The notes under the pieces are model-generated. The model made no database searches, was not told the DNA's origin, and was given only the letters and a program-made list of their open reading frames with translations. This document shows, piece by piece, positions 1 through 64,000 of a DNA stretch of 64,000 nucleotides. Both the position numbers and the translations under genes were made by a program. The stretch is from Thozetella sp. PMI_491 (Eukaryota; Ascomycota; Sordariomycetes; Chaetosphaeriales; Chaetosphaeriaceae): positions 1,552,796 to 1,616,795 of the forward strand of contig MU270018.1 of assembly GCA_021432635.1 (NCBI GenBank). Direction: 5' to 3'. The number at the start of each line of letters is the position of its first letter. The first letter of the stretch is position 1.

Positions 1-2038
1 AAGCAAACCAGGAAATCTCGCGCCCGGCCCCCGCTGGGCATCGGGGCTATACAGGCGGGCCAGCTGTATTGAAGTGGCCTAGTATGCCGCGATAGATGTG
101 ATGACCGTACAGCATAGATGAGCGCTGTATGGGATCATCTGGGGTGGTCGAGCACGCGTCATCCCTATCCTGCATATATCGCCGGGAGACCCAACTCGGC
201 AGACACGCCGTGGCGCCGGCCCTACCGTAGCGTCCGTTGGAAGACAACCTCCACCGCGCGGCCGCGCCGTTGCAGTGTGTTGATTGCCCTATATACCGCG
301 AGCGGGTCTCATCTCGCAGTGGTACGAGCCTTGGTCGCCGCCCCGGGCAACGAATACGGCAGTCCCGCCGCCCAGTTAATATGTTCCGATGGTGCAAGAT
401 CCCTGGGCGTGCCGCAAGCGTCAAATATCGAGCATCCCGAAGGACGCCATGCTATACCGTGCTTCGTAAACCGGTGTCTAGACGCACGCCCCGCAACAAA
501 GGTATACTCGTATTAGACTCCCCAATGCACCTGGTCTATCTGCTGCTGATCTACGTCGGCCGCCGCCTTCAGCCACATAGGCATCTGCTGTCTGGGGCAG
601 GGAGTGTTCATGCGGGAATGGGTGCCTCGGCGGGGAAACGAGCAAGAAGAACGGAAAGGGCAAGCGCGCAACCCACACAGAAGTTCGAAAGAAGAAGAAG
701 CGAGAAGGAAAAAAAAGGGGAGCTGTTTCACCAGACACCGAAATGCTCCACCCAGCCATGGGCCCCTGGGAGAGGACTTCCTCATTCGCCAAGGGGAGCC
801 CCGAATGCCACGGTTTCGGCTCGTCAGGGCACCCAGGGAAGCCGACTAGACAGGCCTGACCGGCGGAGATCGGATGGCGCTGCCCTGCTCCATTTCCTCA
901 GGCGAGCCCTAGGCACGCAACAAGGTAGGCGATCCCGAGGATATGCTTATTTCTGCTTGCGCCCCAGCGCGCATAATGCGGTGGGTATTCACCCACGATC
1001 GTGAGAAGGAGAAGCGGGGTGTGGGTAGGCGACAGGGCTTGCCTCGTCTCTCTTCCACCAAGGGAGCTCGCGCCCAAGCGAACTGACGCCAAAACGAATG
1101 GACTGCTTGGGAAACCAAACCTACCTTTACCGGATTCTTGTGGCAAGCTGAAGGCTGCGAAAGAACGGAGGGGGGGTTGAAACTGTAGCAGGTGAGAGTG
1201 CGAGCGACAAGAGAAACAGGCCATCACCCATCTCGCCTACCCAACAGAGCAAACAGCCCTAGCTGCCTCCCTGGTCACCGCCGTCGCAGAGTAATTGACA
1301 GCATTGAGGACCACCCCGGTCGTCAATTCACAGAAGGCCTCTAACCGCACGCCGACAATCTAACTGTAGGAACCCCTTCTTACCAGGCTGAGGCAGGAGC
1401 GGCGGCCGGGGCCTTCTAGGCCTTTCCTTCGCCACCCAGCGGCCGGCCTGTCCCAGTATGTCCCTGCATACCTACTATTCAGGTACACGCTCGCACGTGG
1501 GTGGCCCCTCCTGAGATGCCATCACACGACTTAGACCACGCTGTCGACGGCGCGGGCTACGGGAAATCTCATGATCCATTCCACCCTGCTAGCGCAGTCG
1601 GGGGGAGGTGAAGAAACCAGGGTGCCCAGTTGAATTGGGTGTATTATTTGTTTTCTAATCGCAACTTTGTTAGGTTGCCGGTACCATCTCTAAAGTCCTC
1701 CCAGTTGAATAGGGTATCTTTGCAGCCTTTTCCCGACTTTTTTGCTTTTGATCTTCCCAAGACGGTACCGTCCACCTCTTCCATCTAGTGGTGGTGAGGG
1801 GGTAATGTTAAATGCCAACCTGTCATGCCTCGTGCCCGTCATCGCCAAAAATGTCCCTTTTTGATATCACCGACCATCTGCCTGCGGCCAAAACGCCATG
1901 TTGAATGTTTGACCCTGACCTTGCGTGATGTTCCTCCCTCCGGCCATCAGAAAGCCAGAATAGTCATTGCTAAAGTTCAATCCCGCAGCCCAAACCGATT
2001 AACTCCGTGTGCGTATCTCCTACAAGGATTCGTGACAT
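1..2038. other. Intergenic, no gene seen
   Basis: No reading frame here resembles a known protein. The longest open frames are Arg/Pro-rich and look like chance frames in GC-rich DNA. The right part should hold the 3' UTR of the methionine synthase gene, which is read leftward and stops at 2039. A 16-nt direct repeat lies at 1625 and 1700. Confidence 0.6.
1625..1715. repeat. 16-nt direct repeat pair, 75 nt apart
   Basis: The copies at 1625-1640 and 1700-1715 share CCCAGTTGAATNGGGT and match at 15 of 16 positions. They lie roughly 325-415 nt beyond the methionine synthase stop codon. Each copy has a weak dyad (CCCA and TGGG). The function is unknown; a binding site or a small duplication are both possible. 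Confidence 0.5.
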
Positions 2039-4598
2039 TTATTTGGAGTACTTGGCACGGAAGTACTTGGCGGCGTTGACCATGTTGGTCAGCGCCTCCT
2101 TGGTCTCCTTCCACTGGCGGGTCTTGAGACCGCAGTCGGGGTCGATCCAGAGCTGCTCCGGCTTGAGGTACTGGAGCATCTCCTCGATGCGGTCCTTGAT
2201 CTCCTGCTCGCTCGGGACACGCGGCGAGTGGATGTCGTAGACACCGGGGCCGATGTGGCGGGGGTACTCCGAGTCGACGAAGACCTTCAGGAGCTTGGCA
2301 TCCGACTTGCTGTTCTCGATGGACAGAACGTCAGCATCGAGAGCGGCGATGGCGTGGAAGAAGTCCTGGAACTCGGAGTCTGTGGGTGAATTGTCAGCAA
2401 ACCAGGCTCTTCCGGATCAAGGCTATGCATGCATGGCAGGCCGGGGCTATGGTGGAGGGGGGTTACATACAGCAGAAGTGAGAGTGGATCTGGGTCGAGT
2501 CCTCGACACCAGTGGTCGACAGGCGGAAGGCCTTGACGGCCCAGTCCAGGTAAGAGTCGCGCTCCTTGCCGGCGCGGAGAGGGAGACCCTCGCGGAGAGC
2601 GGGCTCGTCGACCTGGATGACGTCGATGCCGGCCTTCTCGAGGTCGACGACCTCGTCGCGGAGAGCAAGAGCGAGCTGCTCGGCCTGGACGGACTGGTGA
2701 ACGTCGTCACGGGGGAACGACCACCGGAGGCAAGTGACGGGGCCCGTGAGCATGCCCTTCATGGGCTTCTTGGAGACCGAGACGGCGTACTTGGACTCCT
2801 TGACCGACATGGCAGCCGGGCGGGAGATGTCGCCGACAATGATGGGCGGGCGGACGCAGCGGGAGCCGTAGCTCTGGACCCAAGCGTGGGTGGTGAAGGC
2901 ATAGCCGTCGAGGCGCTCGCCGAAGTACTGCACCATGTCGTTACGCTCAGGCTCGCCGTGGACGAGGACGTCGAGGTCGAGGTCCTCCTGGATCTTGACG
3001 TTGGCGGCGATCTCCTCCTCGATGAACTTGTCATACTCGGCAGCAGTGATCTCGCCCTTGGTGAGCTTGTTGCGCTGGAGACGGATCTCCTTGGTCTGGG
3101 GGAAGGAGCCGATGGTGGTGGTGGGGAAGAGAGGAAGGTTGAGCTTCTTCTGCTGCGAGGCGATGCGGACAGCGAATTCGGACTTGCGGTTGTAGTCCTG
3201 GGCGGTGATCTTGCTCTGGCGGTCCTTGACCTGGGCGTTGTTGGTGCGGCTGGAGGTGGCGCGGGCCTGGATGGACTTGGCGTTGGCGGCGAGCTGCTCC
3301 TGGACGGAGGCAGGGCCCTCGGTGATAGCCTTGGCGATCACGGCAATCTCGGTGGCCTTCTCCACGGCGAACGAGAACCAGTCGGCAATCTCGGCGTCGA
3401 GCTTCTTCTCGCTGGCGAGGGTGTGGGGGGTGTGGAGGAGGGAGCTGGAGGTGGCGACGATGACGCGGTCCTTGCCGAGCTTCTGGATGGCAGTCTCGGC
3501 GATCTCGATGGCGCGCTGGAAGTTGGTCTTCCAGATGTTGCGGCCGTCGACGATACCGGCGGAGAGGATGGTCTTGGGGCCGAGAGCGCCGAGGACGGTC
3601 TCGAGCTGCTCAGGGTTACGGACGAGATCGACGTGGACGGCATAGATGTCCTGGGGGACGGCCTCGAGGTTGTGGACGATGTCGCCGAAGTAGGTGGCGA
3701 GGACCAGCTTGGGGATCTTGTCGCCGAGGCTGGCGAACTTCTCATAGGTGGGCTTGAATGCAGCCTTGGCCTTGGCGGGAAGGTCGTAGACGAGGATGGG
3801 CTCATCGATCTGAACCGTCTCGGCGCCGGCGGCCTTCAGCTTGGCAAGGAGCTCCTCGTAGACGGGGAAGAGGCTGTCGAGGAGGTCGATGGGGTCGACG
3901 GTCTGGCCACGGTCGGCCTTGGCGAGGTGGAGGAAGGAGACGGGCCCGACGAGGACGGGGCGGGTGGCAATGCCAGCCTCCTTGGCCTCGAGGAACTCGT
4001 TGACGGCCTTGGGGCTGGCAGCGAGCTTGAAGGTCTGGTTGTCCTGAAGGGTGGGCTTCACGTAGTGGTAGTTGGAGTCGAACCACTTGACCATCTCCAG
4101 GGAGGGGACGTCAACGCCGCCCTTCTGGTGTCCGCGGCCCATGGCGAAGTACTCATCGATGGCATCGAGCTTGGCCTCGCTGTACCTGGGAGGGACAGCC
4201 TGCAATCAGGACTATGTCAGCGATCGGCCCAAACGAGAAGCGGTCCGGGCGGCGGACGGCCGCTCTGGGAGGAGGAACTTACACCGAAGTCCTGGATGTG
4301 AGAGAGGACCTGGTCGTAGAGGGCAAAGTCGTTGCTGGGGATGATGTCGACACCGGCATCCTTCTGGATCTGCCAGTGAGCGAGACGGAGGCGCTTAGCC
4401 TCGGCGAGGAGGTCAGCCTGGGACAGCTTGCCAGCCCAGTCTTTTTGCCGCACGTCAGCACCTGCCCCTCCAGACTGATGATCCCAACGCGGGAAGATAA
4501 TGAGGGATGCAATTGGAGCACCTACAGGCTTCGGTGGCCTTCTTGAGGTCACGGTTCACACCCTGGCGGGGGAAACCGAGGATAGCGGACTGAACCAT
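2039..4598 (-). CDS. met6: Cobalamin-independent methionine synthase (MetE)
   Basis: This enzyme transfers a methyl group from 5-methyltetrahydropteroyl-glutamate to homocysteine, the last step of methionine synthesis, in the cytosol. There are four exons: 4526-4598, 4283-4440, 2471-4199 and 2039-2379. The introns are 85, 83 and 91 bp with GTAGGT, GTAAGT and GTATGT donors. The product is 766 residues, the usual length for the family. It starts [11 protein letters not shown], as fungal MetE proteins do. The C-terminal zinc site is intact: His651 and Cys653 in HSHFC, Glu675 in SIENSKSD and Cys736 in DPDCGLKTR. The substrate loop with VQVDEP is also present. The HSHFC codons abut the third intron. 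I saw no clear CYS3-type site upstream. The gene symbol follows Neurospora met-6 and yeast MET6 usage. Confidence 0.97.
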
Positions 4599-6660
4599 TG
4601 TGAAGACAGTCGTGTTCCTGTGGCAAGGATGCAAAGGACAGACTTTCGATGGCAAGATGGCAAGACAGAGATTCTGTATGGCCCGGACGAGGGCAAAGGA
4701 CTTGTGAGAGAAAAGGGAAAAGATTTCTAGAGGGGAGAAGAGAGACCTCGTGCAAAGAGTGTGGGAGGGGGGGAGCGGTGAAGTTTTATGTGGGATGTCT
4801 CTCGTGGAGCTGGTTGGCGGGGTTGGGATGATGTGAGGGGCACAATTTTTTTTGGTGGGACGCTAGTGGTGACGCCAGCGCGAGCAGGGGCCGCTTTGCC
4901 CCTCCCCTGCCCCTCCACGACGCTGATAGAGCTCCTGCTGGCTGCAGTACTACACAGAAGCGTTTGGCCTAGGCGAGCAACCGTCTCGAGGCCGAATAAT
5001 GTCGACCTCTGCTCCTGCTACGGAAGTTCATCGACCCTCCTAAGACTTCAGAGGGACTGCCAGGTTTGCGGTGGAGCTTCCGTCAAACGCTTGATACCAT
5101 GCGCCCTGTCCTTCTGGGGAGGAAAAAAAAATGCTACGATATCGGGGGGGCTCAAAGGGAGGGGTCCTGTTGGCCACATGGTTGCCAGAGGAATTCTCAC
5201 CGATGATCGGTGAGGTGTGTGCATGGGATTGGCACCCAACAGTGGGCTTCCCTGGCGCATTGCATGCAAGCCCAAAAGACCCTCTGTAGAAAGCCCGCTC
5301 GCCCAGGTCAATCTTTGTCTCAGAAACACCAAAAAATGACTGCGATTCCCACTCCTGCCAGCCAAGACGGCCAAGATGTCGTGATTCCGTACCCAGTGCC
5401 ACCATCCTGCGAGGGCGGGGGTGGAAATGTCGCAGCTCCTAGCAGCGGTGCAGGATAGCCATTCGTTCGAGCTGCTTATCCAGCACACACCGCTGGCGTC
5501 GCCAGGTTGCTAGAAGGAAGCGAGGAAGCTCGGGGCCGCAAAAGTGACAAGAATCCTTTCCTGATCGCCGCTTAACCCCCCTTCCCCCCTGTTCGGTGCT
5601 GTCGATGGTGGCCAATACCCGTGCTGGTTCGAAACCTAGAACGGCCTTAGTCCCAGGGTCGCACGAAGCAAGAGGGACTTTCCGGGTGCCTCGCCCTCGG
5701 CCAAGGGTGCATATCTGTTCTCCACGGCGACTTCTTGCCGGAGACATATAGGCTAGTCCCGGACGGCCGCCTCAAAGTAGTGCAGAAAAGAAAAAATCCA
5801 AAAAAATCCAGGGTCCAGACGCCTGCTTGGCCCGGCACCGGCGCCTTCCTTTCGGGGACTTCCATGGCTGTACTCCGCATTACCGTATTTCGTAGCAACG
5901 TAGGTAAGGCATCTAGGATATCTAGGTCACCTAATGCCTGCGACGGTGTTTCGCCCTTGACTTCTGCCCCCACACATCCCAGTGTTTCCCCTCCAACAAC
6001 AGCCTATCAAAGAGGGAACGGCCCCCGCGTGCACATGCTGCACAGGCGAGCAATTGGAACACGAGAAGAATTGCCCAGAGGCAGGCATTATGATGTATAT
6101 ACTGCGTAAGAAAAGGTGCCTGCCCTGCGGGGGGCCGCCGAGGGGAGCTCGCCAAGCAATGGCAACCAGTCTAGCCTTGCCTTTTCTCCAACGCAACTTG
6201 GCCCGGCCATGCGCACAGGCGTGGGCGGCCGAAGGAGCCGCGCGTGCTCTGTCGGCTCGCAGACCTGCCCCCGTTTTGTGCCCGGACAGTCTCGTCCTGG
6301 CCCAATCCCGGTGCCGATGCCGGAAAAGCGGGTCCTCTTAGCACGGGATCGCTCGTGGAAGCTCGCACGCGACCGCTCGGTGGCCGTCTAGGGTCCAGAC
6401 TGAGTAATCAGAATCCGTCTCAACTTCGACCTGCCGCGAGTCCGTGTCGGCGACCTGAGAAAGCGAAGGTTCGGTTGTCGCAGTGGTTGACCATACACAC
6501 CCCTTTGTCCCTGTTTTTTGGGGGGAGAGCTTATCTCGAGCCGTCGCCGAACCTCCTTATCTCTCTGCTCCTACCTCTCGTATCGCCTGCTTGTTGCGTG
6601 CCTCTTCACCTCGGCTGTATCCCCTCCGCCACGCTCCAACGCCGGCGGAAAAAAATAATA
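4599..6660. other. Divergent intergenic region between met6 and GGT
   Basis: Both neighbours are transcribed outward from this 2.1 kb stretch, so it should hold both promoters and 5' UTRs. No frame looks like a protein. A 9-bp-arm palindrome lies at 5196. A tRNA-like GGTTCGAAACC near 5626 has no matching stems. Confidence 0.6.
5196..5214. promoter_or_regulatory. Palindrome with 9-bp arms, possible operator
   Basis: CTCACCGAT and ATCGGTGAG flank a single G, giving a perfect dyad about 600 bp upstream of the met6 start codon and 1.4 kb upstream of the GGT start. Dimeric bZIP or Zn2Cys6 factors bind this type of site, but I do not recognise a named consensus. Confidence 0.35.
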
Positions 6661-8802
6661 ATGCGTGAGTATTGAGTTCTGGGCAAGCTGGGTGCAGAGA
6701 GCGCCGCTGACCTGCCGCTCCAGGGCCACCACCTTCGTCCCTCCTCGCCTGGTCCCTGCTTGGTCAGCTTCAGCCGGCCTCGGCGATTGTCCGGCCTCCC
6801 TATCGGGGCCAACATGGCGCCCAAACAGTACTCACCTCCTCGCCCAAGGGGACGAGAGGCGGAGTCGCGAGTGAGAGCGTTATATGCTCCCAGATCGGGA
6901 TAGATCTTATGGAGCAGGGAGTAAGTAGAAGCTGTAGACCTTTCTCAATAGTCCAACGCCGGGGTGCTGATCCGCTAATAGGGGAACGCTGCTGATGCCA
7001 TGGTCGGCACCAACTTGTGCGTGGGCGTCATCGGAATGTACCACTCTGGAATCGGAGGCGGAGGGTTCCTGCTCGTCCGTGATCAACATGGCCGTTACGA
7101 GTCGTTGGACTACCGGGAGGCAGCCCCGGCAGCAGCACACAGGGACATGTACAACGGCTCGGACTTGGGGAGCCTCATAGGCGGTCTCGCGGCCGGTGTC
7201 CCCGGGGAGCTCAGGGGGTTGGAATATGTGCATAAGAAATACGGCGTAAGTCTTCTTGCCCGCTTCCGCCGCTCCAGCTTCGTGGCTGATGTTGAACAGG
7301 TTCTGCCTTGGGCCACCGTCGTCGAACCCGCCGTGCGGGTTGCCCGGTACGGCTGGACAGGTAAGCATTCTCTAGGCCCTACCATTGCGCTGCTTCATAT
7401 GTTGACTTTCGGTGGCAGTCAACCAAGATCTAGTGCGTTACATGAATGCGACCGTTTTCGGCAAAGCACACCCCCTCTTGATTGAAGATCCGATCTGGGC
7501 AGAGGATTTTGCCCCCAATGGTACCGCCGCCAGCCTTGGTTGCTTTTTTCCCCCAACGCAACTAACAGGTGCTAGGAACATTGTTGCAGCTCGGGGACAC
7601 CATCACGAGGAAGCGCTATGCCAGGTCAGTATAGCAACACTGCGTTCCCTGTAGCCCGCGCTGACGGTGTGTGCCGCAGCACTTTGGAGAAGATCGGGAA
7701 GCACGGAGTCGACATCTTCTATGAAGGCGAGATGGCCGAGGAAATGGTTGCCACCATCCAGGCAACCAATGGCACTATGACGCTGGCAGACTTCAAGAAC
7801 TACAAGCTCGTCATCAAGAAGCCGCTAAGCATCGATTACCGTGGCTTCAAAGTGTTCGCCACCGAGGCCCCAAGCAGCGGCGCGGTGACGCTCAACATCC
7901 TCAAGACGCTAGAGCAGTTTCCCCTGGAAGACCGCGACGATACTAATCTCACGACCCACCGCCTGGTCGAGGCTATGAAGTTCGGCTATGGCGCCCGCAC
8001 TGAGCTCGGAGACCCTGCGTACCTGACGAATCTCGACCTGTACCAGAAGGAGATGCTCAGCGAGGCCAAGGCCAAGAAGATCCACGCCCTGATAAACGAC
8101 GACCACACGCTTCCACACGAAGTCTACCAGCCGGATTCGCTATACACGAATCCCGGCCACGGAACCTCGCACATTGTCGCAGCGGACAGCTCAGGGCTGA
8201 CCCTCACCTCGACCACCACCGTCAATACCCTCTTTGGAGCCCAAATCATGACCCCGAACACCGGCATCATCATGTACGTACTCTCGCAGCTCGCCCGTCT
8301 CATGATGGCTTGATAGGAACTGACCGCCCGCTGCAGAAACAACGAGATGGATGACTTCTCCATCCCCGGGCGCAAGAACGCGTTCGGCTTCGACCCCTCG
8401 CCGGCCAACTTCATCGCCGCGGGCAAGCGACCGCTCTCGTCGTGCACCCCGATCATCGTCGAGTACGCAAACGGCACCGTGTTCCTCGCGACCGGCGCCG
8501 CGGGGGGCTCGCGCATCATCAGCTCCACGACCGAGACGGCGTACCGCGTCATGGAGCTCGGCTTTAGCCTGCACGACGCCATCGCTGCCTCCCGCCTGCA
8601 CCACCAGCTCGACCCCGACAGCCTTATGGCGGAGGCAAACCTGGACGAAGGCTTGGCCGAGAGCCTACGGGAAAAGGGTCACAAGTTGTCACTGCTTGGG
8701 TATGGCCTGAGTGCGGTGCAGGGTGTGCTCAGGAGGTGGGACGGCGTCTTTGAGGCTGCGAGTGAGACGCGGCAGCTCAACAGCGGTGGGCTGACTTTGT
8801 AG
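6661..8802 (+). CDS. Gamma-glutamyltranspeptidase
   Basis: The enzyme cleaves the gamma-glutamyl bond of glutathione and related compounds and transfers the glutamyl group to amino acids or water. It is made as one chain that cuts itself before a catalytic threonine. I read eight exons: 6661-6664, 6724-6920, 6982-7245, 7300-7360, 7419-7520, 7576-7624, 7680-8273 and 8337-8802, giving 578 residues. The first coding exon is only ATGC followed by GTGAGT. Joining it to 6724 yields a signal peptide (MRPPPSSLLAWSLLG) and then the conserved TRGGVASES. No other in-frame Met is available after the stop at 6708. Other family marks are GNAADAM, HSGIGGGG, SGGLTL at the C terminus and GHGTSHI, whose Thr388 is the expected nucleophile. 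A secreted or vacuolar location is inferred from the leader. Confidence 0.93.
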
Positions 8803-9121
8803 AAACTCTTGGAGTATGGATTGGTGATCTGGCTCTGTAGAGCGCGTTCGGCCCAGAGCATATAGATGCCGGCGCGGGGTGGATTATTGATTCGTTGGCC
8901 TTTGTGGCTTTTACCACGGCATGTATCGCACTAGTCCAGTAACGTATATAAAGCAGGTAGATATTTGGGAATCAGACTCTGATAGCCATTGTTGATACAT
9001 TCCATTTTACTTATTTACTTGCTTGGAAGCCACAGTGAAGCGCAAAGTATCCTAAACGCCCCTCTGACCAAACCACCCCCTATCCTGGTATTTCCATCAT
9101 TTGGTTCCTGCTTCGCTTCGC
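8803..9121. other. Convergent 3' intergenic region
   Basis: The 319 bp between two facing stop codons should hold the two 3' UTRs. A TATATAAA at about 8945 is in a 3' flank and is not read as a promoter. Confidence 0.6.
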
Positions 9122-10242
9122 TTATTTGCTGGTATCAACCACATATCTGCCCACGATCTTGCCCTCCTGCATCAGCTTGTAGACGTCCTGGAGCTGCGAC
9201 AGGCCAACCGTCTTGAAGGGGACCTTGATGAGGCCGCGGGCGAAGAAGTCGATCGCCTCCTGCGTGTCGGCCCGGTTGCCGACGTAGCTGCCCTTGATGT
9301 TGATCATGCGGATGACGGTGTCGAAGACAGGGGCACGGAGGTAGGCGTTCGCGGGGAGACCGATGCAGATGACGGTTCCGCGGCTGCGGACGTACTCGGT
9401 AGCCTGCTGGAACGGCTTCTCCGAGACGGCGAGGAGGATGACGGCATGGGGGCCGGTGCCGTCGGGCGTGGCGGCCTTGACCTCCTTGACGAGATCAGGC
9501 GACGTGGTGAAGTCGACGTAGGCGGAGGCGCCGAGCGCCGCGCAGCTCGCGCCCTTCTCGGCGCCGCCGTCGATGGCGATCGTGTGCAGGCCCATGGCCT
9601 TGGCGTACTGCAGCGCCATGCTGCCGAGACCGCCGCCCGCTCCGACGATGGCGACCCACTGGCCGGGGCGCGCACCGCTCTCCTTGAGACCCTTGTAGAC
9701 AGTGATACCGGCGCACAGGACCGGAGAGATGGCCTCGAGGTCGCAGCTCTTGGGGATGCGAGCGACGTGCGCAGCCTTGGCGATGGCGTACTGCTGGAAG
9801 CTGCCGTCGACGGTGTATCCGGAGAGGAGGGCGGAGCCGCAGAGGGGCTCATCCGACTGCTGGCAGTAGCCGCAGGCCAGGCAGGCGCCGTTGATCCACT
9901 TGACACCGGCGTAGTCACCAATCTGGATGTCCTTGACGAGCGAGCCGAGGGCGACGACGACACCGGCACCTTCGTGGCCACCGACGAGGGGCAGCTTGGT
10001 GGCGAGCGGCCAGTCGCCGAGCATCGCGTGCAGGTCGGTGTGGCACACACCCGAGTACTTGACGTTGATCAGGACCTCATCCGGGCCGGGAGTGGCAACG
10101 GGGATCTTCTTGTAGACGACGGCTGAGGACAGTGTTAGTGACTGGGGAGCTCGAGCGGCACAGTAAAGGGGTTGTCCTCACGTCCGCCGGTCTTCTCAAC
10201 AACCTGGGCCCATTGCTCGGTGGGGATCTGGGGAGCGGCCAT
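9122..10242 (-). CDS. adh1: Zinc-dependent alcohol dehydrogenase, ADH1 class
   Basis: This NAD-dependent enzyme interconverts ethanol and acetaldehyde in the cytosol. There are two exons (10182-10242 and 9122-10122) separated by a 59-bp intron with GTGAGG donor, giving 353 residues, close to the yeast ADH1 length. The splice restores the fungal signature EKTGGPVVYKKIP. Catalytic zinc ligands are Cys47 (GVCHTD), His70 (GHEGAG) and Cys157 ([10 protein letters not shown]). Structural zinc ligands are Cys101, Cys104, Cys107 and Cys115. The nucleotide-binding motif GAGGGLG is at 181-187, followed by an acidic AIDGG that favours NAD over NADP. A TATA-like element sits about 160 bp upstream of the start codon. 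The choice of paralogue number is by similarity to the main fermentative ADH and is not certain. Confidence 0.95.
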
Positions 10243-12033
10243 GTTGTAAGTTGGGAAGTTTGGTGATGATTAGGATTAGGCGATGTTGCTGTCGTCTGGA
10301 TGAGAGGCCGAGGCTCTTAGATGTGCAGTGGAGAGGATAGAAGCTGGTGTGAGTGATGATAAAAAAAAAAGAAACACCTCGATGAGCCGGGATCACCTCA
10401 ATCTTATATGTTCCTTGAACGGCCCGTCGTACGTGGGGAAAGATGGGGAGCAGCGACGTTCAGTCTGAAGATAGTCACGAGATCATGCCCATGTCCTCCT
10501 CAGCAGCGTGACGGAGACACCCAGGTCGAGCGCGTCCCCCTCCGATGACGCAGGCACGAACCCTGACTAGCCAGCGGCCATGCTACCTGGCCAAAACGCG
10601 TGATGCCTTGAGGTACTACGTAGAGATGCCCCGCCTTCCTGGACGGACTTGGCAGCGGTGGCGCCTCCGGATGCCCGGAGGAGGTGGTTCGGACGCCACG
10701 CAACTTCCTCCCACCCGGCGTTTGGGCCCGCGTGCGAGTCAGTCCACACAGAAGGCCACCACCCACTGCCCTAGAAACGTGGGTGGCAAAAGCGCCTCTC
10801 CCACCCAACCTAAAGCCCCTTTCTACCGTAGCGCGGTGGTCTCCCTCGAGGCGCCCCTTTGAGGCGCTTGGTTCCCGGAGACGCCAGAGAGCCGTCGCGT
10901 GGGGGAGTAGGTACGCGGTCGAGATCCAGTCGATCTTGGTGGAGGATCTGGCTCGAGAAGCAGAGCCGCTCTCCCCAAGTGGCCGAGCCCCTTGCACCCA
11001 GGAGCGGCCGTCCCCGCAGCGCCTCACTCCGTCCCGCCGTCCGGCCGGCCGTGCGGCGAGAGCTGGCCTCCCCCCCCCCCCCAATGAGACCCAGTACACG
11101 GTCTCGACTAGTCTACTCCATATGTGCGCTCTCTCTGCATCTCTATTCGTGCCCGTCTGCAAATTCGTCGCACCCCTCCGCGCTACCCCAGAAGGACCGT
11201 CTCCCTTTCCCCATTTCCCCAACGATCTCAGACCGAGCTAGGGCTGCCAGGCGTGCCAGACTCCAGATCACCCGCAGATGGGAGGCAGGCTCAGACATCC
11301 GCTGGAGCGAAGGCTTATGCCCTAGGACAAAGGCTGCGGGGTAGCTGGTTAGTGTGCTTCTTTGTTCGTCGAGGCGGGGGCGGTTGGCCGCGACTCGGGT
11401 CTAATTCCCATTCGCGGCACAGGCCCTTGCCCTACTTGAGCTACCCTTGGTTAGTTTCGTCGAGCCTGCGCTGCAACTGCTGAGAGGTCGAGCACAACCT
11501 CGATCCCAGCTCTCTGATGCACACATCATACGACCCGGATGTGGCCGAGCCTGGGCTATAGAGAAAAGACAGCGAGCTCTCGACCAGCCACGCCCAATGC
11601 ACCCCGTCGTCCGAAGCCCACTCCAAAAATGCCCCTTTCTGGCATCTGAGCTCGGTCCTTATGTTTAGGGCGGACGAGACCGTGAGGCATGGCGCAAACT
11701 TCCCCAGATGAAGCGAGCACCTGGCTCTTAGCCGGCAGGTGTCGTCGAGTGGACAGTGCCTAACCGAGTGAATATGTATCGAGTGAACAGGGGGTGGCCG
11801 CGTGCCAATCCTGACCTTGTTCTTCGTCGTTCTAGGCTTGTGTCCCCACAGTTCAATATCTACTTTATCTACCCGGATTGCACATGTATCCCCTGGCGCT
11901 GCTACGTGCATGAGGTTCAGGAAATCATCATCTCATTTTTGGGCGTCTCTTGTAAAACCAACGCCACCGCGCTTCCCGAAATAAGGTGCGCCTGTCTCTC
12001 GCTTTTCTACATCTGCTACCGCTCCTGACGCAT
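10243..12033. other. Intergenic: ADH promoter and Arp3 3' flank
   Basis: ADH and Arp3 are both read leftward, so the left part is the ADH promoter and the right part the Arp3 3' UTR. A C-run of about 14 lies near 11070-11084. A 240-residue open frame on the minus strand (10500-11222) is Arg/Gly-rich, matches no family I know and is treated as chance. Confidence 0.55.
10402..10410 (-). promoter_or_regulatory. TATA-like element of the ADH gene
   Basis: On the minus strand the sequence reads ATATAAGAT, with TATAA at 10408-10404, about 160 bp upstream of the ADH start codon. The position fits a core promoter with a moderate 5' UTR. It is a sequence match only. Confidence 0.45.
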
Positions 12034-13739
12034 CTAGGATCCACCAGGGCCGCCGAGGAGAGCGAAGCGCCGGACAATGCTCGGTCCATACTCTTGGTAC
12101 TGTCGAACCAGTTAGCCGCACGAATCCTCGCGCATTTCTTCTTGGACGGGTGAGCGCATACCTCTGCCTTGGTATGGCAGTACGATCGGAACTCGGGGGT
12201 CTGGCCGAGCAAGCTGCCTCCGAACCACGGGCCGTGCCGTTGCCTCTTGTGCGTAATGACCTGGACCTCCAGACCGCCACTCTTGGCACCGCCGCTGCGG
12301 ACCTCGCTAGCTCGGATCCTGGCGTCCACTAGCTGCTTGATATCACGCTGTAACCTACGGCCAAAATCCTTGTATAGCGTGCTTCCGCCCGACAGCACGA
12401 TGTTCTTGTAGAGACCTCGGCGGACATCGATAGGTGAGGACTGGATCACGCCGTCTACTACCACGGGGAGCGGCGTCAGGAAGTCGGACGAGTAGATCTC
12501 GGGGTTAAAGAAGATCTCGGGTGCGAGGAAGCGCTCGTAGCCAACATCGACGTTGACCTGGCGGCCGCCGGGATGCGTGACGGTGTGTTTAGCGAAGCGG
12601 GTCGGGTCCCGGTCGAAGCGAGAGAATTCCTTGACGATGTCGGGGCATACGTAGCAGTACTCCTCCTTGATCTCCTGGGCCGTCTTGAGGGACGAGTCGG
12701 GCTCGCCACGGTCACGCAGCAGCGACTGCACGAAGTAGGTGATATCGCGGCCAGCAATCGGGATGGACTTGATCGAGGAGCCGATGACGTAGCCCTCAGC
12801 GACGGGGATGACGTGGGTAACACCGTCGCCCGAGTCGATGACGGTTCCCGTCAGAGAGCGATCCTGAACCTTGGACGAGGTCCACGAGGCTGCTAGGGCA
12901 AGCACGGCTTGCACTGCGATGTAGAGACCAGCGCAGTTGAAGGACTCAAAGAAGATCTCGGCCGTGTTCTCTCGGTTCTCGGGAGGGTTCAGAGGCTGGT
13001 AAAGAAGGTTAGCTGGGGAGGTAGGGGGGACGTTGGCCATCTGTCGAACGGCGGCGCAGTACTGACGGGCTCAGTGAGCAGGAAGAAGTGGTCTTCGGGC
13101 TCGACTCTCAGGTACTTGAAGATAGAGTTCGACCAGAACCTCTCCATATGGTCCTGCGCCAGATCAGTATGCGTAGCTGCGCTCGAGTTTTCGTGCTTGA
13201 CCGACCCAGTTCTCTATTTGGCCGTGCCTGATTGGGTAGTGCAGCCCATAGCCGGGGCCTCCCGAGGCCGCGATCGCCTCGTCGCCGATGAAGAAGTCAA
13301 GATCCTCGGTGCCGCGTTTCGAGTTCAGGTGGCCAGACGGGCCCGCCCCTCCGGTGAGGAACGACGGCTTGTTCGCAACAGCAGGCCGTCCGGATCCAGA
13401 ACCGCCAGCACCTCCGGCTGGGCCTTTTGTCGCAATGGCGGTGGGAAAGACGAAGGAAGGCGAGTCATTGCCGGCGAAGCCTGCGAAGGGTAGACGATCA
13501 GCTGCTGGATTGCGAAAGCTACAGGGAGTCTGGGAGGAGGCAGCTGCTATACGCACCTAGCTTGGAGAACCCCGTGCCGCTGAAGAAGGAGGAGGAGGTT
13601 ATGTTAGCAAGGTGCGCTCAAGATAGGTGATATCACTGCCAACCCTAGCGGCTCGGGCGAGCTCGAGCGGGGTCGGGATAGGGAGCAGTGCGGGCGGTGC
13701 GTACTTGTCCATGACAACGGCCGGAGTTTGGTTAGCCAT
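12034..13739 (-). CDS. arp3: Actin-related protein 3 (Arp2/3 complex)
   Basis: Arp3 pairs with Arp2 to seed branched actin filaments at endocytic sites and the growing tip. The six exons are 13705-13739, 13557-13579, 13206-13480, 13067-13153, 12162-12995 and 12034-12099, giving 439 residues, the usual fungal Arp3 length. Splicing restores [20 protein letters not shown] followed by FAGNDSPSF. Exon 2 is a 23-nt micro-exon carrying the phosphate-binding loop NGTGFSKLG. The actin-fold signatures [16 protein letters not shown] and [11 protein letters not shown] are present. The C terminus [10 protein letters not shown] is typical of the family. A Gly/Ser-rich insert (GGAGGSGSG) follows the first strand block, as in other filamentous fungi. 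The intron 3 donor is a non-ideal GTCGGT. Confidence 0.96.
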
Positions 13740-15911
13740 TGTTGCAAAGGGGCTGCGTGGCAGCGGCCAGGGCACTCTGCGGTAATGTGCTGGGGTAGGC
13801 GTCGAGCAGCGACGTCAGGCTTGCGAGGTCGAAGATGCGGAAGTGGGATGGAGGTTGGGTCCTAGATTACGTGCGTGCCTGTTGCCAAGCTCGCTCATGC
13901 GGCGGGCTGTGCGCCGTGAATGTGAGCCCCGCCAAAAAGAAGTGGGGAACCACTTACCAACTGTGGGAATCTGCCTACAGAAAATGCCCTTCGTCTGGGG
14001 GGTTTTCCTGTTGGCAGATTCCCACAGGCGGGAGAGATGTATTCCATCCAAGCTATCCGTACATAGGTAAGTATTTCGTACATGGGTGCACTCACACGCG
14101 ACGACACGAGACCTTCCTTCCCCTACAAATATCTAGCGGCCAGCTTCCCAGCTTCGTTGCTGTTTTTCTACCTTAAACAACCATAGCAGCTAGAACATCG
14201 GTCTGTCTTAAGAAACCTCTCCTCGTGGATTTCAGCAACCCTATCTGGAACGATGCTCTGAACGGTGGACAACCCAGCTCCCCTTGCCCACACTCTTGAC
14301 TGGAAGCGGCGATGAGATCATCCTTTGTCGATGGAAGGAACGCCGACTCCCTTGTTCCTCTTTCCCCTGACTTGAAGACAGTGCGGCCAAGAATGGCGGT
14401 CCTTTCCTTTTGTTATTAATACCTTACACGCCGCACTTCGTCTCTGAGATCGTGCGTATGCATCCGCGCTCGTGTCCCAGGCTTGCTGAGACCGAGCTCC
14501 AATATACATATCAGCCTTTCTCCTAGGCATCGAATGCCATTAAGTTATTATTTGAAGCACATGATTTCCCAAATACATTAACACCCACTCCCCCTCTCCC
14601 TTCGGGTACCGACCAGGCCGCGATCACTCGCCGGATTCTTTCCTCCAAACGTCCACGCTGAGCAAGCGGGTTGACTCGTCCCACAGCAAGGACAATACTT
14701 CTAACAACTAAAGATTTGCTGTCAATACACGGAACCTATTCGGCAGAGAGACCTCGGTCTGCCTTCTATATTGCTCCCCAAGATCGGGTTTGTCTATTCT
14801 GCGCTCGCTACTAGACAAACCGTCCCAGTCGCGCTCCTAACTTGGGACTGGTGACAAAACGTGATTGTTCAAGCCAGAGACTGCCTGTTTCCTCTATTTC
14901 TGTGCCCAAAGGCCGCGGATTCTGGAAGATTTTATCGAACCTGAGCCAGCCTGCATGCGTTCTCGTAAGTACTGCGCTCCGCGCCTTGTTACTCTCCACC
15001 TCTTTCGTCCGTCGAGGCAACCACTCACTCAAAGCCGTGTGTTTATCTTGGGCTTTCTGCGGTACTTTGGTCATTACATGGATTAGAACTGGAAGATCCT
15101 CTTCTTTCCTGGCTATCCAGGTACTGGTCGACCTACCCAAACCCTTTCGTTCTTTCCAACCCCAAAGCCTCACTTCAGTGCTTGGTCAGGCACCAGGTTC
15201 AATCTGTTTGCTACCCTCAAATAGCCACAGCTGTATTGTGTGAACATCCCCTTTCCGTTTCTCCTTGGTCTTCCACTCCGAGTCACATGTGTAACAACTG
15301 AGCACAACACTCTCACCTCCCATGCCAACCCCGACTTCCGCAGCCTCGCCTAGCTTCGATCCACCCCAAATCGCCCACAGCTAAACCCGCTGGCGTAATA
15401 GACTGCGGAACGAAGCCTCACCTTCTGGTGCATTTTCTTCACATGCGGATTTCTTCCTCTCGCTACTTCTCTTTACCTCCTCTCCCCTCCCCTTCCTCAA
15501 CAGAGCCTTTCTGAGAGTACACAAACCGTCGCGGCCGCTTCTACTTGACCCTGGCTCCTACCAAGTAATCCTAGCACTCTAGCAGACCGGACCAACTCGT
15601 TGATTTCAGATATTTTCTACATCATCGGTAGATTTGCGCTTCGCTCTACCAATGCGGACTCTTGTAGGAGATCGTTACCCGTATAACTGTGCTCTAACCC
15701 TTTTCACTGTCTCCTAGCCCGGCCGTGCGCTCTCCATGAAATGTCCCTAGACATGTGCACTTGTAGTGTCACCAGCTAACCCCTTCTATGCGCATAGGAA
15801 CTCAGTGCTCTTTCTTTTTGAATCCTCCTCGAGCTCGGTCCGCACGAACTAGCCCGTTGCCTTCGGACGATCTCGACGATTAGTTCACTTACAGTCAACT
15901 GAGGAGCTGCA
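13740..15911. other. Divergent intergenic region between arp3 and taspase
   Basis: This 2.2 kb stretch should hold both promoters. Its right half, from about 14,900, is rich in C and T and looks like a long pyrimidine-rich leader for the taspase gene, possibly with a UTR intron. A 24-bp-stem hairpin lies at 13961. No protein-like frame is seen. Confidence 0.55.
13961..14027. repeat. Imperfect inverted repeat, 24/25-bp arms
   Basis: The arms at 13961-13984 and 14003-14027 pair over ctgtgggaatctgcc, have one mismatch, then pair over acag, have one bulged base and end with an aaaa/tttt pair. The loop is 18 nt. It lies 220-290 bp upstream of the Arp3 start codon. I see no target-site duplication or transposase, so a MITE relic is possible but unproven. 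Confidence 0.7.
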
Positions 15912-17783
15912 ATGTCTGCTGACTGGTTGTTCGACACGGGAAGTGGCACCAGCTACTGTAGTGGTGGCAGTGACGGCAGCGATGGCACCGGAAGTGACGG
16001 TACCGTCGAGAGAATGCTGAAACGCACGAGCCGCCCATCCACCACCGCTATTTTCATCCATGCTGGCGCAGGCTATCACAGCCTAGCCAATGAAAAGATG
16101 CATCTCGAAGCGTGCAGCGAGTAGGTTCTGTCTTTTGACACTCCGGGCTAGGCTACAGCTGATCTTGAAAGGGCTGCCCGAGTGGGCATGAGATTTCTTA
16201 AAGGCGGCGCAAGCGCTACCGAGGCCGTTGAAGCTGCCCTTCGATGCCTTGAGGACAAGGAGATCACCAACGCCGGATTTGGAAGCAATCTTAACATGGA
16301 TGGAGTTGTCGAGTGCGACGCAACCATTGTTGACCACCTCGGCCGAAGTGGCGCGTGCGGTGCAGTCGCGGGTAGGCCAGACCGACTGACAAGTTCAGCT
16401 GTTCAACACTGACTGTTATATCTAGGAATCAAGAATCCCATATCGCTTGCCAAGCTCATCCTCGACACCAGCACTCAACCTCTATCTCTCCGCAGAGTTC
16501 CCCCAAATATTCTAGTGGGAACTGGTGCCCGGTTGTTTGCGGAGGAACACCACATGCTCACAGTATCCAACGACCAACTAGTCTCTCGCGGTGCCAACGA
16601 CCGGTACAAGAGGTGGTGGGCTGATCTCAAAAAGGCTGAGGGAAAGTCGAGCGCTGTGTCTGCCCCTTGCAAATTCTCCGCCACTGTTGCCCCAAGTGAG
16701 CTCGAGTACGACGAGGCGGCGACCCTGTCGAGCCAGGATCATCGTCGTGACCATTCCAACGCCATTCTCACGGGAACTTGGAATGAAGGCCAGCCAGATT
16801 CCCCTTATGGACCTGGCTCACCAGGACTGACCGCGGCTTCCCCAGTTGTCGCACTAACTCCAACCACAGCTTCATCTCAAGCCGCCAGCCCCGGGCTTAC
16901 ACCACCAGGAAACAGACCACTGGAACGAAGTCCTCTTAGCTTCTTTCAGGCCCGACCATCGGGCTCCTCACCCCGCCCAAAGATGCGCCGTGGACAGAGC
17001 GACGATGTCGCACACAACAACATATTGCGTGACTCTCCGCTACATGACGGTTCGACGAGCGTAGATAATGTCTCACTTGACGCCACTGACGACGAGTCCA
17101 GAGGCCGTTCACTTGGTAGCGACAATCAGACAGCCTACATGGTTGAATTCGATCACACCCCTACGACTGATGAGGTTGGCACTGCCTGGACGATAGAGGG
17201 GACCAGCGCCGCAGATGATGACATGGTCAACGACACAGTTGGGGCGATTGCGATAGATGTTCATGGAAATATCGCGGGTGCCTCGTCGTCGGGTGGCATC
17301 GGTATGAAGCACCGTGGCCGTATCGGACCGGCTGCTCTCGTTGGCATTGGCACTGCGGTCATCCCAGAAGACTCAGGCGACCCTGATCTCGTTTCGGTAG
17401 CCGCGGTAACCAGCGGTACGGGAGAGCACATGGCAACGACCATGGCCGCCGGAAGATGTGCGGAGAGATTGTATCTCAACACACGACGAGGACCTGGCGG
17501 ACAAAACATCGAGGAGTGGGACGAAACTGGCGTCATGGAGTCGTTTATCACAGCCGATTTTATGGGTCATCCAGGAGTGAAAAACCAGTGCTCGGCTGCG
17601 GCCATCGGCGTTATGGCCGTCAAGAAAACTCGCTCCGGGATCTACTTCTACTTTGCCCACAACACCGACTCCTTCGCTCTTGCCTCCATGTCGTCCAAGG
17701 ATTCGCAGCCCCGATGTGTGATGTCGCGCCTCGGCGAGCGCGGTGATATTTCTCAGGGGGCGCGGAAACTCGCGTACGACTGA
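15912..17783 (+). CDS. Threonine aspartase (taspase-1-like) of the Ntn asparaginase family
   Basis: Members of this family are N-terminal nucleophile hydrolases. They cut themselves before a threonine; asparaginases then hydrolyse Asn or isoaspartyl bonds and taspases cleave proteins after Asp. There are three exons (15912-16120, 16172-16371 and 16426-17783) with introns of 51 and 54 bp, giving 588 residues. The alpha part has IFIHAGAGYHS and ITNAGFGSNLNMDG. The beta part begins at Thr407 in VNDTVGAIA, followed by SSSGGIGMKHRGRIG and GTGEHM. Between them lies an approximately 200-residue low-complexity Ser/Pro/Thr-rich insert. The N terminus is also low-complexity (Gly/Ser/Asp). The long insert and TVGAIA point to the taspase branch over simple asparaginase. 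The substrate is unknown. The first acceptor could lie slightly upstream, but 16172 keeps the frame. Confidence 0.88.
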
Positions 17784-18674
17784 GTATTCCACAGTTATGG
17801 GATGTAGTGGTTTTCGAAGAGATACCACACAAGAGTGGGGGCGACGAGTCTGACCGAGACGATTAGTGCTCGGGTCTGTCCTGTAGACAACCGGGGCGGG
17901 TGAGGTGAGACGATTGGGAGGCTGGTAGAGGCATTATTGCCTGAGACATCCGTTTTTATCATATCCCCTATCTCCCCTATCCCCTATCCTTGAACCCGGC
18001 ACCTAGAACGTCGCCCAGGCTCCTGATTGTGGAACCAGGCTTGTGGTGGATTTTTTGCTCCATCTTTCTAGCCCGAGCATAGAGACAATGATAGATTGAC
18101 AATCACCGGCGCACCTACGAAATATTATACAAAACTAAGGCAAAGGTAGAAACTTGATGCGTGAACTACCTTAACAAGTAGTGCAGCCATCATCTCCTCG
18201 CCACCTAGCCCCTTCATCTAGAGGACACTATGAGTAGTGACGTGAGCTGGGCCATGAAGCCCTGTTCTCCATCATGACTTTAGTAGGTTTATGTCGATTG
18301 TACAGGATTTACTGCACGGATGACCCACTCGGCTGTTCATCACTACGGGTGTATACAGAGGTCGAGGAAGTTTAGAGCATCAGCCACCGCAGTTTCGAGG
18401 GCATAATGACTGAGTAACTGTAGTAGTATTCAGTAATAGATATCTGTCGGTTCCATGTTGGTATCATAGCCCATTTTCCTACCCGGCCTTCTATTTAAAA
18501 CACAATGCAGGCCCAAGCCACCTTTCCAAACGCCAGCTCTATGATACAGGCCGTGGCTATATGCACGGATGCCCAGGCAGCCTTATGGCGCTCGCATGTC
18601 GATGCTCCCCAGTACATCGCTATCCAGCTCGCCTCAGTCTCCAGGCAACAACGCCTGATGAAGTTTCTTGTAGA
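17784..18674. other. Convergent intergenic region
   Basis: This stretch lies between the taspase and Tfb4 stop codons and should contain two 3' UTRs. It is more AT-rich than its neighbours. I see no gene in it. Confidence 0.6.
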
Positions 18675-19853
18675 TTAGGCCCTGCCATTGATCGCCGTCT
18701 TTCCTTTCCCATGCATCACCGCGGGCTTGGAACCGTAGTTGCCGAGGGCGAGCTTCGTCCCGCAGGTCAAGCACTCGGCGTCCTGGGGTACCTCGCAGAA
18801 AATACTCAAGCAGATGCTGCACACAAATCCTGTGTCGACAACCTTTCGGTGGCAGAAGCATGCAGCCCGGAAATCCACCGAGTCTGCGCTCGGCGCTACT
18901 AGCAGGTCAGCGACACTCGCCCCCGGCCCTAGCTTCCCCTTCCCCCCAGCTTGCCCTGCCGCGGCGGTCGACTTCCCCTGCGTCTCTGTTGGACCGGCTG
19001 AGGCGGGGGCCGTACCGCTCGCGAAGCCGAACATCAGATAGCTTAGCAAGCCGCGGGGATTTGAGGCTTTTATGAAGGTGCCTCGCGTGATGAAGCTTGC
19101 CTGCTGCAAGAAGGTTGCGTTTCCATGTAGCGAAAGTGTGTCGATAGCTATCCGCGAGTGCGCGGCCGCAAATACGGCATTCATTGTCGGTATGTACTGC
19201 GCAGCACTGCTGTCACTCACAGATATTACTAGGATACGGGCGTGGAGGCCCATGAGCCCGCCTGTGCTGCTAGCAGATTGGCCAGGAGCGGCAGTTGAAG
19301 TGTTTTGGTTCGATAGGGCCGTGATAGAGAGAGAGGTCTTGTTGATGTGTGCGAGAGCGAGGGTGAGAGCACCCGAGATCTGGGTGGTGGTCGAGGCAAG
19401 GTCCCCCGGGGTGGTGTTATCGATGAGATCCCGGAGGGAGGCGAGAAGGGAGGATTCGATCTGGGCGAACTGGGGGTATTTACTAGCAGAATGCTGCACC
19501 TGGGGGGCCTGGCCGTTCTTCATCGGCGCCTTGCTGCCGGCGGAGGCACCAGCGTCAACCATCTCGACGTCTTCGGGCGAGGCAGCAGCTGGTTTGGGAG
19601 GCGTCGGGTAGAGCCAGACGGCACGGTTGCTGTGGGCGGCTATGAGGGCTACTTGGTTGGCATTGTTGAAGGCTAGGTGGGCGTTGACGAAGACGAGGAT
19701 GTTGGCTATGAACTTGGAGAGCGGCAGGACGTCGGAGAGGGCTGCCCAGGCCCGGGGGTTGGTGTCGATGATAATGGTGCAGAGAGCGGGGAGATCATCT
19801 TCGTGCTGCAGCTCGTAGTGCTCCGAAGCGTCGACCATATCCTGGGCGCTCAT
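18675..19853 (-). CDS. tfb4: TFIIH core subunit Tfb4/p34
   Basis: Tfb4 is a structural subunit of the TFIIH core, used in RNA polymerase II initiation and nucleotide excision repair, where it binds Ssl1/p44. The gene is a single 392-residue exon. The N-terminal two thirds form a von Willebrand A-like domain, with LCTIIIDTNPRAWAAL near residue 24, HARILVISVSDSSAAQYIPTMNAVFAA in the middle and IDTLSL. A Cys-rich zinc finger follows near the C terminus, with Cys residues in ACFCHRK, GFVCSICLSIFC and CLTCGTKL. Low-complexity Ala/Pro/Gly inserts after residues 80 and 290 are common in filamentous fungi. It shares a divergent 1-kb spacer with the CRO1 gene. Confidence 0.94.
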   Translation of the reverse strand: MSAQDMVDASEHYELQHEDDLPALCTIIIDTNPRAWAALSDVLPLSKFIANILVFVNAHLAFNNANQVALIAAHSNRAVWLYPTPPKPAAASPEDVEMVDAGASAGSKAPMKNGQAPQVQHSASKYPQFAQIESSLLASLRDLIDNTTPGDLASTTTQISGALTLALAHINKTSLSITALSNQNTSTAAPGQSASSTGGLMGLHARILVISVSDSSAAQYIPTMNAVFAAAHSRIAIDTLSLHGNATFLQQASFITRGTFIKASNPRGLLSYLMFGFASGTAPASAGPTETQGKSTAAAGQAGGKGKLGPGASVADLLVAPSADSVDFRAACFCHRKVVDTGFVCSICLSIFCEVPQDAECLTCGTKLALGNYGSKPAVMHGKGKTAINGRA

Positions 19854-20883
19854 CTTGAGTTGTTACCAGGGAGCACCTGGGCGGATCGAAGAATGGAAGC
19901 TGGTCGTGATTAAGCTCTATGTTCTTCTCTCGAGGTGGCCGGCCTAAAGCGCATCGAGCTTGCGGTGTCGTTTTTGCGCGGACTAGCCGCTCCGGCGGAT
20001 GGGAAACCAAAGACGACAAGGCGGGATGCGCCGGGGCAAAGCATAGGGCTGCTAGGGAAGTTCGGAGTGGCGATGCGAGTGGCTGCTGCTGGACAAACGA
20101 TGCTTGGGGTCGCGTGTTCCCTCTCTTTCTCGAAAGGTCAGCGCGTTGGCTCAAAAAATGCTTCGCCAAACCACGTGGTTAGAGGTTAGAGGGGCAGACA
20201 GAGGGAGCTCGGGCCACTTTAGAGCTTCCCGTTCAGTTCATAACGTGCAGCGTCAAGACTCGACGGCGTCCCCCACGTTGCGTGGGGAGGGTGAGGAGAT
20301 AAGATGCTGCGGATACGAAAGTAGTCATGTAAAGCCCTTCGCGTCGGCGGCCAAGCCTAACTGGCGGAGAATGTTTGCAATCTGAGGCGGAGGGATTATT
20401 CAGGCTCGACTCTATCGGGGGCAGCCTTGTGGTGGGGTAGCAGCACCCTAGCGAGGGCCACTCTGGGCCATGATCCTTGTTGCGGCGTGCATGAATGAGG
20501 CAGCTCTGGCCCAGCTCTTGCCCCTCTAACTCACCTGAGGCGTGCTCCATACCTACCGATTCTGCACGAGCACTGTCCTGCCGACTGCGGGAGGTCAACG
20601 GAAAGGTATAAGCTCTCTCTATCTAAGCTCTCAGGGCCACCCGCGACGCAGCAGCCACAGAGCGGCCTCGCCAGGTCGACCTCGGGCAACAACTGCCGTC
20701 TGCCCCATCCTTCCTTCCCCGAGTCTCGACGGCCCGTTTGCTCAATCAGACCCCCCCCCCAGATCGGGTGCATCGGATCACCCCACTAACCAACGCATCC
20801 ACCCAAAAGGGAGATACATATAGATTTCTTCATCCCAAGAAAGGAAAAGAGGATACAGACAAGAACAAACAACCCCAGGCATC
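19854..20883. other. Divergent promoter region of tfb4 and cro1
   Basis: The 1.03 kb stretch separates two outward-reading genes. It holds a run of 11-12 C near 20750 and an A-rich leader (aagaaaggaaaagagg) just before the cro1 start codon. No gene is seen. Confidence 0.6.
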
Positions 20884-23481
20884 ATGGAGGACGAAACCCT
20901 GCTCCTCTTCGCTCGCCTCATGGAGGGGGGGCGCGAGGATGAGGAAACCGTGCTGGACCTGGACCAGCTCACCAAGCTACTGAATGAGGATATCGAGGCT
21001 GCCAAAAGCGGCAAGCCTTCCATCACCAAGGTCATCGACGCCGACTGCGTCGACACGATTCTGTGCTATCTCGACATGAGACAGCCCGAGGTCGTCCGCG
21101 GGCATGCAACCGTCACCACGTCGTCTTACCTGAAGGCCGCCGGCGACGACGGCAGCCTGAAGCTCAACGAGTTCTTTAAAGAGCGGATCCGACGGGGCAC
21201 CTACGACGACTACATCGTCGCTTTCTGCGGTAGGTGCCTCCTCACACCCATCGAACGACTGCAGTCGTGCTGACCCGCCCAGTCGCCGGCTCCATCTTCC
21301 CCGTCGTACCAGACCTCACCTCGCAGCTCTTCCTTAGCGAGGGCTTCCTGCCCAGCCTCACCCCACTCATGAGGCGTAAATGGAAGAGCCGAAAGGTTGA
21401 GACGGCGTGCCTGGAGATGCTCAATGCCGCGTGCATGCAAACGCCCTGTCGAGAAGCGGTGGAAAAGTACTGCACCGAGTGGCTCGAGGAAATTGTCGAC
21501 CAGGATCCCGAGGAAGCTGTCACAATGTACGAATACCTCCTACTACCGTTGCTGTGTCTACGAGAGGCAGAGTCCTCCTGGAGACACCCTCCGTTGCCAC
21601 CTGGCGCCGCCGCCTAGGCATACTGACATGGATTCCTAACAGGATGTACGCTTCTGACCTCGACTGGGAAGTGGGTTCTATTAATATGAGAAAACACTCG
21701 GAACGGGTCAAGAATCTTGCCGCCGTCGTGCTGGCCAAAATAAAGGTTTGCAACCCCGGCTGAGAGCGAGGCTTGTGGACTACGGCTATTGCTACTCTTT
21801 TCTCTTTTCGTTTTGTCAGAACTCGTCTAAGCGTGAAGCACATGTATTTCCCCATGGTGTCGTCGTGAGAGCTCGTTTGTTTTCTATGCCTTGTTTTATC
21901 AACGTGTTTCGGGTTGGCAGCAAGTCTAGTCCGTCAACGGCGCGACTAAGGGAAGGTCCTTCACGGCTTATCCTATGTAGACTGGACTGCGACCCGTCGC
22001 AGAAACCCATACCGCCTACTCAATGTACCAATCCTTATCCCCGAATGCATCAGTCGTTCCAATAGTGGCTTCTGTCTCGTGCCTGCGACATATGCACAAC
22101 AGAGAAACTAACGTGTTCGAAGGCAGTGAAGCAACCTCAACAACCATCTTCTGAAGTGTCCGGGCCCCGGGTAGAGGCAGCAACTACGAGCATCGAGGAT
22201 CTCTCCAAGATGTTCACCAGTATGCTGATCAAGGACCCAGAGCATTCGACCCAGAGCTCTATAGAAGGTTTGGCATACGCCTCGCTCCAGCCGACGGTCA
22301 AGGAAGAGCTATCGAAGGATGCAGAGTTCCTCAAGAAGCTCATCAAGACCCTCGAGGGAGCCCCCCCGAAATCCCCCATGACCTATGGTGCCTTGAGCAT
22401 TTTCGTCAACCTGACAAAGTACCAACCCACCCAGTCCGAGGAGGAGAAGAAGATGCATCAGCTGAAGGCGTACGCCAACGCGGCAGGCAAAATCCAGCCC
22501 AACCCGTTGAACGACGACGAGCACGTCGCCGCCCGCTGTAAGCAGGTCTTTGAAGCCGGCATCACCCCCGTCCTTGTTTCGCATAGCAAGAGCGGCTCAG
22601 TAGCCTCCCTCTCCCTCATCATCTCCATTATCTACTCCCTGTCCGTGACGAGCAGCCTTCGCGGTCAACTCGCGCAGCAGGGTGCCGTGCGACTTCTCAT
22701 CGCCGCTTGGCTCGCCCTCCCCTCGTCCGAAAACCAGACCCGGCGAGTGGCGGCGCAGACGCTCGCACGAATCCTCATCAGCATCAACCCATCTCACGTC
22801 TTCGGCGGCAATCGACCGACCCCACAGAACGCAGCGATTCGACCGCTAGCGTCCATCGTAGGGCCGGATCCGACCGCCGAAACGCGAGATCTGCTACCGA
22901 CATTCGAGGCCTTGATGGCCCTCACGAACCTAGCGTCGACAGACGACGACGCGCGCAGCGCCATTGTCCGCGCCGTCTGGCCGGCGCTTGAGGATCAGCT
23001 TCTAAGCTCAAACGCGCGCGTCGCCACCGCCGCCGTGGAGCTCGTGTGCAACCTCGTCCAGAGTGCCGAGGCCGCTGCTATGTACGTAACTGACCGGCAG
23101 GCCGGGACGAGGCTCCATGTGTTGCTCGCACTTGCGGACGCCGAAGACGAGGGCACACGCAGTGGGGCAGGAGGTGCTCTGGCAGCGCTGACGGGCATTC
23201 CTGAGGTCGTGGAGGCGATCGTGAAGCGAGAGAGAGGGGTCGAAGTTATTCTGGGCCTCTGCACGGAGGACAATGAGGATTTGAGGCACAGGGGTGCGTT
23301 TGTGGTATATAATATGATCACAGCAGACGGGGAGGCCGGGAAACTGGCGAGAGAGAAAATGAAGGCGGCGGGGGGAGTCGAGGTGCTCACCGAGTGTGCC
23401 AAGAAGAGCCGGAGGGCCGAGGTCGTAGAGATTACAGTCCAGGCCTTGAAGATCTTGCTAGACGGCGGGGACCCTGAATGA
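20884..23481 (+). CDS. cro1: UCS-domain myosin chaperone CRO1/She4
   Basis: UCS proteins (UNC-45, Cro1, She4/Rng3) fold and assemble myosin motors. In Podospora anserina cro1 is needed for the change from syncytial to cellular state in sexual development. There are four exons: 20884-21229, 21283-21526, 21643-21745 and 22123-23481, giving 683 residues. No TPR domain is seen at the N terminus, as in fungal members. The rest is helical Armadillo-like repeat sequence, for example SIEGLAYASLQPTVKEEL, GALSIFVNLT and LMALTNLAS. The last intron is 377 bp. I used the acceptor at 22121-22122 because it restores LAKIKAVKQP; a later acceptor would give a stop at once. Intron 2 is flanked by a repeated ATGTACG. 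A short extra exon inside intron 3 cannot be excluded. Confidence 0.92.
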
Positions 23482-23916
23482 AGGCTTGTCTACGGAGCAG
23501 AGCGCATGGATAGGGGCGATGAGACATTCCGGCGTCAGTCAAATGGAGTCCGAATAGACCCGTTCTATAGCCTTTACCCTATGCGGGTTCCCCTGAGAGT
23601 ACAATGGTATCTCCAATATGTGCATACAAAAGGTAAGCCTTCCGCATATGTACTTGGGCGGAAGACCACCGCAGTGCCCAGCTAGTCGCTTGCGAAACAG
23701 GCGGACAAAGCCGATAGGCATCTTGAAAGGTGAAGAACAAAAGGAAAACGACATGCATATGGTGTTGATGATGCAACAGATGCGCCGCCCGATGTGGTGG
23801 TGACATAAACGAAACAAGTGGTATCCAAGAACGCCGATTCCATGCCCTTCCTGCCTTGCGCCGGTAAACCCAAAGACTGCAACGATGACCGCCGATGCTG
23901 CGTTGCTATCCTGCTA
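23482..23916. other. Convergent 3' region
   Basis: The 435 bp between the cro1 and LicD stop codons should contain 3' UTRs only. No other structure is seen. Confidence 0.6.
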
Positions 23917-24828
23917 CTAGGACTTCTGAGTCCCGACCTTCACCCACTCCTTGATGGAAGGATCCCACTGGTGCCTATATGTCACAAAAGTCAGTCTACA
24001 GCTCGAGCTAGCGGGTCGGGTCCCGTAAGAGGGCGCAACTCACCCTTCCCACACCGTCATGACTAGGCTCTTGGACCCGTACTCTCCGGTCAAGACGCTC
24101 TCGAAGTTGAAAGGCACCGTCGCGGTCACGCCCTCGAACTCAGTCTCGCGCATGGGGTACAGCTCGCGGGTGTTGTAGCGGTGGTAGTTCTTGCAGCTCC
24201 ACACCCCCGGTTGGCTCTGGGGGTTTCGCTCAGCTAGGCCGGTGATGTCGATGTACATGCCGTTGCTGGTGTCGATCCAGCGGGCATCGATGACGTTCTG
24301 GCCGGACATGCGGTCGAGCTCCGCGTGGTGCGGGTTGATGTCGAGCATATACGTCTTGGTGGCGGTCTCGCCCGTCAGCTCGTCCATATAGCGGTACTCG
24401 TGCATGGTGCGGTTGAAGTTCTCGGCCAGGTAGAAGAGCGTCTCGGACGACACCTGCACGTCCAAATCCGTATCCCAGGGCATGATGCGGCCGTTCCACC
24501 ACCAGCCTAGCAATGTGCCGTGCGCCAGCCACGTCTCGACACCCAGGTCCCGGAAGACAGTCAGGTAGGACCGTATCAGGTGGCGCAGGGCCGGCCGGTG
24601 CTCAGCGTACGGGACGCGGCCCCGGAAGTACCGCGAGTCGTAATGACCCAACTCCAGATCGCCGCCGGGCTCCTGGAAGTACTTGTGCCCAGGTGGCGGG
24701 AGGCGGGTGGCAGCATGATGGGCCGCGCGGGCGCCGCGGCCGGGGGCAACAGCGGCGGTGGTTGATGTGATGAAAAAAGTCGAGACGAGAAGGAGAGTCT
24801 GAACTGGGAGAGATGTGAAGAGCTTCAT
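23917..24828 (-). CDS. LicD-family (MNN4-like) secreted protein
   Basis: LicD/fukutin-related proteins are nucleotidyl- or phosphosugar-transferase-like. Fungal relatives such as MNN4 act in mannosyl-phosphorylation of glycans in the secretory pathway. There are two exons (24044-24828 and 23917-23974) with a 69-bp intron, giving 280 residues. The second exon supplies only the last 19 residues or so, including HQWDPSIKEW. A hydrophobic leader (LLLVSTFFITSTTAA) at residues 12-26 suggests secretion or a signal anchor. The LicD core WLAHGTLLGWWW at 100-111 and the acidic metal-binding motif PWDTDLDV at 117-124 are intact. A likely N-glycan site is NRT. The exact donor and acceptor are unknown. 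Confidence 0.88.
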
Positions 24829-27800
24829 GATGACGGCGTAGATGGAGGTGAAGGATAAGGCTGATGGAAGAGCGGGCTGCCCGGACGGAGTTGTTGTACC
24901 CGGTGCCTTTGGTCTTATTCACCCTTTTCTCTTGATATCGAAGCCAGCCGTCTGGGCCCAAAACAGCTGATCCGAGCCTGTCCCAAGGAATAAAAGAATG
25001 CGCCCAAGACAAGAGCCTGTTTCGTGCTAGAGGAGGCGAAATATACGCCTGAAACTAGCAGCAGCTCGTGTCGACAAGGGCTCGGAAGCCAAGGCTTGGC
25101 GTGGTGACGTCTTGTATGTGCGTACCCGGGAACCGGGGGGGGAAGAGGTCGGGAGGGGACTTAAATGTCACCACACGTGTTCCCAGAGTGCTAAGGGTGA
25201 GCCCGAGAGACGGCACCGCGTTGAGCGACAGGGGTGTTTTGTCAAAGAGGCTTGGGCTAGAGGCCTAGGTTCGGCGAAGAAGAGGCGATGGTGAGTTAGA
25301 AGTAGTTGCTCGAGCAGTCCAACCAAGAGCCGCAGGATAGACTAAGCGGCTGGGTTGAAGAGGAGGGGCCCTGCACAAGGGAGATGCGGGAAGACGGCTG
25401 GTATTATTCCCTCACATGTCGGCGTGCCATCCTTAGCCAGCCTCGCAATCACAAGTGGTCGGCTCCTCCAAGGCGGCCCGGGGGCTAGGGACTAGGGACT
25501 AGGGGGGGGGGGGGGGCGGCTAGGGGTCTAATCGCTGCGATGCATACGTAAGTTGGCATGGAAGCCCCCCCAAGTGGCCCAAAGTCTCAAATTTCTTAAT
25601 GTAGCCCTGCCCTGTCTCTCTCCTCATCCAGTCGCGCTGATCGCTCGCGTGCCGACCTAGGCGATTGGGACGGTTCTGCGGGGCATGCACCCTCTTCCAA
25701 CTCCTCTCCTCGAAATAACGGAGCCAAGAGATACGGAGCAAGAAAAGCGCTAGCTAAACTCATCCTCGCTTGTCGTGCTCGCTTTTGCCTCTCTCAGTCA
25801 ACCGATGATAAGCAGGGGGCTAACGGAGGGCCGCGGGCTGAAGCTGCGATGGCCGCCGTGTGTGCTCTTCTTCAACAAGGCCCACCCCGTTCCTCTTCTC
25901 TTTCATGGATTCATGGAAGTAACCATCGGCAGGCACGAGACAGAGAGGAGCAACGGCGCGTGACGGTGGTAGGGTTGCGTCCTGCAACGGGCAAGTCTGC
26001 ACGAGAGCAGGGTCCACCATTCAGGAGGTTCCGTTTGGACGGGACGCGTGGCACACAATCTCGTTCCCCTCCAAGCCAACCAAACCAGCAGCGCCAGCCT
26101 CAGGAGCCCGCGCAATTCAAAGCCCAGCTGTCTCTAGCTCCGGAGCTACGCTGCGCCCTCAAGCCGACCCTGGAATACCTCTCTCCACCGTATCAACCTT
26201 AGGAGGTGGTGGGCGCCGGCGCGTGGGCCGGTGCGGTTTATACTTTTGTGCCGCCTTTTTCTGCGCCGTCCAATGTATATTTTTTTTTATGATGCTGTGC
26301 TTTCTTTGGCCGCCTGGAAGCCAACAGCCCGGGCCGCGAAATTGACTTTGAGCCTCGCGCGCCCCGGCAACCGGGAAGCCAGAAAAGCCAGGTCGACCTT
26401 TCGTCCATTCGTGCTCACCGGCAATATCGTGCCGACCGACGCACGAGGCCAAGTGCCGGATTTAGAAAGCCAACGGGCCCTCACCGTCTCCCCTGGCTCG
26501 CGCCTACGTAGCAAAGATAGGCTAGGGAAAAAGCTTAGCTGACTGAGAGTGCGTCGGAGGCGCTGCTTTGATTGCTGACGACGCGCGTGCCCGGCTGGGT
26601 CACGGTCTCCACCTGGCGTCATGGAACATGGAACCGTAACCCCAGCGGGGGGCGCCCCTTCGATCTCACCACCCAGAGGAGACGACTCTGTGCCTAGCAG
26701 TTAGAATGTTGACCGGTTAGGGGAAGCCAGCATGCTTGCGCAAGCGCTTCAGGATGTCTGAAACATGGATTAGGCAGTTGCTATAATTATCTCGGTCTCG
26801 GAAGGTGCGTATCTCTGGAGATATTTGCTAATATGCAACACGCCAGCAGCGAGAATGTCGTTTTTGTTTCTCACACTGATCTCCTCGGAAGCGGCGATCG
26901 CGCCCCTGAGCAGGAGATGCGCCTCACCTGCTTGCCGCGTGTGAGGCTGGGCATCTCTCAGCGCCTGGCGGTGCTTGTTTTCTTTGTGTATATCCTTTCC
27001 TCGTCGAGATTCGGGTGTCCGCCACCCCGAATATCATGTTGCCCCGACTGCACGACGTCTACTACGGGCTAGGTGCCGTGTGCCAAGAGCCTATTCTCAA
27101 CGGCCCGCTCCACCGGACCTCGTGTCTAGGGCCGTTGTTGGCCGCAGAACCTTCGATGGTGGGACGGCCTTGCCGATCCCTTTCCCGGGCATTCCTAGCG
27201 AAGAAGCGTTGCGTGACAGGCGACCGACCGCTGGCGTGACCTGCACAGCATCGACCCGAGAGCTCAAGAAACCTGCAAGAAAACAGAGGCTTGAGATCCC
27301 CCTGCCGGCACCGTCCATGTCACTTTGGGGATGCCAGAAGCACAGCACCCTGGCAGGGCGGGGAGTAGGATGTAGCCGGCCATTAATTACATGCCGACAC
27401 CAAATGAGGATGGATCCTCGGCAATACGGTTGCTTCGTAGTTACAGCAGCTACTACTACGCATCACTCAGCATTGCGTGCCACCGATGCCCCTGTCCCCC
27501 CTCCGGACGTAATACCTGGGTAAGAAGGCACACGGAGTAGGACCGATGCAGTATTTGTGCCCCGTGATCCATCGCCTGTTCCTGAATACCCGTCCGGGAC
27601 ACCCACTAGCACCCGGCCAAAAATCCTGCACTGCTCCCCGGACATGATAGTGGCAAGCATCGTACGTGGTCATGTTCGTTCAGTCGAGTCAGTCAAACCA
27701 CTCACTGGATACGGCATGTTGATGTTCGCCCGAGGAGCCTGCCTTGATGTGTCTTGCACATTCCGTGGCGAAACGTATCGGCCAGCAGTGATCCGGTGCT

Positions 27801-28424
27801 AGGCACTCTATTGTAGACACCTTCGATACTGGCGCAAGCAAGGGGGGGTTCTAGGGTTATCCCGACACGCAGAATCTGGCTCTTCCACGGGCGTATTAAT
27901 ACGTGCCTGCTCTGACAGCCTAAACCCTGGAGGAGGGACCATCGTCTGGAAGACCTGTCACCATACCTGTCATAAACCAGACGCTCTCGATGGTCTACTA
28001 CGTTTTCATTAGAACTCAAGGCGCCACACTATGTGCAAGCACAATAAACCCGTGGCTCTAGACCGATTCTTGTCGTTATGGACACATTTACCCTGCCTTA
28101 TCGGCCCCCGTCTCGGCTATGCGAAACATACTTAGACTATTTCATGACATTACCAAAGGCAACGTCAGGTCTTCGGGGTAAAAAACAAGACCAAAAAACA
28201 TTACTATTTTGCGACAATTTTGTGACTGGCGCAGCTAACTAGCTCGCATGGGTCGTGGATAGATTCTTCAAGAGCCTTGGTGGTGCCATGATACCATCCG
28301 TCCTTGTCGTGCTCGCCGCTGCTCGGGTTGTCGAGCTGACAACCCTCGATGGACCTAACCGTAGCCGCTTCGTCTCCAGCTCTGCTAAACGGTACAAGAG
28401 TCCTCGTACCATATACCCTGTCCT
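24829..28424. other. 3.6-kb gene-poor region
   Basis: The left end is the LicD promoter and the right end the 3' flank of the histone variant. Open frames here are short or Arg/Pro-rich, and I recognise none. A G-quadruplex-type tract lies at 25480. No transposon genes or terminal repeats were seen, although old decayed insertions cannot be excluded by eye. Confidence 0.5.
25480..25526 (+). other. G-quadruplex-type G-tract
   Basis: The strand reads GGGGG-CTA-GGG-ACTA-GGG-ACTA followed by a run of 15 G (25502-25516), then CGGCTAGGGG. Four or more G-runs with loops of 3-4 nt meet the usual quadruplex pattern. The GGGACTA unit is repeated in tandem. It lies about 650 bp upstream of the LicD start codon. 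Confidence 0.75.
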
Positions 28425-28943
28425 TTAGTTATTGGCCTCAAGGTCTCGTACGAGCCGCATGTCATTCTAGTCCTGGTTAATTATGGGCTAGCTCAAGAGA
28501 AAGTTGAATGCACGAACCTCGCTGATGGTGATGCGTCCGGCGTGGAGGGCTGCCTTGTTTGCCTTGGCGAAGAGGCGGGCCAGGTAATCCTCCGCGATCT
28601 CCTGCAGCGCGAGCAAAGCCTTGCGCTTCCATCTCAGCCGCGGGAGGTGAGGCACGCACTCTCCAGCGACTTCCTCGACCTAGAGACCGTCAGGGTGGGA
28701 GTGCCCGGGGCGGAGTGACGGGGAGGGGGGATGAACTTTGCTTACCAGACGTCGAAATGGTCGCTTTGGGAGCAGCTTCTTGGTGCTCTGTTGGTACTTT
28801 TTTATCTCCCTCAGAGCGACGGTGCCACTTTTGGCGCGCCGCCGTGGCTTCGACTTTGGTTTTACCTCCTCTATCTGGGAGACAGTCTGGCTGGGTACCT
28901 GAGGCCGTCTGGCCTTGCTTTTGACGGTCTTGAGGCGAGCCAT
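28425..28943 (-). CDS. Divergent CENP-A-like histone H3 variant
   Basis: I read three exons: 28746-28943, 28518-28679 and 28425-28466, joined over 66- and 51-bp introns, giving 133 residues. The first intron has GTAAGC, a CTGAC branch-like site and TAG. The second has an unusual GTTCGT donor, TTAAC before the acceptor and TAG. The tail starts ARLKTVKSKARRP, keeping Lys at H3 positions 4 and 9. The histone fold starts SGTVALREIKKYQQST, close to H3. As in CENP-A, loop 1 is longer than in H3 (by three residues), Trp replaces Phe in LRWKRKALLALQEIAED, and LHAGRITI replaces IHAKRVTI. The last helix reads SENDMRLVRDLEANN where H3 has PKDIQLARRIRG. FEDTN has become FAKAN. It is either a fast-evolving CenH3 or an extra H3 variant; centromere use is inference. 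Splicing is unconfirmed. Confidence 0.82.
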
Positions 28944-29508
28944 CTCTTGTTACTGTCTCGTCAGTTGGCGTTGAGAGTAACCAAGCTAGCTGGGGCGCTC
29001 GCCCGAGGTGTCGAACGGAAGAGACTCAATGCAATAGCATACGACGGGCCGGCAAAGGGGTATTAGGATAGTGATCTGGTCACTGCGGGCTGGGAGGTGA
29101 GGCAGGTGGGAATATTGAAGATTAGAAATGTTACATAACGCGTGTGGAAAGGGAGCGGTTGTTGTGGTGGCGGGCTGAAAACTCATTACAGGCTCGCTCA
29201 CATGCACTTCACAACCAAACTGGTAGAAGGGACCATGTACCCTGACAGCGACCGCGTTTCTACAGCTGGGTTTTCTCAGATTGGGTTTGGATTCTAGCAC
29301 AGCCCTGTATTCTCTCGCTCCTGGTCCTTTCGTCCCTATTGATGGTTATAACGTAAACAAACCCCTTAGCTTACTTGGTCGCTCGATATCCCCCTGACTG
29401 GCACTTGCAAACACCCTCACGGGCTATCGATGCCCATAGCATAGGAAATTTGGGCTGTAAGATTGTCATCAATGATCACTTTATCACTGTCTCTTCTATG
29501 GTGCTAGA
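28944..29508. other. Spacer between eme1 and the H3 variant
   Basis: Both genes are read leftward, so this 565-bp spacer should hold the Eme1 3' UTR and the promoter of the H3 variant. No gene is seen. Confidence 0.6.
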
Positions 29509-31521
29509 TTAAACATCCATACTCGTCTCGTCAGTCCCGGTGAATATCTTGTGCAAGCGCCGGCTCACGGCCTGACCGATAGTTCTATCCGACAGCGCCC
29601 CATCCTTGTTGGCGCTTTTCCGTACCGCCTCTAGGGTGAGAGGCCCGCCTTCTTCCAGCCCCCTGACCAATTTTGACACCGTCTCAAACTCCCCCGCGAT
29701 CCCGTACGCGATCGGTGCCGTCACACGGGCGACCTCCTGAAGCATTCTCACATAGGTATCCCGGGCACCATCACCGGTCCGTACCTGGCCCGACTCCATA
29801 CAGAATGCGGCTGTAGAGGCGTTTGTCTGCTCGCGCTGTCGGCGGTAGGGTACTGTGCTGATGTGTTGGGTGAAGACGGCGACCCACTGGGCCGTCTCGA
29901 CGGCGGCGCTAGTATGGTGGATGAGTGCTCCGTGGAGGACTTGCAGCTCGAGAAGGGCATCCTCAATGCGGTCTTCGTCGATGTACTCTTGCTGCGTGGC
30001 GTTGTTCTTGCGCCGCCTCACAGGGGCCTGGCCACTCGCAGGGGCCGAAGGGTTCTCAGTTAGGCCGTTGCGCACAGCTGAGACGAACTGGCGATTCCGG
30101 ATGTTACGGTTATTGCGTATCCAGGGGCCGAGTCCCTGGATCATATACACTAGATCATGATCTGGATAGTATTGCTTCATCTTATCGACGTGAGCAGCAA
30201 GATCGCTCTCTCCGGCGCCTGTAGCGAGCTCTACGAATTCGACCGCAGAGACGATAGGCATGGCGTATCGTTCGTGATCAATCCGCGGGGGAATCGGTTC
30301 CCAGTGGCCCATCTCGTCGTTGAATCGTGCCTTGACTTTTCGCCGCCACTTGACAACATTTTCAACGGGGCTAGTGTGGGTGGCAGTCTCCACGTCGAGA
30401 TCCTTGAGCAGTGTCTGGGCCTGTAGCAGAAGGGTAGGCTCGAGAGAGGCCGGAAGGTCAACTATCATCTCTGGAGTCGAGATCTTCTTGTCTGTCCGAA
30501 CTTTGTTGACCTCGGCGAGGGCAGCAGCCTTTTGCTTTTCCGCAGCTTTCTCCTGCTTTGCCCGCTGCTTCTCTCGTTGCTTACGTTCTCGTTCGGCTTC
30601 TCTTTCGGCCGCCCTCTGCTCCTTAACCAGCTCCTTCTCATCAGTTGTTTTGCTAGTTGCCGCCTTAGAGCGCCTTGGAGCCTTAGCCTGAGTTTCTGAA
30701 AGTGCGTGCCTGGTAAGAGCCGACAGAGCCTTGAACTTGGGCGCGCCGAGGTGAGCAATGTCGGGGAACTCGTCCTCCGAAGAGGGTAGCCGAGCATCGT
30801 CATCCGAGTCGTGAATAGCTATAACCTCAGATTGGCTCCTTTGGAGGGAGCAACGGCTGCGGCTGGGCTGAGTGAGGCGGTCTTGGTGCACTTCGGGAGC
30901 AGAACTCGAGATTGGATCCCATTCTGCCACTTTTGGCAGAGGCAGTTCCCGCACCTGCGGCGAGCTGCTGGCAAAAGGGTTACGCTCGAATTCGTCAGAG
31001 CTGGCATGCAATCCTCTTCGGGCTGTAGTCTTTCCAGCAGATAAAGAGGACAGCGAGGTCTCACCGCAGCTGATGGGGCGGTCTTTCGATACTGTGAGAC
31101 AAGACACTGGGGAGCTGGACAAGTCGATTGGTTCCAGGGCTGAGCTTTGCCATCTTCGTGAGGCGGCAGGTGCAGGTTTCAGCTTCGCTGCCGTAGTAGC
31201 TGCAGACACGGCCCTCTGCTGCTTGCTATTTTGAGCCCGGGGGCTCGTTTCCCTCTCACTTAGTCTCGGGACTTTGGGTGCGGGCAGAGGGAAGTCATTC
31301 CCAAGGTCGTCGGGGTCCCAGGTTGAATCGAAATCGTCCGACAGGATCACAACGCCTGGCACGCTTCTTGACGGCTCCTGTCCTAATGGCCGTTTCGACT
31401 GGCCAGGTAAACTGCCATCTATACAAACGGCTGATTCTTTCGGGCTTCCTAGACTTTCAAGTGGTCGCTTGGGAGCTCGGTTCTCAGGGCTAGAGAGAAG
31501 GCTGACAATCTCGATGGGCAT
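29509..31521 (-). CDS. eme1: Eme1/Mms4 subunit of the Mus81 structure-specific endonuclease
   Basis: Eme1 is the non-catalytic partner of Mus81 and helps cut branched DNA at stalled forks and crossover intermediates in the nucleus. The gene is one uninterrupted exon of 670 residues. The N-terminal 300 residues are disordered and acidic/serine-rich, with VVILSDDFDSTWDP and repeated SSP motifs. The segment at about 300-340 is a highly charged helix (EREAERERKQREKQRAKQ). The C-terminal half has the degenerate ERCC4 nuclease fold, with YAMPIVSAVEFVELATG, DHDLVYMIQGLGPW and TAQWVAVFTQHISTVPYR, then a helical tail with RTGDGARDTYVRMLQEV. The catalytic ERK motif of Mus81 is absent, as expected for the Eme1 side. 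Confidence 0.88.
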   Translation of the reverse strand: MPIEIVSLLSSPENRAPKRPLESLGSPKESAVCIDGSLPGQSKRPLGQEPSRSVPGVVILSDDFDSTWDPDDLGNDFPLPAPKVPRLSERETSPRAQNSKQQRAVSAATTAAKLKPAPAASRRWQSSALEPIDLSSSPVSCLTVSKDRPISCGETSLSSLSAGKTTARRGLHASSDEFERNPFASSSPQVRELPLPKVAEWDPISSSAPEVHQDRLTQPSRSRCSLQRSQSEVIAIHDSDDDARLPSSEDEFPDIAHLGAPKFKALSALTRHALSETQAKAPRRSKAATSKTTDEKELVKEQRAAEREAERERKQREKQRAKQEKAAEKQKAAALAEVNKVRTDKKISTPEMIVDLPASLEPTLLLQAQTLLKDLDVETATHTSPVENVVKWRRKVKARFNDEMGHWEPIPPRIDHERYAMPIVSAVEFVELATGAGESDLAAHVDKMKQYYPDHDLVYMIQGLGPWIRNNRNIRNRQFVSAVRNGLTENPSAPASGQAPVRRRKNNATQQEYIDEDRIEDALLELQVLHGALIHHTSAAVETAQWVAVFTQHISTVPYRRQREQTNASTAAFCMESGQVRTGDGARDTYVRMLQEVARVTAPIAYGIAGEFETVSKLVRGLEEGGPLTLEAVRKSANKDGALSDRTIGQAVSRRLHKIFTGTDETSMDV

Positions 31522-34500
31522 TGTTTGTTTGGCCGGATCCGCAGGACCAATGAGAGAGTTGGACTGTGTGATGCTTCCCTGAGCACTGCAGAAGCCTGAT
31601 AGCGGAATATAATGCTAGGAGCAAGGTGTTCAAAGTGGAAGGTATCACATAAGAAGCCAGTGTCCTCTCTGCCCGGAGAATTTACCTATGGTAGTTTACG
31701 ATGCCATCATGCCTTCCCACAAACGCGACTAGGGACCTGGGCCCACGCGTCGGAAGCCACGAGCTATTCACGAAAATCACGTGCACTTGATTGGGGTAAA
31801 GCGGGCCAGCAGAACCACTTAAGGTAGATTCAAAGAGGTCTAGAGCTACTCAACACAGCATTGACGGACTCTTCAGTCGCCTCGACCGATTCCTCTGTTC
31901 TCTCCTCCCCTTGCGTTTACAAACGAATTAAAGCTAGCTACGGGTTTGGATGGGCGAAGCGTGGGGTGGCAACCGAGCTCCCCTCATGCGCATGTACAAG
32001 GAGCTACCGATAGCTTGGAGTTCCTCTAGGCAACCCCGCTCTAGGAAAGTGGCATCGACCTCTCGACAAGACACTTGAGGAGGACCTGGGCCGGATGTCG
32101 TGGCACAGTACACTGCAGTCCCGAATCTTGATAGGCACCCCTCCCGCACCTCCCCAGTTGGAGCTGCTGTGCTACCTCGGTAGGATGAGGGAGAAGCAGG
32201 GAGGAAGCATTTCGAAACCACCCCTCTCGATACAAGCCACTGCCAGCTGGTTGATGACGGCGAATGGGAGGCTTGTGTCCTCCAAGGGGGTTCTGGAGGT
32301 TTGGCCACGAGCCGAGGCGCGAGGCGCGGGCAGAACCTTGTACGAGGCATGGGAGCACCTCACCGAAGGATTGCCAGTCCCTTTTGCCCGTCTTGCCCTG
32401 TTCGATGCAATATCTATCTTGCCCCAATTCGCCGCCTGCACAGCTCCGCAGGCAACCTTACCATCCTTCACGACTTGGCGAAGAGTCCACACGTGGGTGC
32501 TGTGAAACACCTGCCCAATCAAATCTCCTCGCGCGAAAATTGTTTCGCCAGGCGGACGTGCGGATCTCTGCTTCCTAGTCTTGGGAGTTAAGCTAACCCA
32601 AGCCGCAGCGCGCACGGTCGCGCAGTTTGCAGACAAATGCTGCCCAGAGCCACTCATCGTGTGCAACCCTAGCAGGGGGGTTTGTGGAGAGTGGTCTGAG
32701 GTCGGTTTTGTCGAAGATACCACCAGTGGCGGCAAAGATGGGCTGCTAAAAGAAGCCGACCTTTTCGCAAGCCAGCTGGGGACTTCGAACTGGCTGCTGC
32801 TAGCCCTGATACAAACCCAGCAGCAGTGCTGTTCGCTTGGCACCCTGAGCGTTATTGGTAGCCTAGTGCTTTTTTTTTGTCGCATCGCTAGTCGGCTACC
32901 GCTCGGAGGACCAGTGCAAGTCCAGATACAGGGAGCAGGTTTGTACAAGGTCCGCTCCGTATTAGGACGCGGACGGGGCTTGGAGATGGCTATGTCCGTC
33001 CGGCGCCCGTCTCGGCCGTGCCGCCGTGACAACTGTCGAGTCTCGTGGCATGCGACACGGCATTTTGCATGGGAGGACGAAGTGTATGCAGTACGAATGT
33101 GATGTGCCCCAGCTCAGCCAGGGACTGCATACCCACACGGCGGCCCGCTTCGGAGGCGGACGACTTCCGCGGCAAGCCCCGAAACCCATCAGAGCCTAGA
33201 GCGACGGAGCGAAGGCCATGGAAAAACTGCTCCGCATCTTGTTGATATGCGATGGATACCATCGGGGATGGGATCTGGATGGGCACCTGATGCCTCCCTG
33301 CCATGGGTGCGGGATTCCTGCTGGTGGGAATCACTGCCGTCCCTCTGGGGTCGCCACAGTCGGGAGGTACCATGGGTAGGCCAGTGCCGTGCAGTCAACG
33401 CTCCCAAAGCCTCCGTGATCAGACTCGTGGGATTGCTGGCATGAAGTTCCTTGCTGCACTGCAAGCAATAGAAGCATGCTTCCTTCGCTGGTATTGGCCA
33501 AGGAGGCTGGGCCCAGCTCTGCATGTCGAGTTGGCCTGCTCTCTAGAAGGTCATGGCGTGCGTCCCGCGCGAGCAGCTGTGTGCCTCGACTCGTGCGAGA
33601 AGACGGAGACGGACAGCAAAGAGCTGGTTTGGTGTGCCATGGCCCGCAAGAGTCCAAACGGCGGCTCAGGGTGTCCGGAAACTTGCCCCGCATTGAAGAG
33701 GATGAAAGACAAGACGATTCGAGGCCCATCTCAGTGCTACAGTACTGGATGACCCTCCTGAGGAAACCGGCTAGAACGCGGTGGCATTACCCCGGATGAA
33801 AGAGTGGACCGTGGATGTGTGTATTATCCAGCGTAGGAGGCCCGGCCGTCCCAAACTCGAGCCTAGAATTCTACTATGCGTTGGAGCTTTCTCTTTTCGG
33901 CACCATGAGGTCGCCATGCCAAGGGAGTTCTGGCATGCCAGCCCGAAACCATGTCTCGGAGTAGTGTGAATGATGGGTGCAAAGTGTTGAATGTCCAGAG
34001 TACAGAGTGGCGGTGGGCGGAATGAGCCTTTGATTGACTAATCGACGGAATAATAGGCGAAATAATAGACGAAATGCTACCCTCCTTACTCAAACACAGT
34101 ATGTATCGATAAGGGGGGGTCCTTAGCCAGCTGGTCTCTTAGAGATTGACCGGACAAGGACGCACCCGGGAAGGTCGCGCTATGGGAGACGCCTTCACGT
34201 ATTACAAACCGGCTCGAGGTGAGCTGGCAATGACGACGGGGAGAGGGCCCAGCTTCCTGGCCACTCGCGCAAACCCCATCCACAGCGCACAGCACGCATG
34301 CAGCCTGCTCCGCAACCAGGGCAGGGTGCCGGTGGGAATTCAGGATTTGATATCCTGCGTCTCAAGTGCCGGCAGGATGCCTTCACGATGGGGTATCTAC
34401 CACATACGACGTAGGTAGTCAGCTCAACATCGGACGAATACCCGATGTGTTCTCCTCCTCCCCGATCCTACTTCCCGGTCAGAGGGGAGCGAGGGCTTGA

Positions 34501-37500
34501 CCGAGAGTTCTCGTCGAGATAGGGCGAGAAGAGCCCTTGACCAGGCCCCATATGCGGAAAGGTGAAACCGGTTGGAAGAGGGCTGCCTGTGGCGCTCCAG
34601 GTCTCCCCTCCCCCAAGTTGCCTCGCCACGTTTGGCCTGCCTGGGGCCGGGGTCCGCAGCACGGAAAGTCGAGATGCCCGGAGTCGTGCGGTGGAAACTG
34701 TGCCAGAATCTCGATTTATTCTCCGGCGCGGACCCCTTTGCTCTCCCAGTCCAAGGTTGCCCTGGATGCGTCGCCGGCGTTGCGGTTGGACGGCGCCGTG
34801 TCAGGTCGCTTCCACGCCTCGCAAATTGCTAGTCCTGGCATTATCTTCGTAATAATACTCTCCTCGGACGTTGCTTTGCGCTCATTTGGAGGGAGCCGCA
34901 CCGGAGACATCACACACATAGCTACGGACCCCACGGTTGGACAACCGGATTTTGGCCTTTTTGTTTTTACATGGGGACGTTAAGGGGGGGGCGTGATAAG
35001 TCGTGATAACGAAAATGGTCTCTCTAATCGATAAGCAGCTGCCGGACCGTTGGCGAACAAACTCTGGTTGGTGATCTGGGGACCCGGGCGACTAGGTGCT
35101 CCGTAGTTTACGGAGTAGGGGGCGTGCAGGGTCGACTCAGTCACCCGTCTTCGCCGCAACGCGCTGTATGAACGAACTGGGGGCGACAGGGGAAACGCGA
35201 TTGCTGGCGGGGATTCGTAGAGCAGCCATGTTGGCTGGCCGTCCTCCCCCCCTTTTCCTGGGAGAAGGGGCTAACCTCGATCGGGGCGGGTTTAGGTCCC
35301 GTCTGGGCTGTGGGTCGGAGATTGCTCCATTATCAAAACCTCAGCTCTGGGTTGCGCAGGGGGGACGGGACTGCCGCGGTTGAAGATGCGTAGTGTTTTG
35401 AGATACCATCCTCTCCGGAGAAACAGAATCGTGGTGGGGACTGCACATAGTGGTGGTGGTGGGCAGAGAAGCGTCGAGAAGTCGAGGAATGGCAGCTTGG
35501 CGGGCTCCCAAACGGGATCGGCGTCGTGGTGGCCACCGAGGCGGAGGCGCGCGGAGGCACTGAGCAGAAGAATGAGGCGAGGTGCCCCGGCCGGCCACAG
35601 ATCCCGGATCCCTCGGCGCGAATCTCTGTCAAAGCGCTTCAGGTTCTCTCGACCACGCGTTTCTTTTTTGGGGAGGAGGGGGACGCAAGGCACAGACGCA
35701 CCCGCCATGCACAGATGCAACATTCAGTGGGTTGTATGACAGGAAGACGAGCGAAGGCGTCCGCCACCACACTCGTCGCCGCGCCGTTCGGTCGCTGCGT
35801 TTGGCCAGCCCGTATGCGCGGTGGCCCACTGCGTGTGCGCTTTCATCTTTTCATTCTCGAGAGTGCGCCCAAAGGGGGGGGCCCCTCCTCCCGTGAGACC
35901 TACCTGCTTGCGTCGCTTTTGCCTCACCACACCCCCCCCAGCGTTGTCTTTCATTGTGACCGGCGGTCCAGGGTCCAGAACCTCGGCCACTCTCCTCCAC
36001 CCAGGCCGCGACGGTAGCCACACTTGCCCACGCTTGTCCACGCTAGCGGCACTGGCTTTCCAGGGTGGGGGGGAGACCTTCCTTGTCAAAGTGGTTTCCG
36101 GATGGCACCAAGTGACCTTGGCCTGTCTCTCTCTCTCGCTCTCCTCCTTCCCTCCCTCCCCCACCCCATGTTTAATGAGTGCGAGGCGGAGGTGATTGAT
36201 GGCCGAGTCGGTTTTTTTGGGGGGACCCTCCTAGAGGGTGTACGGTGATATACGATTGGCCCGGACCTGTCCTCTTCTCTCGCGAAGTGTCCCTGCATGG
36301 CGTCCTGCGCGCGCCGTCATAGGCCCTGCAGCTATGACTGGTCCGCTTGACAAGCTTCGCGATTCAAGACCTCGCCAGTGTGCGCCGACGGTTCTTCTGC
36401 ACCCCTGGAATTAGTAGAACCAGCAGCGTTAGCCAGGAGCTTTTGTGGTTTTTTTTTCTTTTCTCCTAGCGGCGGATTGGGTGGGCGGATAGGCCGATTA
36501 ACTGTTAGCGGGCCCCATAAACGAGCCCGGGCCTCTACATAATTAGTATCGGGAGAAGAGACTGGCTTGAGAAAGGCACCGCCGGAGCGTGCCGCAATGT
36601 ACCATCGCAGAAGAAGGTTGGCTTGGTCGGCTACATACCATGTATTACTACGAAGTATGTACATGGAGGATAGGGGGGAGAAGCATTGGAGGATGCCACG
36701 TCTTCCCCACCGTCGTCATGATCCGCAGGCGAGCCTGTGCCTCTTTGCGCACGGCGTCCTGTACGAATCGGCCGCCTAGTGACGAGAGACGAGACTGTGA
36801 AGACGGAGGAGGAGGGGGTGGAGGAAAGGGGTCTCGCTCTGGTGGTGGCTCCTTCAAAAGCGGCGACCGGGGTTGTAATAGGGAGACACTGGCCGGGTCG
36901 GGTCGCTCGCGAAGCTCTGCACAGGGCCACAGGCTGACAGCCACTGTGGCACCCCTTTCCGCGTGCGTGCTCGTTGCGTTGCGCGATCATGGTCCGTTCT
37001 TTTTTCCTCTCTCGGGCGGTGGAACACCAGACCGCACTATGTACTCTTCAGGTATCCCTCCCCCCCCCCTTCCTAGTACTAGGCCACCCATCCCCGTCTT
37101 AGACTGCTCGAGCGCAAGCCCATCTTTCCCTGTCTTGCTTTTCTTCGCGCCTTCCTTGTGCTTGTGAATCACTCTGGTGAATCACTTCGTGTGCCCGACC
37201 TCTTTCTTCGCATCTTAAGCAACGGGTCCTGCCCCCCCTCCTTCTGCTCTTCCCCCTCCTCGAGAAGTTTTGCGCGCGCGTGTGTCCTCGCCTCGACTCT
37301 GCTACTTGCCCAGTGCAGCGCACCTTGTGGGCCATACCACCGAGAGCCTGGACGAGAAAGCGGTGCGGAAGCGGCCCCAATCAGACCCGGCGATTGCCCG
37401 TTCAGGGGACGCGTTTGTAATTTGCGCCCCCCCTGGTCGCTGCAATCAAATAAACAACCCCATCCCGGCCGCCGCCCAGCCAGAGCCTCTCTCCCCCCAA

Positions 37501-37883
37501 ACCTACCCGCCTTGTGCCCTGCCAAACCAACATAGGAGCCGTTTTGTTTTCTGGAACATATGACGCCGGTGCAAGTGGAAGCATAAACTCCTCCTCGCGG
37601 GGTTGTTGTGTTTAATTTTGCCTCCCGCGTTTTCGCTGCATTCCAGGCGCCGCCGTTTGCCGCTCCTTCCCCCCCGGACGAGTCAGGCAAGCCCTCCTTC
37701 TGCAGCTCCAAGCCAAGCAGCTGTCTTCCCGGTCGCTTCCCTTACAGGCGGAAACGCGCTGGGAAAATCAACAACCAATCCGCCCCCGCGGTTCCTGCTG
37801 GATCCGCGATAATTCGTTGCGCATAGCATTACGATCCATTAACTCGGCGCTTTAAAGGGTGCCCACCCTGTCTCGCACCCGCC
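31522..37883. other. 6.4-kb gene-free gap
   Basis: The left end is the Eme1 promoter. The right 1 kb is pyrimidine-rich and looks like the promoter and 5' UTR of the kinesin gene. In between, open frames reach 286 residues (minus, 32172-33032), but their composition (Arg/Ser/Pro, scattered Cys) and lack of any family motif argue against real proteins. A TCTC run lies near 36126. No mobile element was recognised. Confidence 0.5.
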
Positions 37884-40800
37884 ATGGCGAGCTCTCCTCC
37901 AGCATCGCCCGGCACCCTGCCACCGCGACCTCTAAGCGCCATGGTCCGACCTGCGCCGAGAAGCAACAGCCGCCTGAGCATGAGCAGTGGGAAGGTCGGA
38001 GGAAGCAGAGCGTCGGACGAAGATGGCAAGACCTCGGTCAAAGTCGGTATGTACCACCCTACGTGTGTTCCTGCTGCTCTAGCCTTGATTTCCGGCCCGC
38101 CAGCGCCTGCCGCTGCACGACGCGGTCGCCTCTCCGCTTTGGGGCGCATTTGCTAACACGCGACCTCGTCCGCAGCTGTCCGCGTTCGCCCGCCCCTGAA
38201 GCCCACCGACCCGGGCTTCGACCTTATTCCCCAGCGATTCCAGCGCTCGATGGCACAGGTGCAGTCCAATACGAGTCTCGCGATTGATGCGCCCCAAGGC
38301 CGCAAACTTTTCGTCTTTGACCGGGTTTTTAGCCCAGATATCAGCCAGGAGGGCATCTGGGAGTATTTGAGCGATTGCGTGAATGCATTCACGCAGGGAT
38401 ACAATGTGTCGCTTCTGGCTTATGGCCAGTCGGGCGCCGGAAAGTCGTATACGATGGGCACATCCGGGCCGTTGGAGCAGGATGATCTGGAAGTGATGGG
38501 TGAGTCCCTCCCGGTGGTCACACGACAACGACAACGTTTTGTCTCTTGGCTGGGATGGCTTGGCCAATTTTCCCCTTCTATCTTGCTAACCGTTTTTCAG
38601 GTGTCATCCCTCGCGCCGCAACCGCCCTGTTCGAGAAGTTGGATGGCCCGAAGGGGAATCCAAACCGGAACTCAATGTCTCAGCTGCGAGCTCCAGTGCG
38701 CTACTCGCAACAGTTGCCCAGCTCCAAGGGCGGGGAGAAGACGTGGGTGCTGAAGGCGACTTACGTCGAGATCTACAACGAGCAGCTGCGCGACCTGTTG
38801 ATACCGGAGCACGTGCCGGCCCATGAGCGAGGCACCGTCACGATCCGGGAGGATGTCAAGGGCAACATCATTCTCACTGGTCTGCGACAGGTTGAGATCA
38901 ATTCGGTCGAGGATCTCATGAATGCATTGAACCAGGGGTCCACCCTACGGCAAACAGATGCCACGGCTATTAACGCGAGGTCGTCGCGGTCTCATGCCGT
39001 CTTCAGCTTGAATTTGGTCCAGCGAAAGAGCAAGCCCTCGGGCCAGGGTGCAGAAAAACGGTATTCGGTTCCGCTGGAAGCCATGACGGGCACCGAGACC
39101 TGGGTTACCACGGACAGCAAGATGCATTTCGTCGATTTAGCCGGCAGCGAGCGTCTCAAGAATACCGGGGCCCAGGGCGAGCGCGCCAAGGAAGGAATCT
39201 CGATCAACGCCGGATTGGCCGCTCTAGGCAAGGTGATCTCGCAACTCTCGTCGCGACAAGCAGGCGCGCATGTCTCTTATCGGGACTCGAAACTCACACG
39301 TCTCCTCCAAGATTCGCTCGGCGGCAATGCCATCACTTATATGATTGCTTGCGTCACGCCGGCCGAGTTCCACCTGAGCGAGACCCTCAACACGGTGCAA
39401 TATGCGCAGAGGGCCCGAGCTATTCAAAGCAAGCCGAGGATCCAGCAGATTGAGGAGGGAGACAAGCAGGCCATAATTGACCGCCTCAAGGCAGAGGTAG
39501 CATTTCTGCGGGAACAAATCCGGAGCGCAGAGCGCGGCGGGGGCGAGCGACGCATCCTGACGGCAGGTGAGCGGTCCGAGCGCCAGAACGAGCGGGAGGT
39601 CGAGCTGCAGAACCAGTTGTTGGACGCCCAGGAAAATTACACCACCCTTAGCCAGCGGCACGCCAAACTGATTACCGAGATGGCCAAGGCGCGGGACATC
39701 GAGGGCACCGAGGGCCAGAACCTGGAGGAGAGTCTCGGGGACAGCGCGACGGAACGGTTAAATCGCTCCAACTCCTTCGCCCATTTCGTCGAGCAGGTCG
39801 TGCTCGAGTACGAGAAGACCATCCAGTCATTAGAGCAGTCCCTGTCGAGTACCCGGACCAGCCTTGCCAACACGGAAACCACCCTGCTCGAGAAGGAGTC
39901 CAGATGCGCCTACACCGAGACCATCAACACCCAGCTCCAGGCCCGACTGCAAAAGCTGATGGACCGCGAGGCCAGCACCGAAAACTATCTCCACGACCTG
40001 GAGGTCAAGTTGGACGGTCACACCTCGGGCGAAGAAAAGAACGCCACCATTGTCGTGGAGCTTCGCAAAGAGATCGCCCGGCTTAGGGAGAACGAGGCGA
40101 ACTGCGAGGACTACATCTCCACCCTGGAGGAGCGGCTGGCCGAGGCGGATCAGGATGCCGAACTGATGCAGCGCGAGATTGACCGCCTTGAGCAGGTGGT
40201 CGAGCGCCAGCGAAGCCTGGGCAAGCTGGACTCGCTGCTGTACGAGCTCGACAACATCCAGCAAGATGCGAAGGTCCCGGAGCCCGAGCCCGAGAATCAC
40301 CAGATCGGAGAAGGCCACCGACGAACTGCCAGCCGCAAGTTCAGTGACCACTCGCGCAGCCACAGCCACGTAAGCCGTGCGAGCTACCTAGAGGACACCA
40401 TTCCGGAGAGCGGCGAGGAGGACATACCCGAGGAGGACGAGCAGCAAGACGAGGCGCAGAAGGAGAAGCAAGAGGACCAAGAGGACCAAGAGGAGCCGTC
40501 CGAAGGCGACGCCGCGGCGCCACCGGCAACGCGCAAGTCTTCGCAGGCCACACTGAGCCAACCCGCCGAGCCCAGGGACTACCCGACCAGCCCAGCGCAG
40601 ACTAAGTTCATGGCCGATAAGCTCGAGAACGTCAACCAGGAACTTGTGGATCTCCGCGTGGAGCACGAGAGCACACGGTACGAGTATGACCTGCTCCATG
40701 CCAAGTACGATGAAGCCCTCCGGGCCATCGCCGAACTCCAGGATGCCGTGGATGAGGCTCGGCACCCCGGCCGGAATCGCGATTCGATGCTATCCGTGAC

Positions 40801-43427
40801 GTCGCCAACGCAGACGCGTCCTCCCTCTTTTTTATCAGACACGAGGTCAAGCGAAACCGGCAAGGATGGCATCCGCTTCTCATCATCGCGCTCGCTGTCC
40901 TCGGAGCTGTCATCAGCCATGGAGTCCCCCGCTACTATCCTGGAGGCTTCGGATACCGAGACCACGGTGCCCAAATCTGAGGAGCCGACCCCCAAGGCCT
41001 CGGACGAGCATGAAACCGACCCCCTCTCCTCTGAAATCGAGCGCCTGAAGGGCGTGGCAGCGGCGAAGGAGGCCGTGGAGAGAGAGCTCGCCGAGAAGTA
41101 CGACCAGTTGAAGACGGCGCACCAAGAGACGCTCGACATCGTGGAGGAGCTCAAGACGGAGATCGCGAAGGCCCAGGCGGGCATTCCCGAGTCTTCCTCG
41201 CCGAGGGGGGCCACTCCCGTGATCCGACGCAAGTCGAGCCAGAACGTCATGATCATTGACCGTGCCCACCGCTCGTTCGCCTCGCTCCGTAACATCGCAG
41301 CTGAGAACTTCGAGGAGCAGCCTGATGTCATGCAGAACTTCGAACTTAACCTAAACGCCGCTATGCATGAACTGCATGCCCGCTCGGAGCGCATCCAGGA
41401 GCTGGAGGCCGGTGTAGCCTCGGCCAAGAAGGAGATGGAGACTAAGATGACCATCATCTCTGGCCTCACCCGAGAGCGCTCCAGCTTGAAGGCGTCGCCT
41501 ATGGATATGGCGCTTGTCTCGAGCCTCCGGGAGCAGCTCGAGAAGAATGAGAAGCAGCTCAAGGCCATGCAGGATGCTCACGCCACCCGCGAGAAGGAGC
41601 TGGAGGCTCAGCTTGAGCAGCTTCGGGAATCGCTGAACGCCGCCCCCGAAGTGGACAGCAGCCAGACGCCCGAAGACGCCGCGGCCGCCGAGCGGCGCGA
41701 GGCCCAAGAAAAGAAGATGGCGGAGCTGGAGTCGGAGCTCGCTTCCTGGGAAGAGAAGCATAAGTCGGCCCTGGACAGCATGGAGAGCACCGAGGAGCAG
41801 ATGAAGAAGAGCATCGAGGAGCTCGAGGCCCAAGTGGCTGCCCTCAACGCCCAGCTTGCCGAGAACGAGCGACCCGGCGAGGATGGCGAGGTGGCCAAGG
41901 AGGCCGGGGCGAAGCAGGAGAACATGATCAGCTTCCTCCGCAACGAAATCGACGAATACAAGGCCATCATCAACAGCAGCAAGGCCAAGGTTGCCGAGAT
42001 CGAGCAGGAGCATGAGTCCACCAAGGCCCAGCTGGCCGCGGCCACAAACGAGCGCGAGGCGGCCACCAGCGAGGCCTCGTCGCACAAGTCTCTCGTCTCG
42101 AACCTTGAAGCCACGATCGCCGAGCACGAGCGGGCTATCCGGGCGCACTCGGAGAGCCTGCAGGAGCTCCAGGCCAAGCACGCCAAGGACACGGAAGCCA
42201 TCAGGGCCTCGTCTCAGGCGGACTACGAAGCTCAGCTCGCAGCTCTCAAGTCGGAGCACGCGGATAACGTCAAGGCTCTTGAGAGCGATCTTACCGAGGC
42301 TCGCGAAGAGCTCATGAAGGTCGCCACCCAGGTGGCCTTCGCTCTGTCGCTAGACGTCAGCGTGGAGAAGCTCACCGAGCGCATCGATGATCTCATCGCC
42401 GATCAGAAGGCCCTCGCAGGCGAGCAGAAGATGAGGCAAGAGCTCGAGAAGCACGTCATCGACCTGTCCAACATCAACGAGACGGTCATGAGGGACCTCG
42501 AGACGGTGAAGTCAACTCTGAGAGAGGTGCTTTCGGTAGATGGCGAGGCTCTCAAGAGCCCGTTCCCCATTTCCGAGCAGATGGCCCTCGTCAGGAGGAA
42601 GCTGCTCGACCTCGAGACGAGGAACAAGAAGAACTCGCGTCTCGTCGAGGAGCTCGAGGACCAGCTCCAGACCAACTACGACCAGGTGCAGATCACCACC
42701 AACCGACTGTCCACCCTACAGTCGGAGCGCAATGCTCAGGTCGAGGAAGCCAACTCGGCCAAGATCCGGCTGCAGAGCGAGATCGAGGCGATCCGGGAAG
42801 AATACGCCGCACTTCAGGTATGTGCCAACGATCATGTGGCCACGTCGAGACTTGCAACTAACCATCCCATAGGCCAAGTACGAGAGCGCGGCGGCTGCCG
42901 ATGGCGTCCAGCGCAGCAGCTCGATGACGTCGGGCGGCCTCCGGAAGAGCTCGTCGGTCGCGTCGCTCCCGTCGCCACCGCCGGCCATCCCGCTGCCGCC
43001 ACTGCCGTCTGGCAGCTCGCCCACACCAGGCGCCGGTCCCACGTCGCCGACGGGCCGCCCAGCCAGCAAGGACCTCGCCGCCGCGCAGATCCAGCAGGAC
43101 CAGGAGCACCGCATCGAGGCCATCACCCGGCAGCTCGACGCGGAGAAGCAGCTCACGGCGACGCTGGAAGAAGCGCTTACCGACCTGGAGAACACACAAA
43201 AGAAGATCAAGGCGGACTGCGACGCATGGCGGCGCAGGGCGACGGACCTCGAGCAGGAGGTCAAGGACCTCAAGGAGAAGCCGCAGCAGGACAACCGGTG
43301 GAGCCTGCAGCAGGTGGAGGAAGAGCGCAAGAAGCGTCGCGACGCCGAGATCGCCATGCAGCACCTCGAGGCGCGCATGCAGACCAACGCCAAGAAGAAG
43401 AAGAAGGGCAGCCTCAACTGCTTCTAA
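37884..43427 (+). CDS. Kinesin-4-like motor protein with long coiled coil
   Basis: This is an ATP-driven microtubule motor. There are four exons (37884-38046, 38176-38499, 38601-42817 and 42873-43427), giving 1752 residues. A short Ser/Pro-rich N terminus leads into the motor at about residue 54 (AVRVRPPLKP). The P-loop GQSGAGKSYTMGT starts near residue 138. Switch I is NARSSRSHAVF and switch II DLAGSERLKNTGAQGERAKEG. The motor ends with LSETLNTVQYAQRARAI. The TGAQGERAKEGISINAGL form and N-terminal motor favour the kinesin-4 (KIF4/KIF21) group. The remaining 1,300 residues are mostly coiled coil, with acidic low-complexity breaks near residue 740. The tail ends in a poly-Lys patch and SLNCF. 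The cargo is not evident from sequence. The subfamily call is less sure than the kinesin call. Confidence 0.93.
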
Positions 43428-44890
43428 GCCGGCCGACTGCCTGCTTGGGAGTGGTTTCTTTGTTTTATTTACTATGTCTCTGTTTTGGCCCCCTTCGGCC
43501 GGAGGATTCGCTTCTCGGCGGTATCCTCTTTTCGTTTTGCTTTCCCTTCTCTCTGTCTCTGCGACTTCGTCATGAATATATTCCCCCCCCCGTTTTGTGG
43601 CTTTTCTGCAATGTTTCTCTCGCGGAGACTCTTTCACCACCTGCATGGAAACGTAATGTACGCGAACATGGAGTTATGGCCCTTCTGTCTCACCTACGTG
43701 CGGGTGCATGTTGACATGTAACTATGTATTGTTCGATTTGGCTCTATTCAATCCCCCCCCCACGGTGTGCCCAAGGGAAAGAGAAAAGCAAAGAAAGAAA
43801 ATATCCCATTCAGACTTGAAGTCACGATGGGGTGGAAAACAGGACTGCCCTGCTGTTCATTCCTCTGCCGACAGGCCCTGCGCAAGCAAGAAAATACCCC
43901 CTCCCTTACAGACATACCCAGACTTCCCTATCCTCCTCACACACGCTGTGCCTAGCAAGCGTTCCCTATATCTTGGTTAATTGTTTTGCTTTCGGACGCT
44001 TTTAATTGGAAGATGACCATGGGCAGTGGAAGAGGGGACGGCCGTCCAGTGCGAGAGGTCGGGATTGACACATCGGCAATACGAAGAAAGGTTTTCGGGA
44101 CGAGATGCGCGGATGCGTCATGGGAGGATGTGTTGTTTACCATTATTATATATACCTGAGGGTCTATAGGGCTCTGCCGAGATTGGAAGAAGGAATTGAG
44201 AGATGGCTCATTGACCATGACACGTGCCCACACATTTCTGGATGACAGCGAGCCCCAAGCAGGAGCGAGCTCGTACCAGAGTGTCCTACCCTCCTCATCT
44301 GGCTCGCCAACCTACTATAGTCGAGATTCTACAAACCAACTTTGGGAAGCCGATAGTCTAGCACGAAAGCCAGCGCGGAAGCTAGCCCCGCCGGCCGATT
44401 TTCAACAGCGGGGGAGAGGGGGTGTTTCGCGCGGCAGCAGCAGCCACGATGTCACGATCTCATGTCGAGGGCCAGCATTCAGCCTGTCCGCCTCTGATGC
44501 TGAGGCGCCTTCAGTGTTTGCAGCCAGCCAACGAGAAAACTTAGATAGGCAGCACGGACCATGCCGGCAATTTTGGGCGTGTCCACTCGGCCGCCTGCCT
44601 GCATTCCGCGACAGGGATCCGCCACGGAAGAAATCGCGTTCGTGTCCTTTCGGCCCCTTCCAAGCTTTTTTAGGAGCGACTGAGCTTCCACCTTCCCCAA
44701 GCACTCGCCCACGTTGCCCTTTTGCGAACCCCCCTCCGACGGCGCGTCCACAGCACATCAAACCTGCCATTGGCAACGACCACGGCTTCATCGGCGCTGC
44801 CTCCGGAGCAGCTTGGACTTTTTTATTTCTCAACCCTCCTGAGCTTTGCGCATCGCCTCGAGGCGCGCGCGCCCAAGTCTACCGCCCAAG
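43428..44890. other. Spacer between the kinesin gene and erd2
   Basis: The left end is the kinesin 3' UTR (T-rich). The right end is the erd2 promoter. TTATATATA near 44146 is the most TATA-like element but lies about 740 bp from the start codon. A 291-residue open frame (44196-45071) runs through the erd2 exons in another frame and is a shadow. Confidence 0.55.
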
Positions 44891-45787
44891 ATGGTGCTCA
44901 ACATCTTCCGCGTCCTGGGTATGTGGCCCCCGGCCCCGGAGCCGGTCAATTGGGATGGCCCCGGGCCGCCTGGATAGATGGCCAGGCTTCGTGGCACCGC
45001 GATCGCTAACCTGGATTCTACAGGGGACTTCTCCCACTTGGGCTCGATTGTCATCCTCCTCCACAAGATGACGCAGCTTCATGTGAGCTCCCGCCGCGCC
45101 TCCCTCTGCTGCCATACCGCTGGCGGGCCGCCCGATGATAGCTAACACGTAGCTGCAGAGCTGCTCGGGCATATCCTTCAAGTCGCAAGCCCTCTACTTC
45201 CTTGTCTACGTGACAAGATATCTCGGTAAGCAGCTCCTCAGCACCTCAACACCTCAGCCCATCTCTAGAGCTGGCTAACACTGTCGCGGGCAGATCTCTT
45301 CTCGACCGAGAGCATCTACAACCTCATCTTCAAGATCCTCTTCATCGGCACGCAAGGCTACATCATCTACCTCATGACGAACGCGTACAAGCCGACGAAC
45401 GACCCCAATGTCGACACCTTTCGCGTGCAGTACCTTCTCGGCGGCGCTGCGTTGCTCGCCGTTGTCTTACCCTACAAGTACACCGTGTCTGAGATCCTGT
45501 GGGCCTTCTCCATCTGGCTGGAATCGGTCGCCATCCTGCCGCAGCTCTTTATGCTCCAGCGCACCGGCGAGGCTGAGACCATCACCACGCACTACCTGTT
45601 CGCCCTCGGTAGCTACCGCGCCCTGTACATCCCCAACTGGATCTACAGGTACGTCATGGAGCCGAATCACAAGGTTGACTACATCGCCATTACCGCCGGT
45701 ATCATCCAGACGATCCTGTACAGCGACTTTTTCTGGATCTACTACAACAAGGTCCTCAAAGGCAAGAAGTTCAAGCTGCCGGTCTAA
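44891..45787 (+). CDS. erd2: ER lumen protein-retaining receptor (KDEL/HDEL receptor)
   Basis: Erd2 binds the C-terminal HDEL/KDEL signal of escaped ER proteins in the Golgi and returns them in COPI vesicles. There are four exons (44891-44918, 45024-45082, 45159-45225 and 45294-45787), giving 215 residues, the standard length. Splicing gives MVLNIFRVLGDFSHLGSIVI and then SCSGISFKSQALY, both family marks. The rest is seven hydrophobic spans with SIWLESVAILPQLFMLQRTGEAE, HYLFALGSYRALYIPNWIYRY and a basic C-terminal KGKKFKLPV, the expected COPI-facing tail. The first exon codes for only nine residues and one base. The exon 3 acceptor at 45157-45158 is preferred over 45151-45152, which would add two residues. 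Confidence 0.96.
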
Positions 45788-48700
45788 GTGGCCACTTTCG
45801 CCTCCCGACGCCCGCGCAGTGATAGGATCGAAGAGGAGAGAAGGTGCGCGGGGCCACAGCATCGACGGCTGGACAAGAAGCCAAAATGCTGTGGAATCGC
45901 GCTTGGGTATAGGTTGCGTGGCCTCGGAATCGGAAGTGGCCTCTGGCTTCTCGCTTGTTCAGAGCCCATGCCCCAGATTTCCCTTCTGCCACGATCGCTT
46001 GTAGGAGATGGGAGAGGAATCAAAAGAGAGTCTCGGCCGCAATCGACATTCGAGGCGGGCCCGGGGGAGGTATAGATACTACGAGACTTGTAATCAGCAT
46101 GGGCAGGCGTTGAAGGAATCCACGAGCCCACGCGTCGGCCGGCTTGGTTTTGGGCATGAACAAACACACGAGATCTTTGACCATTGGGCCCGCCAGTGCT
46201 TAGGCGCTCAGCGCCGGCACTTGTATCATGTTTGCTTCTTATCGTTGCCGCTAGACTTTGTCGAGACCATGTCAGTCTGTATATAAGCTGCGGAAGGGAA
46301 AAGTGTACTGTAAGATTGAGGTTCAGCGCCCGCCCGTGGCTATGTAGAATCTTCGTATTTTCCAGTGTTGAGCAGTAGAGCCACGGACAGTGTGTGTGTG
46401 TACTGTAGCTTGAACATGATACCGTTAACTGCGTACACGGCACTATGATCGAGGGATCCCGATGCATGGTTGGTAACCTGATCCCAACCAGGTATTCTAC
46501 CCCAATGAGCGAGAGGGATGCTGTATGCTAATACTGGAGATCAAAGAGATAAGATGCACTGGCTGGGATAGTGCGGGTGTCAAAGCGATGCCTAGCACCC
46601 CAAACTTCCAAACCCTTAACCTCCTCAACCCATATAGAGTAAACGTGCGGTGTCGTCCTTGCCCCCACCCCCCCCTTGCTATCCATGAACAATGCCGTCT
46701 CGCCACTCTCCATCTCTTCTTACTGGCAGCCGAGCAGGACTCCTGCCACAGGTTGCTCCCCTACAAGGCGTACGCTAGATCCATCAGGACTTGAAAACTG
46801 GCTCTCGCAAAATCACCATACAGCCACAGAAATACATGTATGGCGCGTCTCTATAGCATAGACCTTTTTGTTCTTCGGGAGCTCGCTCTTCCTTTGTGAA
46901 AAGCTGTCTATAAGAACGGGAGCAAGGCTTCAACCATAGTGCCTGCTAAGCTCTTGAGTTTCGGACTTCGGCTTCTGCGCGCTCTTTCCCCTAGCCCAGC
47001 GTTAGTGAAGACCGTCATGTTGTTCCTGAACGCTCCCTACCGAAACAAATCCTCTAGCTCGATTTCTTTCATCCTTTCCTCCCATTTTGTAGGACCAGGT
47101 TGCAAGGGCTCCGAAGGTTTGCTGTTGGTCGGGATTTAGGCGGGCCGTCGAAGCATAGATACACGCTATCTGCTGTTCTTCTGGAAGATATTTCCTTCTT
47201 TACTCATATGTCCTTCTCCTTCTTGCTGTCGCAAGTGGACTCGTCATTCATGATATGGGATCAAAACTCGACCATGAGTGTCAAACCCTGAGGCACCCCT
47301 AGGCTAACGCCTTAGAGTTCTGGCATGGCAAAGCCGCGGCACAATACTTCGCATGCGAGTTTTCAACGATATATCCTCTGTACTGATCTCTTCCCTCGCC
47401 ATTCTGCATCAGCTTGGGTGCGGGAAGTGTGGATCCTGGGATCAGCTGTTCAGCTGTGGTGGCCATAGCAGGAGAAGTGAAGTTGTAGGAGCACCCTGGA
47501 ATTAGAGTGTTGTCTGGAGTATGTATATATATCTAAGCCTATTGCTTGAAGAACCTGACACGATAGAGTTTAATAGAGTCTTAGTGCGGCTGCCCGTTAT
47601 TTTTTCAGATCGAGTGCGACCGTTCTGAGGATGGGCACGAGGTGGAAGCTAAATATCGTGACCTGCTTCGGTTGCCCCAACAGCTATTACAGCATCTACA
47701 CGAGGTGCGTATAGTACCTGGGCTTGTGATAGAAGAAGGGGGTATAGAGTTTCTCTTCTAAGAAATCTGGACACTGTCCTTGGCCCAACTATGCGTCACT
47801 CGAGAAAAACAAGAAGCAAGCTCTACGTATCAGTGCGCGGATGCTGAACCTGAGCTCTACAATGCCGACTGTGAAGGGAGCTGTGAGAACAAAAGCGTGC
47901 GGTGTCCTCCTAGCGCGTCGAGTAGCCTAGCCGGCGGTCCACGTGTACGCCGGTCTAGACGTGTACCGAAGGGCGATTCCCTGCATGGTGACATCGGCAG
48001 AGCCTTTGATAGCGGAAACGCATGAACCAGCATGGCTTGATGTTGGGGGGGTTGCTCTGGTCAATGCTCTCGGCACGCCAGGCCGGGGGACCTCTCGACG
48101 ACGAGGGAGAGAAAGAAACCTCGGGACGGGTCACTCACAGATGAGGGTAAGGACCCACGCACTAATACAGCGAGGGACTCCTCTCCTGTCTCTTGTTTCG
48201 AGCCAGCAGAGTCATGCATGCGTTGCTAAGCGACGCGCGGCGGCTACTCTATAACCCCCTCGCCTCCTAAATCTTGGGCATGGAGACCATCTTGCTTATT
48301 TGGCTGTCATATTGTCGCTCTCCCACTTGACATGAGCTCCGCTTCGCAGACGAAGTGGGTTGCCATAATATGCTCGATCTGTATGGGGAGGTGTGGGCGA
48401 CGTTGGTGGGTCAACTGATACACAACAAGGGTAAGAGCGGAGCCTGGAGAGACCGCTCGCCGGGAGATCCGTTCGCAGTGCCCAGGCGCTCGAAGAATAT
48501 GCTTCAGGATCTGGCCGGAGAGATAGAGGGAAGGAGGTGGAGAGGTGGAGACGGGCTGGCATTGCACCTCTCAAACTCTCCTTGAAAGGTCTCCATCGAT
48601 GGTGTCAAAAGACGGCTGGCGGGCTAGGACGAACGTTTGCAAGCCTCCTGGATAGTCCCAGACGAGTCGCCGACCCTTCACTCATATCGAACAGCAAGCC

Positions 48701-50366
48701 AACGTGACTGTGCTGGGGGGCCCTAGTTTCCCTCCTGTCGCCACCGTCCTCGCCTTGCAAAGCGGTGGGCCACGGCACTTGGCTGCGGTGCGGGCGTGAT
48801 GCTACTCTGTACGTAGTATTGCGTCTTCGACTTTGGTGCGCGGGGTGTGGCTCCGGTCTCTGGACAGGGCAGACTCGACGGGCCTTCGGCATATGCATGC
48901 ATCGCCAACTGTCGACGTTGAAACTGAAGCATCGTCGCGACCAGCTCTCCACTTTGTCGCGCGGGCCCAAGGGTGTCTGTGCAGGGCCAGTGCAGAGAGA
49001 GAAGCTTATTCCCTTTGATGGACCGGACGAGGTACCGAGGACGGAGGGTAGCATCGCGGACTACGGGATGGAACGCAAAGCGCTGTACTATGGTGTAGGT
49101 CGGCTCTGCTGTCGAGAGCCTTTTGGTAGGCCCAGTGCGACCCTGTAGGGATGACGACCGAAAAAGCATTGAGGCCAAAGTTTGAGGTCGGTTTTGGGCG
49201 TCCGTTTTGGGCCCAAGGCTCCCCGGCGCGGAAGCAGAAACATGAGACGGCCCCACTCCGGGGCTCCATGTAAGTTTGTGCACCCGGTACGGCGCCCACC
49301 CTCCGAGCACACGGACGTTGGTCAGTGAAGGGAGATAGGGGAAAGCCCGCCCCCCGCCCCTTTCCACCCAATGCCCAAGCTTTACCCATGTGCGGCTCTC
49401 CAACGGTCAACGACATGTCGTCCCCTCAACCCCCTAGGTCAGCAGCCACACCAGGTGAGGAGCTCTGCAATGCCCAAAACCCTTCGGGCCCCTGATCCCT
49501 GCCGTTGCCGGACGTGCACCAGATCCGACCTGGGGTTGTAGGACTGGGAGGGGGGACAGAAAAGCAGACAGGCTAGAAGCAATGCGCGATAGCTGCTGTC
49601 AGCTGCCAGAAGCAGGAGCGGAATTCGAGCACCGCGCCGTTCCCTGGAGGCGCGACACAGACCAAAATGACGCAGGGAAAGGGAGATATAGACACAGAGG
49701 TGCTGCTGGACGCTCGATGAGCGAAGCGCTGCCCTTGGGCCGGCCCGGCTGGCTTTTGAGGGGCCTGGTGTCTTCGCTGAACCGCACCTTGTGGCAGCTG
49801 GTTCTGTTCCCCGCCCCCGATCGCTTCCTGCCGAAGATGTGTGCCCCCCCGTCGCTGGCCATCATGCGAACTGGATGTCCAGACAGCTCCGCGAGCAAGG
49901 GTGGCGATATTATCTCGCTGCTCGGAGAGACGTGAGCCCCTGGTCGGACGCACCCAAGGGTCCCGACCAGGGGCCATCCGACCAAGATAGGTCGAGCAGA
50001 AAGAAGCCAAGCGTGGGCGGGCCGAGCTGTAAGGCATGACGCCCATCAGTCACCTTCGGCTAGCACCAAGCTCCGGGGTTAGGCAGTTCAGGTACCAACT
50101 GTGGACCAGGGCCTCCCGGTTGGGTGGGTTCCCGGGACGTCAGTCACCGTCTCGACCTGGGCACCGGGCTCGCCGGTCTCTCTTATGGCCAGTCCTCCCG
50201 CTAAGCGACTGATGTTTCCCTCTCTTCTTTCTCCCTTTTGTTTTTCCTTTTTGCCTAATCACCAGTACCGGCGCTGGCTGAAAGATGATCGTCGAGCCGA
50301 CAAACATTCCCTTCTCTTCCCGCCGGCGGTAGCACACATCATCAAGCCCATAGGTCATTAGGTACC
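45788..50366. other. 4.6-kb gene-free gap
   Basis: This gap lies between the erd2 3' UTR and the promoter of the coiled-coil membrane protein. I found no recognisable gene. A possible isolated exon at 47609-47704, preceded by a T-rich tract and CAG and followed by GTGCGT, would read RDLLRLPQQLLQHLHE, but I could not attach flanking exons. TG repeats lie at about 46391-46402. Confidence 0.5.
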
Positions 50367-51936
50367 ATGGCATTCCTCAGTAGATCTCGTTTAATACACC
50401 TCTCTCTTCTCATACTACTCTCTTCAAGCTGTGCTTGGGCGAACGACGGAGCGAGGCATGAGGCACTCCACGACGCGAGGAGACGGGGGCTTGGAGACCC
50501 CGAGGGGGGGCTGGATGCCCGGGAGCTGATGGCGGCGGCGGCACACGGCGCGGAAGACGCCATGCCGCTGTGGAGAAGAGTGGGCGTGGAGATCCGGGAG
50601 GTGGTCGACCACGTCGAGAAGCTTGTCGAGAGGCGCCAGCACCCGGCCCGCTCTCCGCTGCCCACGCGGGCCGCCGAGCACGCCGACAAGCTCGTACGGG
50701 ATGCGTGCATGGCCCTCATAACGCCAGCGCCGGTCCTGCTCGCGCGCCAGAATGACGGCCAGATCCAGGCGCTCTCGAACCAGCTGCAGCAGCTCAGCGA
50801 CCAGTCGCGCCAGGTCTCGCAGGCTTCGCAGCAGGTCTCGCAGCAGAGCCAGCAGCTGTCCCAGAGCCTGCAGCAGGCGAACCAGCAGTTGTCGCAGACG
50901 CGCGATCAGCTCGCCAGCGCGCGGGCCCAGTCCTCGGCGGCGTCCCAGGCGGCGCAGCAGGCGTCCCAGGCGGCGCAGCAGGCCAGCGATGCTGCTCGCC
51001 AGGCTAGCGATGCTGCCCGCCAGGCCAGCAGCAGCGCCGACTCGGCCGTCGCCGCGGCCTTCTCCAGCGCCAGCAGCTCGGCCAACGTGAATGCTGCCAG
51101 CGTCCTGGCCGTTGCAAGCTCGAGCGCTGCGAGCATCATGAACAATGCGCAAAGCATGATCAAACAAGCCCAGGCCGAGGCTACTGCCGTGAGGGTAAGT
51201 CAGAGAGTCTTGTCCATCCAGGGGCGCACCTGATCGTTACTAACCACCATGTCTCTAGAACGAAGCCACCACCCAGGTACAGCAAGCTCAGGGCACCGCC
51301 GTTTCCGTCACCCAGGCTGCGCTCGCCATCGTTGGCGCCATCATTGGCTCTTCCCTCGTCACTATCCTCACCTTTACCCTCATCCTGCGGTACAGGCGCA
51401 TCAAGAGGAGACAGTCTCGCCTCGCCGCCTCGTCGCGCAACAACATCAGCTACCCGGCGCTGTCGAAGACATCCAACGCTGGCTACGGCCCGAGCATGTA
51501 TGAGAGCAACTTCAACAACAACGGGTTCCCCGTCGACGTCAAGGAGCCGCCGCGCGCCGCCGGCGTGGGCGGGCCCATGGGCCTCCAGCGCAGCAACACG
51601 ACCTCCAGCGACGGCAGCGTCCCTACCGCACCACGTGTCGGCTACGCGAGTAGCGACTACGGCAGCGTCCCGGAGGCCAACCCCAACCAAGATAGGGAGT
51701 TCAAGCTGAACGAAGCCCCCAAGGGGAAGTTTACCCTTTTCCCGCGGCCACAAGACGACCCGCAGCCGACCGCGTCGACAATGAACTCGACGAGCCCGAA
51801 ACCCCGCGGCAGCAAGATCTTCCCGCCGAGCTTAGACACATGGCTCCGGGCCGGCACGGTCAGTCCGTTTGGGACATTGCAAAAGTCCCAGAACAACACG
51901 AATAAGAGCGACTGGCCGATGAAGAAAGGAACGTGA
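50367..51936 (+). CDS. Single-pass membrane protein with Gln/Ser/Ala coiled coil, function unknown
   Basis: I do not recognise a named family. There are two exons (50367-51194 and 51259-51936, 64-bp intron), giving 501 residues. Residues 1-25 form a signal peptide (LIHLSLLILLSSSCAWA). Residues 130-235 are a predicted coiled coil rich in Gln, Ser and Ala, ending in four near-identical heptads (SQAAQQA twice, then SDAARQA twice). A Ser/Ala-rich stem follows. A transmembrane span, ALAIVGAIIGSSLVTILTFT, lies at about 296-319, followed by the basic stop-transfer RYRRIKRRQSR. The cytoplasmic tail of 175 residues is Asn/Ser/Pro-rich. This is the plan of a type I wall or surface sensor (compare Mid2/Wsc), but no WSC or other named domain is present, so that role is only a guess. 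Confidence 0.85.
50943..51026 (+). repeat. Four tandem 21-bp repeats coding for heptads
   Basis: Four in-frame 21-bp units encode SQAAQQA, SQAAQQA, SDAARQA and SDAARQA. Units 1-2 differ by one base and units 3-4 by one base, so each pair looks like a recent duplication. They extend the coiled coil by four heptads and are a likely site of length variation between strains. Confidence 0.85.
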
Positions 51937-54900
51937 GGTAGCAACAGCGGGTTAGGCGGTGCGATAGTTAATGCATGGGGTAGAGGCAAAGCTGCCTCTA
52001 ATAGGGGTTGTGCGGTGTTGCGCGTTCGGTTGGCTTGCTCTCGAGATGATATCCTGGTACACCGGAGTTGAGGGTGAGGTCGAGCAGAAGTTGGCTGGCT
52101 TTTTTTTTTTTGGCCATGCCGATACACTGTCGCTAAAGTATTTATTAACTGCAGTAATTCGCCTGGTAGTTGGGCGACGTTGTTGATCCGCAGGCGAGGG
52201 GAGGAAGGTGAATAGTGGAAGCCGGGGACGACTGGACCCAGCTTTCGCAAGTCTGCGGTCTCACCTAGGGGAGACAGCTGTCTAGCCTCGCATCGTTAAT
52301 GTAGCCTAGGTAGAAATATCTATGAAGACAAAAACGAGACGTGATGTGAACATCAAGTTCCTTATTCTACGGAACCGTTAAGTAAAAATATGTTGATATG
52401 TAGACTAGGGGCTGTTGTGTCTGTGAAGAGAACTCCTCGTAGGCAAGTGACGAGTGAAGCGCAGAAGGCAGAAGGAAAAGGGAACATTTAGATGCACTCC
52501 CACGTATATAGCTATGGAATCTGCCTCTGAAGGCGTGGACGGCGTTGGTCTTAGGCACCGACGAACCAATCCTCTCCTGAGAGCCCAGCAATGCGGGATG
52601 AACGGTTCTTCGATGGGTTCTAAAGGATCCAGAGCGCGGGGCTGCGAAGCGATCCTATGTTTCACTCTCAAGCTGCCTTGTGGCTACCCGGACAGCTCGA
52701 ACTCATGCCCGGCAGTGTCGTCTTGAACCGTCCAGGTTCAGGGCAACAAATGTGCACCGAGTGTTCAACCACTGGGTCTTCATGGCGGTGAGACCGTCTT
52801 TTTGCGGTCGTCAAGGTGGGCCCGGTTTGTGTCTGGGGCTATAGCATAGTGCATATACTATGTCAAGCCGAGCGCCCGAGGGGATTTTGGTCATGAGGAA
52901 TCCGGGTTGACGGCGCTGCCCCAGGTCGTATAGACAGAGGACACGACACCCACTACTGCCTACTTCTCATCGCAGAAGCACCTGCGAGCAGAAGACCATG
53001 ATGACTACGATCAGGTGGATATCACAGTGAGGTAATTACGTTGGGATCCAAGAAAGAACGGCCGTCTCTTGGTTTCCTCGGCAAGGTGGCTATGGAAATA
53101 CAAGCGAACCATGTCGCCCTTGGCATTCAATAAGACGAACCTTGGCTCTCCAACGAACCGTGGGAGGTCGGTCTTGGGGATGAGCTGGGTAGGCCTCCCG
53201 CCAAGCAAGGAATTTGTTGAATCAGACTCGGCGCGGTAGAGCGCTGGACGACCAGGCAATAGAGTTTGCTATGGTGTCGATGCGACGACTGCATAGCCTC
53301 GACGGTGGATAGTCTTGGCCGTGTTTTACACGGCGGGTGCATCACCATGCTGCTGCTTGCCCGGTGGCCAGGGGAGCTACCGAGAACCCCGCCGCTCTGG
53401 CAGTGGTCGTGCGGCAAAGGAAGGCTGAAGGAGGATATGCTATTGAGACTCACCTCATCACTTTAATGTGCTATACTGATTACTATATTTAAGGGTCCAA
53501 GTTGGGTTACACTAGAGGAGCAAGAAGGGTTGGCTGCACGAAAGGGCAACACCAAAAGTGCCACCGTGTCGGCTCTTTCTTAGCATTTCCTCGTCGTCCC
53601 TTCATGACATCACGCCTCGAGATGTTTTTAGAGAAAGCACGAGGCTAACCTTAGTTATCGGGAGCGAGACAAAACGTCGAATGACACCAGGCGGTCGCCG
53701 GCGAGGCTTGGGTTCTTGAAACTTCTAGAGCCTATGCGAACTGAGACTCGAGATGTCGATTGGCCACATCCCCTGGCGGGAGATCGACATTCGACTGGCT
53801 TTCAACTCCATATTCGCTCCATAGTCCAAACCATTGGCTGATTCAGACCTAGGAGGGAGGTCCCTGAAACTGCAGGTGGGCCCAAACTAAGGTGCAGGCC
53901 AGTCCAGGCCAGTCGCGCCAAAGGGGGCATGCATGGCAACTCGATCCAATGGTGGGGGAGGCGCCCCCAATGCTTTGCGGCAAAAAGGGGAGGAGGAAAA
54001 GGGAGAAGAGAACCCAAAGAAAAAGAAGCAATTCATCAGTTTTGAGAACGATCGAAACAGTGGCACAAGAAGAGGCACAGCGGAGATCTGTCTCGGCAAA
54101 TGAGGTGCAACGTGGGGCCGGCGCGATCAGAGAAAGAGCGCCCGAGAAGGGGGGCGATGGAAAGGGAAGGAGATGAGGAAGGATCGCTGGAACGGTCCAT
54201 GTGCGGTAGCTTCTGGAGATCCTGCCGAGGAGGGGAAGGGACGGTCCCAGGACCCACGCCCATAGCTGTCCGGCGACGAGGGTCGTGTCGTCTTCGGTCC
54301 TCGTATGTGGCCGCCGAGCGCATGCATCCGTCCGGGGGCTTGTCGTCTGTCTTGTCAAAATTGCCGCCGCCGCTTGCACCCCGCTTCAGGAATTGGCACT
54401 TCTTTGGGGCTCGCGCGCTCGTGTCCCGTTCTGGCGGGTGGCATGTAGTGGCATGTACATACGGGGGAGACAGTCGACGGTAATAGACGTAGATTCCACT
54501 TTCCCTTCTCGCCAAGCGGCTGCCGATGCTGGGCGCGTGCTGGGCTTAATTATTGCAACGGGGCCTCGCGACCGCTGTAGCGCGCTGTACGAGCCCCAGA
54601 AGGGAAAGGCGTTTGCGCTGGCACATCGTATTGCCCGGTGCCTCCTAATCTTACACAGCGCCCATCCCTGCAGTCCGCTCACGGGATTGGTCCAGGCAGG
54701 CAAGGCCGCCCCCCCTCCAAGCCTTCAGGAGTGCCACCGAGCTTGGGTGCTACTGGAGCCTGGGTGGTAAGCGCAGGGACCGGTTCGCCATTTTGCCCTG
54801 GTCCCGGCCTTCGTATGGTATGGAACGCCACCTCTCGGCCCTCTGTCCTCCCCCCCTGCCCCTTAGCTTTGCTCCCCACTCGGTGCCAGTCTACTGCCCC

Positions 54901-55256
54901 GGATCTGTAAACCTTTTTTTTTTTGCTGCAGATAGCGCCATCTTTATTCTCTCGTGGCCCCCCCTCGCTTTTCTTCGCTTCCTCCCGTTTTGCCCTCAAC
55001 CTCCCGAACGACGTTGCGAAAGGACGGTCGTCGCGACGCTCTTTCTTTTTTCTTCTTCTGGTTCTGGCACTCGCTCGCTCAGCCTTCCACACATGCTCTG
55101 AGGCTCTTCTTTTGCCCTCTGTAATTTGTGCATCTTCTCGTCACTCCTTGACCACCATTTCCCCTGTTTTCCGGGCCGATATCTCCACAAAGCACCCTCC
55201 CGCCATCTTGAGTAACAGCTCTGCGCTCCGCATTAGAATCGCGAAACTTGGTCACC
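51937..55256. other. 3.3-kb gene-free gap
   Basis: The right 300-400 bp are pyrimidine-rich, with a T-run near 54915, and look like the GH72 leader. One minus-strand frame ending at 53011 (containing RFVGEPRFVLLNAKGD and HLAEETKRRPFFLGS) reads more like protein than its surroundings, but it has no ATG or splice partner and I do not call it. Confidence 0.5.
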
Positions 55257-57025
55257 ATGCTTGTGAGTTGCCCTGTCTTGTTACCGACTTGTGACTTCCC
55301 TATGCGGCGGTCCCTGCACGTCGGTATCCCGGCCGCCCGGTGGGAGGCCCGGGAGCCTGGTAAAGTTGCGGGACGGGTAATGGGCAGGTGTTGGTCTTGG
55401 GGAGCCGACTGAACCGGCCCACTGGCGCAACAATTGCCTCCTACCCGGTGCGCCGGCACGTTGGCGCGGGTGATATCCTCTACCGCCGGGAGAATTTGCA
55501 TGCCGCTTCGCGCAACACCGCAGGTATATGGAGGCCATGGCGCTAATACTGTGCAGACCCAAACCTTCCTCGTCGCGCTCAGCGCGACCCTGGCCGCTGC
55601 GGTCCAGCCGCTCGTGGCTAAGGACAACTACTTTGTCAACCCCACGACCGGCAACCGCTTCCAGGTCGTCGGCGTGGCCTACCAGCCCGGCGGCTCCTCA
55701 GGGTACGACCCGGCTAAGAAGATCGACCCTCTCAGTGACAAGGACCACTGCCTGCGTGATGCCGCGCTGATGCAGATCCTTGGCGTCAACACGATCCGTG
55801 TCTACAACTTGAACCCGGACATCAACCACGATGAGTGCGCCAGCATCTTCAACGCCGCCGGCATGTACATGCTGCTCGACGTCAACTCGCCCCTGCCTGG
55901 CGAGTCTCTGGACAGCAGCAAGCCATGGGAGTCGTACTACGCGGCGTACCTCAACCGCACCTTCGCTGTCGTCGAGGCTTTCAAGAACTACCCCAACACG
56001 CTGGGCTTCTTCTCTGGCAACGAAGTCATCAACAACATTGAAACCGGCAGCACGGTGCCCCCGTATGTCCGCGCCGTGACGCGTGACCTCAAGAACTACG
56101 TCAAGAACCACTGCGCCCGCTCCATCCCCGTCGGCTACTCGGCCGCCGACGTCCGCGACGTGCTCTTCGACTCGTACAACTACTTCCACTGCCACGAGAG
56201 CAACGATTCCGACGACATGAGCAAGGTCGACATCTTCGCCCTCAACAGCTACTCGTGGTGCGGTAGCAGCGACTTCCACACGTCGACCTACGACCAGCTC
56301 GTTTCCGGCTTCAACACCAGCTCCGTGCCCATCTTCTACTCCGAGTTTGGCTGCAACAAGCCGGCGCCGCGCGTCTTCACCGAGATCGGCACCATCTACA
56401 GCTCGCAGATGACCGGCGTCTTCTCGGGCGGCATCGTGTACGAGTATGCCCAGGAGGAGAACGACTTCGGCCTGGTCAACATCAACGCCGACGGCTCCGC
56501 CAGCATCATGGCCGACTTCAACACCCTCAAGGAGCAGTACGCCAAGCTCAACTTCACCACCATCCAGGGTGTCAAGCCGCCCTCCGGCGCCGCGCCCACT
56601 GCGCCGACCTGTGACTCCAAGCTCATCACGACCTCGGGCTTCAACAACAACTTCACCCTGCCCGACGTGCCCCCCGGAGCCCAGGACATCATCGACAACG
56701 GCGTGAGCCCCGCCCCCGTGGGCAAGATCGTCAGCATCAGCTCCTGGGACGTCACCTTCACTGTCAAGGACGTCAACGGCAACGTCATTAGCGGCCTCGC
56801 CGTCAAGCCCCTGGCCGACGACCAGACCAACTGTAGGCAGCACTCCCAGCCTAGATCGCGAGAGTAACTTGCTAACTTACTATAGCCCCCGGCACTAACA
56901 GCAACAACGGAACCACCTCTTCTGGCGGCAACTCGACATCGACGAGCAAGAACGCCGCGCCGATGGCCACTGCCTTCATCGCTGCTCCGGCCGCTATGGC
57001 GCTCGCTGCCCTTGCCATCTTGTAA
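55257..57025 (+). CDS. GPI-anchored 1,3-beta-glucanosyltransferase, GH72 (Gel/Gas)
   Basis: These enzymes cut and rejoin beta-1,3-glucan chains at the outer face of the plasma membrane, elongating wall glucan. There are three exons (55257-55262, 55557-56832 and 56886-57025), giving 473 residues. The first coding exon is just ATGCTT, separated by a 294-bp intron. The join gives the signal peptide MLTQTFLVALSATLAAAVQP. The next in-frame ATG (55500) would place a polar stretch before the leader and is less likely. GH72 marks are YFVNPTTGNRFQVVGVAYQPGG, the acid/base Glu158 in FFSGNEV and the nucleophile Glu265 in FYSEFGCN. The end is a Ser/Thr/Asn-rich linker and a hydrophobic tail (AFIAAPAAMALAALAIL), a GPI signal. 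No Cys-rich CBM43 module is present, so it is the short GH72 type. Confidence 0.94.
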
Positions 57026-58292
57026 ATATAGCTGTAGTGGCACGGCGAATATGAGAGTGTTGGATACTGGGAAGATGAAGCTTCCGCTATCTTCGCGGAG
57101 TTATGGACCGACGATGGGAGGTGGTCTGATGCATTCAATTGGCTGTCTCATTGTGTCTGTCATGTTGTGTTTGTGTGGGAAGGTTTTTGATACCACTATG
57201 CTTGGGTTCGAGTTCGTAGATGGCGACGTTCGACTGCCTTGAAGCGCAGTTAGGATAAAAATTACATATTAATGACGTCAATTGATCATAAAGTCTTGAA
57301 CATGGTATGCATCATGATTCACATGTTGGAAGCACTAGCAGCTCTGTTCCCGTATGAGGTGTGTGGAGGAGGCCGAGTTGTATGGGCCGGGTAAGACCCG
57401 TCCTGGGCTGTCTCGAGGGCAACAGCAGAAACCGAGGAATATAAGTCTCACATACCCAAAAAGGAGGCCGACTGGGAGTGAAGGTTAACGCTGGTCGAGT
57501 CAGCACAATGATAGCGCATTTTCTCACAAACTTGAAAGAAAAGAAAGCGCCGGGGGGGGGTAACTCGGCTTAGCCTTTGGCAGCGACCACGAGCCACGAA
57601 CCCGAGGACATGGTTCCTGCAAGTGAGTGCCGGCCCCTCCCGCGGGGAGAGGGGCCGCCGCACGGTTCTGACAAAGCGAACGCCATCGAACCTTCGATGG
57701 CCGCCCACGACGACGGGCTGCCGCGTATTATAATTGCCGGGGCCGGTGGCACCAAGTCGCTTGCCTTGCACCAACATAAAGAACCCGTTTCTAGTTTGCC
57801 AGCATTTTGGACCATTATCCTGCCTTCCGCTGCAACCGACCGCAGGCGGACAACAGCCTTTCTCGAGGATCGGGCGCTATCAACACTATCGACGGAGGGA
57901 GCCTCACGGCGACCGGGAGACGAGAGACACGACACCACTACACACCAACCCCAACCCCCCTCGGGAGGCGCGCCGTAATTTCCATCGCCGCCGTTCGGGA
58001 TCCCACGCGTGGATAGTCCGGGAGGCCTTTGGCGCCAACTTAGCCATTGGTTCTGCTGCTACCGTCGCTGCGACGAGGCTGGTAGCACCGACGGGTAAGC
58101 AGGGAGGATCGACATCCAGGTCTCGTTGAGCGGAGGTAGACACCAGCCGAGGATCGGGAAAGGCAGTAAGCACCACCTCTACTGGGCAGCGTTCGCCCCG
58201 AGCGGCCTGGCCGGAGTACAACGACCCCCTGGATTCTGGTCACACAAAATACATTCACCAGACCACCGGGACGAGCCAAGCCATCCCAAGAC
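57026..58292. other. Spacer between the GH72 and WLM genes
   Basis: The left part is the GH72 3' UTR. The right part is the promoter of the WLM protease gene. Open frames in the right half are Arg-rich shadows. No gene is seen. Confidence 0.55.
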
Positions 58293-59441
58293 ATGGCATC
58301 GCCGCAATCAAATCCCAGCCCCAGCCCTGGCCCCGGCCGCAGCTCAAGCCCCCACGATCCGGCTACCGAGCTTCCCGAACCCACCATCTCCTTGACAGTC
58401 AAGTTCACACCGGAGTCCTTCGCCTCTGAGTGGTCCTTCCCGGCGGACGCTACCCTCGACGAGCTACTGGTGAAGGCAGCCGACACATGGCCGGACTTTG
58501 ACTGGGAGCGCAGCAAGCTCCTCCCGGAGAAGCGCCGGCTCGCTCCGGGGGCCGCCGCCGCACCCCCGACACCGGTGCCGGCCCTCCTCAAAGCCCAGGC
58601 GGACGACAGCTTCCCGCTCGCGCGGCTCGACGGCGCGGCGCTCAAGATAATGGCGCCCAAGCGGAGTGACCTAGACTCGCTCCACGAGGCGGCCGAGGCC
58701 GCGGCGCGGCGAGCCGCCGTGCTCTCCCGCCGGCGGGCCCGCGGTTCCCACCCGACGCAACGGCGCAGCCAGCAGCGGACCCAGGACGACGCGCGCTACA
58801 CCTTCCACACGGTGCGGCCGCTCGCGCACCTGCCGCGGCCGGAGCGCAGCCTGGCGTTCCTGGAGCGGCTCAAGGCGGACCCGGGGATCCGGTCGGCGAT
58901 GCGGAAGCACCAGTTCAGCGTCGGGCTGCTGACCGAGATGGACCCGCTAGAGTACACGTCGTCGACGCACGAGGGCACGACGCGCATCCTGGGCCTGAAC
59001 CGGAACCAGGGCGAGGTCATCGAGCTGCGGCTCCGCACCGACGCCGGCGACGGGTACCGCGACTACGGCGTGATCCGCAAGACGCTCTGCCACGAGCTGG
59101 CGCACAACGTGCACGGCCCGCACGACGCGAACTTCTGGGCCCTGTGCCGGCAGATCGAGCGCGAGGTGCTGGCGGGCGACTGGAAGAGCGGGGGGCACGC
59201 GGTAGGTGACGAAGAGTTTGCGCCCTCGAGAGGCGACGAGGAGGAGGACGTCATGGACCACGGCGGCTGGTCCGGGGGGGAATTCGTGCTGGGGTCCGGC
59301 AGCGGGGAGAGCACCGCCGGCCTGAGCCGCAGAGAGATCTTGGCCAGGGCGGCCGAGCAGAGAAGAAGGGACTTGAACAAGGCAGACGAGAGTTATAAGA
59401 GAGGGCCGGACCAGGACCCTGGGGAGGGCGGCGAGGCGTGA
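58293..59441 (+). CDS. WLM-domain (Wss1-like) metalloprotease with N-terminal ubiquitin-like region
   Basis: WLM proteins are zinc proteases related to Wss1/SPRTN, which act in repair of DNA-protein crosslinks and in SUMO/ubiquitin pathways. The gene is one exon of 382 residues. A disordered Ser/Pro-rich start is followed at about 31-115 by a ubiquitin-like segment (ISLTVKFTPESFASEWSF). The WLM domain runs from about 165 to 300, with FLERLKADPGIRSAMRKHQFSVGLL and LGLNRNQGEVIELRLRT. The metal site is HELAHNVHGPH, with His267, catalytic Glu268, His271 and His277. A charged tail with GDEEEDVMD follows. The ubiquitin-like plus WLM layout matches fungal ubiquitin/metalloprotease fusion proteins. 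A clear SIM or SHP motif was not seen. Confidence 0.9.
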   Translation: MASPQSNPSPSPGPGRSSSPHDPATELPEPTISLTVKFTPESFASEWSFPADATLDELLVKAADTWPDFDWERSKLLPEKRRLAPGAAAAPPTPVPALLKAQADDSFPLARLDGAALKIMAPKRSDLDSLHEAAEAAARRAAVLSRRRARGSHPTQRRSQQRTQDDARYTFHTVRPLAHLPRPERSLAFLERLKADPGIRSAMRKHQFSVGLLTEMDPLEYTSSTHEGTTRILGLNRNQGEVIELRLRTDAGDGYRDYGVIRKTLCHELAHNVHGPHDANFWALCRQIEREVLAGDWKSGGHAVGDEEFAPSRGDEEEDVMDHGGWSGGEFVLGSGSGESTAGLSRREILARAAEQRRRDLNKADESYKRGPDQDPGEGGEA

Positions 59442-59700
59442 GGAAAGAAGTCTAGATAGGGTATGTAAAGCGGTACTAATCTCCCATGGCTACCTGCGAT
59501 CCGAGGCTCTTTTTCGGCGAGGGCCTTCAGCCCCCTGAATAACAAGAACGATTTAATATTGTCATGGCATCAAGGAAGAAGCATCGGAAGATGCTGAGCG
59601 ACCAACTCTAATTACCGACCCATCCCTTTTCTTTGGATGCTAGCCCGGAACGTACATGCATCGCGACGCGGCCCTGAACAACAAACATAGTTCTCTATAT

Positions 59701-61893
59701 CTAAGCCTTGAACTCCTCCAGGCCGTTGGCAACGGCCTCCTGGTACTTTCCGGGGACAAGGGCGAGCGGCACAATGCCGCTGACGTGCATCTCGGGGCCG
59801 AAGATGTGGGCCTCGATGCCGAGCTCCTGGGTGGCCGCCTTCATGTTCTTGAGACCCTCCTGGTAGTTGGGGCCGGCACGGCGGACCCAGATCTTGACGC
59901 CGTGCTCGTTGAGCGTGGTGGCGACCTCGCGGAGGGCGCGGATCACACCCTTGAAGGTGGAAGCGACGTTGGTGAAGTTGGCAATACCACCGCCAATGAA
60001 CAGAACCTTGTTCTCGGCCTTGCTGCGGAGCAGCAGGTCGAGCACGGTCCTGGCGTAGTGGAAGGTCTGGCTCTCTGTGGGAGCACCACTGTACTCTCCG
60101 TAGTTGCTGAGCTCATCGGCGAAGCCGGCGCTGGCAATGGCGTCGGCGTAGACGACCGAAGCACCACCACCGGCGACGAGAGTCCAGATACGGCCGTTGT
60201 GGTTAAGGACGGTGAGCTTGAGGGAAGCTCCCGTCTTGGCGTCCAACTCGGCGATGTAAGCCTCCTCCTTCTGTCGGTAGGCGAGAATGGTTAGTCAACT
60301 GTGGCTATAGAGATGTTGAACACGGAGGTGGGGGATCGACACGTACCGTCAGTTCACGTCCGAAGGGGGCAGGGAACTCCATCGGCGGGCCGGCATCGAT
60401 GTTGACGGTGCTACCGGCGCTGGTGGCGGCGGTGATACCGAGGTTGGCCGGGCTCCGGGCAATAGCCCACTTCACACCGCACTCGAAGTCGGCAGTTTGC
60501 TGTGCCCGCAGAGTTAGCATTGACGGCGTATAAGGTACAGACGAAATGCGATTCATGGGGGACTCACGTCGAGCTTGGCAGCAAGGTCGAGGAAGTGTAC
60601 GCTCGCAGAGGTGGCGTTCTCGTTGGGAATGACGACCCTGGCGACGCTCGTTAGTGACCGGACAACGCAACCATAGGTAGTGCTTCCTTACAGAGGGTTG
60701 ATCTCGAGCATAGTAAACTGGCAGTCGACGTAGACAGAGTACAGCCGGAGGATGAAGTCAGTCAAGACATTGTGCACACCAGCAGGAACCTTGGAGAGGA
60801 GCCTGATGGGCGTTAGTACGAGAATGGTAGTGGTTGCAGGCCGAAAAACTCACGTCCTGGCGACCTCCTGGTTCGAGGGGAACTGGCTGAGGTCGACGGG
60901 GATCAGCAGCTTCGAGGCCTTAGCATCGACATCACCGACGTCCACACCACCCTCGTGGGTGAACAGAATCCAGTCTCCCTACAGGCGTGTTAGTGATGTC
61001 CCACGGTCCTCGCATTTTGGGCAAAGTGCGTTAGAAAAAACGGCAGCTGGCGGGCCACAGGCGCCCCGTTGGTGATCCACCTCGGGTGGTGGATCTAGTT
61101 TAGCCTCCTTTCGTCCGGGCTCGGTTCGGAAGGCAAACCCACGAGTCTGACCGACGGATATAAACCCGTCATCGACCCCTTCTGCACAGATTTCCGCCCC
61201 TCAACGACAAAAATTCTTCCAACCTCGCAACTCCTGAGATGTTTTCCGTCTCTTCTGTCACATATCCCCGCCTCTTGATGTGTCACCCTCAAGTGCCTGC
61301 CGGGCTCTTGTCTTACCCGTGACCGAGGCCCCACCACGCCAGCCTGCCGGGGAGAGGAGAGGGGGAAGAATCAACATAGTTGAGAATTTGCTTACATCTC
61401 GGACCGAGTTGATGTTGATGTAGTACTCGGTGTTTTGGGGGTGGGGGACGAAGGGCTCGACAAGGAACTGCCTCAGGACGCCCACGACGTGCTCGACCTT
61501 CTGGGCCTTGCCGGCGCGCTCAGCGACCCACGCCTTGGCCTCGGGCCAGGTCTTGTTGAGAGCGAGGAGACCGCTCTTGCCTCTCCGCTTGATGAGCTGA
61601 TCTGGCTTGGCGACGAACTTGGCACCTGGTTGGAGGAGCCAAGGGTAGGTGACCTCAGCCTGGTTGAGAACAGCCATCACATCAGCATCTTCGGGGAAGT
61701 ACAGGCTTCCTGCGGGTTAGCTCACGTCCGCCACCAAAGAAAAAAGCAGCAAGCGAATCTCTTACCTGGCTAGCCTGGGAGGGGGATTGTGCTTGGGAGC
61801 AGCAAGAGGAGAAGGCGAGAGGATAGGAGCCCGGGTCAGGTGATAGTTGAGGATCGCCTTTCCGTCGGCTTCGAGGATGCTCTTCGCAGACAT
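59701..61893 (-). CDS. acl2: ATP-citrate lyase subunit 2 (ATP-grasp, citrate-binding subunit)
   Basis: ATP-citrate lyase makes cytosolic acetyl-CoA and oxaloacetate from citrate for lipid synthesis and histone acetylation. Ascomycetes split it into two subunits, and this is the smaller one, matching the N-terminal half of the animal enzyme. The seven exons are 61766-61893, 61396-61705, 60854-60978, 60692-60802, 60568-60637, 60347-60499 and 59701-60270, giving 488 residues, the usual size. The first part has [19 protein letters not shown] and [16 protein letters not shown], an ATP-grasp start. Next come [21 protein letters not shown] and [11 protein letters not shown]. The citrate/CoA-ligase-like end has [39 protein letters not shown] and [14 protein letters not shown]. 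Intron 2 is 417 bp; the rest are 51-76 bp. In other fungi acl1 sits divergently next to acl2, so it may begin just beyond the right edge. Confidence 0.96.
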
Positions 61894-62584
61894 CTTGAGT
61901 TATGAGGTGTGAGGTGAGTGGGTATCTTTTTTTTCGTCCTTCGTCTCGTTTCTTCTACCGACGCTTTCTTGTCTGCGGGCGCCCTGCTGGTCAGCAGCGA
62001 GCTCAAATCAATCGAGGAATGCGCAAGGCGCTCCTCGCCCCATTCCGTCCCGCGAGCAAAAGAGACGCGGCTGCCCGGTGCGAAAAGGGCTTCTGTGTTG
62101 CGCGTGGGCAGCCGAGAGTCGCGGCGGAGGCCCGCCTCTTTTGCCCGGGGAGGGACTGAAGGCGGTGGGAAGCTCCGAGTGGGAATTCGAGGCACCGATG
62201 CCGTCGTGACTTACACGGTGGATGAACGACGACAAGCTTGGTGCTCAATTGCCTGAGACGAGATCACTTCAAGACCTTTGCGGTTCGAAGGTGAGAATGG
62301 GAGTCAAAGTTGACGAGAGTTGAGCAAGCCGAGGGCAGAGAGGGGTGGAGGAATGAAGAATGAGTTTTTGGTTTTGGCGGGACGAGTTGAGGGATTCTGC
62401 CTCACAAAAAAATCGAGCTCCAAAAAGCGGTCTTGCGGTCCCGCACCTCGCACTGATGCAGCTGCGACAGGGGAGGTGGTGCCGCTTGGCAGTTGGACCC
62501 AGGGCCGGCCGCTAAAAGCATTGGGGTCGAGGAGTGGGCGCAATCCGCTTGGAGCTCCCGCATCCCCTGGGAGCAAAAAGGCAC

Positions 62585-62598
62585 AGGTACCGGTACCT
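62585..62598. promoter_or_regulatory. 14-bp perfect palindrome AGGTACCGGTACCT
   Basis: A perfect dyad lies about 700 bp upstream of the acl2 start codon. A 12-base part (GTACCGGTACCT) recurs at 63581-63592. Repetition of a palindrome in one promoter region suggests a factor-binding site, but no named consensus is recognised. Confidence 0.35.
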
Positions 62599-63580
62599 AG
62601 CGGGGTTCCTCTGCGGGACTGTTGGGGGTACCTCGTGGGGCAGTGTTGAGTCCAATTCAGCCCCCCTTCGACCAAGGACGCTTCCCAAGTTCACGCAGCA
62701 CACGACTCGTATCGGACATCACACTGAAGCAAGTGCTAGTGTGCTAGGATGCCAGGGGAAGCCGGGGGAGGGCACAAGATCGCACGGCTCCTACGAAGCT
62801 GAATTTCTTTTGGCTGCTTTTTTCGGTGACCGGCCCCTCAAGGCACCGCCTGTGGAAGTCCGGCGGAGCCGCCTCCGCATTCCAGCCGGTCTCCGTGTGA
62901 GACTGCAGGAGCCGCTCCCTTCCTATTGCCTACCTATCTTCTCCCAAGCGTGGTATTCCTTCCTGACTTGCCGTCTCATCTCAGCCTTGACGACCTTGTG
63001 TGCGCGGGCGGGAGTGCCACCGTCCCGGCCGCTGGCAGTTGCGAGGGTCGTGGGTGTGCCAGACTAGGTCTCTGGCGCGTGCAAACACCCAATTTCAATT
63101 CCTCAGTAGCGCCCTGGCGGAGACGGAGTGGGTTGGGGATCGTCCGGTCACTTGCCTGACCGGCCGCCCGAGGACCCCGACAGGTTGCCCGATGCTCGGC
63201 CTGCGCTAGCGGCCTCGAGTGCTCAGCGCAGCAGCCCAAAACTCGAGCCCGAGAAAAAAAAGTCGTATTCTTGTGGCTTATTGTTTCGCATGCTCCCGGA
63301 AAGGACGGACATTGTCATTCACGGGCGGCATGAACTTCAGGAATCGGGTTCGATTACGAAGTGGCGATTCCTGCCGCACCTACTAGGTGCCTGGCCGCCC
63401 AAGCTTAGGTGGACGGTCTGGCCGTACTGCGCTGATAGGGCCGGAAGCTGGGGGGGCTTTCAAACCTGCTATCGAGTTCCTTCAGGCGCCCTGGGGTCCA
63501 GCTGGCCCGCTAGCTCGCGTGGTGGTGGGTTGGTGGGATCCCGGGTAGGTGGGATGGGCCAGGACGCATGAATGGCGGAA

Positions 63581-63592
63581 GTACCGGTACCT
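63581..63592. promoter_or_regulatory. Second GTACCGGTACCT copy
   Basis: This copy matches the 62587-62598 element over 12 bases. Here the dyad is perfect over the inner 10 bases only. It lies about 1 kb from the first copy in the same spacer. Confidence 0.3.
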
Positions 63593-64000
63593 GCCTGCAG
63601 CTCCGTCGCCCGGCCAGGAACCTGAAAAATTCACCACTTTGATTGAGCGTCAGCCAGGCGATCGGACAAGGATGCGAAAAAGTTGGGGAACCTCCCGGTC
63701 TTGTTGGCTGTTGGCCCGGCCCGTGCAGCCAATCAGCGCCCGTTTCGTTCCTGGGAAACTCGGGCTCGAGCTTGCCGTTGGAGCACCAGTGCAGCTCACC
63801 ACGCGGACGGGGGAGGGAGGTCGCTCCAGGAAGGGCTCCTCTTGGCGCACCTTCCCTGGACTCCTGCGTCACCAGAAAGTGCTTTCACTTCCCCTTCCCG
63901 ACAAAAAAAAAAGAGCCAGAGGACCACCGCCAAAAAAAAAAAAAAAAACCGAACCCATAGCCCACCCCATTCCCTCCTCTTTCTTCTCAATTCTATCTCT

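Follow-up and report, generated by a model that had tools for sequence, protein, structure and literature searches.

The window, a 64,000-nucleotide stretch of Thozetella sp. PMI_491 DNA, carries a three-exon gene whose predicted product is an H3-family histone with two CenH3 marks and an altered alpha2 end and alpha3. We favour the reading, at a probability of roughly 0.48, that this is a real gene encoding a fast-evolving, CenH3-derived H3 variant, with somewhat better odds of being an extra copy restricted to its lineage than of being the organism's sole CenH3.

Structure and coding potential of the histone gene

The gene lies on the minus strand. Exon 1 (28746..28943, 66 codons) covers the N-terminal tail (MARLKTVKSK...), alphaN and the first part of alpha1; exon 2 (28518..28679, 54 codons) holds the rest of alpha1, a long loop 1, a tryptophan, alpha2 and loop 2; and exon 3 (28425..28466) encodes alpha3 (NDMRLVRDLEANN), followed by a TAA stop. 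Two phase 0 introns, both read directly, separate them: intron 1 (28680..28745; 66 nt, GTAAGC...TAG) and intron 2 (28467..28517; 51 nt, GTTCGT...TAG), the donor of the latter looking weaker than that of the former by what we take to be the consensus. Joining 28943-28746, 28679-28518 and 28466-28425 gives 133 codons before the stop, confirming the coordinates, exon number, protein length and motifs quoted in the first-pass annotation. Without splicing, the frame is interrupted by a TAG as the final codon of intron 1 and by two in-frame TAG codons in intron 2; we infer splicing from the homology on both sides of intron 1. The longest sense ORF is 87 aa, as had been noted, and longer ones lie on the opposite strand. 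These antisense ORFs (plus strand, 28559-28924, 121 aa, and 28731-29066, 111 aa) overlap the histone gene, probably by chance. Calling the gene cryptic and missed by scans was an overstatement; queried with a fragment of H3.3, plain tblastn picks it up in the window at E 5.6e-15.

The spliced 133-residue protein matches the Pfam Histone family (PF00125) at 96.7 bits, against a cut-off of 26.4 (E 1.5e-27), which upholds the proposed H3-family membership, and exon 1 and exon 2 each give a significant match by themselves (E 6.7e-9 and E 2.1e-10, respectively). By this homology, which lies far beyond chance, the predicted protein is an H3-family histone. Its H3-type alphaN block (GTVALREIxxYQxST) is present as GTVALREIKKYQQST, aligned to H3 and Cnp1. 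CENP-T (CENP-T_C, 23 bits, cut-off 28.1), the NF-Y type (CBFD_NFYB_HMF, 17.5 bits, cut-off 21.4) and the histone-fold family Bromo_TP (14.9 bits, cut-off 24.6) were also tried, and all scored below their cut-offs.

For exon 3, we kept the donor fixed, permitted any AG 35-150 nt downstream and made 5000 dinucleotide shuffles of the 300 nt downstream for each reference. The real score was 17 against the last helices of H3 and human CENP-A and 21 against those of Cse4 and Cnp1, and was equalled or bettered by 31/5000 shuffles for H3, 18/5000 for human CENP-A, 5/5000 for Cse4 and 2/5000 for Cnp1, whose reference was cut at nine residues. The exon 3 match exceeds chance. Codon usage was trained on ten stretches of the window, nine being ORFs that matched Pfam families (an ARM repeat protein among them falling below the cut-off) and the tenth lying inside an ORF that resembles kinesin by eye and was not Pfam-scanned. 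The gene's own frame was the best of six in exon 1 and in exon 2, while in exon 3 one antisense frame scored slightly higher (0.32 vs 0.24).

Neutral decay was simulated in 2000 runs per identity level, with assumed mutation and indel rates and the gene itself as a stand-in ancestor, and a run was called intact if the start, frame and splice dinucleotides were preserved with zero frame-breaking indels. Intact copies were left in 27/2000 runs at 85% identity, but in only 0/2000, 1/2000 and 0/2000 at 75, 70 and 65%, respectively. At these assumed rates, prolonged neutral neglect is unlikely, and the three-exon gene looks, from its sequence, like a working gene. The Pfam scores, the exon 3 shuffles, the codon usage and the rarity of intact runs at 75-65% all argue for a real gene. 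A copy silenced so recently that it has not yet acquired a stop codon would agree with the intact runs at 85% and with the weak-looking donor of intron 2, but such a copy is made quite improbable by the codon usage of the first two exons, which is of coding type, and by the interface residues and 25/36 invariant columns kept in the protein (both described below). A parallel for it is the H3 paralogue of Aspergillus terreus, a gene with two introns whose expression was likewise not seen (PMC5307856).

CenH3 marks and divergence from known histones

Among the best 60 of 185 PDB matches at E <= 1, the top ones were Cnp1 (PDB 9lrv, presumably the CENP-A of S. pombe; 82.6 bits), H3.Y (82.0 bits), H3.3C (81.5 bits) and H3.3 (80.6 bits). 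These near-equal values count against the favoured reading, and for this predicted protein the PDB score by itself does not separate CENP-A from H3. We compared the candidate with a panel of six sequences, three CENP-As (Cnp1, Cse4 of S. cerevisiae, PDB 7k78, and human CENP-A) and three H3s (H3.Y, H3.3C and H3.3). Relative to H3, loop 1 is three residues longer in the candidate and in Cse4, two longer in human CENP-A and six longer in Cnp1. Position 84 is a tryptophan in the candidate and all three CENP-As, and a phenylalanine in all three H3s. The CenH3-type loop and tryptophan reported by the first-pass annotation are thereby borne out in the panel alignment, and as sequence features they point to CenH3.

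Further likenesses and differences accompany these marks. With Cnp1, the candidate shares the histone fold and D-M at 123-124, but only 42/87 residues are identical, and Cnp1, whose loop exceeds the candidate's by three residues, retains FEDTN and QLARRI. With Cse4 it shares D-M at the same positions and the ALHA and RITI blocks, although identity is 44/91 and Cse4 keeps QLARRIRG and ends in QFI. Canonical H3 and H3.3 have in common with it the histone fold, the alphaN sequence GTVALREI, the H3-H3 interface residues and the ARxK start, whereas the longer loop 1, Trp84 and the altered alpha2 end and alpha3 set it apart from H3.3 (43/85 identical). Identity over the fold is 37/90 to human CENP-A, 45/85 to H3.Y and 41/85 to H3.3C, giving a range of 41-53% across the six panel sequences, compared with 51/91, 53/86 and 58/87 (56-67%) between pairs of CENP-As.

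These values bear on whether the gene could be a diverged copy of canonical H3, with a long loop 1 and tryptophan of independent origin. Identity to H3.Y and H3.3 does slightly exceed identity to the CENP-As, which also counts against the favoured reading, and the N-terminus starts with ARxK, which we take to be a feature of H3 tails. However, the panel CENP-As are likewise nearer to H3.3 than to each other, so the plain identity of the candidate is no argument against CenH3, and a canonical origin would require both CenH3 marks, found in 3/3 CENP-As and 0/3 H3s, to arise a second time. Such an origin has poor odds, even with the two-intron H3 paralogue of A. terreus as a precedent (PMC5307856). 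A seven-row tree, in which the candidate's branch measures 1.89, supports none of its four inner branches, a further point against the favoured reading; for divergent uncharacterised H3s, tree position cannot assign H3 or CenH3 function (PMC2939574).

The first-pass annotation had proposed either a very fast CenH3 or a new H3 variant; a histone with CenH3 marks was upheld, and both alternatives are still live. Quite possibly the gene is the single CenH3 of the organism and evolves at an exceptional pace, its partners CENP-C and the Scm3 chaperone having changed alongside. The Cse4-like loop, Trp84, the intact gene and the leading place of Cnp1 among the best 60 of 185 PDB matches (0.6 bits above H3.Y) are consistent with this. 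One CenH3 is expected in every fungal genome, and was found in all aspergilli (PMC5307856), while extra H3 copies are expected in few, so the prior favours a sole CenH3 over an extra copy. In Magnaporthe oryzae deletion of CenH3 was unsuccessful, the gene being refractory, and CenH3 is essential where studied (PMC6667624). Yet the candidate is more changed than any CENP-A of the panel: it departs from 11 of the 36 columns invariant across the panel, while leave-one-out counts place human CENP-A as the most changed panel member, at 10/46. The first-pass annotation stated that the last block stays close to H3 in known Sordariomycete CenH3s; in the panel, all three CENP-As, which come from solved structures, keep QLARRI in alpha3, and the CenH3s of M. 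oryzae and Neurospora crassa are still 73% identical (PMC6667624).

An extra copy would fit the lower fold identity and the 11/36 changed columns. It would also fit the alpha1 motif, which reads RPFRR in the candidate, LPFSR in Cnp1 and human CENP-A and IPFAR in Cse4, and which is LPFAR in the CenH3s of all aspergilli, a mark at the level of that genus (PMC5307856). The panel holds no CenH3 from a close fungal relative, which weighs against the favoured reading. CenH3 duplicates have been reported in animals and plants, among them the extra, fast-evolving CenH3 copies hcp-3L and CPAR-1 of Caenorhabditis, of which CPAR-1 is apparently absent from centromeres (PMC9577544). Most duplicates of this type have 69-100% fold identity to their parent, whereas the candidate has at most 53% to anything compared (PMC9577544 for the duplicates). 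In fungi, no CenH3 duplicate or comparable H3 variant was found in the openly accessible parts of the literature searched. Extra intron-containing histone genes do occur in filamentous ascomycetes, as the A. terreus H3 paralogue and a third, intron-rich H4 gene in most aspergilli illustrate, although the A. terreus gene, likened to the candidate by description only, was treated as an H3 paralogue and not as a CenH3 (PMC5307856). If the gene is an extra copy, it would be a fungal case of CenH3 duplication, possibly with a new function, as in animals and plants; if it is the sole CenH3, it shows the extent of change in alpha3 and the CENP-C-facing surface that is compatible with working centromeres.

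Residue changes at nucleosome contacts

The H3-H3 interface has been described as comprising H113, A114, L126, A127, I130 and R131, with contacts H113-D123 and R116-D123, and in yeast H113A, A114Y, L126A and L130A are lethal (PMC3017104). In the four-helix interface of the candidate, H113, A114, R116, D123 and L126 are all kept, which agrees with the favoured reading; A127V and I130L are conservative changes, C110 is replaced by alanine and R131 by glutamate. Since these five residues are kept, tetramers with H4 are expected, and the candidate protein is predicted to form them. Pairing with H4 would run through the retained core of alpha2, and two molecules of the protein may join via the H113/A114/R116/D123/L126 contacts, in which case the protein could replace H3 or CenH3 in a nucleosome.

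Its grip on DNA would be redistributed. The candidate carries K56Q, R63P, R72E, K115G and K122N at positions that we take to face DNA, the lysines at 115 and 122 presumably contacting the dyad; these changes would be losses, while K-R-K at 85-87, beside loop 1, would be a gain.

The altered alpha2 end and alpha3 singled out by the first-pass annotation are real. Both carry charge-altering changes, E105A and D106K at the end of alpha2 and R129D and R131E in alpha3. The net charge of segment 104-116 rises from 0 to +3 and that of alpha3 with its tail falls from +3 to -2, making the last helix acidic. A pairing of charges between positions 106 and 131 is a suggestion; a description of a 106-131 contact was not found in the accessible parts of the literature examined, including PMC7308085 and PMC8025322. 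The protein ends in RDLEANN, without a hydrophobic tail of the kind bound by CENP-C. In CENP-A, CENP-C contacts such a C-terminal tail (PMC7475651), which may not be general among fungi. The missing tail counts against a sole CenH3 and fits an extra copy; together with E105A, D106K, R129D and R131E, its absence would weaken the contact with CENP-C and create a new surface.

The joint charge reversal of the alpha2 end and alpha3, along with K115G and K122N, also leads to a bolder proposal, which we regard as unlikely: that the CenH3-derived histone has gone from the kinetochore and forms a looser, distinct nucleosome, perhaps with a divergent H4, to serve a particular stage, for instance meiosis or the formation of spores. 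The third H4 gene of aspergilli is an example of such a partner (PMC5307856).

Genomic surroundings

Next upstream of the histone gene, on the same strand, is an ERCC4-domain gene (29509..31521, minus strand), a 670-aa ORF with a Pfam ERCC4 match (E 1.3e-16, 61.2 bits, cut-off 24) that we provisionally name EME1-like. An ACGCGT word, which we take to be a possible MCB-type G1/S element, lies at 29138..29143, some 195 bp upstream of the start codon of the histone gene, and would fit, weakly, the G1/S expression of a sole CenH3. A second copy is found at 31745-31750, 224 bp upstream of the ATG of the ERCC4-domain gene. With 13 copies vs 13.3 expected, ACGCGT shows no enrichment across the window, and control of both genes at G1/S through it is a weak possibility.

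In a six-frame scan at E 0.01 with exons not joined, the 3.6 kb downstream of the gene (24830-28423) matched zero Pfam families, and the 5 kb at 31500-36499 gave a single sub-threshold Myb match (18.3 bits, cut-off 24.4). The CenH3 of N. crassa is NCU00145, numerically beside NCU00146 (DER1) and NCU00144 (from a transcription-factor set), and the CENPA of M. oryzae is MGG_06445 (PMC6667624), numerically beside MGG_06446, a porphyrin-pathway gene. Locus numbers are a proxy for neighbourhood only, and the order of genes in fungi changes. Neither DER1 nor a porphyrin-pathway gene was matched in 24830-28423, in 31500-36499 or among the 11 large ORFs scanned, which counts weakly against the ancestral CenH3 locus and, also weakly, for an extra copy.

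A tblastn search of the window at E <= 1 with fragments of H3.3, Cnp1, Cse4 and H4 found only the histone gene, the H4 fragment matching nothing. Searches for relatives gave 10 pattern matches in viral contigs and 95 in bacterial and archaeal genome contigs, both poor places for fungal genes, with zero confirmed in either. Ten more ORFs of the window matched the methionine synthase, gamma-glutamyltranspeptidase, alcohol dehydrogenase, actin, asparaginase, Tfb4, ARMC5, LicD, GH72 and WLM families, a gene content that would suit a fungus. Elsewhere in the window, a 288-aa ORF on the plus strand (50367-51233) begins with a signal-like stretch and contains repeats rich in Ser and Gln; tandem repeats of 21 bp lie at 50939-51029.
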